Assembly (NCBI RefSeq): GCF_016925495.1 | Contig: NZ_CP070491.1 | Location: forward strand, 1,736,001-1,800,000 | Length of the DNA: 64,000 bases | From: Methylococcus sp. EFPC2 | GTDB lineage: Bacteria; Pseudomonadota; Gammaproteobacteria; Methylococcales; Methylococcaceae | Direction: 5' to 3' | Part shown: one piece after another, positions 1-64,000 of the stretch | Layout: every line of letters starts with the position of its first letter | Numbering within the stretch: position 1 is the first letter of the stretch | Program-made: the position numbers and the translations under genes | The notes under the pieces: generated by a model | Databases searched by the model: none | Seen by the model: only the letters and a program-made list of their open reading frames with translations | Told to the model about the DNA's origin: nothing

Positions 1-502
1 TTCCGGCAATAAAAGAACCACCCGGCCCCCATACGCGGTAACCGCCGCCGGTCAAAACGGTAAAAATCCCCCCCTTCACGCCATAAAATCCCAAGGACAA
101 CGCAATAACCCATAGCATGGTCTCCAGACGCCATCGGGTATTCATCACCATCATGGTAACCACCGTCATCAACTGGATTTTCCATACCTTATTCCACTGA
201 GCCCAGGCCGATCCGGTATTAACCGCAAAAACCGTCGTCACAAACATCCAGACCACGAATATCACAAGAATTACAGTGACTGGCGACCATGGAATCTTCT
301 TGGGTTCCTTCCAGATCAGCAATCCCCCTAGAATAGCCAAGGCGACCAACATGGCAAATGGGAAATCATGGGCGAACCCCCAAGACAGCTTGTGTGGATT
401 CATATAAGAAAGCCAACACCACAGCAGGATGCCGATGTCGGGCCTAAATACGATTCTAGGCAGCAGCCCGAAGACAATAACGGAAACGAATATATCTCGC
501 AT
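1..502 (-). CDS. Exosortase-A-associated O-glycosylation ligase-like membrane protein (partial)
   Basis: Partial at the left edge: the frame opens with ATG at 502 on the reverse strand and runs out of the window after 167 codons without a stop. The product is very hydrophobic with at least four membrane segments. Its N-terminus (MRDIFVSVIVFGLLP, then MNPHKLSWGFAHDFPF) fits the pattern I know for the Wzy/WaaL-like O-glycosylation ligase that accompanies exosortase A in PEP-CTERM loci. Such proteins are thought to polymerise or transfer glycan at the periplasmic face. On the same strand it lies downstream of an acyltransferase and a glycosyltransferase, which suits surface glycan assembly. The family call is from memory of the motif pattern; the alternative is a generic O-antigen ligase. 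Confidence 0.75.
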   Translation of the reverse strand, partial: MRDIFVSVIVFGLLPRIVFRPDIGILLWCWLSYMNPHKLSWGFAHDFPFAMLVALAILGGLLIWKEPKKIPWSPVTVILVIFVVWMFVTTVFAVNTGSAWAQWNKVWKIQLMTVVTMMVMNTRWRLETMLWVIALSLGFYGVKGGIFTVLTGGGYRVWGPGGSFIAG

Positions 503-691
503 GACCCTTTTACTCTTGCTCGCCCATCCAAATAGGTTGTCGACGGAATAGATTTGCAGACAAAAAACCGGAACGCCCACATGAACCGTTAAATTCGGCT
601 AACATTCCTCGCAAAAAATACACAAGCAAACCCGCACGATACCAAGCATAACATGCCACGCAATAAGGATTGCCGTTATTATCGATAGATT

Positions 692-1738
692 TTATGTCAG
701 TTTCAGCACAAGCTTCTTGTAAAACGGCTTTTGCTGCTCAACAATCAGCGAAAGCACACCGACCCAAAACATCGTGATAATCATAACAACCTGCCAGGAC
801 TTAAAGTAGCAGAAAACAAACACGAGCAAAGGGTAATGAAATAGATACAAAGAAAACGTAAACGACGCGAAAATCCTTATTGGCTTTTCAAAAAAAACAA
901 ACAATACGCCAACACTTTCCCGCATCATAAACAAGCCGGCAAAGAGCGCCATAAACAACAAAGATAAAACATAATCGGCCACAAACCTTTTGCTCCAGCC
1001 TAAAATCTCATTGGATGCGTCGACCCCGCCCCAAAAACCGGAAGATTCAATGAATATATAATCGTCTATATTTTTATATCTAATTACGGCATACAGCGCC
1101 AGCGACGCCATGGTAACAATCAACCCCAATACAAAGCTCTTAACCAATCGGCCGTGCCACCTGAAACACCATACGCCCAACAACCATATAGGCATCAACA
1201 AGGCAATTTTAACCCCAGCCACGGCCGCGACCAATAATAGCGCCAAGGCTCGTTTCAATCCGCTGAGATAAAAAACAACCCCGTAGGCAACGTAATACCA
1301 AACCTCATAGCTGACGGACCAATAGGGGCCATTGGTAGGAACCGACACTGTCGAAAGGAACGAATTGTTCAAAAAAAATGCGCTTACACCCAATACCCGC
1401 CACCAGTCATGGATCACATACTGATCGTAATAATCAGGATTAAATTCATGACCGATCCATATAAGCGCAAACACCAGCAGCAACGAAGCAACTGAAACCG
1501 GCAGTATTCGTGCAACCCTGGCAGCGACATACTCTCTTAATGTTACCTCTTTATTGGTCGTAACATATGCGATAACAAAACCGGATAACATGAAGAAAAA
1601 AATGACTGCATCATGTCCAAAGGAGGCAAGAAAGGACAAACTCTTAACGTCAAGCACTTGCTCAACATGGCTGATAAACACCAAAACCGCGGCCAAAAAT
1701 CTAGCCAAATCCAGAAATATGGAAATACTTCTTTCCAT
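692..1738 (-). CDS. Acyltransferase family 3 (OafA/YrhL-like) membrane protein
   Basis: About 348 residues with roughly ten membrane segments. The start has the signature of acyltransferase-3 proteins: a first helix LDLARFLAAVLVFISH whose terminal His is the usual catalytic or acyl-handling residue. These integral inner-membrane enzymes move acetyl or other acyl groups onto polysaccharides or lipids, so the likely role is O-acylation of a surface glycan. I chose ATG 1738 because a GAGG stands five bases before it; the frame stays open to ATG 1831, but that extra 31-residue stretch is polar and unlike the family. The gene lies between the upstream glycosyltransferase (2129-3346) and the ligase-like gene at 1-502, all on the reverse strand. 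Confidence 0.85.
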   Translation of the reverse strand: MERSISIFLDLARFLAAVLVFISHVEQVLDVKSLSFLASFGHDAVIFFFMLSGFVIAYVTTNKEVTLREYVAARVARILPVSVASLLLVFALIWIGHEFNPDYYDQYVIHDWWRVLGVSAFFLNNSFLSTVSVPTNGPYWSVSYEVWYYVAYGVVFYLSGLKRALALLLVAAVAGVKIALLMPIWLLGVWCFRWHGRLVKSFVLGLIVTMASLALYAVIRYKNIDDYIFIESSGFWGGVDASNEILGWSKRFVADYVLSLLFMALFAGLFMMRESVGVLFVFFEKPIRIFASFTFSLYLFHYPLLVFVFCYFKSWQVVMIITMFWVGVLSLIVEQQKPFYKKLVLKLT

Positions 1739-2128
1739 CCGAGCCTCGCGAGCATTTTTTGTAGTCAATAGAAACATCCCATCGGGGCCATTGGACGGGC
1801 CTATGGGCTGCCATGTTCGCTTACTTAGCATCCATAAGGCTTTTGCAAAGTGAAAAACATAGGTCAGCCGAGGAGCGGCTAGACCGGCATGCTTTCATGT
1901 CCCCCGGAAAGCCCAGGGCGGAGCGTAACACCGAAGGCTGGTGCGATAGCGCCGTCCGTAAGTGATCTGCAAGACAATCCCGAAAGACCGGCAAGTCATC
2001 TCGGCGCGACGTTAGGCGATGGAGGGACGGCCGGGCGGGGCGCCGTAGGCAATCACTGTCCCGCAAAATGCGGCCGAGCGGCGTCGTGAACGCCGTTAGG
2101 CATGGCACTTTCGTGGGACACGCTTGCT
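1739..2128. other. Intergenic tract with REP-like inverted sequences
   Basis: No convincing gene. The tract is GC-rich and contains short self-complementary pieces, including GCACTTTCGTGGGAC at 2105-2119 with a degenerate partner GTCCCGCAAAATGC at 2058-2071. The same 15-base arm occurs again at 45538-45552, so this is probably a decayed dispersed palindromic element. Confidence 0.5.
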
Positions 2129-3346
2129 TCATCGACCGCCGCGTTCCGTCATAAGACGGTACTCCGCACACAACTCGTCGACCCTTTTTTCCCAGCCATT
2201 GGCCTTGGCATGGCCAACAATTGCGTTTCGATCCCAGTCCATGGCCAACGCCTCCACCATCGCCTGCGATAGCGCGTGTTCGTCTCCATAAGGCACCACC
2301 GTACCCAGACGCCCATCGCAGACAACCTCCCTATTTCCGCCGACATCCGTGGTCACCACCGGCAAGCCGCAGGCCATCGCTTCGAGAAAAACATTGGCCC
2401 AGCCTTCGTTTGCGGTCGCCAGCACAAACACATCGGATGCGGACAAAGGTAGCCGCAATTGATCCGAGGGCAATGCCCCCAAAAAGCGGACATGGTCCTG
2501 CAATCCCAACTCAACAACCTGCGCCCGTAGGACAGCGCTCATATCGCCCTCCGGCGAGCCGCCTCCGACCACCAGATAAATCAGTTCCGGGTACCGTTGG
2601 ACCAGTTGGGGCAGGATCGCAATCACCCGGTGGAAGCCTTTGCGCGGCACCAGACCGCCAACCGAGATCAGCACCTTGGCATTTTCCGGAATATTCAGTT
2701 CTCGGCGGGCCTCTTGCCTGCCCACGGGAAAAAACTTCTCGCAATCGACACCATTGCCCACCACTTTTATTTTTTCGGCGGGTATACCGAGCGTCACGGC
2801 ATGACGTTTGAGGGAGTCTGATACGGAAAATAATCGTGGTGCGGAATGCATGGCCTGAATCATACGCTCGCGACGCCCCGGAAAACGGGCCAGAGGAATC
2901 TCCGTGCCACGCACGGTGATGGTGACGGGAACAGAAAACCAGCGGCCCAGCAAAGTGGCGGCATAGCCGTCCGGATAGGCGAAATGGGCGTCGATCACCT
3001 GAAAATCGAAGCGGCGCTTAAGCCGTCGCAGCGTCAGATAACTGGACGCAGCCAAAAAGAAACCGTCCCACGACTTGAACAAGCCCGGTACGGAGAAAAA
3101 ACGGGGGTGGAAGACCTCTATGCCGTTCTGGACTTCAAATCTCGGAACATTCGGTCGGAAGCCGGGCCGCCAGATGCGGAGCGCACCCTGAAAGGGAAAC
3201 CACGGCACCGGGGAAACCACCGCCAGGGGATAGCGCTCAGCCACCCGGAACATGCGTTCACGGATGAACACCCCGGCATTCGGTTGCGAGGCATTCGGAA
3301 ACAAGCTTGAAAAAACCAGCAGGCGCGGCAAATTGTCGTCCTTCAT
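2129..3346 (-). CDS. Family 4 glycosyltransferase (GT-B fold)
   Basis: 405 residues, the normal length for GT4 enzymes. The N-terminal half has LPRLLVFSSLFPN followed by the GxFIRER element seen in many GT4 proteins. The C-terminal half has ISVGGLVPRKGFH, a nucleotide-sugar-binding region, and the E-x7-E motif in EGWANVFLEAMACGLPVV. Such cytoplasmic enzymes add a sugar from a nucleotide donor to a lipid-linked glycan. It is the first gene of the reverse-strand group that continues into the acyltransferase and the exosortase-type ligase, so a glycan made for PEP-CTERM proteins or for the exopolysaccharide is likely. Donor and acceptor cannot be read from the sequence. The ribosome-binding site before ATG 3346 is weak. 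Confidence 0.85.
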   Translation of the reverse strand: MKDDNLPRLLVFSSLFPNASQPNAGVFIRERMFRVAERYPLAVVSPVPWFPFQGALRIWRPGFRPNVPRFEVQNGIEVFHPRFFSVPGLFKSWDGFFLAASSYLTLRRLKRRFDFQVIDAHFAYPDGYAATLLGRWFSVPVTITVRGTEIPLARFPGRRERMIQAMHSAPRLFSVSDSLKRHAVTLGIPAEKIKVVGNGVDCEKFFPVGRQEARRELNIPENAKVLISVGGLVPRKGFHRVIAILPQLVQRYPELIYLVVGGGSPEGDMSAVLRAQVVELGLQDHVRFLGALPSDQLRLPLSASDVFVLATANEGWANVFLEAMACGLPVVTTDVGGNREVVCDGRLGTVVPYGDEHALSQAMVEALAMDWDRNAIVGHAKANGWEKRVDELCAEYRLMTERGGR

Positions 3347-3774
3347 TGCACACTCGGCGAGCCAAACAAACCGCGGAGAATACCCGATGCGCGGGACTTG
3401 AAAAACACAATGCCGACAACGCCGCGCTGACGTCGGGCCAAGCCGCCCTATTCATAATCGCGCCTCGTCACGAAATCATGACGCTCAGGCCGCACTCGCG
3501 GCAATGGCAGTGACATCTAGCGTACACCAGCCGGGCTTCTCGCTCGGCATCCTGAGTAAGCCGCTACCTCTACTCGCCGAGCGACTTGTAGCATCAGCAA
3601 ACGCGGCCGACTCGCCGGAGCGCGTAGCGGTCGCCGGCGATATTAATCCCATCCTCATCGAATCTTAATCTTCTCCCCAAGCCTCCCCTCATTTTCGGCT
3701 CTTAAGCTAGTGCCCAACGATCCCCCCACCCTTTTCGGGGGGCGACCGCACACTCGATTAATGAGGGTAAAAAG
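3347..3774. other. Divergent intergenic region upstream of the exopolysaccharide locus
   Basis: No gene seen. It separates the reverse-strand glycosyltransferase from the forward exopolysaccharide operon and must hold both promoters, but I see no convincing -35/-10 or -24/-12 pair. The most evident structure is a G/C hairpin at 3722-3742 about 30 bases before the first start codon. Confidence 0.5.
3722..3742 (+). promoter_or_regulatory. Leader hairpin before the exopolysaccharide operon
   Basis: Six C's (3722-3727), a nine-base loop ACCCTTTTC and six G's (3737-3742) make a perfect stem 32 bases upstream of ATG 3775. There is no T-run after it, so it is not an obvious terminator; it may shape the 5' leader of the operon mRNA. 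Confidence 0.4.
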
Positions 3775-5202
3775 ATGCCGATCGGCTTCGGACACTTATT
3801 CAGACAAGGCCTGTTCAGGCGCTATGGTCACACGACCATCGTGCTGCTGCGCCTGCTCGACGTCGCCTTGCTCTTCGCCGGCGGCTGGGCGGCTTATTTC
3901 CTCTGGCTGGAACACTGGAACATCGACGAGGACTACCGCGTGGCCCTGGCCGTGGGCCTGCTGGCGGCCATCATCCTGTTCGAGATCACCGGCGTCTACC
4001 GGCCCTGGCGCGGCAGTCTGCGCGGCGATATCGGCCGCCTGCTGCGCGCCTGGACGTTCGCCCTGCTCGCCGTCGTCGGCGTGGTGGCGATCGTCCGCTC
4101 GCAGATCTGGTTCGGTTCCAGCTACCGCTGGATCGCCACCTGGGGCGTGCTGGGACTGACCGCGATGGCGGGCGCCCGTTTGATCCTCGCCGCCGTCCTG
4201 CGCCGGGCGCGGGCGCTGGGCTGGTTCCAGGGCCGCATCCTCATGGTCGGGCTCAATCCCATGGCCATCGCTTCGGTAAAGCAACTCGACGACAGCCCCT
4301 GGGCCGGCCTGCAGGTCATCGGTTATCTGGACGACCGCGCAGAACCGCGCTTCACGGCCGAAGGCGCTAGCCTGCCCAGGTTGGGCAGCCTGAACGAGGT
4401 CGCCGAGATCGTGGCGCGCGAATCGGTCGACGAAGTCTGGGTGGCCTTTCCCTTCCGCGGCGAGGCGCGCGCCGAACAGGTGCTGCACGCCTTGCGCCAT
4501 CTGCCGGTGAGCATACGCCTGGTGATCGACTGCTTCGCCTTCCGCATGAGCAAGTTCCTCAACCTCAACGAAGTGGCCGGCATCCCCACCCTGGACATCT
4601 CGGTTTCGCCTCTGCACGGCATCAACCGCTACATCAAGGAATTCGAGGACCGCAGCCTGGCCCTGCTGGCCTTGTTGCTGGCCAGCCCGCTGATGGGGCT
4701 GATCGCCCTGGGCGTGAAGCTGAGTTCGCCGGGCCCCGTGTTCTACCGCCAGGTGCGCGTGGGCTGGAACAACCGCCCCTTCACCATGCTCAAGTTCCGC
4801 TCCATGCCGGTGAACACCGAAGCCCAATCCGGCCCGGTGTGGGCCAAGCCGGGCGAGAACCGCGCCACGCCTTTCGGTTCCTTCCTACGCAAGTCCAGCC
4901 TGGACGAACTGCCCCAGCTCATCAACGTGCTGCGCGGCGACATGTCCCTGGTCGGACCGCGCCCGGAGCGCCCGGATTTCGTCGAAGTGTTCAAGGACCA
5001 GGTCCCGCAGTACATGAAAAAGCATCTGGTGAAGGCCGGCATCACCGGCTGGGCCCAGGTGAACGGCTGGCGCGGCGACACCGACCTAAACCGCCGCATC
5101 GAACACGACCTTTACTACATCCAGAACTGGTCTCTGTGGTTCGACCTGGAGATCGCCCTGCGCACCGTGGTCCACGGTTTCGTCAACAAGAACGCCTACT
5201 GA
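3775..5202 (+). CDS. Undecaprenyl-phosphate phosphoglycosyltransferase that initiates exopolysaccharide synthesis
   Basis: 475 residues, the length of WcaJ/GumD/CpsE-type polyisoprenyl-phosphate hexose-1-phosphate transferases. Four membrane segments come first (about residues 20-130), then a soluble Rossmann-like region (RILMVGLNPMAIASV onward). The membrane-attached catalytic domain starts near residue 281 with a further hydrophobic helix and carries the family hallmarks KFRSM, SSLDELPQLINVLRGDMSLV and GPRPERP. The reaction places the first sugar phosphate on undecaprenyl phosphate at the inner membrane. It opens the forward operon with a good ribosome-binding site (GAGGG nine bases before ATG), and the export lipoprotein follows after only 12 bases. 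The exact sugar (glucose or galactose) is not determinable. Confidence 0.93.
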   Translation: MPIGFGHLFRQGLFRRYGHTTIVLLRLLDVALLFAGGWAAYFLWLEHWNIDEDYRVALAVGLLAAIILFEITGVYRPWRGSLRGDIGRLLRAWTFALLAVVGVVAIVRSQIWFGSSYRWIATWGVLGLTAMAGARLILAAVLRRARALGWFQGRILMVGLNPMAIASVKQLDDSPWAGLQVIGYLDDRAEPRFTAEGASLPRLGSLNEVAEIVARESVDEVWVAFPFRGEARAEQVLHALRHLPVSIRLVIDCFAFRMSKFLNLNEVAGIPTLDISVSPLHGINRYIKEFEDRSLALLALLLASPLMGLIALGVKLSSPGPVFYRQVRVGWNNRPFTMLKFRSMPVNTEAQSGPVWAKPGENRATPFGSFLRKSSLDELPQLINVLRGDMSLVGPRPERPDFVEVFKDQVPQYMKKHLVKAGITGWAQVNGWRGDTDLNRRIEHDLYYIQNWSLWFDLEIALRTVVHGFVNKNAY

Positions 5203-5214
5203 GGAAACAAGATC

Positions 5215-6321
5215 ATGAACGACTCCATCCGCAAACTGGTGCTGGTCTTGCTGCTGCTGACGCTGGCCGGCTGCGCCCTGTCCCCCGGCATGAAGCGCAG
5301 CGACGAAAACCTGTCCGACCTGGAACTTCCGCTCATGAAGGACGGCAAGCTGACGACCGGCAAAGTCAAGGTGACGCCGGTCACCGCGCAACTGATCGTC
5401 GAGCGCGAGAGCGCGACCAAGCAGGCGATCCAGATACCCAAGCCGGAATCCGCGTCCGACAGCTACCGCATCGGGCCGCGCGACCGCTTGTTGATCACCG
5501 TCTGGGAGCACCCCGAACTCAACGATCCGGGCGCCGAAAAAATCCAGCCCGAACAGGCCGGCAAGGTGGTGCAGGACGACGGCACGGTCTACTACCCCTA
5601 CATCGGCAACATCCCGGTGGGCGGGAAAACGGTGCCCGAGGCGCGCGAGCTGCTGACATCCGAGCTTTCCAAGTATTTCAAGAAGGTGAAGCTGGACGTA
5701 CGCGTCATCGCCTATCTCGCCCACCGGGTCTACGTGGTCGGTGAGGTCAAGAACCCCGGCATCCAGTCCATGGTGGACACCCCCCTGACGGTGGGAGAAG
5801 CCATCAGCCGCGCCGGCGGCTCCACGCTGGAAGCCGATCTGAGCCACGTGACCCTGTCGCGCGAGGGCAAGACCTATCCGTTGGACCTGCTGGCCCTGTA
5901 CGAGCAGGGCCACGGCGGGGAAGACGTCTATCTCAAGGACGGCGACGTGCTCAACCTGCCGGACCGCCGCCAGAACCGGGTCTTCATGATGGGCGAAGTG
6001 CAGAAGCAACAGGCCCTGCAGATCAACAAGGGCCGCATGACCCTGGCCGAAGCGCTGTCCGATGCCAGCGGCGTCAACTTCGACACGTCCAACCCGGAAG
6101 ACATCTACGTGATCCGCGCCGCCCAGGCCACCCCGGAGATCTTCCATCTGAACAGCGATTCGCCCGACGCCATGGTCCTGGCCGACCGCTTCGCCCTGCA
6201 GCCGCATGACGTGGTCTATGTCGGCACCGCCGGCGTCACCCGCTGGTCGCGCGCCATGAACCAGTTGATCCCTTCCACCCTGGGGCAATTCATGACCCGC
6301 GGCGCGTTTTACGGCATGTGA
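5215..6321 (+). CDS. Wza-like outer-membrane polysaccharide export lipoprotein
   Basis: 368 residues. A lipoprotein signal ends in LAGC with the modified Cys at residue 20, so the protein is anchored in the outer membrane. A polysaccharide export domain follows (YRIGPRDRLLITVWEHPEL, about residues 83-190), with YYPYIGNIPVGGKTV typical of the Poly_export fold. Two SLBB-type segments follow (VYVVGEVKNPGIQ and VFMMGEVQKQQALQ). Wza-type proteins form the octameric channel through which capsule or exopolysaccharide leaves the cell, working with the tyrosine autokinase encoded next. It sits 12 bases behind the initiating transferase. GumB/EpsA-type proteins are shorter; this length is closer to Wza. 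Confidence 0.93.
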   Translation: MNDSIRKLVLVLLLLTLAGCALSPGMKRSDENLSDLELPLMKDGKLTTGKVKVTPVTAQLIVERESATKQAIQIPKPESASDSYRIGPRDRLLITVWEHPELNDPGAEKIQPEQAGKVVQDDGTVYYPYIGNIPVGGKTVPEARELLTSELSKYFKKVKLDVRVIAYLAHRVYVVGEVKNPGIQSMVDTPLTVGEAISRAGGSTLEADLSHVTLSREGKTYPLDLLALYEQGHGGEDVYLKDGDVLNLPDRRQNRVFMMGEVQKQQALQINKGRMTLAEALSDASGVNFDTSNPEDIYVIRAAQATPEIFHLNSDSPDAMVLADRFALQPHDVVYVGTAGVTRWSRAMNQLIPSTLGQFMTRGAFYGM

Positions 6322-6570
6322 ATCTCCCGCTCCCTCTAGGAGAGGGCAGGGGTGAGCATGTAGGGCGGATGCCCGGCCGGGCGATCCGCCTATCGTGGGG
6401 CGGAACCCGAAAGAGCCGGTTCCGCCCTACGCCTTGAACCGAATGACGAACACATCTCTCTCCCTGGGAGAGGGCTAGAGCGCGGACCGGTGTTGTGGCT
6501 CCCACTCCACATCGCGCATCGGCCCGTGCACTGGTCCCTGTCCCAGGGAGAGAGAAAACCGAGTAAAGAT
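6322..6570. repeat. Palindrome-rich spacer between export lipoprotein and autokinase genes
   Basis: A mosaic of short inverted repeats. TAGGGCGGA (6361-6369) pairs with TCCGCCCTA (6421-6429). Inside this, GGCGGAT/ATCCGCC (6364-6390) and GGGCGGAACC/GGTTCCGCCC (about 6397-6427) form two separate stems. Further copies of a CTCTCCCTGGGAGAGGG motif lie near 6457-6477 and 6537-6555. This resembles REP/BIME clusters inserted inside the operon; no T-run terminator is present. Confidence 0.6.
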
Positions 6571-8838
6571 ATGAACAGCCCGAAAGCCATCAGTCTCGAA
6601 CCCCGCAACAGCGGTTTATTGATCGAACACGACGTCATCCCGGCCCAGGTGGTCAGGGACGAACCCGGCGTCAGCATCCGGGATTACCTGGATCTGCTGT
6701 GGGAAGGCCGCAGGACGCTGGGCCTGGCCGCGGGCACATTCGCCGGCACCGCCCTGCTCTATTTGCTGCTGGCCCCGCCGACCTACAAGGCCGACGCCCT
6801 GCTGCGCATCGACAAGAACAAGGCCTTGCTCACCGCGCCGCTACGCAGCGAAAACAACAAAGCGCCCGCCGAAGCCGAAAACCCCCGGGCGGCACGCGAG
6901 GCGGAAATCCTGCGTTCCCGCTCGGTGCTGGGCAAGGTGGTGCAAAGCCTCAATCTGTCGGTGGAAGCCGAGCCGGTCCATTTCCCGCTGCTGGGCGAAC
7001 TGCTCGCCCGTCGTCACGACGCCCGCGACGGCGTGGCCGGTGCGTGGTGGGGCTTCGGCCGCTGGGCCTGGGGCGGTGAGAAGCTCAAGATCGGCGAATT
7101 CGTCGTACCGGACCGTTACTACGGCAAGGAATTCACCCTGACGGTGCTCGAAGGCCAACGCTACGAATTGAGCGATCCAGACGGCGAGACCTTGCTGGAA
7201 GGCCAGTTGGGCCAGGCGGGCAAGGCCGAGCTCAAGAACCAGGAGCCGCTGTCCATCCGCATCGACGAACTCAAGGCCCGTCCCGGCGAGCGTTTCGTCC
7301 TGAGCCGGCAGTCCCAGCTCACCACCATCGACAACCTCAAGAAAGCCTTCAGCGTGAAGGAAGCCTCCAAGGATACCGACATCCTCAATGTCGAGTTGAA
7401 AGGCCGCGATCCCCAGCAACTGGCCCAGTCGGTCAACGACATTGCCAACACCTACGTGCAGGCCACGGTGAACTGGGAATCGGCCGAAGCCGGCCAGAAG
7501 CTGGCATTCCTGGAAAACCAGCTGCCGGTGATCAAGGATCGCCTGGAAAAATCCGAAGCGGCCCTGAGCGCATTCCGCGAGAAGCACGGCGCGGTGGACA
7601 TCTCCACCGAGGCCGAAGTGCTGCTCAAGCAATCCGCCGAGATGGAAACCATAGGCATACAGCTCAAGCAGAAATTCGAGGCGCAGAACCAATACCTGGA
7701 AGGCGCCCATCCTGAAATGATCGCCACCAAGGCACAGATCGCCCGTGTGGAAAAGAAGCTGGCCGACATCAACCGCCGCATCAAAGACTTGCCGCACACC
7801 CAGCAGAACATGGTGAGCCTGTCACGCGACGTGCAGGTCAACACCGAGCTCTACACCCAGCTGCTCAACAGCGCGCAGGAACAGAAAGTGGCGGCGGCCG
7901 GCTCCATCGGCAATTCACGCATCGTCGACTATGCGGTGGTGCCCGAGAAGCCCAGCTGGCCCAAACCCTTCATCGTCCTGCCCCTAGCCGTACTCCTGGG
8001 ACTGACCACCGGTGCCGCGTCCCTGTTCATGCGTAACTCCCTGCGCCGGCACGAAAACTACCCAGCCCTGCTGGAGTACAAGGTGGGCTTGCCGCTGTTC
8101 GCCGCCATCCCGCACAGCAAGACCCAGCGCCGCCTGGCCCGGTCGGAAGGCGGCCCGGACAGCCGGACCGCGGTACTGGCGACGCGCGACGGCGACGACA
8201 TCTCGGTGGAGTCGCTGCGCAGCCTGCGCACCACGCTGGAGACCACGCTGGCCAGCCACGAGAGCAAGGTCATCATGATCAGCAGCCCGGCACCGGGCAT
8301 GGGCAAGTCCTTCGTGACGTCCAACCTCGCCAGCCTGCTGGCCAGCATCAAGAAGCGCGTGCTGGTGATCGACGCCGATCTGCGCAACGGCCGACTGAAC
8401 GAGGCTTACGGCACCGAACGCGGTCCCGGCCTGAGCGAGCTGATGGCCGGCGAGGCGGCCTTGGGCGACGTGATCGTCACCCTGCCCCATGCCGGCGTGG
8501 ACTTCATTCCGCGCGGACGCAACATCACCAGCCCGGCCGAGCAACTGGCCCTGGGCGACCTGGAGCACTGGCTGGACGAGATGAAGGCGTTCTACAACCA
8601 CATTCTGATCGACTCCCCGCCCATCCTGGGCGCGACCGACGCGGCCATCATCGGCAAACAGGCCGACGCCACCTTCCTGGTGGTCAAGGAAGGCCGCTAC
8701 ACCGCCCAGGAACTGGAAGTCAGCCACCGCCGCTTCCGCCAGGCCGGCATCAAGGTGCAGGGTTTCATCATGAACGACATGAAGGAAGGATCTTCCTCTT
8801 ACCCGTATTACGGGTATGCGTATCCGAAGACGACTTGA
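6571..8838 (+). CDS. Polysaccharide co-polymerase with tyrosine autokinase domain (Wzc/GumC-CpsD type)
   Basis: 755 residues. An N-terminal Wzz domain begins after DYLDLLWEGRR with a first membrane helix at about residues 49-70. Long coiled-coil periplasmic segments follow, and a second helix lies at about residues 464-490. The C-terminal cytoplasmic kinase has a Walker A (SPAPGMGKSFVTSN, residue ~571), a Walker A' (VLVIDADLRNG, ~597), an IDSPP motif (~681) and a C-terminal tyrosine cluster (YPYYGYAY). In this family, cycles of autophosphorylation on the cluster control chain length and export with Wza. I start at ATG 6571; an upstream in-frame codon at 6490 lies inside the repeat-rich spacer and adds no recognisable sequence. 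No separate phosphatase gene is seen nearby. Confidence 0.93.
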   Translation: MNSPKAISLEPRNSGLLIEHDVIPAQVVRDEPGVSIRDYLDLLWEGRRTLGLAAGTFAGTALLYLLLAPPTYKADALLRIDKNKALLTAPLRSENNKAPAEAENPRAAREAEILRSRSVLGKVVQSLNLSVEAEPVHFPLLGELLARRHDARDGVAGAWWGFGRWAWGGEKLKIGEFVVPDRYYGKEFTLTVLEGQRYELSDPDGETLLEGQLGQAGKAELKNQEPLSIRIDELKARPGERFVLSRQSQLTTIDNLKKAFSVKEASKDTDILNVELKGRDPQQLAQSVNDIANTYVQATVNWESAEAGQKLAFLENQLPVIKDRLEKSEAALSAFREKHGAVDISTEAEVLLKQSAEMETIGIQLKQKFEAQNQYLEGAHPEMIATKAQIARVEKKLADINRRIKDLPHTQQNMVSLSRDVQVNTELYTQLLNSAQEQKVAAAGSIGNSRIVDYAVVPEKPSWPKPFIVLPLAVLLGLTTGAASLFMRNSLRRHENYPALLEYKVGLPLFAAIPHSKTQRRLARSEGGPDSRTAVLATRDGDDISVESLRSLRTTLETTLASHESKVIMISSPAPGMGKSFVTSNLASLLASIKKRVLVIDADLRNGRLNEAYGTERGPGLSELMAGEAALGDVIVTLPHAGVDFIPRGRNITSPAEQLALGDLEHWLDEMKAFYNHILIDSPPILGATDAAIIGKQADATFLVVKEGRYTAQELEVSHRRFRQAGIKVQGFIMNDMKEGSSSYPYYGYAYPKTT

Positions 8839-8889
8839 ATGATGACTTGTGGGAGCGGGCTTCAACCCGCGATTGACGGGAAAACTCGG

Positions 8890-9531
8890 GTGTCGCTGAC
8901 GCGACGGTTTTTGGATCGGGTTCCCGCACCCGAGGGCGGAATACTTTCTTTTGCGTGGCCAAAAGAAAGTATTCAAAGAAAAGGCCGCCCGGTTGCCGCG
9001 AGAGCCCCTGCGCTGCTCCCTTTCGCCGGGGGGCGATCGAAGGGGCCTCCCAGCCCCTCGATCGCCGAGCCGCATCCCTGCTGCTCCCCTTCGGGCGGCC
9101 TTATTCAATCCGCCCGAAGGGCTCAGCCGGCGAAAGCTCCGCTGCTCGGCGCGGCAAACGGGACCAGGAAAGCTGGCTGGCTCTAGGTCTTTGACTTTGC
9201 CCCCCGTTCAGCCGCGCTGAGCATCGCAGCTTGTTCGGCGGATAAACCCGCAGGGGCACGCGAGGGATCGCGTGCGTCGCCCGAGGTACACGGATGTGCC
9301 TTCGGGCGACCCCGCCGAACAAGCGAGAAGCGCAAGGGGCGAGCCGACAGGCGAGCGGGCAAACCCTGGATGGTTTGCCCTGGGCTTGCAAGCGAAGCAG
9401 GACTGCGTAGCGCGGCAAGTCGCGGCTGCCGGGTGCCTTTTCTTTTGGTTACTTTTCTTTGGGCAAGCAAAGAAAAGTAACTCGCCTTCGGGGGCGAAAC
9501 CCCGATTCAAAAACCGTCGCGTCAGCGACAC
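8890..9531 (+). repeat. Dispersed repeat with terminal inverted repeats, copy A
   Basis: A 0.64 kb non-coding unit filling most of the 743-base gap between the autokinase and the polymerase. The left end GTGTCGCTGACGCGACGG reads again, inverted, at the right end (…CCGTCGCGTCAGCGACAC). Just inside each end is a long A/T hairpin: GAATACTTTCTTTT/AAAAGAAAGTATTC at 8939-8974 and GTTACTTTTCTTTG/CAAAGAAAAGTAAC at 9448-9481. The core has no plausible gene, only high-GC open frames. Related copies lie at 12130-12671 and, inverted, at 14735-15332. A half REP unit (GTGGGAGCGGGCTTCA) stands at about 8851-8866. Confidence 0.85.
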
Positions 9532-9581
9532 AAACTAACGACAAACGGCCAAACCGACCAACAACCTAGAACAACCCAAAA

Positions 9582-10865
9582 ATGCGCGTCCACCTAGAAT
9601 CCCAAACCCCCTACCTCCTGTTCGCCCTGGTCAGCGTGTCCGCCCTGGCTTCGCTGCCGCAGGTGGAGTCCGCCTGGAACGGGGTCAAGGAGGTCTACGG
9701 CGAGCAGGATTTCGGGCTGCGCATCCTGCGCGAGCTGACGCTGGTACTGGTGCTGGGCTGGGCGGCGCTCGATCCGCGCTTCTGGCGCATGCTGGCGACC
9801 TCCAAGGTTTCGGCCTTCCTGCTGGTACTGGCGGCTTACTGTCTGGCGGAAACCGGCTACGCGATCTATCTGGGTCTGCCTTCGGTGGTCCCCTTGGCGG
9901 GCCTGCGGGTATTCGAATACCTGCCGATCGCGCTGCTCGGCTATCTGATCGCCCAGTTGAACGCCGGCGTAAAAGTCCTCGCGACCTTCGTGAAACTGCT
10001 GCGGCTTTACGTGCTCTTGCAGGCTTGCCTGGCCGTCACCCAGGCCTTGTGGGCACCGGCCTTGTTCGGCGTGTCCCTGCTGGGCGGCGGGCGGCCTTTC
10101 GGCACTTTCGTCAGCCCCAACCTGTTCGGCGCGGCCATGTCCACCTGCACCCTGTTCTTCGCCCTGGCGCGTTTGCCGGGCCACGGCAAGTGGATGGCGC
10201 TGAGCCTGTTCCTGGCCCTGCTGAGCGGTTCTCGCACGGCTTTCATGACCGGGATGCTAGTGGTGTTCTTCCAGATCTACCAAAACACCCGCGCGCGCGA
10301 CCGGTGGGCGCTCTGGCTACCCGCGCCGCTGTTGGCGGCTGGCGCATTGATCCTGGCCTCCAGCCCGCTATTGAGCGGACGCGAAGACGCCGACCTGAGC
10401 AAGGAAGGCCGCCTGACGCTATGGCAAAACTTGCTCTCCAGCCAGATCAACGACACGGCCGACCTGTTGTTCGGCTGGGGTCTGGGGCTGGGTTCGAACA
10501 CCGTCAACGTGGTGTTCGGCGAAGGCCATTTCCCCGGTCAGTTCGACTCGGACAGCCTCTACCTCTATCTGCTCAACGGCTACGGGCTGCTGGGGCTGCT
10601 GGCCTACCTGGCATTCGTCGGGTTCTCGGTCAAACTGTCCGGCTTTCGTCAGCGCGGACTGGCGATGACCTTCATCTTCGTCGCCGGCCTGCCCTTCAAT
10701 CTGTGGGAATACTTCCCGCAGAACGCCATGTTGATGTTCCTCTGGGGCCTGGTGCTGGGCACGGATCGTACCTCCGTAGGATGGGCAGAGCGCAGCGTGC
10801 CCATCGGGGCTCCGAATGATGGGCACGCCTACGGCTTCGCCCATCCCGCCGAGGACGAACGATGA
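9582..10865 (+). CDS. O-antigen-ligase/Wzy-like polysaccharide polymerase
   Basis: 427 residues with about ten membrane helices, and a periplasmic loop with the O-antigen polymerase/ligase pattern (SGSRTAFMTGML, then a long loop with WQNLLSSQIND and LFGWGLGLGSNTV). Wzy-type enzymes join lipid-linked repeat units on the periplasmic face. Context supports polymerase over ligase: the flippase follows with a four-base ATGA overlap. The last ~33 residues, after VLGTD, are encoded by a palindromic repeat (10779-10846) and are probably not part of the original fold. ATG 9582 lies 50 bases after repeat copy A and has no clear Shine-Dalgarno sequence. Confidence 0.85.
   Translation: MRVHLESQTPYLLFALVSVSALASLPQVESAWNGVKEVYGEQDFGLRILRELTLVLVLGWAALDPRFWRMLATSKVSAFLLVLAAYCLAETGYAIYLGLPSVVPLAGLRVFEYLPIALLGYLIAQLNAGVKVLATFVKLLRLYVLLQACLAVTQALWAPALFGVSLLGGGRPFGTFVSPNLFGAAMSTCTLFFALARLPGHGKWMALSLFLALLSGSRTAFMTGMLVVFFQIYQNTRARDRWALWLPAPLLAAGALILASSPLLSGREDADLSKEGRLTLWQNLLSSQINDTADLLFGWGLGLGSNTVNVVFGEGHFPGQFDSDSLYLYLLNGYGLLGLLAYLAFVGFSVKLSGFRQRGLAMTFIFVAGLPFNLWEYFPQNAMLMFLWGLVLGTDRTSVGWAERSVPIGAPNDGHAYGFAHPAEDER
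10779..10846 (+). repeat. Palindromic repeat inside the 3' end of the polymerase gene
   Basis: Outer arms GGATGGGC/GCCCATCC and inner arms CGTGCCCATC/GATGGGCACG form nested stems. The same architecture (GGATGGG…CCCATC…GATGGG…CCCATCC) recurs at 13843-13923. It is read through in frame and gives the polymerase its C-terminal tail. Confidence 0.8.
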
Positions 10866-12139
10866 GCGCGGCGGAAGCGTTAGTCTCCACGGGCGAGCGG
10901 CGCCGCGGTCTGGTGGACGGCGCCTGGGCCCTGCTGGGCCAGGTCGGTTCGGGCCTGCTGCTGCTCGCCGGCACCCGGTTGACGACCGAGCTGGTCCCGC
11001 CCGAGGTGTACGGTCAGGTTGCCTTATTCAACGGACTGGTCGGGCTGGGCGTGACCCTGCTGGCCTATCCCCTGGTTTCGGCCGCCATGCGCCTGCTGCC
11101 CGAATATCAATACCTGGGCGGCAAAAACGCATTCATCGGCGGTCTGCACCGCTTGATGGGCATCGCGATGTTGCTGGCCTGTCTGCTCTATGCCTCCGGT
11201 GCCGGCCTCTATCTCTGGCAGTACCGCGACGATGCCCTGCCCTGGCTGGCGGCCGGTGCGTTGCTCGTCGTGACCATGCAGCGCGAACTGGGCATACACC
11301 TGTTGATAGGCGAGCGTCGCCAGCGCGAGGCGAGCCTGTGGCAGACCGCCGACAGCCTGCTGCGGCCGACGCTCGCGATCCTTCTGGTCTGGTCGCTGGG
11401 CGCCCAAGCCCATCTGGTGCTCGCCGGCTACGCCCTCGCCGGCCTGCTGGGCTATGCCTGGAGCGGACGAAACCGGACGGCGAACGCGTATTCCCCGGAG
11501 ACCGACGGGGCGGTTCGCCGCGACATCCTGCGCTACGCCCTGCCGCTGCTGCCGATGGAGCTGATGTCCTGGTTCAATGCGCTGGGCGACCGCTACGTCG
11601 TCGGTTATTACCTCGGCCCGCAGGACGTGGGCCTTTACGCGGCGGTCTACACCCTGACCAACGAAGCCTTCCACCGCGCCGCCATCGTACTGCTGCGCAG
11701 CTACCAGCCGGTTTATTTCGCCGATCACAGCCACCGCCGCACCAAGCAGGCCACGAAGACCTGGTGGCTCTGGATTTTGTCCGTTGTGGTCATGGGAGCC
11801 GCGGGGGTCACCGCCCTGTTCTGGCTCAAGGACTGGGTGGTGGGGCTACTCCTCGCCCCGGCCTACCGCGCCGGCGCCGAACTGATGCCCGTCATCGGCC
11901 TGGGCTGCGCCTTGCAGGCACTGGCTACGGTCATGGCGCAGCCTCTATACGCCCGCAAGGCCACCCGCCGGCTGATTCCCGGCCGCCTGGCCGGCACCCT
12001 CACCGCCGTCATCGCCCTGCCCTGGCTGGTGTCCTCGGAAGGATTGATGGGTGCGGCCACGGCGGCGCCGGTTTATTTCGGCGTGGAAGCCTTGGCGATG
12101 GGTTTGATGGCCAGGCCTTGGAGGGGTTCGTGTCGCTAA
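10862..12139 (+). CDS. Wzx-like polysaccharide flippase (MATE/MOP superfamily)
   Basis: 425 residues with 12 or more predicted membrane helices, the usual size for Wzx/RfbX-type proteins. Hallmarks include LTTELVPPEVYGQVALFNGL near the N-terminus and DRYVVGYYLGPQDVGLYAAVYT in the middle. This family moves undecaprenyl-diphosphate-linked repeat units across the inner membrane. The start ATG overlaps the polymerase stop (ATGA), so the two are translationally coupled. The stop codon TAA (12137-12139) lies inside the first bases of repeat copy B, so the repeat sets the present C-terminus. Confidence 0.88.
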   Translation: MSAAEALVSTGERRRGLVDGAWALLGQVGSGLLLLAGTRLTTELVPPEVYGQVALFNGLVGLGVTLLAYPLVSAAMRLLPEYQYLGGKNAFIGGLHRLMGIAMLLACLLYASGAGLYLWQYRDDALPWLAAGALLVVTMQRELGIHLLIGERRQREASLWQTADSLLRPTLAILLVWSLGAQAHLVLAGYALAGLLGYAWSGRNRTANAYSPETDGAVRRDILRYALPLLPMELMSWFNALGDRYVVGYYLGPQDVGLYAAVYTLTNEAFHRAAIVLLRSYQPVYFADHSHRRTKQATKTWWLWILSVVVMGAAGVTALFWLKDWVVGLLLAPAYRAGAELMPVIGLGCALQALATVMAQPLYARKATRRLIPGRLAGTLTAVIALPWLVSSEGLMGAATAAPVYFGVEALAMGLMARPWRGSCR

Positions 12140-12671
12140 CGCCAGCTCTATTTGTATCGGGTTTCCCGCACCCGAAGGCGGAATACTTTCTTTTGCGTGG
12201 CCAAAAGAAAGTATTCAAAGAAAAGGCCACCCGATTGACGCTTGTTTCCTGCGCTGCTCCCTTTCGCCGGGGGTCGATCGAAGGGGCATCCGAGCCCCTC
12301 GATCGCCGCGCTTCATCCCTGAAGCGCCCCTGCGGGCAATTTCCGGCGAAAGCTCCGCTGCTCGGCGCGGCAAACGGGACCAGGAAAACTGGCTGGCTCC
12401 AGGTTTTTGACTTCCATTCCCGTTCAGCCGCGCTGAGCATCGCAGCTTGTTCGGCGGACCAGCCCGCAGGGGCAGGCGAGGGATCGCGTGCGGCGCCCGA
12501 GGTACATGGAGGTACCTTCGGGCGACCCCGTCGAACAAGCGAGAAGCGCAAGGGCTTACGCGGCTGCCGGGTGGCCTTTCTTTTGGTTACTTTTCTTTGG
12601 CCACGCAAAGAAAAGTAACTCGCCCTCGGGGGCGAGACCCCGATTTAAACAACCGTCGCGTCAGCGGCACA
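12130..12671 (+). repeat. Dispersed repeat with terminal inverted repeats, copy B
   Basis: Same orientation and order of blocks as copy A: the GAATACTTTCTTTTG hairpin, a CTTTCGCCGGGGG block, a CGGCGAAAGCTCCGCTG block, and a right-end hairpin with CTTTTCTTTGGCCACG followed by the inverted terminus CCGTCGCGTCAGC. It is shorter than A by an internal deletion and its left terminus is degenerate (GTGTCGCTAACG). It fills the gap between the flippase and the next glycosyltransferase; I see no gene in it. Confidence 0.83.
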
Positions 12672-12713
12672 AAAAAAGCCCATGGCCAACATCAAATTCC
12701 AAGAACACCGTCT

Positions 12714-13952
12714 ATGAAAATCCTCCTGATCGGTAACCACCCCCACGACCACAGCAACAGCCTCAGCATGGGCCTGTTCGCCGACTGTCTCCACCGCGGC
12801 CTGCTAGAGCAGGGCCACGAGGTACGGCTGGTGCGTCCGCGCGGACGGATGTGGCGCACCGGACGTAGCGGCGGTTGGCAGGGCAAGTGGGCGAAATACG
12901 TCGACCAGTTCATCCTGGCCCAGCCGGAATTGCGGCGCCACGAGACTTGGGCGGACGTGGTGCATGTCTGCGACCACTCCAACGCCCCCTTTCTCAGCTA
13001 TCTCCAGGGCAAACCCAGCGTGGTCACCTGCCACGACACCATCGGCCTCAAGCGCGCCCTGGGGCATTACCGCGAGGAAAAAGCCGGCCTGCTGGGCCGC
13101 GTGTTACAGGCCTGGACCGCGCGCAACCTGCGCAAGGCCAGCCGCATCGCCTGCGTTTCCAACACCGTCGAAAGGGAACTCACATCGCTGCTGCCACTGG
13201 ATCCAGGGCGCCTATCGACGGTCTACAACGGCCTCAATCAACCCTATCACCCTATGGGCGCGGCCGAAACCGAAGACACGCTACGAGATTTGGGCATAGC
13301 GCCGGACCTTCCGCTGGTATTGCACGTGGGTAGCGACGAGTGGAAGAAAAACCGCCGCGCGGTCGCGGAAATCTTCGCCGAACTCCGACGCATGGATCAT
13401 CCCCTGGCGGGCCAACTGGTTTTCGTCGGCGCGCCGCTGGAAGAGCCCCTGCGGCGCTATTTGCAACAAGCCGGCCTGCAAGACGCGGTCAGCCACCGCC
13501 ATCACTTGAGCGGATCCCAATTATGCGCACTCTACTCCCGCGCCGGGCTGTTCCTGTTCCCATCGTTGTACGAAGGCTTCGGCTGGCCCATCATCGAAGC
13601 CCAGGCCTGCGGCGCGCTGGTGGCGACCTCGGACCGCGACCCCATGCGCGAAGTGGCGGGCGCAGGCGCCATCCTCATCGATCCGCAAGACCCGGTGGCC
13701 GCCGCCGAGCGCATCGCCGGCAAGACCGAAAGCCGGCTGGAAACCCTGCGCCTGAACGGCCTCGCCAATGCACGGCGCTACACCCCGGAAGCGATGATCA
13801 AGGGCTATGTGGCGCTTTATGAGCACACACTGGACGAGCTTTGTAGGATGGGTGTAGGCGCAAGCCGTAACCCATCGATCACCGTCGAAAATGATGGGTT
13901 GCGCTACGCTGCACCCATCCTACCGGTCGTCCGGGTGCGCGGCCATGAGTAA
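12714..13952 (+). CDS. Family 4 glycosyltransferase
   Basis: 412 residues. It starts MKILLIGNHPHDHSNSLSMG, a glycine-rich GT-B N-terminus, continues with VTCHDTIGLKRAL, and the C-terminal domain has VLHVGSDEWKKNRR and the E-x7-E motif EGFGWPIIEAQACGALV. It should transfer a sugar from a nucleotide donor to the growing lipid-linked repeat unit in the cytoplasm. The open frame extends 89 codons upstream, but those codons lie in repeat copy B, so ATG 12714 is preferred. The C-terminal ~35 residues are encoded by a palindromic repeat at 13843-13923. The stop overlaps the start of the next glycosyltransferase by eight bases. Confidence 0.87.
   Translation: MKILLIGNHPHDHSNSLSMGLFADCLHRGLLEQGHEVRLVRPRGRMWRTGRSGGWQGKWAKYVDQFILAQPELRRHETWADVVHVCDHSNAPFLSYLQGKPSVVTCHDTIGLKRALGHYREEKAGLLGRVLQAWTARNLRKASRIACVSNTVERELTSLLPLDPGRLSTVYNGLNQPYHPMGAAETEDTLRDLGIAPDLPLVLHVGSDEWKKNRRAVAEIFAELRRMDHPLAGQLVFVGAPLEEPLRRYLQQAGLQDAVSHRHHLSGSQLCALYSRAGLFLFPSLYEGFGWPIIEAQACGALVATSDRDPMREVAGAGAILIDPQDPVAAAERIAGKTESRLETLRLNGLANARRYTPEAMIKGYVALYEHTLDELCRMGVGASRNPSITVENDGLRYAAPILPVVRVRGHE
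13843..13923 (+). repeat. Palindromic repeat inside the 3' end of a glycosyltransferase gene
   Basis: A perfect 12-base outer stem GTAGGATGGGTG/CACCCATCCTAC encloses a perfect eight-base inner stem AACCCATC/GATGGGTT. It belongs to the same family as 10779-10846 and is likewise translated as part of the C-terminus. Confidence 0.85.
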
Positions 13953-14733
13953 GGCCATCACCGTGGTCATCCTCACCCAGAACGAGGAACGGACCCTGGA
14001 CCGCTGCCTGACGGCGATACCGGCCGGCTATCCGGTCGTGGTGCTGGACTCCGGCAGCACCGACGGCACTCTGGCCATCGCCGAATCGCTCGGCGCCCGC
14101 GTCTGCCACCATGCCTGGGAAGGCTACGCCCAGCAGCGCAACCATGCTTTGCAGCATTGCAGCATCGCCACCCCGTGGGTGTTGTTCATCGACGCCGACG
14201 AGGTGTTCTCCAGGGAATTCTTCGACTGGGCGGATGGCGCGCTGGAAAGCGAGTTGGCCGAGATCGACGCGGTCATGGTGCCTTCCTATTTCTATCTGCG
14301 CGGCAAGCGATTGAGCCACGCGCCCGGTTATCCCATCGTGCACGCCCGGCTGCTGCGGCGCGAAACCGTCCGCTTCCTGTCGCACCACGAAGGCGGATTC
14401 GGCGAGAACATCCAGGCCGGCTGCCGCATCGCCTATGCCAGCATTCCCTACGAGCACTATTTCTACGACGGCGAATTGCTGGAATGGCTGCACAAGCACG
14501 TAGCCCACGCCAACCGGGAGATCCGCGTCCATCACGAGGGCATCATCCTCAACCCACGCAAGCGCCTGAGCCTGCTGCTCGGCAATTCCTTCTGGAAAGC
14601 GCCGGCCCGGTTCTTCTACCACTACGTCCTGCGCGGCGGTTTCCTGGACGGCAAGGAAGGCCTGGAGTTCTCGCTGATGTTCGCCTGGTACGAATTCACC
14701 AAGTTTTTGTTGGCTCGGTATGCAAATCAGTGA
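13945..14733 (+). CDS. Family 2 glycosyltransferase (WaaE/KdtX-like)
   Basis: 262 residues, matching the short GT2 group related to WaaE. It starts ITVVILTQNEERTLDRCL, has the nucleotide-binding DSGSTDGT, the acceptor-side QQRNHAL, and the metal-binding DAD in LFIDADEVF. The middle has the HEGGFGENIQAG region of this subgroup. The likely role is adding one sugar of the repeat unit at the cytoplasmic face; a WaaE-like glucosyltransferase role is only one possibility. ATG 13945 overlaps the previous stop by eight bases. Repeat copy C begins immediately after the stop codon. Confidence 0.88.
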   Translation: MSKAITVVILTQNEERTLDRCLTAIPAGYPVVVLDSGSTDGTLAIAESLGARVCHHAWEGYAQQRNHALQHCSIATPWVLFIDADEVFSREFFDWADGALESELAEIDAVMVPSYFYLRGKRLSHAPGYPIVHARLLRRETVRFLSHHEGGFGENIQAGCRIAYASIPYEHYFYDGELLEWLHKHVAHANREIRVHHEGIILNPRKRLSLLLGNSFWKAPARFFYHYVLRGGFLDGKEGLEFSLMFAWYEFTKFLLARYANQ

Positions 14734-14734
14734 A

Positions 14735-15332
14735 GTGTTGCTGACGCAACGGTTCTTTGAATCGGGGTCTCGCACCGGAAGGCGAGTTCCTTTTCTTTGC
14801 TTGGCCAAAGAAAAGGAACCAAAAGACAAATCTGCCGGGAGCAGATTTGGGCGCCTCTGGCACGCGAAGCGCGAGCGCCTGGATGGCGCGAGTCAGCGGC
14901 CACCCGACAGCCGCGAAAGCCCCTGCGCTCTTACGAAAGCCATCCTGGCTTTCGCCCTGCGGGCCAGCCTTCGGCTGTTCAAATTCGTTTCCGATGAATT
15001 TGTCGCTTGCCGGGCGGGATTAGAAAGCCAAAGAACAAAGAGCGCGCAAGTTATCACAGGGGACCGCATGTCTTTTGTTTTCAGATCCCGTTTGCCGCGC
15101 CGAGCAGCGGAGCTTTCGCCGGGATCGGCCCGAAGGGGAGCCTCAGGGATGCGGCTCGGCGATCGAGGGGCAGGAGCCCCTTCGATCGCCCCCCGGCGAA
15201 AGCGAGCAGCGCAGGGGCTCTCGCGGCAACCGGGTGGCCTTTTCTTTGAGTACTTTTTTTGGCCACGCAAAAGAAAGTATTCCGCCTTCGGGTGCGGGAA
15301 CCCGATTCAAACAACCGTCGCGTCAGCGACAC
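14735..15332 (-). repeat. Dispersed repeat with terminal inverted repeats, copy C (inverted)
   Basis: Same family as copies A and B, with its shared core in the opposite orientation: the block from about 15089 to 15270 is the reverse complement of the left half of copy A. Termini are GTGTTGCTGACGCAACGG and CCGTCGCGTCAGCGACAC. End hairpins are present (TTCCTTTTCTTTG/CAAAGAAAAGGAA near 14787, and an imperfect one near 15248-15282). The left third, about 14830-15070, is not shared with A or B. No gene is supported. Confidence 0.82.
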
Positions 15333-15368
15333 CAAAACCCAAAACATCCCAACACGAGAGACAAGCCC

Positions 15369-16571
15369 ATGGATATCGGCATCATCGCCACCCACGTTCC
15401 CCCGGCCTTAGGCTACGGTGGCGTCGCCACGACGGCGGGAATATTGACCCGTGCCTGGTCCGAGCAGAGGCGGAAGATCGCCGTCGTCGCCTCGGACGAA
15501 TCCATAGAACGCCGACTGAATCCGGAGGACGTGCTCATGGGCAAAGACACCGACGTGCGCCTGTACCGAAGCTACGGGTTCCGCCGCTGGGGTTTCGGGC
15601 TCGGAGCAATACCCGCCATCTACAAACTCTGCAAGCAAGCGCCGGTGGTTTACATCCACGGCATCGCGACCTGGCCCTGCACCCTGGCGGCCTGGCTCTG
15701 CCGGCTGATGAACAAGCCCTATATGGTCGCCCTGCACGGCGGCCTGATGCCGGAGCACCTGACCCTGATACGCCGTAGCAAGCCGCACAAATGGCTTTAT
15801 TACAAGTTCATCACCTTCCCCAGCCTGCACCGCGCGCTGGCCATCCATTGCACCAGCGAAACGGAAATCCAGGGTGCCCGGGAAGCCTTGGGAGTAGACG
15901 CCCACGTCCTGCTCGTCCCCAACGGGGTCGACAGCCGGGATGTCGCGGTGGCTCCGCCGCCCGCGCGGGAAGGATTGCAGATCTGTTTCCTGGGTCATAT
16001 CCAGGCGGAAAAGGGCATCAATGCCTTCATCCGCGCCTGGCTCCAGGTGCGCAGGCCTCATGACCGGTTGGTCGTGGCGGGGCGCAGCGTAGATGCCGCC
16101 TATTTCCACGAATTCGAAAGCCTGATAGAACAGGCCCAAGGCGCGGTCGATTACCGCGGCTATCTGTCGCGTACCGAAGTGAACCAGCTGCTGGCCGAGA
16201 GCCATTACCTGGTGCTGCCATCGGGACTGGAGGAAAGCGGCGGCATGCGGGAGAACTTCGGCAACGTGGTGGCCGAAGCCATGGCGGCCGGCCGGCCGGT
16301 GCTCGTGGCACGAGGTCTGGCCTGGGACGAAGTCGAAGCGCAAGGCACCGGCTATGTGTTCGAGCGTAATGCAGCTTCGGTGATGCAGATCCTGCGCAAG
16401 ATCCAGGGACTCGACGCCGCATCCTGGCTCGCGCTGTCACTAGCCGCGCGCCGCTACGTCGAAACCCGGCTCGACCCCGTCAAGTTGGGCGAGCGGGTCT
16501 GGCAGGTTCTGAGCGCCTCCGGCGATCAACCCTCCGTCACCCTGAATCGGGAGGCGTCGGCCCATGACTAA
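15369..16571 (+). CDS. Family 4 glycosyltransferase
   Basis: 400 residues. The N-terminus MDIGIIATHVPPALGYGGV has the glycine-rich donor loop. VVYIHGIATW and MVALHGGLMPEHL are acceptor-domain elements. The C-terminal Rossmann domain has ICFLGHIQAEKGINAFI and an E-rich motif (GLEESGGMRENFGNVVAEAM) in the position of E-x7-E. It probably adds a sugar to the exopolysaccharide repeat unit. The open frame runs 98 codons further upstream through repeat copy C, but the homologous protein begins at ATG 15369, 36 bases past the repeat. It overlaps the next gene by eight bases. Confidence 0.87.
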   Translation: MDIGIIATHVPPALGYGGVATTAGILTRAWSEQRRKIAVVASDESIERRLNPEDVLMGKDTDVRLYRSYGFRRWGFGLGAIPAIYKLCKQAPVVYIHGIATWPCTLAAWLCRLMNKPYMVALHGGLMPEHLTLIRRSKPHKWLYYKFITFPSLHRALAIHCTSETEIQGAREALGVDAHVLLVPNGVDSRDVAVAPPPAREGLQICFLGHIQAEKGINAFIRAWLQVRRPHDRLVVAGRSVDAAYFHEFESLIEQAQGAVDYRGYLSRTEVNQLLAESHYLVLPSGLEESGGMRENFGNVVAEAMAAGRPVLVARGLAWDEVEAQGTGYVFERNAASVMQILRKIQGLDAASWLALSLAARRYVETRLDPVKLGERVWQVLSASGDQPSVTLNREASAHD

Positions 16572-17499
16572 GATCGCCCTCATCGTGCCCACCCTCAACG
16601 CCGGCGAACGTTGGCGCGATTGGCTGGACGCCCTCGGCGCCCAGACGCTCCGGCCGGACCTGCTGCTGGCCATAGACTCCTCCTCGAGCGACGACACGGC
16701 CGCCATGGCCGTAGCGTACGGCTTCGAGGTGCGCGTCATCAGACAAGAGGAGTTCAACCACGGCGCGACCCGCCAGCGGGCGGTGGACAGCTTGCCGGGT
16801 GACGTCGGCATCGTGGTCTTCCTCACCCAGGACGCCCTGCTCGCGAGTCCGAACGCCCTGGCCGAACTGATCGAGTCCTTCGACGACGAGGCGGTAGCCG
16901 CGGCCTACGGCCGGCAATTGCCCCATACCGACGCCGGCCCCATCGGCGCCCATGCGCGGCTGTTCAACTACCCTGCGGTGAGCCAGATCCGGAGCTACGA
17001 AGACCGGAAGCAGCACGGCATCAAGACCGCCTTCATCTCCAACTCATTCGCCGCTTACCGGCGCGAGGCGCTGGCCGCGGAGGGCGGCTTCCCCACCGAT
17101 GTCATCATGAACGAGGACACCTACGCCGCCGGCCGCATGTTGCTTGCGGGCTGGAAGATCGCCTACCGGGCCGACGCCGAGGTCCATCATTCGCACGATT
17201 ACGGCCATGCGGAAGAATTCCGCCGTTATTTCGACATCGGCGTGTTCCACGCCCGCCATCCCTGGCTGCGCCAGCGCTTCGGCGAGGTGGGTGGCGAGGG
17301 CCGGCGCTACGTCCTGTCCGAACTGGCTTATCTGAAGCGGCACGCACCCCGGCTGATTCCTTCCGCCTTGCTGCGGAGCGGACTCAAATGGCTGGGCTAT
17401 ACGCTGGGCAGCCGCTGGCATACCCGCCTGCCGCTGTGTTTGAAAAAACGCTGTAGCCTGCACCGCGGCTACTGGAAAACGGCCGGAGCCCTCTCGTGA
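16564..17499 (+). CDS. Family 2 glycosyltransferase, rhamnosyltransferase-like
   Basis: 311 residues. The start IALIVPTLNAGERWRDWL, then IDSSSSDDT, QEEFNHGATRQRAVD and FLTQDALL (in the place of the usual DxD region) are the pattern of RfbF/WbbL-type rhamnosyltransferases. The second half has NEDTYAAGRMLLAGWKIAY, an ED-type catalytic region. It should act in the cytoplasm on lipid-linked intermediates; dTDP-rhamnose is a reasonable donor, but no dTDP-rhamnose synthesis genes are in the window. The ATG overlaps the previous stop by eight bases, and its own stop overlaps the next GTG start, so the gene is tightly coupled on both sides. Confidence 0.87.
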   Translation: MTKIALIVPTLNAGERWRDWLDALGAQTLRPDLLLAIDSSSSDDTAAMAVAYGFEVRVIRQEEFNHGATRQRAVDSLPGDVGIVVFLTQDALLASPNALAELIESFDDEAVAAAYGRQLPHTDAGPIGAHARLFNYPAVSQIRSYEDRKQHGIKTAFISNSFAAYRREALAAEGGFPTDVIMNEDTYAAGRMLLAGWKIAYRADAEVHHSHDYGHAEEFRRYFDIGVFHARHPWLRQRFGEVGGEGRRYVLSELAYLKRHAPRLIPSALLRSGLKWLGYTLGSRWHTRLPLCLKKRCSLHRGYWKTAGALS

Positions 17500-18593
17500 A
17501 AGCGCTCGCCGGCCTCGTGCTTCTGGGAATCGCGTGTAGCGCGGACGCCGGCGGCGCGGATCGCGCGGAGCTGGGTCGTCTGCGCGACCCCAATCCGGTC
17601 ATCCGCCGTGAAGCCGCCGCGGCCCTCTCCGGGCAAGCCGATGGCGCGATCCTGCCGGCGCTCGTAGCGGCACTGGCCGACGCGGATGTCGAGGTACGCC
17701 GCCAGGCACTCGAAGGCCTGGGCGGCTACCGGGAGCCGGAAGCGGTTTCCGCTTTGCTCGAAGCCCTGGACGATCCCGACGCCACGGTGCAGCAGACGGC
17801 CGCCTCGTCCCTGAGCCGTATCGGTACTCCGGCGCTGGCCGGATTGCTGGAAGCTGCCGTGCGCGGCGACGCGGCCCGACGACTGGGCGCGGTAAGGGCG
17901 CTGGGCGGGCTGCAGGACGAACAAAGCCTGCAAACCCTGCTGCACGCGCTGAGCGACGAGGAAACGCCGGTCAGGGAAGCAGCCGTCGGCGCTTTGACCG
18001 GCCGGCATGACGATCGCTTGGTCGAGCCGGTCCTGTCGCTGCTTGGAGATGCCGATCCCGGCGTGCAGGGACGAGCGGCCTCGGTACTCGCCGGACTGAA
18101 AGACACCAGGGCCATCGCCCCCATGATCGCGGCCTTGCGCGATAGCGAAGCGAGCCTGCAGGGTCGGCTGGCGACGGCCTTGAGCGAGTTCGGCCCGGCC
18201 GCCGTTCCCGCCCTGATCGCCGCGCTGCAGGACGAAGACGCGGGCATGCAGGCCGGGGCCCTGTCGGCGCTAAGCCAGTTGGGCCCTACGGCTTTGCTCC
18301 CGCTCCTGGGCGAATTGGGCAGGACCTTTCCCACGTCTCACGAAAACCTTTACGAAGCTGTCAGGGCGCTGGGTACCGGGATAGACCGGCCTCTGCAAAC
18401 AGCCCTGCGCAGTGCCGACCCGCGGCTGCGCACCGGCGCCGCACTCGTCCTCGGCCGGGAGGGAAGCCACGACGCCTATCGATCACTCCACCCCCTGTTG
18501 GACGATCCCGATTCCGGCGTGCGCGAGGCGGCCGGACTAAGCCTGTCCCGGCTGGAACCCGCGGCCCGGGACATCCTTCCTGCCGTACATTGA
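17496..18593 (+). CDS. Secreted HEAT-repeat (PBS-lyase-type) protein
   Basis: 365 residues. A signal peptide (MKALAGLVLLGIACSADAGG) is followed by about ten HEAT-like repeats of roughly 31 residues, each with the pattern 'D-x-d-x2-VR-x2-A-x2-aL' (for example DADVEVRRQALEGLG, DPDATVQQTAASSL, DPGVQGRAASVLAGL). There is no lyase active site to point to; such proteins act as binding scaffolds. Export and its position in the exopolysaccharide operon suggest a periplasmic partner for assembly or secretion proteins, which is inference. The start is GTG 17496, overlapping the previous stop by four bases (GTGA). Confidence 0.85.
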   Translation: MKALAGLVLLGIACSADAGGADRAELGRLRDPNPVIRREAAAALSGQADGAILPALVAALADADVEVRRQALEGLGGYREPEAVSALLEALDDPDATVQQTAASSLSRIGTPALAGLLEAAVRGDAARRLGAVRALGGLQDEQSLQTLLHALSDEETPVREAAVGALTGRHDDRLVEPVLSLLGDADPGVQGRAASVLAGLKDTRAIAPMIAALRDSEASLQGRLATALSEFGPAAVPALIAALQDEDAGMQAGALSALSQLGPTALLPLLGELGRTFPTSHENLYEAVRALGTGIDRPLQTALRSADPRLRTGAALVLGREGSHDAYRSLHPLLDDPDSGVREAAGLSLSRLEPAARDILPAVH

Positions 18594-18601
18594 GGAATGC
18601 C

Positions 18602-19381
18602 ATGAATATGCACCGCCACCCTTTCCTGAAAAACCCGATTCCCGCCCTCACGGCGACCGCCTTCTTGCTGGTTCTTCTCAACTTGGCCGGACTGGCCGCC
18701 AAATTTCACTGGAACGTCGCGCCCGACCACGGCTGGGTGGCGCTGTTCGACCTAGACCGGGAGCGCAACGTGCCCAGTGTATTTTCCACGGGACTGATAC
18801 TGTATTGCGCGGCGCTTCTGGCCCTTATGGGCCGCGGAACTCCGGGTAAGAACAGGCTCGCCTGGCTGGGCCTCGCCTGCATCTTCGCCTTCCTCGCCCT
18901 CGACGAACTGGTCTCCCTGCACGAAAGGCTGATCGAACCCGTGCGCGCCGGTCTGCATGCGTCCGGGATATTCTATTTCGCCTGGCTGATCCCTTATGGC
19001 TTGGCGGTCGTACTGCTGGGCCTGGCCTATCTGCGCTTTCTCATGGGGCTGCCGCACTCCTTGCGCCGGACCCTGATCGTCTCCGCCACCGTTTACCTCA
19101 GCGGTGCCGTGGGCCTGGAACTGTTGGGCGGAGCCTATCTGGAAAGCCTGCACGATGCGCACAACCTGCCCTACGAACTGCTCACCACCCTGGAAGAAAG
19201 TCTGGAAATGGCGGGCATGATAGGACTCGCACGCGGGTTGTTGCGGTGGGAGCGGGCTTTAGCCCGCGGAGATCGCGGCCTGAGGGCCGCTCCCACCATG
19301 ACCTATTTGGGCCGGGTTAATAGCTTTACCGAGCCTGCTCCATCCCCACGTCATAAGTTCCCTTCTGCGCCAGGCTATTGA
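18602..19381 (+). CDS. Multi-pass membrane protein of unknown function
   Basis: 259 residues with about six membrane segments (TATAFLLVLLNLAGLAA first) and a conserved-looking acidic turn, FLALDELVSLHERLIEP. I do not recognise a named family. It is the last gene of the exopolysaccharide operon, nine bases after the HEAT-repeat gene; GAGGA stands six bases before ATG 18602, which I prefer to the in-frame TTG at 18590. The tail after GLLRWER is encoded by a REP-like palindrome (19245-19297) and then by sequence overlapping the 3' end of the convergent aldolase gene by 56 bases. The original stop codon therefore seems to have been lost. Confidence 0.75.
   Translation: MNMHRHPFLKNPIPALTATAFLLVLLNLAGLAAKFHWNVAPDHGWVALFDLDRERNVPSVFSTGLILYCAALLALMGRGTPGKNRLAWLGLACIFAFLALDELVSLHERLIEPVRAGLHASGIFYFAWLIPYGLAVVLLGLAYLRFLMGLPHSLRRTLIVSATVYLSGAVGLELLGGAYLESLHDAHNLPYELLTTLEESLEMAGMIGLARGLLRWERALARGDRGLRAAPTMTYLGRVNSFTEPAPSPRHKFPSAPGY
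19245..19297 (+). repeat. REP-like palindrome inside the 3' end of the membrane-protein gene
   Basis: GGTGGGAGCGG (19245-19255) pairs with CCGCTCCCACC (19287-19297); GCGGGCTTTAGCCCGC forms a second inner stem. A half copy of the same GTGGGAGCGGGCTT unit lies near 8851. It is read in frame as part of the C-terminal tail. Confidence 0.85.
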
Positions 19382-20351
19382 GCTTGGCCCGGTGCAGAAA
19401 CGCGGCCTGCGCCGCGGCGGCATTAGTTGCCTCGCCCTTCCATAAGGCCATGGGCGGTTCCTGCAGGGCGCGGGCATAGGAGAACGACAACAGCCAGGGC
19501 AGATGCGGGTAGCCTGCGTTCATGGCATTGAGGCGGGCGGTGGCTTCCTGCGGCGTCTGCCCGCCGGACAGGAAATTGATGCTGGACACGGCGGCGGGGA
19601 CGGTGCGGCGCAGAATGCGTACGGTGCGCTCCGCCACTTCCACCGGGTCGGCTTTCACCGGATGCGCCTTGCCCGGGATCACCATGCTGGGCTTGAGGAT
19701 GATGTATTCCAGTTGCACGCGGTGGCGCTTGAGGGCCAGGAACACTTCGTCCTGCACGGCTTCGGTGACGGTTTCGCTCTGCTCTATGCCGTGGTCCCCG
19801 TCGATCAGCACTTCCGGTTCGACGATGGGGACGATGCCTACCTCGTGGCAGATCGCGGCGTAGCGGGCCAAGACCTCCGCATTGGTTTGGACGGCCAAAC
19901 GGCCGGGCAAGTCCGGGCCGACGGCGTAAACCGCCCGCCATTTGGCGAAGCGCGCGCCCTGGGCCTTGTAGCCGGCCAAGCGCTCGGCCAGACCGTCCAG
20001 ACCCTGGGTCACTTTTTCGCCGGGCGCGTTGGCCAACCCGGTCAGACCCTTGTCCACCTTGATGCCCGGCACGATGCCCTGGCTTCGGGCGAGTTCCGGC
20101 AGCGGCGTGCCGTCGTCCGCCTTCTGGCCCAGCGTTTCTTCGTACAGGATCACGCCGGAAATGAACTCGCCCAGGCCCGGTGTGGAGAGCAGCAGTTGCC
20201 GGTAGATCCGCCGCGTCTCCTCGTTGCTGGCGATCCCTACCGCCTGGAAACGCTTGGTGATGGTCGGCGTGCTCTCGTCGGCGGCCAGTATGCCCTTGCC
20301 GCGCTGCACCATGTCGGCAATGGTAGCCTGCAGTTCGTCTCGAACGCTCAT
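19326..20351 (-). CDS. Class I fructose-bisphosphate aldolase
   Basis: 341 residues, aligned by eye with animal and plant class I aldolases rather than with the bacterial class II zinc enzymes. Seen are GKGILAADESTPTITKRF, GIVPGIKVDKG, FAKWRAVYAV (a Lys of the phosphate site) and EYIILKPSMVIPG, whose Lys forms the Schiff base with the substrate. It splits fructose-1,6-bisphosphate into dihydroxyacetone phosphate and glyceraldehyde-3-phosphate, or runs in reverse, in the cytoplasm. Its 3' end overlaps the convergent exopolysaccharide membrane gene. It stands alone, with 125 bases to the next gene upstream on the same strand. Confidence 0.95.
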   Translation of the reverse strand: MSVRDELQATIADMVQRGKGILAADESTPTITKRFQAVGIASNEETRRIYRQLLLSTPGLGEFISGVILYEETLGQKADDGTPLPELARSQGIVPGIKVDKGLTGLANAPGEKVTQGLDGLAERLAGYKAQGARFAKWRAVYAVGPDLPGRLAVQTNAEVLARYAAICHEVGIVPIVEPEVLIDGDHGIEQSETVTEAVQDEVFLALKRHRVQLEYIILKPSMVIPGKAHPVKADPVEVAERTVRILRRTVPAAVSSINFLSGGQTPQEATARLNAMNAGYPHLPWLLSFSYARALQEPPMALWKGEATNAAAAQAAFLHRAKLNSLAQKGTYDVGMEQAR

Positions 20352-20476
20352 GGGATCACCTCATCGATGGACAAGCTTAAGGGTAGCTAGGCTACTCCGG
20401 ATGACGGCTATTTCAACCGACACCGGCCGTCGTGACCCGTACCTATCCGGCAAACGGCTCGCGATTCTGCGGGAAA

Positions 20477-21610
20477 TCAGGTCGGTCCGGCGCCCGGAAA
20501 GCTGAACAAGAGCAGCGAGGAGTCGTCGTCGAAGCGGTGCTTGTCCGCCAGATTGCAGATATTGCGAAAAATCGCCTCGGGCTGACCCGCGCCGGCGCGC
20601 TGCCGGCCTTCGAGCAGACGGACGAACTCGGCCCAGCTCCACACGTCGCCGTTCACGGTAGTGATTTCGTACAAGCCGTCACTGTAGAGGTAAACCCGCA
20701 CGTCGGGCGGCAAAACGACCGTGCTTTCCTGATAGACCAGGTTCGCGACCATGCCGATGGGGGGATCGTCGCTGCGCAGGCTCGCGCGATGCCGGTGTTC
20801 GGTATCGAACACCAGGGCGGGTGGATGTCCCGCGCAGGCAAAGCTTAGTGTCCGGTTGGCCGGCTGGTAGACGCCATACCAGAGTGTGAAATACATGTCG
20901 CCGTAAAGCTCCATGGGCATGGCCATGTTCAAGGCATTCAGCACGTCGGCCGGGCGGGTGAGGTCGACGTCCAACAGGGCGCGCTGGCGCAGCAGATTGA
21001 ACACCGAAACGGAATGCAGTGCGGCGCCGACCCCGTGGCCGCAGACATCCAGCAGGTAGAAAGAAAAATGGCCTTTATCCAGCCAGCCGTAATCGAAGAT
21101 ATCACCGCCGAGCGAGGCCGAGGGCAGAAAATGCCATTCGGCGATCACCGGCCCTTCGCGCAAAGGGGGTGGAATCAGGGTTTGGACATAGGTCGCCGCG
21201 TGCAGCAACTCCTTGCTCAACTCATCCGAGCGCCGCATGTCGTCCCGCCGCCGGTATTCGTGGTACAGGAGGTGGTTGCCGACCTGCAGGGGAACGTGGA
21301 TCGGCCACTCCACCTTGCCTGTGGTTTTTCGTCCATCGACGAAGGTACCGTTGGTGGAATTCAGGTCGGTCACCCACACCCTGCCCTGTTCGAAGCGGAT
21401 CAGGCAATGCCAGGCGGAGACATAGGGATCGGCAAGGGTGAAGCGATTGCCGTCGTGCCGGCCCACGCTGATGGGGGCGAGCCCGATCTCGATTTTCTTC
21501 CCGGCTTCGGCTCCCTGGCTCACGACGACATAGTGGGCGATATCCGCGGGATGTTCTTTGCGAACCCCACCCGGAAAACGCTGTATCAGCGTGGTATCGT
21601 CATTGATCAT
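20477..21610 (-). CDS. FHA-domain PP2C-type (SpoIIE/RsbU-like) serine phosphatase
   Basis: 377 residues. An FHA domain lies at about residues 25-110, with ISVGRHDGNRF, VSAWHCLI and DLNSTNGTFVDG as its phosphothreonine-binding core. After a short helical linker comes a SpoIIE-type phosphatase with GGDIFDYGW, LLDVCGHGVGAALHS, FACAGHPPALV and YLYSDGLYE, where the acidic residues hold the metal ions. Such proteins dephosphorylate anti-sigma-antagonist or other signalling partners; FHA suggests recruitment to a Ser/Thr-phosphorylated protein. No kinase or anti-sigma gene is adjacent. I start at ATG 21610 with CAGGAG upstream rather than at 21667. Confidence 0.9.
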   Translation of the reverse strand: MINDDTTLIQRFPGGVRKEHPADIAHYVVVSQGAEAGKKIEIGLAPISVGRHDGNRFTLADPYVSAWHCLIRFEQGRVWVTDLNSTNGTFVDGRKTTGKVEWPIHVPLQVGNHLLYHEYRRRDDMRRSDELSKELLHAATYVQTLIPPPLREGPVIAEWHFLPSASLGGDIFDYGWLDKGHFSFYLLDVCGHGVGAALHSVSVFNLLRQRALLDVDLTRPADVLNALNMAMPMELYGDMYFTLWYGVYQPANRTLSFACAGHPPALVFDTEHRHRASLRSDDPPIGMVANLVYQESTVVLPPDVRVYLYSDGLYEITTVNGDVWSWAEFVRLLEGRQRAGAGQPEAIFRNICNLADKHRFDDDSSLLLFSFPGAGPT

Positions 21611-21825
21611 CTCTGCCGGCTCCTGTTCGGCTAGTGGGCAGGAAGCGCGATAAGGCTCCCGTGACAACCCGTCGTGTCACACAAACACCCCGCGTTAGCA
21701 GTATGGCAACATCGTGGGGAAACGCATACGCATGTCCGGGCCGGAGCACTCATCGACACGGATGCGAGACGGACGTCCGCCGGCTTGGGCGAAGAGCTGC
21801 CCTGAAAGGGCCGGATTATTAATCA

Positions 21826-21960
21826 GGCCCGTAAATACCCTCCTGGTATTTCGGGCCAAGGCCAAGGCCGGTCACGCCCGGCCTTGGCTCACGCGGCCTG
21901 TCGCCGCGCCGGGGCATCCCTGCCCCGGATTAACCCGGCCCATTTATGGGTCGGGTTAAT
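21826..21960. repeat. Array of four tandem hairpins
   Basis: Four successive inverted repeats: GGCCCGTAAATACC/GGTATTTCGGGCC (21826-21857), CCAAGGCCGG/CCGGCCTTGG (21862-21887), CCGGGGCA/TGCCCCGG (21909-21928) and ATTAACCCGGCCCAT/ATGGGTCGGGTTAAT (21929-21960, one G-U pair). The last overlaps the stop codon of the HugZ-like gene. No T-run follows on either strand, so a BIME-like repeat cluster or mRNA-end stabiliser fits better than a classic terminator. The rest of 21611-21955 holds no gene. Confidence 0.8.
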
Positions 21961-22615
21961 AACCGCAATGGCCGGCAAGCCACGCCCGCAAAATCGGCTC
22001 CAGTTCGGCAGGTGCGAGCGGAGCGCCGGGAAATCGATGCCGCAGCCGCCTCCCCGCGCGCCGATAGTCGACGCCGTATGCATCGAGTCCCGCAATCTCG
22101 ACCCCGTCGGGGATAGCACCGGCCAACGCAGTCAGCAGATTTTCTTCGTCTTCGGGAGGCAGGATCGCCCGATCCTCCAGTTCCCCGGCCTGTATCCAGC
22201 CCATTTGTCCGAAGCCGGCGACAAAACGGACCCGCTCGGCCCGCAAGCGGTAAAATCCGAAATCGGCGAAATCGATGTATTGCGCGGCATCCGGGTTATA
22301 GCGCAGCCAGCGTCGCCGCAAGGCCTCACCGCTCGGCACGGGCACCACATCGCCCAGCCAGGTAGCGCGCGGTCCAGCCAGTACATCCGGACCGTCCCCC
22401 TCGAACAGCAAGAGGCTGGCACGGCTATCCTGTTGCAGATTTCGGGTATGCTCGGCCAGCCGGCTGATGAAAAACACCGGCCGGTGGGCTTCGTCGGGCA
22501 CATAAGGCAAGACGCTCGCGAACGGATAGCCGGGCATCGCTTTGCTCTGGCTGGCGAGCACGCCGTAGGGCCGCTCGTGCAGCAGGCTGATCAGCTCATC
22601 GATCGTCTCGGTCAT
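21956..22615 (-). CDS. HugZ-like / pyridoxamine-5'-phosphate-oxidase-fold protein
   Basis: 219 residues. The N-terminal split-barrel domain has the pattern of the PNPOx-like HugZ group: GVLASQSKAMPGYPFASVLPY, FFISRLAEHTRNLQQD, ASLLLFEG, then a FGFYRLRAERVRFVAGFGQ strand. The C-terminal ~75 residues look like the DUF2470 helical domain found with it (GVEIAGLDAYGVDYRRAG). HugZ proteins bind and in some cases degrade haem; others of this build are flavin-binding and of unknown role. Context (thioredoxin reductase 66 bases upstream on the same strand) does not decide between them. I am confident of the fold, not of the substrate. Confidence 0.82.
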   Translation of the reverse strand: MTETIDELISLLHERPYGVLASQSKAMPGYPFASVLPYVPDEAHRPVFFISRLAEHTRNLQQDSRASLLLFEGDGPDVLAGPRATWLGDVVPVPSGEALRRRWLRYNPDAAQYIDFADFGFYRLRAERVRFVAGFGQMGWIQAGELEDRAILPPEDEENLLTALAGAIPDGVEIAGLDAYGVDYRRAGRRLRHRFPGAPLAPAELEPILRAWLAGHCGY

Positions 22616-22681
22616 GGTGGCGATGCGGCCATGGCAGGACGTGCGTCGCCGAAACCGGCCGCCATTCGGACTGCTTCGAAA

Positions 22682-23665
<984 letters not shown>

Positions 23666-23774
23666 CTAGGGGCAATGGGGCGGCCGATACCGCCGTCGCA
23701 AACCGGGCCCTAGTATGACCAAGCCGCCCCGACTGCGTAAACACTGACGGTCTGAAACACAGTCGCTCCGAATT

Positions 23775-23803
23775 GAATCGGCTTGCCAAAACAGCGCCGA
23801 TTC
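23775..23803. promoter_or_regulatory. Inverted repeat in the trxB-ftsK divergent region
   Basis: GAATCGGC (23775-23782) and GCCGATTC (23796-23803) are perfect eight-base arms around a 13-base centre, in an A/T-rich divergent intergenic region. Position and symmetry suit an operator for a dimeric regulator, or a hairpin in the ftsK leader. The regulator is unknown. Confidence 0.4.
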
Positions 23804-23839
23804 TAAACAATACCGAAAATTGCATATTTATTTGATTTG

Positions 23840-26209
23840 GTGAGCATTTTGGCGGAAGCAGATAAGAAAATCCTCCCACCTACCGAGATTAATCTCTCGC
23901 TGACGCGCGGACTGCGCGAAATCGGCCTGCTGGGCTACGGCGCCATTGCCCTGTTTTTTTTCATCAGTCTGGCCACTTTCGACCTGGAAGACGCGGGCTG
24001 GTCGCACTCCGGTTCGGGCCGACCCATCGCCAATGGCGCCGGGGCCATCGGTGCCTGGCTGGCGGACATCAGTTTTTCCCTGTTCGGGCTGATGGCCTTT
24101 CTGTTTCCCTTCCTGCTGGCCGGCTATGGCTATGCCTTGTTCAAGGGCGAGCACAGCCGGGCTCCGGCGGGCTGGGGCACGCGGCTCCTGCGCTGGTTCG
24201 GCCTGCTCGTCGCCATGACGGCGGGATCGGCCGTCGCCGATCTTCACCTCTGGCGCGTGCCCTTCGCCCTGCCGCAGACCAGCGGCGGCATCGTGGGCCA
24301 GGAGTTCTCCAAGCTGTTGCTCGGCGGCTTGGGCCGCACCGGAGCCACGGTGATATTGTCGGCCGCCGTCCTGGCCGGTATTTCGCTCTTCACCGGGCTC
24401 TCCTGGCTGAAAGTGATCGACGCGGTCGGCAAGGCCGGGCTGTTGATCACGAATGGGTTTTTCGCGGTATTTATTCCTAGAAGTCAGAGTCAGACGGCAA
24501 CGGAAACGACAATGGCCCCGGCCGAACCCTCGCCGGAAAGCCTCGTGCGCGAAAAGGCCAAGCCGGTTCGGCGGGAGCCGACACCCGCGCCAGCGGCCCA
24601 CACCGCCCAAGCCTCGACCGTTACGGAAGCCGCTCCGGCTTCGTTCAAGATTGCGCCGGCCAAGAAAGCCAAGAGCCAGCCTGCGCTCCCTCCGCTCAAT
24701 CCCGGCGCCCTGCCCCCCCTGGATCTGCTGAATTCCCACGCGCCCAAGATCAAAGGTTACACGCGGGCGGCCCTGGAAGAGATGTCCTTGCTGCTGGAGT
24801 CCATCCTCAAGGATTTCGGGGTGGAAGCGCAGGTGGTCGAAGTTCATCCCGGTCCCGTCATTACCCGTTTCGAGATCCAGCCGGCGCCGGGCGTGAAGGT
24901 CAGCCGTATCAGCGGGCTGGCGAAAGACTTGGCCCGCACCTTGTCCGTGACCAGCGTGCGCGTGGTCGAAGTCATCGCCGGCAAATCGGTGATCGGCTTG
25001 GAGATCCCGAACGAGGAACGCGAAACCGTGTTGTTGCATTCGGTGCTCGCTTCGTCCGTCTATCAGCAATCCGCCTCGCCCCTGACCATGGTGCTGGGCA
25101 AGGACATCAGCGGAACCCCCGTGGTCGCCAATCTCGCGCGCATGCCTCACCTGCTGGTTGCAGGCACCACCGGTTCGGGCAAGTCGGTGGCGGTCAACGT
25201 GATGATCCTGAGCATGCTGTTCAAGGCCACGCCGGACGAAGTCCGCATGATCATGATCGACCCCAAGATGCTGGAGTTGTCGATCTACGAGGGCATTCCG
25301 CACCTGCTGACCCCGGTGGTCACCGACATGAAGGAAGCGGCCAACGCCCTACGCTGGTCCGTGGCGGAAATGGAACGGCGCTACAAGCTGATGTCCATGC
25401 TGGGCGTGCGCAACCTGGCCGGCTACAACCAGAAGGTCAAAGAAGCCATCGAAGCCGGCGAGCCGCTGCTGGATCCCATGTGGAACCCCAACATGGCGGT
25501 TTCCGACGAGGACGGTCCGCCGCCCCTGGGCCCTCTGCCCTTCGTGGTCATCGTAATCGACGAATTGGCCGACATGATGATGATCGTCGGCAAGAAGGTG
25601 GAGGAGTTGATCGCCCGCCTCGCCCAGAAAGCCCGCGCCGCCGGCCTGCACCTGATCCTCGCGACCCAGCGTCCTTCGGTCGACGTGCTCACCGGCCTCA
25701 TCAAGGCCAACATTCCCACCCGCATCGCCTTCCAGGTGTCCTCGCGCATCGACTCTCGCACCATCATCGACCAGGGCGGGGCGGAAGCCCTGCTGGGCAA
25801 CGGCGATATGCTCTTCCTGCCGCCCGGCACGGGGCTACCCATGCGCGCCCATGGCGCCTTCGTGTCCGACGAAGACGTGCACAAGGTGGTGGAATTCCTC
25901 AAGCGCACCGGCCCGGCACGCTACATCGACGAAATCACCCGCTTCAGTGAGGACTCCGGCGATTACGGCAGCTTCAAGGGCTCCGGCGGCGGAGAAGGCG
26001 GGGAGGAATCCGATGCGCTGTACGACGAGGCGGTGCGCTTCGTGACGGAAAGCCGCAAGGCCTCCATCTCCAGCGTGCAGCGGCGCTTCAAGATCGGCTA
26101 CAACCGCGCTGCCCGCATGATCGAGGACATGGAAAAAGCCGGCATCGTGGGGGCGGCCGAAACCAACGGCTCGCGCTCGGTCATCGCCCCTCCCCCACCC
26201 TTAGACTAG
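23840..26209 (+). CDS. ftsK: DNA translocase FtsK
   Basis: About 789 residues. Four to five membrane helices occupy residues ~25-190, then a proline/alanine-rich linker (~200-300) and the motor: alpha/beta region ([17 protein letters not shown] on), Walker [17 protein letters not shown], Walker [13 protein letters not shown], and [20 protein letters not shown] winged-helix gamma domain at the end ([21 protein letters not shown]) reads KOPS. It pumps DNA through the division septum and activates XerCD. The shorter linker than in E. coli is common outside enterics. No ATG is near; I use GTG 23840, with TTG 23837 just before, and no strong Shine-Dalgarno sequence is visible. Confidence 0.95.
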
Positions 26210-26220
26210 AAAACACCGAC

Positions 26221-27450
26221 TTGCTAAACGCCATATGGGCCGGCCTACTGCTGGCAGGACTGACTGCGGGGGCCGCCAAGGCGATTTGGACCGGCGATGC
26301 CTCCGTCCTGGACGCCATGCTGCAAGCCGTGTTCGCTACCAGCAAGCAGGCTTTCGAAATCGCCTTGGGGCTCACCGGAGCACTCACGTTCTGGCTGGGC
26401 ATCCTGCGCATCGGCGAACAAAGCGGTTTCATACGTCTACTGACCCGCGGCTTGACTCCCCTATTTCGTCGTCTGATGCCGGAAATCCCGCCCGAACATC
26501 CGGCCATCGGCGCCATCGTCATGAATTTGTCCGCCAACGTGCTGGGTCTGGACAATGCGGCGACCCCACTCGGTATCCGCGCGATGCAGGAGCTGCAAAG
26601 CCTCAACCCCGAACCCAACCGCGCCAGCAACGCGCAAATCCTGTTTTTCGTCCTCAATGCGTCTTCGGTCACCTTGTTTCCCCTGAGCATCCTGGCATTC
26701 CGCTCGCTCATGGGGGCCGAGTATCCGGCCGATGTGTTCGTGCCCATACTGCTGGCCACATTCTGCTCCACGCTGACCGGCTTGCTGAGCGTGGCTTATA
26801 TGCAGCGGCTGCGGTTGTTCCAGCCGGTGACCCTGGCTTATCTCGGCGGCATGACGGCCCTGGCGGCCGGACTGGCCTGGTATTTGTTCAGCCAGGATCA
26901 GGAGGTCATGCAACAACGCTCCGCGAACCTGAGCAGCACGGCTCTATTGGGATTGATCGCGCTGCTTCTCTGCGCCGCGTTTTATCGCCGGGTGGACGCC
27001 TATGCCGCTTTCATCGAGGGCGCCAAGGAAGGCTTCCACACCGCCATCACCATCGTCCCCTATCTGGTCGCCATGCTGGTGGCAGTGGCGATATTGCGTG
27101 CGAGCGGTCTGCTGGACTTCACGGCCGATGGCCTGCGCACCCTGGCAACGGCATTAAACCTGGACACCCGCTTCGTCGATGCCCTGCCGACCGCGCTTAT
27201 CAAGCCGTTCAGCGGCAGCGGCGCGCGGGCCATGATGTTGGATACCATGAACAACTTCGGCGTGGACTCGTTCCAGGGCCGCCTCGCCACGCTGATCCAG
27301 GGCAGCACCGAAACGACCTTCTATGTGTTGGCCGTCTATTTCGGAGCGGTCGGCATACGCAACATACGCCACGCCGTGGGCTGCGCGCTCCTGGCCGATC
27401 TTGCCGGCGTCTTGGCCGCCATTGCCCTGGCCTATCGCTTATACGCCTGA
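26221..27450 (+). CDS. Fused SpmA-SpmB-like membrane protein (nucleoside-recognition 'Gate' domains)
   Basis: 409 residues with about ten membrane helices and two Gate domains in one chain. The first half carries the SpmA-type NVLGLDNAATPLGIRAMQEL; the second half carries the SpmB-type KPFSGSGARAMMLDTMNNF and QGSTETTFYVLAVYFGAVG. In spore formers the two are separate genes needed for spore core dehydration; in Gram-negatives the fused form is an inner-membrane protein of uncertain transport role. The start is TTG 26221, 11 bases after the ftsK stop, so the two are probably cotranscribed. Confidence 0.88.
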   Translation: MLNAIWAGLLLAGLTAGAAKAIWTGDASVLDAMLQAVFATSKQAFEIALGLTGALTFWLGILRIGEQSGFIRLLTRGLTPLFRRLMPEIPPEHPAIGAIVMNLSANVLGLDNAATPLGIRAMQELQSLNPEPNRASNAQILFFVLNASSVTLFPLSILAFRSLMGAEYPADVFVPILLATFCSTLTGLLSVAYMQRLRLFQPVTLAYLGGMTALAAGLAWYLFSQDQEVMQQRSANLSSTALLGLIALLLCAAFYRRVDAYAAFIEGAKEGFHTAITIVPYLVAMLVAVAILRASGLLDFTADGLRTLATALNLDTRFVDALPTALIKPFSGSGARAMMLDTMNNFGVDSFQGRLATLIQGSTETTFYVLAVYFGAVGIRNIRHAVGCALLADLAGVLAAIALAYRLYA

Positions 27451-27510
27451 AAAACCATTCGGCGAGACTCCGGGCAACGCGCTCATTCGCGGTGCATAAG
27501 TAGCCACACA

Positions 27511-27647
27511 TGCACGAAACAGAAGCATAAATACCTTACTAACGCCATTCTCACATCACCGACTCGCCAAAGCCTGTTCGGCACGGTCTCGCTCAAAATG
27601 CTCCATAATTGGGCGACTCATCACAAAGACGCACGAAACATGAGCAG
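27511..27647 (+). promoter_or_regulatory. Paired direct repeats, candidate activator-binding sites
   Basis: TGCACGAAACAGAAGCA (27511-27527) and CGCACGAAACATGAGCA (27630-27646) share GCACGAAACA-x2-AGCA, 119 bases apart. They lie about 80 and 200 bases upstream of the sigma-54 promoter start point, the usual distance for enhancer-binding protein sites. The binding protein is not known. Confidence 0.4.
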
Positions 27648-27698
27648 CCTCATCTTTCAAGTTACGCTTCAGTATTGATATTTAAGGTGATTTAACAT

Positions 27699-27714
27699 TG
27701 GCATATCTGTTGCT
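27699..27714 (+). promoter_or_regulatory. Sigma-54 (-24/-12) promoter
   Basis: TGGCATATCTGTTGCT: the GG (27700-27701) and GC (27712-27713) are exactly 12 bases apart and the flanking TGGCA and TTGC match the RpoN consensus. The predicted start of transcription is near 27725, about 49 bases before the porin ATG. Confidence 0.75.
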
Positions 27715-27773
27715 TATTGCACGCCATGAGCAATTGCTTGTTTCTTCATTTTCACACCTCCGAGGACATCGCC

Positions 27774-29051
27774 ATGTCACGTACTGTTCGACAGTATTTC
27801 CCATTGAAACCCCTACTGACCACTCTGACCCTTGCATCCATCAGCACCGCACACGCCGCCAGCGACCTTTACGAAGCCAAAGGGCTGCTGGAACTGGCGG
27901 GCAACCCCAACGAATCCTCGTTCCTGAAAAACCTGGGATTGACGGTGGGAGGCTGGATCAACGCCGGTGTCACCTACAATGCTAACGATCCGGGCAGCAA
28001 GTTCAACGGCCCGGTCACCTTCGGCGACCGCTCCAGCGAATTGCAGCTGAATCAGCTTTATCTTTACGTGCAGCGCGCGGTCAACGCCGGCGGCGACAGC
28101 TGGGACGTGGGCGGACGCTTCGACTTCATGTACGGAACCGACGCCGTATTCACCCAGGCCTACGGTTCACCCCGCGGTCACTGGGACTTGAACCTGATCA
28201 AGAACGGCGAGCGTTTCTACGACATCGCCTTGCCGCAGGCCTATTTAGAGATTTACGCACCCTTCGGCAAAGGCATCAGCGCCAAAATCGGCCATTTCTA
28301 CACCATCATCGGCAACGAAGTAGTCACCGCTCCCGACAACTTTTTCTATTCGCACGCCTACACGATGCAGTACGGCGAGCCGTTCACCCACACCGGCATC
28401 TTGCTGAGCACCCCGCTCACGGATAATTTCACCCTGTCCGGCGGAGCCGTCACCGGCAGCACGACTGCGGGCTGGGACGGCGCCTGGGATAAGGGACTCG
28501 GCAACTGGGCATTCCTGGGCGGGGTGACCTGGACCAGCGATGACAAAGGCTCGTCCGTCGCGCTGACATCGACCAGCGGGGAGATTTCCGAGCAGGACAA
28601 GAACAACTGGAGCCTCTACAGTCTGGTCATCAAGCACGACATCATCGAAGGCCTGCACTACACCTTCCAACACGACCACGGCTGGGCGAATAAAGTCTTG
28701 GGCGGCACGCAGGACGCCGAGTGGTACGGCATCAACCAGTATCTAACCTACGACATACAGGACAACCTCGGCGTCGGCATCCGGGCCGAGTGGTTCCGCG
28801 ACGACGACGGGTTCAGGGTCGCGTCTCCGGGCCGCACCCTGACGGCCTTCCCCGGAGCCAACAACTACTACGCTGTTACCGCCGGCTTGAACTGGAAACC
28901 GCTGAAATGGCTGGCTGTGCGCCCGAACGTACGCTACGACTGGTCGGACAATGCCGGCGCATTCGACAACGTGGGCAGCGCAGCCGCCGGGTATGCCGGA
29001 GCCAAGAAAGATCAGTTTTTGTTTTCTACCGACGTGGTCGTCTCGTTCTAA
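27774..29051 (+). CDS. Outer-membrane beta-barrel porin (OmpL-like BBP2 family)
   Basis: 425 residues. A signal peptide ends in STAHA/AS. The mature part alternates polar and hydrophobic residues with many aromatic pairs and ends in Phe (TDVVVSF), the classic barrel end. Internal strands such as GGWINAGVTYNAND, LNQLYLYVQRAV and KIGHFYTIIGNEVVTAPDNFFY are typical of the putative beta-barrel porin 2 family. It should form an outer-membrane channel; the solute is unknown. A GAGGA stands seven bases before ATG 27774, which I prefer to upstream ATGs. Transcription is likely from the sigma-54 promoter at 27699 and ends at the hairpin at 29089-29116. Confidence 0.88.
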   Translation: MSRTVRQYFPLKPLLTTLTLASISTAHAASDLYEAKGLLELAGNPNESSFLKNLGLTVGGWINAGVTYNANDPGSKFNGPVTFGDRSSELQLNQLYLYVQRAVNAGGDSWDVGGRFDFMYGTDAVFTQAYGSPRGHWDLNLIKNGERFYDIALPQAYLEIYAPFGKGISAKIGHFYTIIGNEVVTAPDNFFYSHAYTMQYGEPFTHTGILLSTPLTDNFTLSGGAVTGSTTAGWDGAWDKGLGNWAFLGGVTWTSDDKGSSVALTSTSGEISEQDKNNWSLYSLVIKHDIIEGLHYTFQHDHGWANKVLGGTQDAEWYGINQYLTYDIQDNLGVGIRAEWFRDDDGFRVASPGRTLTAFPGANNYYAVTAGLNWKPLKWLAVRPNVRYDWSDNAGAFDNVGSAAAGYAGAKKDQFLFSTDVVVSF

Positions 29052-29088
29052 AGCCACCGTTAGGAACAAGGATGTTCCTTTCGAGCAT

Positions 29089-29116
29089 AAAAAATGCGCC
29101 CTCGGGCGCATTTTTT
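29089..29116. terminator. Bidirectional Rho-independent terminator
   Basis: AAAAAATGCGCC-CTCG-GGCGCATTTTTT is a perfect 12-base stem whose arms give a T-run on either strand. It lies between the convergent porin gene and the ferredoxin gene and can stop both transcripts. Confidence 0.95.
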
Positions 29117-29136
29117 GTGGATTTGCCTATGCCTCG

Positions 29137-29346
29137 TCAAGCGGCGGCTTCCATACACGCTTGTTCCATCTCCGTCCGCTCGCTGATGCTGCTACGCAAT
29201 ATCGCATGGGCGTCGGTCGCGCATTTGCCGCACTGGTCGCAAGCACCGAGGCACCTACGCAACTCCCGCATGCTGCTGACCCTGTCTTCGAACACCGCCT
29301 TGCGAATTTGGTGGTCCGTTACGCTCTTGCAGATACAGATGTACAT
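29137..29346 (-). CDS. bfd: Bacterioferritin-associated ferredoxin
   Basis: 69 residues, the normal size. It has the four cysteines of the [2Fe-2S] Bfd domain: the CIC pair at the start (MYICICKSVTDHQIR) and C-D-Q-C in CLGACDQCGKCA. Bfd passes electrons to bacterioferritin to release stored iron. It lies downstream of bfr on the same strand, with 101 bases between that include a Fur-box-like site at 29394-29408, so it can be induced on iron shortage separately from bfr. The bidirectional terminator follows. Confidence 0.93.
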   Translation of the reverse strand: MYICICKSVTDHQIRKAVFEDRVSSMRELRRCLGACDQCGKCATDAHAILRSSISERTEMEQACMEAAA

Positions 29347-29393
29347 GGGATGAACCGCTTGATGATGGGCTTGGCATCAAGCTTAGTACAACT

Positions 29394-29408
29394 GAGAATG
29401 TTTATCAA
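29394..29408 (-). promoter_or_regulatory. Fur-box-like operator upstream of bfd
   Basis: On the bfd strand the site reads TTGATAAACATTCTC, matching 12 of 15 central positions of the Fur consensus (ATGATAATCATTATC). It is 48 bases upstream of the bfd start codon. Control of bfd by Fur is known in other bacteria; here it is inferred from the motif. Confidence 0.5.
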
Positions 29409-29447
29409 CACCAGAGTATTTATTCCCGGCACACGCCGACCACCGCT

Positions 29448-29915
29448 CTAAATCTGCGACTGCAGGTAGTTCGGCAAGCCTAGCGTGTCTATCAGTCGCA
29501 ACTGCTTTTCCAGCCACCAGGTGTGATCTTCCTCGGTGTCCTTCAAGAGTTTGAGCAATATGTCCCGGGTCTCGTAGTCCTGTACCGATTCGCAGAAAGC
29601 CATTACTTCGCGCAACTGGACCACGACCTCATGTTCCAGGGCCAGGTCGTTGCGCAAAATGCCGGGCACATCATCGCCCTCGTTCAACGGCGCGCGCGTG
29701 GCCAGGTCGGGATGCCCTTCGAGAAAAAGTATGCGGTTGATGAGCAGATCAGCGTGTCCTCGCTCCTCGGCCATTTCGTGGTCGATCTGGGTATAGAGCT
29801 TATCCAGCCCCCAGTCATGGAATTTGCGCGAGTGGATGAAATATTGGTCGATGGCGGTCAACTCGCCGGCAAGCAGGCGGTTTAGATGATCTATGACCTG
29901 GGGATTGCCTTTCAT
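29448..29915 (-). CDS. bfr: Bacterioferritin lacking the haem-ligand methionine
   Basis: 155 residues, a full ferritin four-helix bundle. The ferroxidase residues are present: Glu18, Glu51, His54, Glu94, and Glu128/His131 (one position later than in E. coli Bfr). The residue at the haem-binding position 52, Met in typical Bfr, is Arg here (ERGHAD), so the subunit should not bind haem by itself; two-subunit bacterioferritins with one such subunit are known. It stores iron as a 24-mer mineral core in the cytoplasm. A second, Met52-containing subunit is not in this window. The gene precedes bfd on the same strand. Confidence 0.93.
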   Translation of the reverse strand: MKGNPQVIDHLNRLLAGELTAIDQYFIHSRKFHDWGLDKLYTQIDHEMAEERGHADLLINRILFLEGHPDLATRAPLNEGDDVPGILRNDLALEHEVVVQLREVMAFCESVQDYETRDILLKLLKDTEEDHTWWLEKQLRLIDTLGLPNYLQSQI

Positions 29916-30144
29916 GTCGGTCTCCGGCTGCGTCTATTGATAGGCTGGCGTGGCTAGATTGAAGCAGAATTGCGTATACTAGTCACCCTTCTTCGTCCCG
30001 CCATTGGTAGCCATCCGAACGGCGACTCGCGCCAAGCGCGCGTATCCATGAGACGGGAAGACACTCGAAAAATATCGCGCGCCAGGCTTAAAACAACACG
30101 AACCGCCTTTCCTCCAGCGCCGCAACTCTAAATACGGAATCATC

Positions 30145-30666
30145 ATGGCAGAAATCGAATACGAAGTGCGCGAGCAAGACCTCATTGCGTTCAACGAACA
30201 TCAAATCAGCGAATCGCAGGCCACGCAAAAATTCATGCGTCGGCATCAGGCGGTCGTGCCGGGAGTGATCGTAAGCATCTCGCTGTTGCTGTTTTTCTAT
30301 TACAAGGACATACCCACGGCGCTTTTCGCCGGTGTTGTGGGTGTATTGTGGGGCAGCGGCGTTCCCGCCTACTTCAAATGGAGCTGGCGCAAGCAGGTGC
30401 GCGCCATGTATACGGAAGAGGAAAAGACCTGCATATTGGGCCACTACACGCTGCGTACCGAGCCCAAGGAGCTGGTTGAAATCAGCGAACGCGGCGAGTC
30501 GCGCATCGCCTGGGACGACATTTTGCGAGTGGAAGTCACCAAGCGGCATGTTTTCATCTTCGTCTCGTCCACCGCCGCCTTGATCATTCCCCGCAAAGCG
30601 GTCAAGAAAGGCGAACTGCACACCTTCGTCAAGGAAGCGGACCAGCTCATCGCTGCAGCCGAATAA
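30145..30666 (+). CDS. YcxB-family membrane protein
   Basis: 173 residues. Two adjacent membrane helices (VVPGVIVSISLLLFFYY and TALFAGVVGVLWGSGVPAYF) near residues 38-75 are followed by a soluble C-terminal part with YTLRTEPKELVEISERGESRIAWDDI, the pattern of the YcxB-like C-terminal domain. The function of this family is unknown. It is 24 bases upstream of the ABC-F gene and may be cotranscribed with it. The divergent 229-base gap to bfr holds no other gene. Confidence 0.75.
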   Translation: MAEIEYEVREQDLIAFNEHQISESQATQKFMRRHQAVVPGVIVSISLLLFFYYKDIPTALFAGVVGVLWGSGVPAYFKWSWRKQVRAMYTEEEKTCILGHYTLRTEPKELVEISERGESRIAWDDILRVEVTKRHVFIFVSSTAALIIPRKAVKKGELHTFVKEADQLIAAAE

Positions 30667-30690
30667 GTTTGCAATCGCGAGCTCTCGCGC

Positions 30691-32589
30691 ATGATCAATT
30701 TCAAGTCGCTCGCGCTCAGGCGCGGCGTTCGCCTGCTTTTCGAACACGCCTCGCTGACGCTGCACGCCGGCAACAAGGTCGGCGTCGTGGGCGCCAACGG
30801 GGCCGGTAAATCCAGCCTGTTTGCCCTATTTCTCGGTGAACTCCTGCCCGATGCCGGAACTCTCGAGCTCCCCCCCGGCCTGGTGCTGGCACACGTCGCA
30901 CAAGAAACCCCGGCCGACAGTCGCCCGGCCATCGAATACGTGCTCGACGGCGACCGTGAGCTTCGTACGCTGGAGGCCGAGCTGAAGCAAGCCGAGCAAG
31001 CTCACGATGGCTTGCATTTGGCCCAGTTGCACGCCCGCTTCGAACACATCGGCGGCTACCAGGCACGGTCACGGGCCGCGCGCCTCATGAGCGGGCTGGG
31101 CTTTCAGGCCGGCGATGAGGATAGACCGGTCACCGACTTCTCCGGTGGCTGGCGCATGCGCATCAATCTGGCTCAGGCCCTGATGTGTCGTTCGGACCTC
31201 CTGCTGCTGGACGAGCCGACCAATCACCTGGACCTCGATGCCGTGTTGTGGCTGCAGGACTGGCTGAGCACCTATCCAGGCACCTTGCTGTTGATTTCCC
31301 ACGACCGCGATTTTTTGGATGCCGTCACGGACCGCATCGTGCATCTCGAAAATCAAGTCTTGACGGTTTATACCGGCAATTATTCCGCCTTCGAGGTCAG
31401 ACGCGCCGAGCTGCTGGCCCAACGGCAAGCCGCATACGACCGGCAGCAGCGGGAGATCGCCCACATACGCTCCTTCGTCGACCGCTTCCGCGCCCAAGCC
31501 ACCAAGGCACGCCAGGCGCAAAGCCGCATCAAGGCGCTGGCGCGCATGGAAGTCATCGCCCAGGCGCATGCCGACTCACCCTTCGACTTCGCATTCCAGC
31601 CGCCTGCCAAGCTGCCACGGCCCTTGTTGCGGGTACGGGAAGCCAGCGTCGGCCACGGCCAAAAGCGGATCTTGGAGAACGTCGACCTCACGCTGGCCCC
31701 GGGTGACCGCATAGGCCTGCTGGGTCCGAACGGCGCCGGTAAATCGACCCTGATCAAGACGTTGGCAGGAGATCTGCCGCTCCTGGCAGGCGAACGCATC
31801 GAAGCCCAGGATCTGAAGCTGGGCTATTTCGCGCAACACCAGATCGAGCAACTGCGCATGGACGAAAGTCCTTTGCGGCATTTTCAACGGCTGGACACCA
31901 AGGCCAGCGAAAAGGATTTGCGCAATTTTCTCGGCGGCTTCGGCTTCCAGGGCGATGCCGCTATGGCAGAAATAGCCCCTTTTTCCGGCGGCGAAAAAGC
32001 CCGTCTGGCATTGGCGCTCCTGGTTTATCAGCGCCCCAACCTGCTGCTGCTGGACGAACCGACCAACCACCTCGACCTGGAAATGCGTTACGCCCTGAGC
32101 CGGGCATTGCAGGATTTCGAAGGCGCCCTGGTCGTGGTTTCGCACGACCGCTACCTGCTGCGCACCGTCGCCGACGAATTCTGGCTGGCGCATGACGGCA
32201 GGGTAGAGCCGTTCGAAGGCGACTTGGAAGACTACCGCAAAAAGCTGGCGGCAAGCGGAGCCCCCAGCCCGGCCGCATTGGAAACCGGCGCCACAGCCTT
32301 ATCCCGCAAAGACCAGCGCCGCCTGGATGCGGATAAGCGCCAGCAGTTGCGCCCGCTGCAACAGGCACTACAGAAGGCGGAAAGCGAACTGGATAAACTC
32401 GGCCAGGAACGCCACCAGATGGAATCCGCACTCGCCGACCCCGGATTGTACGAGCCCGACGGCAAGGATCGGCTGCAAGCCTTGCTGCGGGACAAGGCAC
32501 GTGTCGACCGCGCGCTGGCGGCGGCCGAAAACGCTTGGCTGGAAGCCGGCGAGGCTCTCGAAGCCGCTCAACAGGTCGACGCCGCCTAA
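30691..32589 (+). CDS. ABC-F ATPase (YheS/Uup-like)
   Basis: 632 residues with two ABC domains and no membrane segment. Domain 1 has GANGAGKSSLF, the signature DFSGGWRMRI and LLLLDEPTNHLDL; domain 2 has GPNGAGKSTLIK, FSGGEKARLALALL and LLLLDEPTNHLDL. The linker between them is the long charged helix pair of ABC-F proteins (QQREIAHIRSFVDRFRAQATK). A C-terminal coiled coil (DADKRQQLRPLQQALQKAES) matches YheS/Uup in layout. ABC-F proteins bind the ribosome and relieve stalling. Length and tail favour YheS over EttA, which is shorter. Confidence 0.92.
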   Translation: MINFKSLALRRGVRLLFEHASLTLHAGNKVGVVGANGAGKSSLFALFLGELLPDAGTLELPPGLVLAHVAQETPADSRPAIEYVLDGDRELRTLEAELKQAEQAHDGLHLAQLHARFEHIGGYQARSRAARLMSGLGFQAGDEDRPVTDFSGGWRMRINLAQALMCRSDLLLLDEPTNHLDLDAVLWLQDWLSTYPGTLLLISHDRDFLDAVTDRIVHLENQVLTVYTGNYSAFEVRRAELLAQRQAAYDRQQREIAHIRSFVDRFRAQATKARQAQSRIKALARMEVIAQAHADSPFDFAFQPPAKLPRPLLRVREASVGHGQKRILENVDLTLAPGDRIGLLGPNGAGKSTLIKTLAGDLPLLAGERIEAQDLKLGYFAQHQIEQLRMDESPLRHFQRLDTKASEKDLRNFLGGFGFQGDAAMAEIAPFSGGEKARLALALLVYQRPNLLLLDEPTNHLDLEMRYALSRALQDFEGALVVVSHDRYLLRTVADEFWLAHDGRVEPFEGDLEDYRKKLAASGAPSPAALETGATALSRKDQRRLDADKRQQLRPLQQALQKAESELDKLGQERHQMESALADPGLYEPDGKDRLQALLRDKARVDRALAAAENAWLEAGEALEAAQQVDAA

Positions 32590-32613
32590 TTCCCCTTTTC
32601 CCAAAATCCACCC

Positions 32614-33120
32614 ATGCCGCTGATCAGACTCTTTCTGGATATCTGCCTGTTCAAGAAAGGCCCGCAAGACGTGCCCGCCTCGCGTTTCCTGTTTGGCCTG
32701 GCGCTGCTGGCGTTTGCTGTCGTGGGTCTGGTGCTGACAGGCATCGGTTCCGACCCCTACGGCGCCTTGCTGCAGGTGTCGGTCGAGTTGGCCCTGTTGC
32801 TGGTGTTTGCCTGGGTCACCCTGGCCGGCATGAAGCTACATCGCCGCTTCCTACAAACCGGCACCGCGATGCTGGCGACCGATGGGCTCATCAGCGCCTT
32901 GGCCATACCCGTCTTGCTATGGATGAGCGCCAGCGGCAGCGATGCGAGCGCCCCCGGTTACCCGGTTCTACTGCTGTTGATGTTCTGGCATTTCGCAGTC
33001 GTCGCACACATTCTGCGCCACGCCCTGACCTGCGCATTACCGGTGGCTATCGTCATGGCGATTGTCTATATTGGCGGCAGCTATCAGATCATGGTCATGC
33101 TGTTTGCCCCTCCGGCCTGA
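32614..33120 (+). CDS. Small inner-membrane protein of unknown function
   Basis: 168 residues with four to five predicted membrane helices (FLFGLALLAFAVVGLVLTGI, VELALLLVFAWVTLAGM, LISALAIPVLLWMSA, LLLLMFWHFAVVAHIL, and a last one near the C-terminus). I recall similar unnamed proteins next to ABC-F genes in gammaproteobacteria but cannot give a function. It starts 24 bases after the ABC-F stop and ends 38 bases before the stress-protein gene, so it likely belongs to one transcript with them. Confidence 0.7.
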   Translation: MPLIRLFLDICLFKKGPQDVPASRFLFGLALLAFAVVGLVLTGIGSDPYGALLQVSVELALLLVFAWVTLAGMKLHRRFLQTGTAMLATDGLISALAIPVLLWMSASGSDASAPGYPVLLLLMFWHFAVVAHILRHALTCALPVAIVMAIVYIGGSYQIMVMLFAPPA

Positions 33121-33158
33121 ATCGCCGACGGGCGATCAACCCAGCAAGGGAGGAAAAC

Positions 33159-33605
33159 ATGGAAAACTACCGTCACATCCTGTTGGCGCTCGATTTCAGT
33201 GAACACCACCCCAAGGTCGCCGAACGTGCGCTCGATTTGGCCCACAAGCATGAGGCCAAGCTCAGTCTCATACACGTGGTGGAAAACCTGCCCATCGGCG
33301 ACACCAGCTACGGCCCTATCGTACCCTTCGACCTGGACCTCACCGAACAAATGGTCGAATCGGCCCGCCAGCGCCTGAACCAATTGGCCGTGAGCCTCCA
33401 GCTTCCCAAGGAAAACGTCTACGTCGAGATCGGCAGCCCGAAAGCCGAGATCGTGCGGGTCGCGGAAGAAAATGGGGTGGATCTCATCGTGGTCGGTTCC
33501 CACGGCCGACACGGCATCGCCTTATTGCTGGGCTCCACCGCCGGGAGCGTCATCCATCACGCGAAGTGCGACGTGCTCGCGGTGAGGCTGCGCGCCGATG
33601 AGTAA
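33159..33605 (+). CDS. Universal stress protein (UspA family)
   Basis: 148 residues, one Usp domain. The start YRHILLALDFSEHHPKVAE and the ATP-binding G-2x-G-9x-G-(S/T) region (VVGSHGRHGIALLLGSTAG) are both present, so it is of the nucleotide-binding type. A strong AGGGAGG stands before ATG 33159; the same frame is open further upstream, but there it overlaps the membrane-protein gene. It ends 16 bases from the convergent trkH stop. Confidence 0.9.
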   Translation: MENYRHILLALDFSEHHPKVAERALDLAHKHEAKLSLIHVVENLPIGDTSYGPIVPFDLDLTEQMVESARQRLNQLAVSLQLPKENVYVEIGSPKAEIVRVAEENGVDLIVVGSHGRHGIALLLGSTAGSVIHHAKCDVLAVRLRADE

Positions 33606-33621
33606 GTCGTCCTAACGCCGG

Positions 33622-35079
33622 TCACTTACGCCAGAACGCCGGCGTGAGGATGATCAGAAAGGTGAATATTTCGATACGGCCGATGAACATGGCCAGAGCA
33701 CAGATCCAGGTCTGGAAGTCATTCAGGCTGGCATAATTGGTCGCCGGGCCGACCTGATTCAGACCGGGACCTGCATTGTTGATGCAGGCGATGATCGCCG
33801 TAAACGACGAAATAAAGTCCAGTCCACTGATCACCAGGGTCAAGGTCAATATCACCACGCTCATGAAATAAACGAAGATGAAGCCCAGCACCGAAAATAC
33901 GATGGCGGACGGTATGACCATTTTGCCGATTTTCAGGGGATTGACCGCCGTCGGGTGAGTCAGCAGAAACATCTGCATCTGGCTCTGTTTCACCAAAACC
34001 ATGGAACGCATCATCTTGATGCCGCCTCCCGTCGATCCCGTGCAGGCTGTAACGCAGCTCAGAAACAGCATCCACAGCGGTGCGAAGATCGGCCACTGAT
34101 TGAAATCCACGCTGGCGAAGCCGCAGTCGGTCGCGATGGACACCAGGTTGAAGCTGGCATGGCGCAGAGCGACCCAGAAACTCTCGTAAGTCCCCTGCGA
34201 CCATAGATAGGCGCCTATGCCCAGGCAGCTTAGCCCCACCAGCCACAGATAGGGTATGGCTTCGATGTCATGGCGGTACGGCTTCAGGCTATGTCCCCGC
34301 AAGGCTAGGAAATGCGTGGCGAAATTCATCCCCGCCAGTAGCATGAAGACGATCAATATCGCCTCGATGGCCGGCGAATCGAAATAACCGACGCTGGCAT
34401 CATGGGTGGAAAAGCCGCCCAGACCCATGGTGGCGAAGGCGTGGCAGATCGCGTCCAGCCAGTTCATACCGGCCAATTTTAGGGACAGGATGCAGGCCAC
34501 CGTGATGCCGGCATAAACCATCCAGAGATTTTTGGCCGTTTCGGTGATGCGCGGGGTCAGTTTGCTGTCCTTGATGGGCCCCGGCGTCTCCGCCATGAAC
34601 ATCTGACGCCCGCCCACGCCTAGCACCGGCAGTATCGCCACCACCAAAACGATGATGCCCATTCCGCCCAGCCAGTTGAGTTCATGGCGCCAGAGATTGA
34701 TGGCCGGCGGCAAATTATCCAGCCCGGACAATATGGTGGCGCCGGTGGTGGACAGACCCGACATCGCCTCGAAATAGGCGTCGGTGAACGATAAGCCCGG
34801 AATCGAAGCCATCAACGGATAGGTCGAAAATGCGGCCATTCCCAGCCAGGCCATCACCACGACCAGAAATCCGTCCTTAGCCTTAAGTTCTCGCTGGTAG
34901 CCCTTGGAGAAGATCCAGAACACTCCCCCGGAACAGAAGCTCAGCGCAAAGTCATGTACGAACAGCATGGCGGTTCCATCGCCGTAGACCAGCGCGGCTA
35001 CCAGCGGCAGCAGATCGGCGGCGCTGTACACCATCAGCATGAGGCCGAATACATGCGCTAGCGAAAGCAATCTGCCCAT
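33622..35079 (-). CDS. trkH: Trk/Ktr potassium uptake protein, membrane subunit
   Basis: 485 residues with ten or more membrane helices and the four half-pore loops of TrkH-type K+ transporters: GLSTTGATIL, MGLGGFSTHD, ATDCGFASVD and NAGPGLNQVG, each giving one filter segment. It moves K+ through the inner membrane, normally gated by a TrkA nucleotide-binding subunit, whose gene is not in this window. It follows gltD by 52 bases on the same strand, so it may be read from the glt transcript, though the functional link is weak. Confidence 0.93.
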   Translation of the reverse strand: MGRLLSLAHVFGLMLMVYSAADLLPLVAALVYGDGTAMLFVHDFALSFCSGGVFWIFSKGYQRELKAKDGFLVVVMAWLGMAAFSTYPLMASIPGLSFTDAYFEAMSGLSTTGATILSGLDNLPPAINLWRHELNWLGGMGIIVLVVAILPVLGVGGRQMFMAETPGPIKDSKLTPRITETAKNLWMVYAGITVACILSLKLAGMNWLDAICHAFATMGLGGFSTHDASVGYFDSPAIEAILIVFMLLAGMNFATHFLALRGHSLKPYRHDIEAIPYLWLVGLSCLGIGAYLWSQGTYESFWVALRHASFNLVSIATDCGFASVDFNQWPIFAPLWMLFLSCVTACTGSTGGGIKMMRSMVLVKQSQMQMFLLTHPTAVNPLKIGKMVIPSAIVFSVLGFIFVYFMSVVILTLTLVISGLDFISSFTAIIACINNAGPGLNQVGPATNYASLNDFQTWICALAMFIGRIEIFTFLIILTPAFWRK

Positions 35080-35131
35080 GGACGCGGGGATAGGCTGAGG
35101 GAAATGAGGAAACGCCGGCCTCAGGCCTTGC

Positions 35132-36571
35132 CTAGCGGGGAAGTTCCGAACTTCCCGTCAGGAACTCGTCCACCGCCCGCGCGGCCTGGCGACCTTCCCG
35201 TATGGCCCAGACCACCAGCGACTGCCCGCGCCGCACGTCGCCCGCCGCGAAGACCTTGTCGGCCGAAGTCTTGTAGTCGGCCGTGTCGGCCCGCACGTTG
35301 CCGCGCTCGTCCAGACTCAGGCCCAATTCCTCCAGCATGCCGTCACGCACGGGATGCACGAAGCCCATGGCCAACAAAACCAGATCGGTCTTGATGGTGA
35401 ATTCGCTCCCGGGAATCTCGTTCATCACCCAGCGGCCGTTTTCCTGCTTCCACTCGACCCGGGCGCAGACGGCCTGGGTAACCTTACCGTTCTCGCCCTC
35501 GAAACGCTTGGTGGTGACCGCCCAGTCGCGGGCACAGCCCTCTTCCTGCGACGAAGAAGTGCGCAGTTTGTTGGGCCAGTAGGGCCAGGTCAGGCCCTTT
35601 TCCTCCTTCTCCGGCGGCTTGGGCAGGATTTCGATCTGCGTGACGGCCGCCGCGCCATGGCGGATGGAGGTTCCGATACAGTCGGAACCGGTATCGCCGC
35701 CGCCGATGACCAGCACATGCTTGTCGTGCGCGACGATGCTCACGTCATCGGGAATGACGTCGCCGGCGACGCGCTTGTTCTGCTGCGGCAGGAATTCCAT
35801 GGCGAAGTGCACGCCGCGCAATTCGCGGCCGGGAACCGGCAGGTCGCGGGGCTGTTCCGATCCCGCTGCGAGCAGCACGGCGTCGAATTCGTCGACCAGC
35901 GACTTCAGCAAAACGTCCACGCCGACATGGGTGTTGGGACGGAACACCACGCCCTCGGCCTGCATCTGCGCGATGCGGCGATCGATCAAGTGTTTTTCCA
36001 GCTTGAAATCGGGAATGCCGTAGCGCAACAGGCCGCCGATGCGGTCCGCCTTTTCATACACGACGACGGTATGACCGGCGCGTGCCAGTTGTTGTGCGGC
36101 CGCCAGGCCGGCGGGACCGGAGCCGATGACGGCCACGCGCTTGCCGGAACGCCGGGCGGGAATCTGCGGCTTGATCCAGCCGTTCTCCCAGGCCTTGTCG
36201 ACAATGGCGCATTCTATCGTCTTGATAGTCACCGGTTCGTCGGTCAGATTCAGCGTGCAGGCGGCCTCGCAGGGCGCCGGGCAGATGCGGCCGGTGAACT
36301 CCGGGAAGTTGTTGGTGCTGTGCAGCACCTCGACGGCATCCTGCCAATTGCCCTGGTAGACCAGATCGTTCCAGTCCGGAATGATGTTGTTGATCGGGCA
36401 GCCGTTGTGGCAATACGGAATCCCGCAGTCCATGCAGCGGGCACCCTGCTTGCGCACCTCGTCCTCGCTGAGCGGAACGACGAATTCGTGATAATGCTGT
36501 ACGCGGTCGGCGACCAGCGTGTAGCGCCTGTCCTGACGCGCGATTTCCATGAATCCCGTGGGCTTGCCCAT
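35132..36571 (-). CDS. gltD: Glutamate synthase small (beta) subunit
   Basis: 479 residues. N-terminal cysteine motifs ([13 protein letters not shown] and CPAPCEAAC) bind two [4Fe-4S] clusters. The FAD-binding [15 protein letters not shown] and the NADPH-binding [11 protein letters not shown] follow. It passes electrons from NADPH to the large subunit for making glutamate from 2-oxoglutarate and glutamine. It lies 115 bases downstream of gltB in the same direction. Confidence 0.96.
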
Positions 36572-36686
36572 GCTTACTTAACCTCTGTTGCAATTCTCAG
36601 GGTAGGACCGGACCGTCGGCGGTCGATGTCGCAGTATCGCACCTACCGTTGGCCCGGCCGGCGCTCGGCGCCGTGTCCTCTCGTTC

Positions 36687-41315
<4,629 letters not shown>

Positions 41316-41823
41316 ACTTGGAACCTCAATTCGGCAATCGGCCAGTGTGGACATCAGGACTCGCGGCGCATTCGACACCGTATTGTCCGCAAGCCTCCCC
41401 CGCAAAATCGGGCGGGACTCCCACTTGGGCCGTATGTTTTTGAAATCTAAACGATTTGGCCTGATATACCCCAGGAGCGGCCAAATGGCCGCCGACTATA
41501 GGGAATCCGGCAGGACATTTCAAGGGCCGATCAGTCTACCGCCTACTATTTTCGGCTGTCCAATACTGCTGCAACCATAATCTTTTTGCGACATATACCC
41601 GCCCTACCCCAGGCCACACCGGCGGCGGCCCGAAAAGACGCTTAGGATTTGATCGAACAACGGGGAAATTATCCAGCCTCCTATTACGGCCTGCGCTTCC
41701 TCACTCGACACCAGGTCCTGTTTCTTCCTTTACATTGCCGGCCAGGCGCGCCACCATCGACCGGCAAACCGTAGTCCGGATTCCTGTTGCACAGGACCGG
41801 ACACGCAAAACCGGAGCACCGGC
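41316..41823. other. 508-base divergent intergenic region, gltB to chain-length gene
   Basis: No gene seen. The left half must hold the gltB promoter and the right half that of the gene at 41824. The stretch 41440-41470 is A/T-rich, but I find no convincing -35/-10 or -24/-12 pair on either strand. Confidence 0.4.
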
Positions 41824-43833
41824 ATGAAGTCCCTACCTCCCGCCCTAGAAGTGTTGTCGCATCGGTCCGAGCCGGCGGCTTACTCGGATGAGCCGCGCTG
41901 GCCGCGCCGACTCCTGGTTTTTCTTGCCGTGTTTCTACCCGTCCTGCTGACGGGGCAAGCTTATGTCTGGCTGCGGGAGCCGCTCTACGAAAGCCGCGCC
42001 ACCTTACTGACCGTCGCGCCCATCGTGCTCGAGCAGCCCGGCATCGACAGCAAGGACCAACGTGTCGTCATCCAGGATCAACGAGGCGGCACGGCGGAGC
42101 ACGTCATCATCCAGCAGCAGATGCTGCTCGGCCCCACCCTGCTGCAATCCGTCCTCGACCGCCTGCGCGCCGGCGGCGAAACGCCCGTGCCGAGCATGGC
42201 CGAGCTGGAAGCCATGCTGACGGCCACCCCGTTCGCGGACACCAACGTGGTCGAACTGCGCGCCCGAGGGCCGAATGAAAAGCAGCTGCCCGCCGTGATC
42301 AATGCCTGGCTAGACGTGTATCAGGAATTGCGCGCGCGCGAGGCCAGCCAATCCGAGAACAGCGCCGCCGATGCACTGCGGCTCGAAATCGACCAATTGG
42401 AGACCAAGGTCGCCGACAAGCGGCAGGCGCTCGATCTGTTCCGCCGCACCCATGACATCCTCAGCAAGGACGAAGCGGGCAATCAGGCGGTCTCCGAACT
42501 GCGAGGGCTCAACGATGCGCTGAACAAGGCCAACGATGAAGAAACCAAAGCCAAGGCCCGCATCGACGCCGCGCGTGCCGCCATAGCCCGGGGCGAGTCC
42601 GTGGCGCCGCCCGAGGAACGGGCTTCGCTCTCTTATCTGGAAAAGCGCGCACAGGATCTGCGCGAGAAACTGGCCGAACTCAAACGGCGCTATACGAACA
42701 GTTATATCGAGCTGCAACCTCAGCTCAAGATCATTCCTGAACAATTGCGCGAGACCGAGAAGGAAATCGCCCAAAAGGCCGCCCAAGGCCAGCAAGACGA
42801 GATCGCCCTGGCGGAAAGGGCCCACCAGGCCGCCCGGCAAACCAGCCTGTCGATCCGAGCGCAAATCGAAGCGCACAAAGCCAAGGTGGCCGAATTCACC
42901 ACGCGGTTCAGCCAGCATGAGGCCCTGCAGAAGGAATTGACCGACATGGAGGAGTTGTACCGCAAGACGCAGGAGCAACTCCTCAATTTCGAAGTCGCGC
43001 CGCGCGACGCCCTGCCCCTGCTCAGCGTCGTGGATCGGGCCTCGCTCCCCGACGCTCCCGTCTGGCCCGATTATCGTCGCGACAGCGGCATCGTAGTCGG
43101 CATCTCGCTGGCGCTGGCCTTGTTTGCCGTGTGGCTGCACGAGTATTTGACCCATCGTCCGCCGGTGCCTGGGCCAGCCTTGGTTCAGATTCCGGACATC
43201 CGGGTTTATTCCGTGCCGGAGAGCATCGTGCTCGGCCGAGCAAGCCAGCAGCCGGAAAGTCTGCCGGAGCGACGAACGGCCGCATTGGAACAGCTTCCAC
43301 CGCGCGAATTATCGGAATCGGAACTGCGCATGCTCATGCAGCCAGCGTCCATCCCGGCCCGGCAACTCATCGGCATGCTGCTTTCCGGCGCCACCCTAAA
43401 CGAGGCGGCAAGCTTGCGGGAGGAACATATCGATCTGGAGCATCGGCGCATCAGCCCGCCGAGTTCCCCACCGAGGACTCTGGCCATACCCAGGACCGTG
43501 CAGAGAATGTTCGCCGACCATCGCCCCGTGCCGGCCTGGGGAGACAGCGATACGGAAGAACTGGAAGCGCACATCGCCTGTGCCGCCATCGACTCCGGCT
43601 TGCCGCGGCCCGAAGAAATCGACTCCGCTGCCTTGCGCCACACCTATATCGCCTATTTGGTGCGCCAGGGCATCCGCCTTGCTGAACTGGAGCACATCGT
43701 GGGACCGTTGCCGGCCAAGTTGTTGGCGAGCTATGGTCGCCTCTCCCCCGCGGGGCCGGGACTCCAGGCCGCAGCGATCGATTTGGTCCATCCCGTTCTC
43801 AGAGATACCGACGGATACGATAAAACCCTCTGA
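41824..43833 (+). CDS. Chain-length-determinant (Wzz/GumC-like) protein fused to a degenerate tyrosine-recombinase-like domain
   Basis: 669 residues. A first membrane helix (29-50), a periplasmic Wzz-like region with long coiled coils (about 150-400) and a second helix (422-441) make a GumC-type co-polymerase. In place of a kinase, the cytoplasmic end (about 505-645) follows the pattern of a phage-integrase catalytic domain: LIGMLLSGATLNEAASL, then ALRHTY, then a VGP-x8-Y ending. Arg605 and Tyr637 are kept, but the first Arg is Thr524, the first His is Ala602 and the His/Trp is Pro628, so DNA cleavage is unlikely. It stands alone, 22 kb from the exopolysaccharide locus. GGAG precedes ATG 41824. 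The recombinase likeness is read by eye. Confidence 0.8.
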   Translation: MKSLPPALEVLSHRSEPAAYSDEPRWPRRLLVFLAVFLPVLLTGQAYVWLREPLYESRATLLTVAPIVLEQPGIDSKDQRVVIQDQRGGTAEHVIIQQQMLLGPTLLQSVLDRLRAGGETPVPSMAELEAMLTATPFADTNVVELRARGPNEKQLPAVINAWLDVYQELRAREASQSENSAADALRLEIDQLETKVADKRQALDLFRRTHDILSKDEAGNQAVSELRGLNDALNKANDEETKAKARIDAARAAIARGESVAPPEERASLSYLEKRAQDLREKLAELKRRYTNSYIELQPQLKIIPEQLRETEKEIAQKAAQGQQDEIALAERAHQAARQTSLSIRAQIEAHKAKVAEFTTRFSQHEALQKELTDMEELYRKTQEQLLNFEVAPRDALPLLSVVDRASLPDAPVWPDYRRDSGIVVGISLALALFAVWLHEYLTHRPPVPGPALVQIPDIRVYSVPESIVLGRASQQPESLPERRTAALEQLPPRELSESELRMLMQPASIPARQLIGMLLSGATLNEAASLREEHIDLEHRRISPPSSPPRTLAIPRTVQRMFADHRPVPAWGDSDTEELEAHIACAAIDSGLPRPEEIDSAALRHTYIAYLVRQGIRLAELEHIVGPLPAKLLASYGRLSPAGPGLQAAAIDLVHPVLRDTDGYDKTL

Positions 43834-43933
43834 ATCACTCGGTTGCCGCACGCGCCCATTCCTTTTAAGGTATGCGCCCTTTTCCGAATGCCGCCGCCGA
43901 TGGCCGGCTCCCTCTCACGCGTGGAGAATATTC

Positions 43934-45151
43934 ATGACAGAACACTATGATGTCGTCATCGTCGGTGGCGGCATGGTGGGCGCCACGCTCGCCTGCAGCC
44001 TGGGCGACAGTCCGCTGAAAATCGCCATCATCGAGGACGCTCCGCCGCCCGATTTCGCCCCGGACCAGCCGCACGATCTGCGCGTTTCGGCCATCAGCAT
44101 CGCATCGGCCAACATCCTCAAGACGGTGGGTGCCTGGCGCGGCATCGTTGCGCGCCGCCTGTGCCCGTTCCGCCGCATGCGGGTGTGGGAGGACAAGGGC
44201 GATGTCGAATTCCGCAGCGACGACATCAACGAACCCCTGCTGGGGCATATCGTCGAGAACCGCATCATCCAGCTGGCCGTGCTGGAACGTCTGCACGATT
44301 TCCGCAACATCACCCTACTCTGCCCTGCCAGGACGCGGTCGATCGAGCACGACAGCCGACAATCGACGGTCACGCTGGACGACGGCCGCGTCCTCACGGC
44401 CCGCCTGCTGGTGGCGGCGGACGGGGGCTATTCGCGGGTGCGGCAAGCAGCCGGCATGGGCGTCAGCGCCTGGGATTACGAACAGCACGCGCTGGTTCTG
44501 ACCGTCGAAACCGCCTATCCGCAACAGGACATCACCTGGCAGCGCTTCACGCCCACGGGTCCCCTGGCCTTTCTTCCCCTGGACGGCCCCCACGCCTCCC
44601 TGGTCTGGTATCAAACGCCGGAGGAAGTCAAACGACTCAAGGCGCTGCCGGATGAGGCGTTGTTGGCCGAATTGCTGGCCGCGTTTCCTTCCGCCCTGGG
44701 AGACATAAAACGCATCGAGGCGCGCGGCAGCTTTCCGCTCAAGCGCCAGCATGCCCAGCATTACATCAAGGAGGGAGTGGCCCTTATCGGCGACGCCGCG
44801 CACATGATCCATCCGCTGGCGGGCCAGGGCGTCAACATCGGCCTGCTGGATGCCGCCGCGTTGGCTCAGGTGTTGCTGAACGCCAAGCGCCAAGGACTGG
44901 ATCTCGGCGCCGAGAAAACTTTGCGGGAATATGAAAAGATGCGCCGGCAGAACAATCTCCTGATGATGACCACCATGGATTTGTTCTACAGGGTGTTCGG
45001 CAACACGGTCCTGCCGCTCAAGTTCATCCGCAACCTGGGATTGGGATTGGCCGAACGCCTCTCGCCCGCGAAAAAAATCGCCATGCGCTATGCCATGGGC
45101 CTGGGCGGCAGACTGCCGCGGTTGGCACGGGGCGAGGCGATACTGGGATGA
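43934..45151 (+). CDS. UbiH/UbiI/UbiF-family FAD monooxygenase (ubiquinone synthesis)
   Basis: 405 residues, the usual length. The FAD-binding GGGMVGATLA is at the N-terminus, DLRVSAISIAS is the family motif near residue 45, VAADGGYSRVR is the DG motif, and GDAAHMIHPLAGQGVNIGL is the second FAD motif. Such enzymes hydroxylate the ring of ubiquinone precursors at C1, C5 or C6. I cannot say which position; the sequence looks nearest the UbiF/UbiM-like group, but that is a guess. I chose ATG 43934 with GGAG upstream because the longer open frame starts inside the preceding gene. Confidence 0.9.
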   Translation: MTEHYDVVIVGGGMVGATLACSLGDSPLKIAIIEDAPPPDFAPDQPHDLRVSAISIASANILKTVGAWRGIVARRLCPFRRMRVWEDKGDVEFRSDDINEPLLGHIVENRIIQLAVLERLHDFRNITLLCPARTRSIEHDSRQSTVTLDDGRVLTARLLVAADGGYSRVRQAAGMGVSAWDYEQHALVLTVETAYPQQDITWQRFTPTGPLAFLPLDGPHASLVWYQTPEEVKRLKALPDEALLAELLAAFPSALGDIKRIEARGSFPLKRQHAQHYIKEGVALIGDAAHMIHPLAGQGVNIGLLDAAALAQVLLNAKRQGLDLGAEKTLREYEKMRRQNNLLMMTTMDLFYRVFGNTVLPLKFIRNLGLGLAERLSPAKKIAMRYAMGLGGRLPRLARGEAILG

Positions 45152-45362
45152 CCCCGCCCCGGTGAGCTCAGGTGGAGGTTGCCGGGACAATTCGACCGAC
45201 GATGAAACACCCATCAGCCAGGATGAGCGGGGAGCGCACGGTGGAACGCGCGATGGCCAAAGCGCCAGCACGCATCTTGGCTATTGACATCCGACGGCAT
45301 TAAGCCAAGAATACCCAGCCTTGCTGGCATCCAGCCCGAGCAAGACATCCGTAATACGAGAT

Positions 45363-45440
45363 GGTGATGTAGCTCAGTCCGGTTAGAGCGGAGGATTCAT
45401 AACCCTCAGGTCGGCGGTTCGATCCCGCCCATCACCACCA
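45363..45440 (+). tRNA. tRNA with CAU anticodon, probably elongator tRNA-Met
   Basis: Acceptor arm GGTGATG/CATCACC, D-stem GCTC/GAGC, anticodon loop TTCATAA, T-arm GGCGG-TTCGATC-CCGCC, and an encoded CCA end fold into a full cloverleaf. The anticodon stem has one A-C mismatch at its base (GAGGA/CCCTC). The anticodon CAT fits Met; a tRNA-Ile with lysidine-modified CAU is possible. The lack of the C1-A72 mismatch argues against initiator tRNA. Confidence 0.93.
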
Positions 45441-45537
45441 TTTTCTAGCCGCGCTCCGCTTGACGGCAGCAGCGTCCAGTTTCCCGACCGGCTCACCGCC
45501 CCCGTTTTTCGTCTAAGACGACAGGCGCCGTCGATGC

Positions 45538-45601
45538 GTCCCACGAAAGTGCTCCGCCCAACGGGGCATTCCTAACGCCCTGAGCCCGCACTTCGTGGGA
45601 C
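45538..45601. repeat. REP-like inverted repeat
   Basis: GTCCCACGAAAGTGC (45538-45552) pairs with GCACTTCGTGGGAC (45588-45601) around a 35-base centre containing CCTAACGCC. The first arm and the TAACG element occur again at 2092-2119. Confidence 0.7.
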
Positions 45602-45671
45602 GACCATCGATTCGATCACCCGGCGACTCGGTCCGATGACCTAACCGCCGCGGATTTCCCGCCGGCGCGGA

Positions 45672-46136
45672 TCAAACCGAGGCGTGGGCCTTCCCGTCAT
45701 GATCGCGGTGGGGCGATCTGAGTATTCCCCGGTGCTTGTACTTCGCATCCCCCTGCGTCTCCGGAGCCACCCCGACCGCGGGGACGGACAAGGGGATAAG
45801 CCGCCCGTCGGCGCGCGCAACGGGCGACTCCTCGGTCCGCACGCCAATCCCGCCCTGCAAGCGCCGAGACCTGCCGAAGACTATCGGCGCCACCCTCGCC
45901 CGCATCCGTTCGGCGGCGTGCTGAGCGTCCTGCCTATGCGCGAAGGGACCATGAAAAACGGCGTCTTGATCAAAACGCCGGACTTTCACGTTTCCCGGCC
46001 AACTAACGACATAGTAACCGGGGGCTAATACTTTCCAATCGGGTAAACGGTATTGGCGTTCATAAGACTCCGAATCGATGAGTCTGAAGCCGTGTATAAC
46101 CCGCGCAATTTCGAATTCATCGTAATCTGCATCCAT
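45672..46136 (-). CDS. Hypothetical small protein
   Basis: 154 residues. The first ~85 residues read like a real globular protein (FEIARVIHGFRLIDSES, VLAPGYYVVSWPGNVKVRRF, GPFAHRQDAQHAAERM) with balanced composition. The rest is Arg/Pro-rich and looks like read-through of non-coding sequence, so the gene may originally have been shorter. A GGAGG lies ten bases before ATG 46136. I do not recognise a family. It stands alone in a gene-poor tract between the tRNA and the response regulator. Confidence 0.5.
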   Translation of the reverse strand: MDADYDEFEIARVIHGFRLIDSESYERQYRLPDWKVLAPGYYVVSWPGNVKVRRFDQDAVFHGPFAHRQDAQHAAERMRARVAPIVFGRSRRLQGGIGVRTEESPVARADGRLIPLSVPAVGVAPETQGDAKYKHRGILRSPHRDHDGKAHASV

Positions 46137-46718
46137 TTTCGATTTTCCTCCCCTAACTTAACAATCGACCGATATTCGGACCCTAAAAGGCGTGCCGCCC
46201 AGGGGAGCCGCCTGCGTCCGGATTGGGAGATTCTCACCCATGACGTACCATGGATGCTTCGGCTTACTCAGCCGAATACACGATTTGCCGGAGGAGTGAA
46301 CAGGGTTCGCCGATACCGAAACCACTGTTCCTTGGATGAAGCGTACGAAAAAGCGGAGAAAACTCGCGATAATTCAAGCATATGGTGATACTCCTTGTGT
46401 CCGAATGATACCCTCCACCACTCCGCTGTCCTCGCATCGGCGATTACTCGCCGGTCCAGGCGCGGAACATCCACTCGCGTTGGCACCCGATACGTTCGGG
46501 AAGATCAATAAAGGGGCGATTTCCGCCTTGCGGGAGAAAAAATCTCCAATCGGACTCGTCCTTAAGCTCCATGATCGCATCCATCCGTAGGTCCCAATCC
46601 ACCGATCCGCATAGGCGGTATCGCCCTGGGCGGCTATTTAAACTTCCTGCGCCACCGTCGGCCATCCGTATAAGCCCGTAAGGAAGATTTCTTAGACGAA
46701 TGATAGGGATATCGAAGA
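46137..46718. other. Gene-poor tract, possibly with gene remnants
   Basis: Lower GC than its neighbours. On the reverse strand, 46444-46665 gives a 73-residue frame whose second half (MELKDESDWRFFLPQG, LPERIGCQREWMFRAW) looks protein-like, and 46268-46486 gives another short plausible frame (GHKEYHHMLELSRVFS) in a different phase. They could be parts of one broken gene. Start sites are poor and I cannot call a gene with confidence. Confidence 0.35.
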
Positions 46719-47348
46719 TTATTGCTTCGAGCAGACATGTACCTGATGGGCATCCCAGAACCGGGTGAGTTCGATCACGTTGGCCGAGCCGGTCTTTTCC
46801 ATGACCTTGGCCCGGTAAATCTCCACCGTACGATGGCTGATACCCAGGAGTTTGGCGATCTCCTTGTTGGATCGTCCATCGATGACCAGCTTCAATACCT
46901 CCAGTTCGCGCGGGGAAAAACAGACGTTCAAGCGCGCGCCCCGGGCATGGTCCTGTGCGAGCCGCTGGCGCCGCTCGGCATCGATCGAAAAACCCGCCTG
47001 GATGCGCTCCAGCAATACCGCGCCTTGTACCGGCTTGGTCAGGAAATCGAGCGCGCCGGCCTTGATGGCCCTAACCGTCATGGGAATATCGCCGTGCGCC
47101 GTCAGGAAGATGACCGGCAGCTGGCATGCCCGATGGTTGAGCTCGGCCTGCAGTTCTGCACCGCTCATGTCCGGCATATTCATGTCGAGCACCAGGCATC
47201 CGGGCCTGCCGGGCGCGTAGCTGCGCAGAAACTCGTCCGCGCTGGCGTAAGCCTCGATGGGAATACCCGCCGTCTGCAGCAGCAGACTTAGACTATCGCG
47301 AACGGCGTCGTCGTCATCGACCAGAAATACCGTGGGTTGATCACTCAT
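46719..47348 (-). CDS. FixJ/NarL-type response regulator
   Basis: 209 residues. A receiver domain (residues 5-120) has VFLVDDDDAV, the phospho-acceptor Asp in LVLDMNMPDMSG, LTAHGD and the conserved Lys in DFLTKPV. A LuxR-type helix-turn-helix follows (FSPRELEVLKLVIDG, SNKEIAKLLGISHRTVEIYRAKVMEK). It should bind DNA when phosphorylated by the histidine kinase encoded just upstream, which it overlaps by four bases (ATGA). I start at ATG 47348; a longer frame to 47378 lies within the kinase gene. Domain layout is that of FixJ/TodT-class regulators. Confidence 0.92.
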   Translation of the reverse strand: MSDQPTVFLVDDDDAVRDSLSLLLQTAGIPIEAYASADEFLRSYAPGRPGCLVLDMNMPDMSGAELQAELNHRACQLPVIFLTAHGDIPMTVRAIKAGALDFLTKPVQGAVLLERIQAGFSIDAERRQRLAQDHARGARLNVCFSPRELEVLKLVIDGRSNKEIAKLLGISHRTVEIYRAKVMEKTGSANVIELTRFWDAHQVHVCSKQ

Positions 47349-49669
47349 GAAGCGAACGGCAAGGTGAAGTGGAAACATGTGCCGGATGGGGCCTCAGTAT
47401 CCAACCACAGCTTGCCGCCGTGCGCCTCGACCAGCGAACGGCTCACGGCTAAGCCCATGCCCAAACCCCGCGCCTTCGTGGTGTAAAACGGCTGGAATAT
47501 CGATTGGCGACTCTCCGTATCGACCCCGCCGCCGCAATCGCATACCGTCACGAGCGCCATGTCGTCCGGACTCAGGACTTTCGTGCTGACCGAGATCATT
47601 CCGCTCGCCATTCCCGCCTCGCGCATGGCGTCCAGACCATTGCGCAACAAATTGATCAGCACCTTTTCCATCTGGCTACGGTTGGCTTGTACGCGCGGTA
47701 AATCGGGCGTGAGCTCCAGACCGACACTGAACCCGCCAAGATCGTTATCGGCCTTGAATATCACTATGGCGTCCCTGACGGTCGCATTAAGGTCCACGTC
47801 CTCGGATACCGTCTCGCCTTTCTGCAAGAGCTTCAATAACTGCCGGGTGGCCTGTCCGGCACGCTGAACCTGCTGCTCGCCGCTTTCCAGGGAATAACGG
47901 AGCTTATCCATGTCCGGTTTGTTCGCCCTCAACAAGACCAGTGCCACCTCGATGTAGGAGGCGATGGCCGCGAGCGGCTGGTTGAGTTCGTGAGCGATAG
48001 CGGCCGCAGTCTGTATCGCCACGTAGTGCCTGAACGACTCCTCCAATTCCTTGCCCCGGCCGCGCAACTCTTGCGTTTTCTTGCGTTCGGTGACATCGAA
48101 ATTCATGCCCACCATGCGGTAAGGCTGATCGTGTTCGTCGCGCAGCAGGGCACCGCGGGTATGTATCCAACGGTACGACCTATCCTTGAGGCGAACGCGG
48201 TATTCCAACTCGTATTGCGCCGAACGACCGGCGACGAAGCTTTCGGTTTCCGACAGTACCCGGTCCCTATCCTCATCGTGGATACGGTTTTCCCACTCCT
48301 CCCAGCGCGCCGGCAGCTCATCTTCCCCATAGCCTAATTGGCGTTTCCATTCGGGCGAAAAGTAGACCTCCCCGCTCCGCAAGTCCCTGTCCCACAGGCC
48401 GGCATCCAGCGCCTCGATGGCCAATCTCAGCCGGGCCTCGCTCGCGCGCAGGACCTCTTCCGCCCGCTTGTCGTGGGTGATGTCGCGGATATAGCCATGC
48501 CAAAGGACACTGCCGTCGGGTTCGCCCAAGGGCATGGAGTGGCCTTCGATCCAAACTTCGCCCTTGATGGGATGCCGATAGCGGAAGACGTATCGCCAAG
48601 GCTCGAGGGTTCTGGCGGATTCCGCTATCGACTCATAAACCTGGCTCAAATCGTCCGGATGGATGCGCATGAAAACCGGGCCGAAATCTTCAACCACCGC
48701 CTGCGGATCGATTCCGTAGAGGTCTTCGAAAGCCGGACTGCAATACGGGGCGCACGCGCTGCCGTCCGGATGCAAGCGGAACGAACAGACCACGCCGGGC
48801 ACCGACGCGGCAACCTGCGCGATCTGGTTTTGCAATTCCAGGCGTTCCCGCAGAGCCACTTCGGTCTGCAAGCGCTCCGTGACATCCCGCAGGATGATGG
48901 TGAACCAGCGCCTGCCATCGACTTCGGCCACGGAGATGGAGGCCTCGGCCGGGAACGACTGACCATTGGCGCGCCGGCCATCGACCGTACACCGCTCTTT
49001 CGTGCAGCGCCCCTCGGGGTCGTTCAGCATGACGCAGGAATGACATTCGCCGTCCGCCTCGCAGAAACCCAGGAGGACGAAATCCTCGATGGATGCGCCG
49101 ACGGCCGTTGCCGCGGAACACCCGAACATCTTCTCCGCCGCCGCATTAAACAGCACGATGCGCCGGGCGGCATCGGCGGTGATGATCGCATCCATGGCCG
49201 TGGAGACGACGCCGGCGAGCAGCTTCTGGCTGGCGGCGAACGCCGCTTCCGAGCAACGGAGGTCGGAGAGCACCTGCTCCTGCTGCTGTCGCGCGCGCTT
49301 CACGATGCCGAACAGCAGGCTCGCGAGTCCGCCGATCAGGATAAACATGAACAGGCGACTCAAATCGGAATTATCGGTCGCGCCGGCATCCGTGGCGGCG
49401 TGGCTCGCCGGCAAGGCGACGATCCCGCTCACGGCCACGGCGGTGGCCGTGAGCCCCGGGCCCAAACCGCCCAAATAGCCGCTGAGCAGGACGGGAAAGG
49501 CAAACAGAAATATCAGCAGGGGTTGTTCGCCGAACCAGTCCAGGGTTAAGCGCTGCAGGGCGAGGAACGCGGCCGTTATCGCCAAGGCGAATGCGTAGAT
49601 CACCCAGAACGGCTGACGTCTGAGCGGCGTGGTGATGTCCTGTTGCCCCGAACTCATCTTCTTCTGCAT
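47345..49669 (-). CDS. Membrane PAS-domain sensor histidine kinase (FixL-like output) with Cys-rich PAS insert
   Basis: 774 residues. Three to four N-terminal membrane helices (25-125) resemble the KdpD-type DUF4118 module. Three PAS domains follow (about 145-270, 290-400, 410-530). The dimerisation helix has His560 in AAAIAHELNQPLAAIAS, and the ATPase domain has NLLRNGLDAM, DCGGGV and GLGMGLAVSRSLV. The first PAS holds five cysteines in 25 residues (Cys203, 209, 212, 222, 227), an unusual insert that could bind a metal, Fe-S cluster or sense redox state. It pairs with the overlapping FixJ-like regulator. The stimulus is unknown. Confidence 0.9.
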   Translation of the reverse strand: MQKKMSSGQQDITTPLRRQPFWVIYAFALAITAAFLALQRLTLDWFGEQPLLIFLFAFPVLLSGYLGGLGPGLTATAVAVSGIVALPASHAATDAGATDNSDLSRLFMFILIGGLASLLFGIVKRARQQQEQVLSDLRCSEAAFAASQKLLAGVVSTAMDAIITADAARRIVLFNAAAEKMFGCSAATAVGASIEDFVLLGFCEADGECHSCVMLNDPEGRCTKERCTVDGRRANGQSFPAEASISVAEVDGRRWFTIILRDVTERLQTEVALRERLELQNQIAQVAASVPGVVCSFRLHPDGSACAPYCSPAFEDLYGIDPQAVVEDFGPVFMRIHPDDLSQVYESIAESARTLEPWRYVFRYRHPIKGEVWIEGHSMPLGEPDGSVLWHGYIRDITHDKRAEEVLRASEARLRLAIEALDAGLWDRDLRSGEVYFSPEWKRQLGYGEDELPARWEEWENRIHDEDRDRVLSETESFVAGRSAQYELEYRVRLKDRSYRWIHTRGALLRDEHDQPYRMVGMNFDVTERKKTQELRGRGKELEESFRHYVAIQTAAAIAHELNQPLAAIASYIEVALVLLRANKPDMDKLRYSLESGEQQVQRAGQATRQLLKLLQKGETVSEDVDLNATVRDAIVIFKADNDLGGFSVGLELTPDLPRVQANRSQMEKVLINLLRNGLDAMREAGMASGMISVSTKVLSPDDMALVTVCDCGGGVDTESRQSIFQPFYTTKARGLGMGLAVSRSLVEAHGGKLWLDTEAPSGTCFHFTLPFAS

Positions 49670-49763
49670 TTCCCTTGAGACGCACGTAAGCGACGGCCCG
49701 CTGATCGTATCGCTGGCCGAGCCCGGGAGCTAGTACCCCTGGGCCGGAATACAGATATTTCCC

Positions 49764-49793
49764 TTGACAACGGGATGTGAGCGCGATTATCCG
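49764..49793 (+). promoter_or_regulatory. Candidate sigma-70 promoter for the ccm operon
   Basis: A perfect -35 TTGACA at 49764-49769 is followed, after 17-18 bases, by a weak -10 (TTATCC/TATCCG). It implies transcription from about 49800, which excludes the GTG at 49777 as a start of ccmA. Confidence 0.4.
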
Positions 49794-49959
49794 CAAAAAT
49801 CGCAGCAAAAGAGCGGCAAACGCCTTCGTGCCGGCCTGGACTCCTGCGTTTGCCCTAGCCTGCTTCCGCACCCTGCGGTTATCATGGGTGGGCCGTAAGC
49901 CTGCCCGCGGAGCGAAGCCGCTTTCCAGGCCATCATCCGCCATCTACCCCGACCCAGCC

Positions 49960-50604
49960 TTGTCCTTGCAGCCGACCGAAACCACCGAACCGCTGTTACG
50001 CGCCCTAGACCTCGAGTGTTTGCGCGGCGACAACCTGCTGTTCGAAGCACTGAGCTTCGTCCTGCACGGCGGCCAGCTGCTGCAGATCGAAGGCGCCAAC
50101 GGCAGCGGCAAGACCAGCCTGCTGCGCATCCTGGCGGGCTTGAGCCGCGCCAGCGCGGGCACGGTGCTTTGGCGAGGCGTCGACATCGAAGAGCGGCGCG
50201 CCGATTATTTTTCCGCCATGGCCTACCTGGGCCATGCCTTGGGCATCAAGGGCGAATTGTCGGCGCTGGAAAACCTGAAAGTAGCCCTGGCCCTGAGCGG
50301 CGTTGCCTACACCCCCGCAACGCTTTATGAGGCACTGGCGCGGACCGGTCTGGAAGGACGCGAACACATCCCGGCCCGTGCGCTGTCGGCCGGACAGAAA
50401 CAACGCGTCGCGATGGCCCGTTTGCTGGCCTGCCCGGCCCGTCTGTGGATCATGGACGAACCCTATACCGCGCTGGACGTGGACGGCATCGCCCTGCTGC
50501 GCGAACTGCTGGAAGCCCACCTGGCCCAGGGCGGGCTGGTGGTGCTGACCTCGCACCAGGCGGTGGAGGTGCGTGGCGACGTGGTCAAACTGAGACTGTC
50601 ATGA
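49960..50604 (+). CDS. ccmA: Cytochrome c maturation ABC ATPase CcmA
   Basis: About 214 residues from TTG 49960 (TTG 49966 is also possible); typical CcmA is 200-215. The ABC domain has EGANGSGKTSLLRIL (Walker A), ALSAGQKQRVAMARLL (signature) and LWIMDEPYTALD (Walker B). The start ALDLECLRGDNLLFEALSF matches CcmA. With CcmB it powers release of haem-loaded CcmE from CcmC/D in c-type cytochrome assembly. The frame is open back to GTG 49777, but the added 61 residues are unlike CcmA and a -35 element lies there. Its stop overlaps ccmB (ATGA). Confidence 0.9.
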   Translation: MSLQPTETTEPLLRALDLECLRGDNLLFEALSFVLHGGQLLQIEGANGSGKTSLLRILAGLSRASAGTVLWRGVDIEERRADYFSAMAYLGHALGIKGELSALENLKVALALSGVAYTPATLYEALARTGLEGREHIPARALSAGQKQRVAMARLLACPARLWIMDEPYTALDVDGIALLRELLEAHLAQGGLVVLTSHQAVEVRGDVVKLRLS

Positions 50605-51278
50605 ACGGATTATTCACCGCCTGCTCCGCCCTGCTCAAACGCGACCTGATGCTGGCCTTCCGCCACCGCGGCGAGCTGGCCAATCCCCTGCTCTTCTTCC
50701 TGATGATCGTGACGCTGTTTCCCTTAGGGGTCAGCCCCGAAGCCGAGCTGCTGCGCCGCATCGCGCCGGGGGTGATCTGGATAGGCGCGCTGCTGGCCGC
50801 GCTGTTCTCGCTGGAAAGCCTGTTCCGCGGCGATTTCGAGGACGGCGCGCTGGAACAGATGCTGCTGAGTCCGCACCCGCTTTCCGCCCTGGTCCTGGCC
50901 AAGGTGCTGGCGCACTGGCTGGTGAGCGGCCTGCCCATGCTGCTGCTGGCGCCTTTGCTGGGCCTGCTGCTGGCCATGCCAACGACCGGCATCCAGACGA
51001 TGGAGATCACCCTGGCGCTGGGCACGCCCCTGCTCAGCCTGATCGGCGCGATCGGCGTCGCCCTCACCGTGGGCCTCAAGCGCGGCGGCATCCTGCTGAC
51101 CCTGCTCATCCTGCCGCTCTACATCCCGGTCCTGATCTTCGCCACCAACGCCGTCACCGCGGCGGCGGCCGGTCTGCCGGTTGAAGGGCAGTTCTATTTC
51201 CTCGCGGCCCTGCTGGCCCTGGCGCTCACTCTGGCGCCCGTGGCCATCGCCGCCTCTTTACGTATCAGCGTGAGTTGA
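50601..51278 (+). CDS. ccmB: Haem exporter membrane protein CcmB
   Basis: 225 residues with six membrane helices, the usual CcmB size. It begins LLKRDLMLAFRHRGELANPLL, the family N-terminus, and contains FRGDFEDGALEQMLLSP and GIQTMEITLALGTPLLSL. It is the membrane partner of CcmA in cytochrome c maturation. It starts at ATG 50601, overlapping the ccmA stop by four bases, and ccmC follows after four bases. Confidence 0.93.
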   Translation: MNGLFTACSALLKRDLMLAFRHRGELANPLLFFLMIVTLFPLGVSPEAELLRRIAPGVIWIGALLAALFSLESLFRGDFEDGALEQMLLSPHPLSALVLAKVLAHWLVSGLPMLLLAPLLGLLLAMPTTGIQTMEITLALGTPLLSLIGAIGVALTVGLKRGGILLTLLILPLYIPVLIFATNAVTAAAAGLPVEGQFYFLAALLALALTLAPVAIAASLRISVS

Positions 51279-51282
51279 AACC

Positions 51283-52017
51283 ATGTGGCTGTTTTTCCAT
51301 AAACTCGCTTCACCCAAATACTTTTACGATCTAGCCGGCAAGTTCATACCCTGGCTGGGCACTCTGTGCCTGATCGCTTTTCTGTCGGGGCTCTATCAGG
51401 GACTGTTCGTCGCCCCGCCGGATTACCAGCAGGGCGAGAGCTACCGCATCCTCTTCGTGCACGTGCCCTCAGCCTGGATGTCCATGTTCGTCTACACCTT
51501 CATGGCCGTGCTGAGTGCGATCAACCTGATCTGGAACATCAAGCTCGCCGACGTGATGGTGCGCAGTTCCGCCGCGCTCGGCGCCTCGTTCACCTTCCTG
51601 ACACTGGTCACGGGATCCTTGTGGGGCAAGCCGATGTGGGGCGCCTGGTGGGTGTGGGATGCCCGGCTGACCTCCGAGCTGATCCTGCTGTTTCTCTACC
51701 TGGGCTACATCGCCCTGGTTTCCGCCATCGAAGACCCACGGAGCGCGGCGCGCGCCGGTGGAGTCTTGATCCTGGTCGGCGCGGTCAACATCCCCATCAT
51801 CCACTACTCCGTGGAATGGTGGAGCACCCTGCATCAAGGACCTACGCTCACCAAGATCGGCAAGCCCAGTGTCCATGTCAGCATGCTGATCCCCTGGCTA
51901 CTCATGTTCGCGGGCTTCCAGCTTTATTACTTTACAGTCGTGCTGATACGCGCCCGTACCGAAGTGCTGGAGCGGGAGCGGCGCAGCGCCTGGGTGCAGG
52001 AATTGTTCGGCAAATGA
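51283..52017 (+). CDS. ccmC: Haem-handling protein CcmC
   Basis: 244 residues with six membrane helices. The periplasmic tryptophan-rich motif WGKPMWGAWWVWDARL and the two histidines that hold haem (LFVHVPSAWM and IIHYSVEWWSTLHQG) are present. It loads haem on CcmE in the periplasm. The rest of the pathway (ccmD, E, F, G, H) does not follow: the next gene is lgt, so the system is split in this genome or its other genes lie elsewhere. Confidence 0.95.
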   Translation: MWLFFHKLASPKYFYDLAGKFIPWLGTLCLIAFLSGLYQGLFVAPPDYQQGESYRILFVHVPSAWMSMFVYTFMAVLSAINLIWNIKLADVMVRSSAALGASFTFLTLVTGSLWGKPMWGAWWVWDARLTSELILLFLYLGYIALVSAIEDPRSAARAGGVLILVGAVNIPIIHYSVEWWSTLHQGPTLTKIGKPSVHVSMLIPWLLMFAGFQLYYFTVVLIRARTEVLERERRSAWVQELFGK

Positions 52018-52096
52018 GCGCCGGTCGACCGACGTTTTTCATGCGACCCGATTTACCCGACACTATGCCTATCTCAACCCGACGCCCTGGTAAACC

Positions 52097-52891
52097 ATGA
52101 TCGCCTATCCCCAAATCGACCCGGTCGCCATCAGTCTGGGACCGCTCAAGATCCACTGGTACGGCCTGATGTACGTGATCGGCATTTCCGGCGCCTGGTG
52201 GCTGACCAAGCGTCAGGCGCGGCTGGGGCGGGTGGATTTGAGCGAACAGCAGGTCGAGGATCTGATCTTCTATTGCGCGCTGGGCCTGATACTGGGCGGG
52301 CGGCTGGGTTACACCCTGTTCTACAACCTGCCGGCGTTTCTCAACGATCCGGCCATGATCCTGCGTATCTGGGAAGGCGGCATGTCCTTCCACGGCGGCA
52401 TGCTGGGGGTGTTCGCGGCCATGCTGTGGTTCGGCCGCAAGATCGGGAAGTCATTTTTCGAGCTGTCCGACTTCATCGCCCCCTACGTCCCCATAGGCCT
52501 GGGCGCCGGACGCATAGGCAACTTCATCAACGGCGAGCTGTGGGGTCGGGTCACCGACCTGCCGTGGGGTGTGGTTTTCCCGGACGCCGGCCCGGAACCG
52601 CGCCATCCCTCGCAGATCTACGAAGCGCTGCTGGAAGGCGGGGCGCTCTATCTCGCCCTGTACTGGCTGAGCCGCGGTCAACCGCCGCGGCGGGCGATTT
52701 CCGGATGGTTTCTGCTGCTTTACGGCCTGTTCCGCTTCGGCGTGGAATTCGTCCGCCTGCCCGACGCCCACATCGGCTACCTGGCTTTCGGCTGGCTGAC
52801 CATGGGCCATGTGCTGACCCTGCCGATGATCGTCTTCGGTGCGGGCCTTATCGCCTGGGCCTATCGCCAAGCCGAGGCCAGGCGGCCTTAA
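52097..52891 (+). CDS. lgt: Prolipoprotein diacylglyceryl transferase
   Basis: 264 residues, seven membrane helices. [12 protein letters not shown] near the N-terminus, [10 protein letters not shown], and the signature [16 protein letters not shown] with its essential Arg are all present. It attaches diacylglycerol from phosphatidylglycerol to the lipobox Cys of prolipoproteins in the inner membrane. It starts 79 bases after ccmC and converges with the ABC exporter gene, ten bases away. Confidence 0.96.
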
Positions 52892-52901
52892 CTCGGCACG
52901 C

Positions 52902-54698
52902 TCAGACCGCGAGCTGCAACTCCGCCAGCCGCGCATACAGGCCGCCTGACCGCAGCAGTTCGGCGGCGGTGCCCTGCTCCACGATACGCCCCTGCTCCAT
53001 CACCACGATGCGGTCGACGCGCTGCACCGTGGCAAGCCGGTGCGCGATGACCAGCGTCGTGCGGCCGCGCATGGCGGCTTCCAGCCCTTGCTGCACCCAG
53101 CGCTCGGATTCGGCGTCCAAGGCCGAGGTAGCCTCATCCAACAGCAGCAGCGGCGCGTTCTTGAGGATGGCCCGCGCGATGGCGATACGCTGACGCTGTC
53201 CCCCGGATAACCGGACGCCGCGCTCGCCGAGGAAGGTGCGATACCCTTCGGGCAGGCGAGCGATGAATTCGTCGGCCAGCGCGGCGCGGGCGGCGGCCAG
53301 AACCTCCTCGTCGGATGCATCGGGCCGGCCGTAACGGATGTTGTCCAGGGCATCGGCGGAGAAGATCACCGGATCCTGCGGCACCACCGCGATCGCTCCG
53401 CGCAAATCCTTCAGTGCCAAGCTCCGCACGTCGACGCCGTTGAACCTCACCGCACCCTCGCCGGCGTCGTAAAAGCGCTGCACGAGCTGGAATACCGTGG
53501 TCTTGCCGGCACCGGACGGCCCCACCAGGGCGACCGTCTCGCCGGCCGCGATTTCGAGGGTAAAATTTTCCAGCGCCGGCGTGTGGGGCCGCGAGGGATA
53601 GTGGAACGACACCCCCTCGAATCCCACCCGCGCGCGGCCCGGTGCGGGCAACGGCTCTGGCACGGGCGGCGTGACGATGGGCGATGCGGTGTGCAGCAAC
53701 TCCATCAAGCGTTCGGTGGCACCGGCCGCGCGCATCACGTCGCCCCAGACTTCCGCCAGCGTGCCCGAGGCGCCTGCGACGATCACCGCGTACAGCACGA
53801 AGGACGTCAACTGGCCGCTGCTCATGCCGCCGCCGGCCACCGCCCGGGCACCCAGCCAGAGCACGAAGAGGATGGCGCCGAACACCGCGGCGATCAGCAG
53901 CGCGGTCAGCATCGAGCGCAGGCGCGCCCGCTTCATGGCCGAGCGGAAGGCATTTTCCACCGACTCGGCGTAGCGGCGGGATTCGATAGCCTCGTGGGTA
54001 TAGGCCTGGACCGTGGCCGCGGCGTTCAGGATTTCCCCGGCGATGGCCGAGGCGTCGGCGACGCGGTCCTGCGATTCGCGTGAAAGCCGGCGCACGCGCC
54101 GCGCCAGCACGATCAGCGGCAGGATCACGCCGCCCAGCAGCCCCAGGGTGATACCGAACAGCCTGAGGTCGGTCACCGCCAGCATCGCCATGCCGCCGGC
54201 CGCCTGGAACAGGCTGCGCAAACCCATGGAAACGGAAGAACCGACCACCGTCTGCACCAGCGTCGCATCGCCGGTCAGGCGCGACAAGACCTCGCCGGTC
54301 TGCAAGGTCTCGAAAAACTGCGGCGGCTGCTGCAAGACCCGCGCATAGACGGCGCCGCGCAGATCCGCCGTGACCCGCTCGCCCAGCCAGTTCACCACGT
54401 AATAGCGGGCGGCTACCGCCACGCCCCAGACCACGCCCAGACCGAACAGGGCGAGGAAATACACTCGCGCCGTCGACGCGGAGGCATGACCTCCCTCCCC
54501 GCGCAGGAAGCCCAGGTCGATGACCTGGCGAAAACCGGCGGGTACCGCCAGCAGCGATCCCGAGGCCAGGCACAGCAAGAGGAAGGCCAATAGCACGCGC
54601 CAGCGATAAGGCTTGAGGAAGGGCAGCAGGGCCCTCAGGGTGGAGAGTTTGCGCGGCGGGGTCCCGCTCGTCTCCTGCGGATAAGAACGATCAGCCAA
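52902..54698 (-). CDS. ABC exporter, fused membrane and ATPase domains (MsbA/ABCB-like)
   Basis: 598 residues. Six membrane helices (about 25-320) precede an ATPase with VALVGPSGAGKTTVFQLV, the Q-loop VVPQDPVIF, the signature VRLSGGQRQRIAIARAIL and LLLLDEATSALDAESE. Such half-transporters work as homodimers and flip lipids, peptides or drugs outward. The layout is near MsbA, but the usual MsbA partner lpxK is absent, so the substrate is open. It overlaps by eight bases the FMN-reductase gene that precedes it on the same strand. Confidence 0.9.
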   Translation of the reverse strand: MADRSYPQETSGTPPRKLSTLRALLPFLKPYRWRVLLAFLLLCLASGSLLAVPAGFRQVIDLGFLRGEGGHASASTARVYFLALFGLGVVWGVAVAARYYVVNWLGERVTADLRGAVYARVLQQPPQFFETLQTGEVLSRLTGDATLVQTVVGSSVSMGLRSLFQAAGGMAMLAVTDLRLFGITLGLLGGVILPLIVLARRVRRLSRESQDRVADASAIAGEILNAAATVQAYTHEAIESRRYAESVENAFRSAMKRARLRSMLTALLIAAVFGAILFVLWLGARAVAGGGMSSGQLTSFVLYAVIVAGASGTLAEVWGDVMRAAGATERLMELLHTASPIVTPPVPEPLPAPGRARVGFEGVSFHYPSRPHTPALENFTLEIAAGETVALVGPSGAGKTTVFQLVQRFYDAGEGAVRFNGVDVRSLALKDLRGAIAVVPQDPVIFSADALDNIRYGRPDASDEEVLAAARAALADEFIARLPEGYRTFLGERGVRLSGGQRQRIAIARAILKNAPLLLLDEATSALDAESERWVQQGLEAAMRGRTTLVIAHRLATVQRVDRIVVMEQGRIVEQGTAAELLRSGGLYARLAELQLAV

Positions 54699-55278
54699 GC
54701 AAGGCCCTCCCCAGGCGCACCACGGCGGCGGCCACGGACTGCACGGCCGCCTGCTGCCGGGGGTCGATCAGTTCGCCGGCCTCGTCGAACAAGGTATGGG
54801 CGTTGCCCAGGGCGACCTGCTCCGGCACGACGATCAGCCCCAGATTGGCCAGATACTGGCGGGCAAGCGGAAGACCGCGTATGCCGCCCAGGGGACCGGG
54901 CGAAGCGGCGACCAGACCCGCCGGCTTGCCGCGCAGGAACACCAGCCCCGAGCTGCCGAGGTTTCCCGGCACGGGCCGGGACAGCCAGTCCAGGGTGTTT
55001 TTCAACAGCGGGGTGGGGAATCCGTTGTACTCGGGACTCGCGATCAGGAAGCCGTCGTGCTCGCCGGCCAGCACCTGCAAACGGGCCGCGGCTTCCGGCA
55101 GTCCCTGCTCCGCTTCCAGATCGCCGTTGTAAAGCGGGAGGACGAACTCGGCCAGATCGAGCTCGGTGACCTCGGCGCCCGCCTCGCGGGCATGGCGGCT
55201 GAGGACGCGCAGGGCTTTCTGGTTGAGGGACTCACGGCGGGCGCTGCCGGCAAAGGCGAGCAGGCGTAGGGTAGGCAT
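54691..55278 (-). CDS. NADPH-dependent FMN reductase
   Basis: 195 residues, flavodoxin-like fold. GSARRESLNQKAL is the phosphate-binding loop for FMN and IASPEYNGFPTPLLKNTLDW is the hallmark of the NADPH-FMN reductase/ChrR/azoreductase family. It reduces FMN or quinones in the cytoplasm. It is the first gene of a two-gene unit with the ABC exporter. I start at ATG 55278; a longer frame to 55362 has no family likeness. Confidence 0.9.
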   Translation of the reverse strand: MPTLRLLAFAGSARRESLNQKALRVLSRHAREAGAEVTELDLAEFVLPLYNGDLEAEQGLPEAAARLQVLAGEHDGFLIASPEYNGFPTPLLKNTLDWLSRPVPGNLGSSGLVFLRGKPAGLVAASPGPLGGIRGLPLARQYLANLGLIVVPEQVALGNAHTLFDEAGELIDPRQQAAVQSVAAAVVRLGRALLG

Positions 55279-55652
55279 GACTGATTCCTTGTGATGTCGA
55301 GTCGAAAGAAGCAGATTACTCGGAATACCGGCGGAAGACATCCTTGCGCGGCACCCGCGCAAGGCCCGGTCGAGGCCCCCTGCCCTCCCTCCGCCCGCAC
55401 GCGCGACCGGTTTTTTGTTACCTTGTACGGGGCTTTTCCGGCCCTAGGGCCGAGACGCGTTGCTATGCGTAGTTTTTTCTCTTCGTTTTCGCAGGCTGGG
55501 CTGAAAACATGAAGTACAAAGACTATTACAAGTGCCACTTCCGCCCCCTTCAAAGACCCTCCTAAACACTTGATTAGTCTGATGCATTAGCATCATCTAA
55601 CTTTCAAAAACTGCCTGAAACTTCCATAATAGTGCTGACATGGGATTTCGGT
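55279..55652. other. Boundary region between chromosome and phage-like element
   Basis: No gene. The left part is GC-rich with a perfect hairpin CCTTGCGCGG-CAC-CCGCGCAAGG (55342-55364) and the palindrome GGCCCTAGGGCC near 55440-55451. From about 55490 the sequence turns A/T-rich and leads into the integrase gene. An inverted repeat at 55580-55595 could mark a recombinase site. The element's left end probably lies here, but its right end is outside the window, so no direct repeat can be checked. Confidence 0.5.
55580..55595. promoter_or_regulatory. Inverted repeat upstream of the integrase gene (candidate att core or operator)
   Basis: TGATGC-ATTA-GCATCA is a perfect 6-4-6 palindrome 57 bases before the integrase start, in A/T-rich sequence. 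Either a recombinase core site or a repressor site would fit. Confidence 0.35.
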
Positions 55653-56882
55653 ATGTCAATCTGCAAACTCTCCAAGCCGGTCGTAAAGAACGCGGAATCG
55701 CCCCAGGTGGGAACGTCTGACCATAGGCGAGGCTACCGGGTCATCTGGGATTCAGAGACACCAGGCTTCGGCCTGATCGTCACCAACAAGGGCATCAAGT
55801 CTTATATCGTACGTGCCCGTATCAAGGGCAAGGAAAGGCGGCACACCTTGGGCCGATCTGCCGTGCTGGGGCCGGACGTGGCGCGTGACTTGGCTCGCGC
55901 CTGGCTGGGCAAGATTGCCGAGGGACGCGACCCGGTGGAGGAAAAGCGCCTTGACGCTGTTTCAGGCATCACGCTGCGGCAAGCAATGGAGACTTATTGT
56001 GCTTCTGGCAGACCCAGAGAAAGCACACAAGAGCTCGTGCGGGCGCGTTTCACCTCCAGGCTTGTGGTGTGGCTCGATCTACCGCTTATCCGCATCAACG
56101 AGGACATGGTAGAGCGGCGCTTTCTCGACATTGGCGAGGAAACTCCAGCCGACGCGAATATCACCTTCCGTTATTTCCGCGTGGTCTGGAATTTCGCCAA
56201 AATCCGCACGGAAGACAGCACCGGTAAGGCGATGTTGCCCGATTGCCCGACGCGCAGACTGACCAAGGGCAAGCTATGGAAGCCTGACATCCGGCGCAAG
56301 CGGGCCGTGTTGCCGCACCAGTTGCCGGCGTTTATCCAGGCTGTGGATGCTCTGCCTGACGAGAAAGCACGGCTGTTTTTCAAGTTCATCCTGCACACCG
56401 GATGCCGTGCATCCGAGGCCGCTGGATTGCTACGGAAAGACATTGACCACCGGGCCGGCGCGGTTCACTTCATCGGCACTAAGAGCCGAAGCAATCCCGA
56501 GTTCTCGTTTCCGGCATCCAGGCAACTGCTGGAAGTCATACGGCAGGCGGAAGAGGTGGGCATTGGGGATTACCTGTTCGGAGACCTGGCCGGCAACGAG
56601 CGGGACAACCCGTTCGCGCACGAGGTCACGCTATTGAGCAAAGCCTACGGCAAGTTCGGCCCGCACGATCTGCGGCGAACTTACATCAGCATGGGCAATC
56701 TGGCCAGCGTGCCAGAGATAGCCCTAAAAAAGCTGGTGAATCACTCCCAGAAAGCCAACGTCACCGCCGGCTACGACGCCGCGGACCTGGCCATGCTGAA
56801 GCCGCACGCGCAACGCATATCAGATTTGATCGAATCGCACCTACACAGTGCGGACGTGATATCCATCAAGCGGGCAGGTTGA
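55653..56882 (+). CDS. Tyrosine-type site-specific integrase
   Basis: 409 residues. An N-terminal arm-binding region (GYRVIWDSETPGFGLIVTN, KSYIVRARIKGKERRHTLG) resembles that of P4/CP4-type integrases. The catalytic domain has Arg252 (HTGCRASEA), His338 and Arg341 (HDLRRTY), His364 (NHSQ) and the nucleophile Tyr374, so it should be active. It would insert and excise the element. I use ATG 55653; a GTG at 55632 would add seven residues. It is the leftmost gene of the element and no tRNA is next to it, so the target is not a nearby tRNA on this side. Confidence 0.95.
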   Translation: MSICKLSKPVVKNAESPQVGTSDHRRGYRVIWDSETPGFGLIVTNKGIKSYIVRARIKGKERRHTLGRSAVLGPDVARDLARAWLGKIAEGRDPVEEKRLDAVSGITLRQAMETYCASGRPRESTQELVRARFTSRLVVWLDLPLIRINEDMVERRFLDIGEETPADANITFRYFRVVWNFAKIRTEDSTGKAMLPDCPTRRLTKGKLWKPDIRRKRAVLPHQLPAFIQAVDALPDEKARLFFKFILHTGCRASEAAGLLRKDIDHRAGAVHFIGTKSRSNPEFSFPASRQLLEVIRQAEEVGIGDYLFGDLAGNERDNPFAHEVTLLSKAYGKFGPHDLRRTYISMGNLASVPEIALKKLVNHSQKANVTAGYDAADLAMLKPHAQRISDLIESHLHSADVISIKRAG

Positions 56883-57044
56883 GGTATGAATATCTGAACA
56901 GTGTTCAATCCGGCGATATGCCGGTAATCCCGACCAGGGCGGGCTATCCCTGGAAACTGAGCAGGCCGGCCGGTGTTGCATGAAGGTCCGGCCTCGATTT
57001 GCGGCGTTGTAATAAGAATCTGGACCGATGAACATGGAGAAACT

Positions 57045-57377
57045 ATGAAAAAAACATACCCCGCAATTTTCTTGATTTTTTTGAGTGCTTGCACAGCCAC
57101 AAGCGGTGTAATGGAAGCAGAGAATGGGGTTTATTTGATTTCCGCCCAAGGCTCCGCCTACTGTGGCGGTACGGCCTGCGCTAATGAGGCCGCTTATGAT
57201 GAAGCCCAAAGCTTCTGCAAGAAGAAAGGCGCTAGGGCCGTTTTGCTTTCACAGGAAGAACGCGAAGTCGATATGGCATCCGGTTTCGCATCCTGGGGCA
57301 CTTATGGCGGGGTCGCATCTGGGGGCGCGTATCCAGCCGGCAATGCCAGGCTGCGCTTTAAATGCGCGACAAATTGA
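57045..57377 (+). CDS. Small lipoprotein carried by the phage-like element
   Basis: 110 residues. A lipoprotein signal (MKKTYPAIFLIFLSAC) places the modified Cys at 16. The mature part has two further pairs of Cys (AYCGGTACAN and SFCKKKGA, FKCATN). I do not recognise a named family. A GGAG stands seven bases before ATG 57045. The gene is clearly richer in A/T than the surrounding genes and lies between integrase and replication genes, as expected for a lysogenic-conversion cargo gene. Confidence 0.75.
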   Translation: MKKTYPAIFLIFLSACTATSGVMEAENGVYLISAQGSAYCGGTACANEAAYDEAQSFCKKKGARAVLLSQEEREVDMASGFASWGTYGGVASGGAYPAGNARLRFKCATN

Positions 57378-57477
57378 TAAATCTATCTCCACGCCTAGTC
57401 CGGCCAGACGAAAAGCGGACACCTTCACCGCCTGGCGTGGTTCCTATCTTGAAGGTCTGAGCCTGGAAGGGGGCGCG

Positions 57478-58080
57478 ATGAACGATCTACGCAAGGCTTT
57501 AACGGAAGCCTTGTCCGCTGCGAAAGCTGCCGGCGACCGACCTTATGACGGCATTTTAGGTACGCTCCCTGATTGGTTCCCCTCGGCTGCCGTCCACGAA
57601 TTTCAAACCCTGCGTGCTGACTTGCTTGCCGACGGATATTCGCCGGACGAGCTGCGCGGCTATCTGGCCGACATGGTAGAAATTCAAGAACAGGCCATAA
57701 GCAGCCCTGACGAAAACGGTTATTTCCGTCCGGCAACCCCGGTTGATATTTGGGGGAAGGTAAGCACTCTGGCAACCTTTTTCCGTGCCGCGCAAATGGA
57801 GATGAAGGCCGGGCTTGCGTTAATTATTGGCAAGGACAGTGCTGCGCATTTATTGAGAGGTAAGAAAATCCAGAAAGGGGCAAAGGCGGGGCATGAGCTG
57901 ACTCATGGCACGCCGAAAGAAAAAGCCCAGAAATGGGCCGATTATCAAGCGTTTATAGAAAACAAATACGCCAACAATCAGAGTCTCACATACTCTGACC
58001 TTCAAAAGTTAGCGGCGGCGCATTTCCGCGTTTCCGCAAAGACCATTCAGCGGAACACGTCCAACCCTAGAAAAACTTAG
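57478..58080 (+). CDS. Hypothetical phage-element protein
   Basis: 200 residues, soluble. No named family recognised. The middle is acidic and helical (LRADLLADGYSPDELRGYLADMVEI) and the C-terminus (TYSDLQKLAAAHFRVSAKTIQRN) looks like a helix-turn-helix, which would suit a DNA-binding role. A GGAAGG stands nine bases before ATG 57478; the frame is open further upstream but that part overlaps the lipoprotein gene. The stop codon begins a terminator-like hairpin. Confidence 0.7.
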   Translation: MNDLRKALTEALSAAKAAGDRPYDGILGTLPDWFPSAAVHEFQTLRADLLADGYSPDELRGYLADMVEIQEQAISSPDENGYFRPATPVDIWGKVSTLATFFRAAQMEMKAGLALIIGKDSAAHLLRGKKIQKGAKAGHELTHGTPKEKAQKWADYQAFIENKYANNQSLTYSDLQKLAAAHFRVSAKTIQRNTSNPRKT

Positions 58081-58105
58081 GACACTGCCGGCCACTGTCC
58101 TATTT
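58078..58105 (+). terminator. Terminator-like hairpin
   Basis: TAGGACA (58078-58084) pairs with TGTCCTA (58096-58102) around CTGCCGGCCAC, followed by TTTG. The stem begins at the stop codon of the preceding gene. The T-run is short, so termination may be weak. Confidence 0.5.
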
Positions 58106-58113
58106 GAATTTCT

Positions 58114-58162
58114 CCATCCTGTCAGCAACTTCCCGGCCGGGAAGTCCAACCGAACAGGATGG
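58114..58162. promoter_or_regulatory. Nested palindrome, candidate operator of the AlpA/Xis-like gene
   Basis: The core ACTTCCCGGCCGGGAAGT (58128-58145) is a perfect 18-base palindrome. It is enclosed by CCATCCTGT (58114-58122) and ACAGGATGG (58154-58162), another perfect pair. The right arm contains the ribosome-binding site and the first possible start codon of the following gene, so a bound protein or an RNA hairpin would block its translation or transcription. Confidence 0.65.
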
Positions 58163-58164
58163 CC

Positions 58165-58431
58165 ATGAAACGCTCACACACCCGAACGCCCCCAACCCCT
58201 GCGCTTCCCTACGTCGAAGCGGCAAAGATGCTTGAAGCCGCGCCCGACCTCGCCCCGCTACCGCCCGCGTGCGTGGCGGCGCTGCTGAACAAGAAGACCG
58301 TAAACGCGCTGGACAAAATGCGCTCACAAGGACGCGGGCCGAAGTTCATCAAGCTGGGGCATCGCGTAGCCTATCCCGCTGGCGATCTGCGTAAGTTCCT
58401 TGCCGGGCTACAGCGTCGTCAGGTTGCGTGA
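58165..58431 (+). CDS. AlpA/excisionase-like small DNA-binding protein
   Basis: 88 residues. The C-terminal part (LNKKTVNALDKMRSQGRGPKFIKLGHRVAYPAGDLRKFL) follows the MerR-like winged-helix pattern of AlpA/Xis/HTH-17 proteins, ending in the usual 'R-V-x-Y-x3-DL-x-(K/R)-(F/W)-L'. Such proteins direct excision or activate phage genes. AGGA stands five bases before ATG 58165; ATG 58159 would add two residues but lies in that AGGA. The nested palindrome ends at its start, suggesting self-control. Confidence 0.8.
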   Translation: MKRSHTRTPPTPALPYVEAAKMLEAAPDLAPLPPACVAALLNKKTVNALDKMRSQGRGPKFIKLGHRVAYPAGDLRKFLAGLQRRQVA

Positions 58432-58647
58432 GGTCGGCGCAATGATCGAAGCCAGCCAGCAACCGACCTACCCCTTCGACTGGGGCAAGCCATCGCGGCA
58501 GACCCATGCGCCGAAACGGAAATGGAGCCTGAAACGCAAAGCGCGCCAGGCCGCACGCTTGACGATGAGCGGCACCAGCCCGCACCATATACCCACCGCT
58601 CCACATGAGCGGTCCGGGATTGGCGTCCTGGAAGAAAGAGCGTTAAA

Positions 58648-58674
58648 GGCGCTCGTCACACAGCGTCTTTTTTT
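58648..58674 (+). terminator. Rho-independent terminator upstream of the C4-like RNA
   Basis: GGCGCT (58648-58653) pairs with AGCGTC (58662-58667, one G-U pair) around an eight-base loop and is followed by seven T's; three upstream A's (58645-58647) can lengthen the stem. It would end transcripts coming from the AlpA-like gene. Confidence 0.75.
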
Positions 58675-58689
58675 ACGCGCGGAATCTCA

Positions 58690-58770
58690 TCATGGTGAGC
58701 CGTGCGTAGGCAGTCGCAAGACTGGCCGGTCTCTTTCCCGGTACGCCAACCTGCGCACGGTTCGCCACCA
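58690..58770 (+). ncRNA. C4-type antisense immunity RNA
   Basis: A closed three-way structure is visible. The basal stem is 58697-58706 with 58754-58763 (CCGTGCG/CGCACGG core). Hairpin 1 is CAGTC-GCAA-GACTG (58711-58724) with a GNRA loop, and hairpin 2 is CCGG-TCTCTTTC-CCGG (58726-58741). Loop bases CTCTTTC (58731-58737) are complementary to GAAAGAG at 58813-58819, which is the ribosome-binding region of the next gene. ACGCCAA (58743-58749) is complementary to TTGGCGT at 58777-58783. This two-site layout is that of the C4 RNAs of phages P1/P7 and the CI RNA of P4, which block translation of a toxic or antirepressor gene in the lysogen. Confidence 0.85.
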
Positions 58771-58828
58771 CCTTGATTGGCGTCGAGGTGGGGCGATTGC
58801 ATCACGCAATCCGAAAGAGGTTCCAACC

Positions 58829-59110
58829 ATGAACACCCCTAGCAAGGGCGTAATCCGCCCGCAATTCCCCCGCCCCCGAGAACTTCACAGCCTGGAACGC
58901 GCCCTCAAGGCGTTCGTACAGGAGGCCCGTGACGTGGCCGATACCGCCTATACGCTGGAAGTCGATCATCATGGTCAACTGCCGCAATTGGACGATATCG
59001 CCGCGAATATGAGCGAGGCCCTAAGCCTGATCGAGCGGTCGCATGGTCTGGCGTTCGAGGCCTGGCGCACTGCTTGCGAAGCGGAAGCCGGTCACCAGAG
59101 AGGGAACTGA
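58829..59110 (+). CDS. Small protein under C4-type RNA control (Ash/Icd/Kil position)
   Basis: 93 residues, mainly helical and rich in Ala, Leu and Glu (SLERALKAFVQEARDVAD, IAANMSEALSLIERSH). No family recognised by sequence. Its position, directly behind a C4-like RNA whose loop pairs with its AAAGAGG ribosome-binding site (eight bases before ATG 58829), is that of the Ash, Icd/Kil or antirepressor genes of P4/P1-type elements; those block host division or lift repression. An in-phase start at 58442 would give 222 residues, but most of the extension is the RNA leader. Confidence 0.7.
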   Translation: MNTPSKGVIRPQFPRPRELHSLERALKAFVQEARDVADTAYTLEVDHHGQLPQLDDIAANMSEALSLIERSHGLAFEAWRTACEAEAGHQRGN

Positions 59111-59111
59111 G

Positions 59112-59348
59112 ATGAACTCGAAGCAGAACAAGCAGGCAAAAGACTCTATTGACCAAATGATAAGCAGCATCCTCGACCAGTACCCGCCGACACAGACACG
59201 ACACGCCTTACTCAAAAAGGCCCGGCGGTTCGCCGATGAACTGATCGGCAACGCGGCCGACGGCGCGCTCACACTGGAGCGCCATGAATTGGTAGATAAG
59301 CTGGTGGAAGCCTTTTTTGCCGGCGCGGATGAAGGAGGCTGTGCATGA
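59112..59348 (+). CDS. Hypothetical small phage protein
   Basis: 78 residues, charged and helical (NSKQNKQAKDSIDQMISSIL, ERHELVDKLVEAFFAGADE). No family recognised. GAGGG stands seven bases before ATG 59112. It starts right after the preceding gene and its stop overlaps the primase-like gene by four bases (ATGA), so it is part of the replication operon. Confidence 0.65.
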   Translation: MNSKQNKQAKDSIDQMISSILDQYPPTQTRHALLKKARRFADELIGNAADGALTLERHELVDKLVEAFFAGADEGGCA

Positions 59349-59878
59349 GGCCAGAAACGCAAAGGCCCCGTCCGGTCCGGCAACCGGACGAGGCCACATT
59401 CCAAAATCGACGACCCAAGTTTACCACCACCTCAAGCCCAATCGGCAATTTGCTGTCACGACTGGATGGTGTCCGTCAAACGGACCGCGAAGACCGCAAA
59501 TTTCTTGCGCGCTGCCCGGCGCACGACGACCGCAGCCCAAGCCTAGGGATTCGCGAAACCGACGACGGGCGCGTGCTGCTCAAGTGCTGGGCCGGATGTA
59601 GCTTTGAACAGATAACCAGCGCAATCGGCTTATCCGTGTCCGATCTCTTCCCAGTAAGACATGGGCGCGACTTCGACCCAAACGCACCCAAGCCGAGAAG
59701 ACCCAAGTTTTCGGCGTATGAGCTGCTGCCCTTGGTTATCACCGAAGCCATGGTATTGGCGCTTGCCTATCGTGAGCTCGCCCACGGCGGCACATTGTCT
59801 GACGCCGATCTGGAGCGCGCTGAACTGGCAGAGCACGCCGTTATGGGCGCGTGGGCGGAGGTGAAGTGCTATGGGTAG
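59345..59878 (+). CDS. Zinc-finger primase-like protein without a catalytic domain
   Basis: 177 residues. CPAHDDRSPSLGI and LLKCWAGCSFEQITSAIGL give the C-x2-H…C-x2-C zinc motif and flanking pattern of the CHC2-type domain at the start of phage and plasmid primases. Nothing like a Toprim or other catalytic domain follows; the rest is a short helical region that stops at residue 177. Normal primases of this type run to 300-900 residues. It is coupled on both sides: ATGA with the previous gene and an eight-base overlap with the helicase gene, suggesting a two-part replication protein. Confidence 0.82.
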   Translation: MRPETQRPRPVRQPDEATFQNRRPKFTTTSSPIGNLLSRLDGVRQTDREDRKFLARCPAHDDRSPSLGIRETDDGRVLLKCWAGCSFEQITSAIGLSVSDLFPVRHGRDFDPNAPKPRRPKFSAYELLPLVITEAMVLALAYRELAHGGTLSDADLERAELAEHAVMGAWAEVKCYG

Positions 59879-61082
59879 CGCGCTCCTAGAAAAGCTCGAT
59901 GCGCTGGCCACGGATGGCTCTAATCTCCCGGCATCGGTCGAATTGCTCAACGGCGCCGACATCAAGCCCGAGCCGATCCGCTGGGTGTGGCCGGGCTGGC
60001 TGGCGGCCGGCAAGTTCCACGTCTTGGCCGGCGCACCAGGGACCGGCAAGACCAGCATCGCGCTTGCCCTGGCGGCGACGATCACCGCGGGCGGCCGCTG
60101 GCCGGACGGCACGCGGGCCGCTTTCGGTAACGTCATGATCTGGTCAGGCGAGGATGACGCGGCCGATACCTTGGCACCTCGTCTGATCGCATCCGGCGCG
60201 GATATGAGCCGCGTGTTCTTCGTGGGCAGTGTCCGCGAGGCTGGCGAGTCCCGACCGTTCGACCCGTCGAGCGACCTGGAGACACTCACGAGAGCGGCGG
60301 CGAAGATTGGCGACGTCTCTTTGTTGATCGCCGACCCCGTCGTGTCGGCCGTGGCCGGTGATTCTCACAAGAACACCGAGGTTCGGCGCGGCCTACAACC
60401 GCTGGTAGACCTGGGCGCTAGGCTTCGGTGCGCGGTCTTGGGCATTAGCCACTTCACGAAAGGCACAGCCGGTCGCGACCCCGTGGAGCGTGTCACGGGC
60501 TCCATTGCCTTCGGTGCGCTGGCTCGAGTCGTCCTGGCGGCTGCCAAGCTGCCCGACGATCACCCGGACGGGCCGGGGCGCATCTTCTGCCGCTCAAAGT
60601 CCAACATTGGGCCGGATGATGGGGGGTTTCGCTATGACCTGCGCCAGTCCGAGCTTGAAGCTCACCCCGGCATATTTACTTCGTCCGTGCTTTGGGGCGA
60701 TGCCATGGAGGGGAGCGCTCGCGAGCTGCTGGGGCAGGCCGAGCAGTCGGCCGACCCAGCGGCGCGAAGCGAACTTGACGACGCCTTGGAGTTTCTGGAG
60801 AACCTCCTTTCTGATGGGCCTGTGCCGTCAAAGATCGTTCGCGCGGATTGCGAGGGAGCCGGGCACAGTTGGGCAACCGTTCGTCGGGCGCAGAAGGTTT
60901 TAGGTGTCGAAGCAACCCGCGATGGCGGGATCGGAAATGCGGGAAAGTGGACATGGAGACTTCCACCGAAGACGCCTAAGGCGCTCAAAGAAAACCTAAC
61001 ATGCTCACAAAAAAGCGTGAGCATGTTAGAAAAATCTGAGCACCTTAGGGGCGAAATCATCGGCGACGCGGAGGTGTTCTGA
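59871..61082 (+). CDS. RepA-like hexameric helicase (AAA_25 ATPase)
   Basis: 403 residues. Walker A LAGAPGTGKTSIALAL (about residue 52), WSGEDDAADTLAPRL, Walker B LLIADPVVS and ISHFTKGTAGRDPVERVTGS match the RecA-like core of RSF1010 RepA-type replicative helicases found in many prophages. The C-terminal ~120 residues include a winged-helix-like segment (SHSWATVRRAQKVLG pattern: GHSWATVRRAQKVLG). It should unwind DNA at the element's origin, together with the zinc-finger protein encoded just before. It shares one base with the next start (TGATG). Confidence 0.88.
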   Translation: MGSALLEKLDALATDGSNLPASVELLNGADIKPEPIRWVWPGWLAAGKFHVLAGAPGTGKTSIALALAATITAGGRWPDGTRAAFGNVMIWSGEDDAADTLAPRLIASGADMSRVFFVGSVREAGESRPFDPSSDLETLTRAAAKIGDVSLLIADPVVSAVAGDSHKNTEVRRGLQPLVDLGARLRCAVLGISHFTKGTAGRDPVERVTGSIAFGALARVVLAAAKLPDDHPDGPGRIFCRSKSNIGPDDGGFRYDLRQSELEAHPGIFTSSVLWGDAMEGSARELLGQAEQSADPAARSELDDALEFLENLLSDGPVPSKIVRADCEGAGHSWATVRRAQKVLGVEATRDGGIGNAGKWTWRLPPKTPKALKENLTCSQKSVSMLEKSEHLRGEIIGDAEVF

Positions 61083-61600
61083 TGGTCACTTCCGTCCTTG
61101 CCGAACTCCATTCCATGGGGCTGACCATCACCACAGATGGCCGTCATCTCACCGTCACCCCGGCATCAAAAATCACCGACGAAACACGCCAACTGATCCG
61201 GGCGCATCGTGACGAACTCCTGGCAGGACTGGTGCCACCCGCAAACGAAGACCCGATCTTCTGGCGCGTCGAAATCCGCACCCCAAACGGCCGCCGCTTC
61301 GAGATCGACGCGCCGTCAGGCGTGAGCCTCGCGGATGCCGAACGCTGGGCGGTTGAGGACTTCGGTCCTGGCTGCAACGTGGCGGGGCTGGTGCTGCTGG
61401 AAGACGCCTACCGGGAAGAGCCGTTGCCGGGTAACGGGCTGCCTGTCGTCCGCTGTAGCGACTGCAAGCACGCTACCACCACCGACCATGCCGCCCTGAT
61501 CGACTGCGCGGCGCTGGTGCCTTCTCCGGCAGCGGCTGGGCCGTACCGGAGGTGGGCGAGCGATCAACACGTTTGCACAAAATTTGAGGTAACCCAATGA
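61082..61600 (+). CDS. Protein with TubC-like N-terminal docking domain and Cys motif
   Basis: 172 residues. Residues 1-50 (LAELHSMGLTITTDGRHL, RQLIRAHRDELLAGL) follow the pattern of the TubC N-terminal docking domain, which is common in short phage and plasmid proteins behind helicase genes. The C-terminal part has CSDCKHAT, DCAAL and VCTKF, four cysteines that could bind one zinc. Function is unknown; a protein-protein adaptor in replication is a guess. It is coupled to its neighbours by one-base and four-base overlaps. Confidence 0.75.
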   Translation: MVTSVLAELHSMGLTITTDGRHLTVTPASKITDETRQLIRAHRDELLAGLVPPANEDPIFWRVEIRTPNGRRFEIDAPSGVSLADAERWAVEDFGPGCNVAGLVLLEDAYREEPLPGNGLPVVRCSDCKHATTTDHAALIDCAALVPSPAAAGPYRRWASDQHVCTKFEVTQ

Positions 61601-62097
61601 TTGAAAAATTCCTGCTTTGGATTTCCCGGTATTTGAAATGCCTGATCGACCCCGAGCCGTTTTTCGAGACCTATTTCATTCTGCCCGGCGTGGTACTGCA
61701 TCACTTCGTGGCACCTGACCCGGAACAGGGCTTTCACGTTCACCCCTGGAAGTGGAGTATTTCCATCATGCTGACCGGCGGGTATCGGGAAGAAATCTTT
61801 AACCCAACTGGGGAACATTGGACCCGCGACCGGCCTGCCGGCTCTCTTGCCGTTTGGGGGCCGAATTTCGCGCACCGGCTTGTTGGGATCCCTGGTAAGC
61901 CCTTCGGCGGCTGGTCGCTCTTCATCACCGGCCCGGTAATTCCCCGCCTGTTCAATTGGGGATACTTCGAGCGAGCAGGCGCATTCTGGTCTTTCCGACC
62001 CATGCATTATCCGAAACGCCTAGATTTGTCCAAGGCTGTCAGAGGACGGGAAAAGGCAAAATTCCTTACCGATATTCTGGGCGAGGGGAATTCATGA
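61597..62097 (+). CDS. Cupin-like phage protein
   Basis: 166 residues. FHVHPWKWSISIMLTGGYREE (read as FHVHPW and then LTGGYREE) resembles a cupin metal-binding motif, and a later GPNFAHRL could give the third His. The rest alternates short strands, as in a small barrel. Cupins of this kind occur in phage genomes without a known role. It overlaps its neighbours by four bases on each side (ATGA). Confidence 0.65.
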   Translation: MIEKFLLWISRYLKCLIDPEPFFETYFILPGVVLHHFVAPDPEQGFHVHPWKWSISIMLTGGYREEIFNPTGEHWTRDRPAGSLAVWGPNFAHRLVGIPGKPFGGWSLFITGPVIPRLFNWGYFERAGAFWSFRPMHYPKRLDLSKAVRGREKAKFLTDILGEGNS

Positions 62098-62333
62098 GCG
62101 GCAAATGGAGCTTTCACACAGACACCCCGGAAGCCTTATGGGCGGTGGACGAGGACGGCGGCGAGGGGATTATCGATTACGCGCTGTCTCGCGGCATGGA
62201 TGAAGCCGTAGACCTGTTCCGCGACTGGTTGAAGGCGCGATGCCTGGAACGCCAGCGCGAGCGGGAAACCGCGTGGCGGCGGCAGAAATTTCGAGTGGTG
62301 GCGGGGGGCAGACCGCAAACAGGCCATGACTGA
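62094..62333 (+). CDS. Hypothetical small phage protein
   Basis: 79 residues: an acidic first half (EALWAVDEDGGEGIIDYAL) and a strongly basic end (ARCLERQRERETAWRRQKFR). No family recognised. Translationally coupled to the cupin-like gene by ATGA at 62094. Confidence 0.6.
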   Translation: MSGKWSFHTDTPEALWAVDEDGGEGIIDYALSRGMDEAVDLFRDWLKARCLERQRERETAWRRQKFRVVAGGRPQTGHD

Positions 62334-62363
62334 TTGAAACATCAACTTGCGGAACAATAACCC

Positions 62364-62753
62364 ATGGCATTCAAAAAAGGACAATCCGGCAACCCGGCCG
62401 GCAGACCACCAGGAACAACGCTGGCGGGCCGACTGCGCGAGGCGGTAGGAAAGGACTTCGACGGCATCGTGGAGGCGCTTGTGACCCTCGCAAAATCCGG
62501 CGACACCCAAGCGGCAAGCCTGCTGTTATCGCGTGTCGTGCCGGCAGTGAAGCCGATTCAGGAACCCGTCAAGGTGCCGATGGTAGGCGCTACGCTGACC
62601 GAAAAGGCTTGCGCCATCCTGGAGGCTGTAGCAGCCGGCGAACTGGCACCCGCCGATGCCAAGGCCTTGCTCGATGGCATCGGGCAAGTGGCCAAGATCA
62701 CCGAAATTGATGAACTGACCAAACGTATCGACGCCCTGGAGGCGAAAGCATGA
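62364..62753 (+). CDS. DUF5681-type protein, possible small-terminase relative
   Basis: 129 residues. The N-terminal FKKGQSGNPAGRPPGT is the signature of the DUF5681 group, short proteins often encoded next to phage packaging genes. Helical segments follow and the last third looks like a coiled coil (LTKRIDALEAKA). A role in packaging or as a terminase-associated DNA-binding protein is inferred from context only. It is 30 bases after the previous gene and overlaps the next by four bases. Confidence 0.72.
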   Translation: MAFKKGQSGNPAGRPPGTTLAGRLREAVGKDFDGIVEALVTLAKSGDTQAASLLLSRVVPAVKPIQEPVKVPMVGATLTEKACAILEAVAAGELAPADAKALLDGIGQVAKITEIDELTKRIDALEAKA

Positions 62754-62956
62754 ATATCAAGCAGCGAATTGCGAGCCTGGAAGCGGACGCCAACAAGACA
62801 GAATGGTATTCCCCGGTGGAAGACCTACCCCCGAAGCTGACCCAAGACGAATGGCTTGCCCACTTCGTCCGGGGTGAGCGCATCGACCGGCCGGACTTTT
62901 ACGCATGGCTGGAAAGAACCGAGCACCATCAAGCCGAGAGGATTGCAAACCGATGA
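62750..62956 (+). CDS. Hypothetical small phage protein
   Basis: 68 residues, starting MNIKQRIASLEADANK, a heptad-like helix similar in pattern to the start of the next gene's product (IHSRIKSLEQRH). No family recognised. It overlaps both neighbours by four bases (ATGA). Confidence 0.62.
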   Translation: MNIKQRIASLEADANKTEWYSPVEDLPPKLTQDEWLAHFVRGERIDRPDFYAWLERTEHHQAERIANR

Positions 62957-63135
62957 CCAGCATTCACAGCCGCATCAAGTCCTTGGAGCAACGCCACGGG
63001 AACACTGAGTCGCTGCGCGTGGCCATTACCCGATTCAGCGCGGACGCGGAATTACCGCCTCCCGTCGAACAGCACTGCGTGAGCGTGACTTTCGTCAAGG
63101 CTGGACAATTTACCGACCCAAACCAGAGGATATGA
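62953..63135 (+). CDS. Hypothetical small phage protein
   Basis: 60 residues. The N-terminus repeats the 'I-x-S/Q-R-I-x-SLE' helix of the preceding product, so the two may be a tandem pair that diverged. The rest (HCVSVTFVKAGQF) is strand-like. ATGA overlaps with both neighbours. Confidence 0.58.
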   Translation: MTSIHSRIKSLEQRHGNTESLRVAITRFSADAELPPPVEQHCVSVTFVKAGQFTDPNQRI

Positions 63136-63497
63136 AAATGCCCTTATACACAATTCACGACTTTTCCACGCCCGTTCAAGCCTTCGGCCTGGCGGACAGG
63201 GCGCGGCGGCGGATGGCCGATCAGCAAATGCTGAACGCAAACCAGCAGACTCAAACGGCCGAGCAAGCCAAGCCCAATGAGTGGGACCGTTTCGCCCAGG
63301 CGCTCGGCGGTATCGCGGCTCCCGGTCATCTGGCGCGGTCGATACAGTCGGGGGATCCGTTGGGCGCCATGATGAGCGTCAAGGCCATAAACGACTGGAC
63401 GAAGTCGCTACAGCCTGGCGGCACGATGGCTCCCGAAGCCCTGAACCGGGGGATTGCTAAAACCGACTGGAACCCGTTCCCGAAATTCCAGTGGTAG
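63132..63497 (+). CDS. Hypothetical phage protein, possibly virion-associated
   Basis: 121 residues. Gln/Ala-rich helix in the middle (RRRMADQQMLNANQQTQTAEQ) and a Gly/Pro-rich end (SLQPGGTMAPEALNRG, FPKFQW). Composition resembles internal virion or tail-tip proteins, but I recognise no family. It overlaps the previous gene by four bases and is followed by an 89-base gap to the next gene. Confidence 0.6.
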   Translation: MKMPLYTIHDFSTPVQAFGLADRARRRMADQQMLNANQQTQTAEQAKPNEWDRFAQALGGIAAPGHLARSIQSGDPLGAMMSVKAINDWTKSLQPGGTMAPEALNRGIAKTDWNPFPKFQW

Positions 63498-63586
63498 CGG
63501 GAAAATACGACCATTTTGCTTCGAGGAATGAGGTCTGTATGTTCAACCTGAAAATACGTTTTCAACACGAAAGCAGGAGATAAATT

Positions 63587-64000
63587 ATGGGCGGTGGAAG
63601 CGCACCAAAACAGCCCGATCCATATGCTACGGCGGCGGCGCAGGGCCAATGGAACCAGAAGACCGCGCTTTACAACAAGCAGTTGAACGCGGACAACGTG
63701 AGCGGCCCCCTGGGAGGCATCACGCAACGGAACATCGGCACGGCTGCCAATCCGCAATGGCAAATCAACCAAACGTTGAACCCGCAGATTCAACGGCAGC
63801 TCGACACCACGTTAGCCAACAACAACGCGTTGACCGACATCGCCGCCAGTCGCACCGGTGCGGTCAAGGACGCCTTCAGCAAGGGGCTAGGCTGGGATTC
63901 ATTCGAGAACCCGCAGGCCAGCGAGGCATCCCGCCAGCAGACCATAGACGCGCTCTATGGCCAGGCGAAAAGCCGGCTGGACCCGCAATTCGCACAGGAC
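63587..64000 (+). CDS. Probable phage virion protein (partial)
   Basis: Cut by the right edge: 138 codons with no stop. It starts MGGGSAPKQPDPYATAAAQG, a Gly/Ala/Gln-rich N-terminus of the kind found in podovirus-like structural or ejection proteins, and goes on with Asn/Gln-rich sequence (NQTLNPQIQRQLDTTLANNN). CAGGAG stands nine bases before ATG 63587. The exact virion role is unknown. Confidence 0.68.
   Translation, partial: MGGGSAPKQPDPYATAAAQGQWNQKTALYNKQLNADNVSGPLGGITQRNIGTAANPQWQINQTLNPQIQRQLDTTLANNNALTDIAASRTGAVKDAFSKGLGWDSFENPQASEASRQQTIDALYGQAKSRLDPQFAQD

Follow-up and report, generated by a model that had tools for sequence, protein, structure and literature searches.

A C4 antisense RNA with target sites on both sides points to a probable C4-gated attenuator in a PICI-like element of Methylococcus sp. 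EFPC2

A three-way RNA structure lies directly before a 93-residue gene in the genome of Methylococcus sp. EFPC2, which raises the question of what RNA this is and what it could control. The locus was analyzed within a window of 64,000 nucleotides (NZ_CP070491.1, positions 1,736,001 to 1,800,000), and positions are given in window coordinates. The original prediction had taken the structure for a C4-type antisense RNA with two unpaired segments, each complementary to a site downstream. The search with the Rfam C4 model (RF01695) that it had proposed gave a match of 63.3 bits at 58688-58772, well above the cut-off of 45. Folding of 58690-58770 gave -48.6 kcal/mol (z -6.3), and 0 of 200 shuffles were equally stable. 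The three-way structure was confirmed by this fold, with a basal stem P1 (58693-58710/58750-58767) that extends beyond the 58697-58706/58754-58763 first described. The P2 hairpin carries a GCAA loop, the P3 hairpin has an 8-nt loop (58730-58737) and the junction consists of 7 nt (58743-58749). C4 RNAs are cut out of a longer transcript by RNase P and silence the gene that follows. GGT at 58694-58696 is found at the place expected for C4 processing, and by comparison with the annotation of phage P1 a processed C4 would probably begin at G58694. The locus is an ordinary member of the known C4 RNA family, and very probably a functional one. The RNA, its recognition segments and the sites complementary to them are as follows.

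58688-58772, plus strand: C4 antisense RNA (RF01695), from the Rfam match
58731-58737, plus strand: P3 loop segment CTCTTTC, pairs with b1 and b2 (fold and sequence)
58743-58749, plus strand: junction segment ACGCCAA, pairs with a1 and a2 (fold and sequence)
58620-58626, plus strand: a1, TTGGCGT, complementary to the junction of C4 (sequence)
58634-58640, plus strand: b1, GAAAGAG, complementary to the P3 loop of C4 (sequence)
58777-58783, plus strand: a2, TTGGCGT, just 3' of C4 (sequence)
58813-58819, plus strand: b2, GAAAGAG, at the ribosome-binding site of the 93-residue gene (sequence)
58829-59110, plus strand: target protein of 93 residues, predicted two-helix hairpin (12-member family, model pLDDT 89.4)

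Both predicted pairings, CTCTTTC (58731-58737) with GAAAGAG (58813-58819) and ACGCCAA (58743-58749) with TTGGCGT (58777-58783), are exact, and C4 precedes the 93-residue gene with b2 at its ribosome-binding site, as had been claimed. It is a trait of C4 RNAs that P3 loop and junction both have complementary sites ahead of the following gene, with one of these sites at the ribosome-binding site. The account of two pairings was incomplete, since C4 is preceded by a second target pair, a1 and b1, and by a terminator-like hairpin. The same 7-mers stand there in the same order as in a2 and b2, with 7 nt between them. Neither 7-mer is commoner than chance in the 64-kb window (CTCTTTC/GAAAGAG, 6 occurrences vs 6.3 expected; ACGCCAA/TTGGCGT, 12 vs 10.7), so only the local arrangement is unusual. 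Mononucleotide shuffles of the C4 flanks placed both 7-mers upstream in 3 of 200,000 cases and both downstream in 2 of 200,000; all four sites were obtained in 0 of 200,000. A chance likeness to the C4 model in GC-rich DNA, with which the chance frequency of each 7-mer alone would agree, has a negligible probability and is refuted by the score, the stability of the fold and the four-site arrangement.

C4 RNAs are common among relatives, with an RF01695 match in 92 of the 201 genomes searched around this one, this genome included. From among the matches listed in these genomes 149 loci were fetched; at least two listed places, G040:C38 (later seen as L164) and G168:C124, lie outside this set. 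Three of the 149 were excluded for not folding into two hairpins, and seven more for an odd loop length, an identical core or flanks shorter than 200 nt; 139 loci remained. For each loop or junction, the longest exact complement was determined within the 200-nt flank of the same locus and, for comparison, within the flanks of the other loci. A complement of at least 7 bases was found for the loop upstream (b1) in 65% of own flanks vs 6% for other loci, for the loop downstream (b2) in 86% vs 6.5%, for the junction upstream (a1) in 92% vs 8.2% and for the junction downstream (a2) in 87% vs 7.0%. The observed mean was reached by 0 of 2000 permutations in each of the four tests, and all four sites are kept at 6 bases or more in 112/139 loci. 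After removal of similar loci 112 were left, with 105 distinct loops and 62 distinct junctions, and the values for own flanks were 62% (loop up), 88% (loop down), 92% (junction up) and 86% (junction down). The covariation that the original prediction had asked for among relatives is thus strong. Since a1 and b1 each vary together with the C4 of their locus, they are kept by selection.

The same is seen within this genome, which holds three C4 matches above the cut-off. Their P3 loops are TCTCTTTC, TCTCACTT and, in the copy L003, a short loop around GCTCC; the junctions, in the same order, are ACGCCAA, CCGCCAA and ACGCCAA (that of L003 is listed with one extra base). The copies differ in their loops, and each has matching target sites both upstream and downstream, the loop match of L003 being 6 bases long. 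Each C4 knows its own targets through two short segments, so that sequence alone may predict which elements silence one another. It was expected that C4 copies of one genome would avoid sharing both recognition segments. This was contradicted by the pair counts: a shared 7-mer in each of the two segments was found in 5/172 pairs within genomes, 5/560 pairs between genomes of one genus and 30/10,413 pairs between all genomes. Three of the five pairs within genomes are near-identical copies, and in the other two the match includes stem bases. In several places more than one C4 unit is found per strand within 1-15 kb, mostly with different recognition segments (G037:C110 at 3394, 6369, 13359 and 18112; G020:C173 at 19373 and 20389; G016:C1 at 3357899 and 3358882). 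Neighbouring units on one strand are possible arrays of C4 cassettes.

The element that carries the RNA was delimited by a perfect 23-bp direct repeat. It measures 9.1 kb, from 55510 to 638 bases past the window, and contains the following features in addition to those given above.

55510-55532, plus strand: left copy of the 23-bp repeat, putative att site
Contig C1:1800616-1800638, 616 bases beyond the end of the window: right copy of the 23-bp repeat
55632-56882, plus strand: tyrosine integrase (PF13356 5.9e-12, PF00589 5.8e-10, phrog_1 6.1e-40)
57388-57455, plus strand: int-alpA RNA (RF02996; 63.5 bits, cut-off 35.8)
58159-58431, plus strand: AlpA/excisionase-like HTH protein of 90 residues, weak match (phrog_66 0.0066, HTH_17 0.029)
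59345-59878, plus strand: DNA primase zinc-ribbon protein, operon (phrog_6088 9.4e-17)
59871-61082, plus strand: AAA_25 helicase-like protein, operon (PF13481 1.1e-36)

An integrase with att repeats and a primase-based replication module (phrog_6088 and PF13481) are traits of gram-negative PICIs, and both are present. A few unassigned genes and one protein matching phrog_6121, a virion structural family, complete the element. The order integrase, AlpA, immunity RNA zone, replication, late gene is that of gram-negative PICIs, as far as these are described in the available part of PMC10111431. The element differs from them in its weak AlpA match, for which HTH_17 is below the Pfam cut-off, and in the first protein after the RNA, which is not Bro by Pfam. 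By gene content and order the element can be called PICI-like, with a weak AlpA. The int-alpA RNA sits between the integrase and the AlpA-like gene, and is also found upstream of C4 in the loci L012, L016 and L019.

After C4 the element has a small protein and replication genes, with no recognized antirepressor. Pfam and PHROG searches gave no family for the 93-residue protein at E 0.1, no match was found in phage records, and a single-sequence scan of the genome contigs gave no relative. Among the 131 proteins that follow C4, three others match it at E <0.001. An alignment of 12 rows was made from it and 11 proteins of 89-99 residues that follow C4 elsewhere, with identities of 18-30%, and gave the confident two-helix model (pLDDT 89.4), for which no viral structure matched at E 0.001. 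By its position as the first gene after b2, it may have a role like that of icd of phage P1. The lack of a family and of relatives in the genome scan, together with a size of 9.1 kb with one recognized virion gene, would suit a degraded element in which the RNA and its targets are remnants left intact by chance. This is quite improbable, as the four 7-mers, the hairpins, the integrase and both 23-bp repeats are all perfect or open. A G.IRP-like motif occurs within the first 22 residues of 22/131 proteins after C4 (a loose pattern; L153 is doubtful). It is common to otherwise different proteins and is encoded in the window at 58829-58864; in this genome's three copies the DNA at the motif can, by eye, form a short GC hairpin.

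Since a1 and b1 lie before C4, the leader between a putative promoter and C4 was analyzed.

58559-58588, plus strand: predicted promoter (TTGACG, 18 nt, CACCAT), placed as in relatives
58595-58673, plus strand: isrK-like leader (RF01394 32.5 bits, E 4.9e-4)
58614-58631, plus strand: small hairpin presenting a1, arms 58614-58619/58626-58631 (sequence)
58638-58654, plus strand: hairpin H1, proposed antiterminator (58638-58644/58648-58654), first 3 nt in b1
58646-58674, plus strand: hairpin H2, proposed intrinsic terminator (58646-58653/58662-58669), with bases in common with H1

The promoter of this window has a good -35 box and a poor -10 box. Promoter-like sequences before a1 gave a mean score of 9.55 vs 7.71 for the control in 129 loci, with the -10 box mostly 33-40 nt away (112/129). 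A terminated leader RNA is predicted to start at 58595. The isrK match of the leader does not reach the cut-off of 50, though it is at the expected place, and c4-a1b1 (RF03163) gave 19.9 bits for a cut-off of 46.7 (E 0.24), which is not significant. The leader is therefore filed by its position and its targets and not by score; complementarity of a1 and b1 to C4 is a trait of c4-a1b1. The L003 copy of the same genome reaches 51.6 bits with isrK. A scan of 20 relatives placed an isrK match on the leader in 16, with 6 of them above the cut-off, and a c4-a1b1 match overlapping it in 8, with none above the cut-off. The 201 genomes gave a list of 150 isrK matches, and for 101 of these a C4 of the fetched set follows on the same strand after 10-47 nt; from the other 49, 20 were inspected and 18 have a C4 just downstream (one slightly below the cut-off). 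RF01394 carries no clan in the Rfam search results, though it overlaps RF03163 (clan CL00128) in the same leader.

The terminator-like hairpin is conserved. H2 is followed by a run of seven T's (58668-58674), and a run of at least five T's was found between b1 and C4 in 134/139 loci vs 25/138 control stretches further upstream; a hairpin just before the T-run was found in 123/139 vs 6/138. Further leader tests were performed on the 114/139 loci with a b1 of at least 6 bases and a T-run at a plausible distance. For H1 the 5' arm had to lie at the 3' end of b1; H2 was taken as the hairpin preceding the T-run. A looser definition of H1 was dropped, as many of its matches were H2 itself, and H1 was redefined for the scores reported here. 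The mean H1 score was 12.5 with the locus's own downstream sequence vs 8.2 with that of other loci, and was reached in 0 of 5000 permutations. Both hairpins were scored in 88/114 loci (26 lacked a score for one or both), and H1 mostly begins 2 or 3 nt inside b1 (79/88). In 84 of the 88 loci, that is in all except four, H1 and H2 use common bases and thus cannot form together.

In an equilibrium folding model, blocking of b1 raised the mean pairing of the terminator arm from 0.50 to 0.76 (114 loci), vs 0.58 when as many bases just upstream of b1 were blocked. Terminator pairing rose by more than 0.1 in 64/114 loci with the b1 block and in 39/114 with the control block. Results for single loci vary with the stretch folded. 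In this window terminator pairing went from about 0.33 to 1.0 in a shorter stretch and, with 20 nt more upstream, from 0.48 to 1.00 (control 0.33). In L002 it went from 0.41 to 1.0 in one stretch and from 0.80 to 0.98 in a longer one (control 0.94). In phage P1 the terminator was already dominant with b1 free.

The comparison of these sequences, together with a re-reading of published mutants given below, points to a C4-gated attenuator. A single promoter upstream of a1 would produce a transcript running through a1, b1, the terminator, C4, a2, b2, the 93-residue gene and the replication genes. Some transcription would cease at the terminator, yielding a short isrK-like leader RNA, and C4 would be released by processing from the transcripts that read through. 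At a2/b2 the junction and P3 loop of C4 would cover the ribosome-binding site of the 93-residue gene and stop translation. At a1/b1 of the nascent leader the P3 loop would take the first bases of H1, the competing H2 would form, and transcription would end before C4 and the operon. C4 on b1 would in this way favour termination. The free terminated leader, which has both targets, could titrate C4, and the switch would keep the replication genes of the PICI-like element silent. The same loop bases may both hide the Shine-Dalgarno site in b2 and start the terminator-competing hairpin in b1, a double use that is possibly new. The overlap of b1 with the antiterminator was not found stated in the literature searched, which comprised few subscription journals and did not include the original P1 and P4 papers.

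An explanation that needs only a2 and b2 is that C4 blocks translation as in phage P1, after which Rho ends transcription. a1 and b1 could then be a by-product of duplication or a buffer for C4, and the terminator would just set the amount of C4. This agrees with the P1 record, where a1 and b1 are termed 'putative' and a2 and b2 are given as the sites at which translation is repressed, and with the position of b2, 7-10 nt before the start codon in 112/131 loci with a start found. Selection on the upstream sites, which covary with their own C4, and the presence of H1 kept beside b1 argue against it. According to the available part of PMC4825925, CI of P4 causes termination through pairing with two sites, seqA on the upstream and seqC on the downstream side. 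An action on a2 and b2 only is unlikely. Action of C4 on both the leader attenuator and translation of the operon, with a leader that can titrate C4, is as a whole the best explanation and is considered likely.

C4 and CI are old paradigms of immunity RNAs, a1 and b1 are nevertheless still only 'putative' in the P1 record, and IsrK has been explained in print without C4 (available part of PMC4825925). The comparison offers a testable account of both the upstream sites of P1 and IsrK. It has already been reported, in the part of PMC10111431 that is available, that C4 and isrK profiles find relatives of CI and seqA in several gram-negative PICIs. C4 of phages P1 and P7 belongs to the same RNA family as the RNA of the window and has the same order of promoter, a1, b1, C4, a2, b2 and small gene; a1, b1, C4, a2 and b2 are annotated in this order in the P1 record. 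The P1 sequence also has the same two mutually exclusive hairpins before C4. It differs in having icd and ant after b2, where the window has the 93-residue protein and replication genes. In P4 a C4 match of 74.9 bits was found at 8420-8507 on the minus strand, which from the literature would be the place of the CI RNA, with an isrK match of 60.8 bits upstream. As in the window, both recognition segments have matches before and after the RNA. In contrast to the window, the distance from the leader to the RNA downstream of it is about 100 nt in P4 (about 15-20 in the window), and the P4 RNA is inside a coding gene.

Another related system is IsrK of Gifsy-1. Its record gave matches of 79.3 bits (isrK), 48.1 bits (c4-a1b1) and 69.0 bits (C4), all above the cut-offs. 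With position 1 at the start of the isrK match, a numbering that fits the AUGs at 107 and 119 in the available part of PMC4825925, a1 is at 26-32, b1 starts at 42, C4 is at 103-186, a2 starts at 192 and b2 at 223. b2 lies 13 nt before an ATG at 241, which is presumably the start of anrP. IsrK/STnc1160/anrP thus resembles the locus in its three Rfam matches and in having a1/b1 before and a2/b2 after C4. It differs in the antirepressor gene that follows and in its published model, a cis/trans switch of mRNA structure. There is an even chance that a single switch underlies P1 C4, P4 CI and the RNA that follows IsrK, with the leader as a C4-gated attenuator and the terminated leader, IsrK, as a decoy that carries both targets and frees the operon. 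If true, the cis-structure model published for IsrK would have to be replaced, and the 'putative' a1 and b1 of P1 would gain a function.

The published Gifsy-1 mutations G28A and G31A are located in a1, and C159U and C162U in the C4 junction. Basal translation, as given in the available part of PMC4825925, was 93, 218, 926 and 484 for the single mutants G28A, G31A, C159U and C162U, compared to 4 for the wild type. The matched double mutants gave 224 and 327, below the junction mutants and above the wild type. IsrK with G28A or G31A caused no trans activation (2 and 1; wild type 796). These data, as far as they are available, agree with the prediction for a C4 switch that has two target pairs; the double mutants do not return to 4 because a1 is restored and a2 is not. 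The authors explained the mutants by alternative (cis) mRNA structures, and suggested that STnc1160 may act like CI. The mapping of the isrK mutations to C4 was not found in the literature searched, of which coverage was partial, and its absence from print is not claimed.

Co-expression of STnc1160 made IsrK toxicity worse, which speaks against simple titration, and mutation of the orf45 start codon or an added stop reduced activation (same part of PMC4825925). Both effects are left unexplained by the C4 reading. In Gifsy-1 (L159), the C4 match overlaps orf45 as described in the IsrK paper. The nucleotide sequence of orf45 is conserved and its protein sequence variable, according to the available part of a review (PMC12197685), a pattern that fits an RNA rather than a protein.
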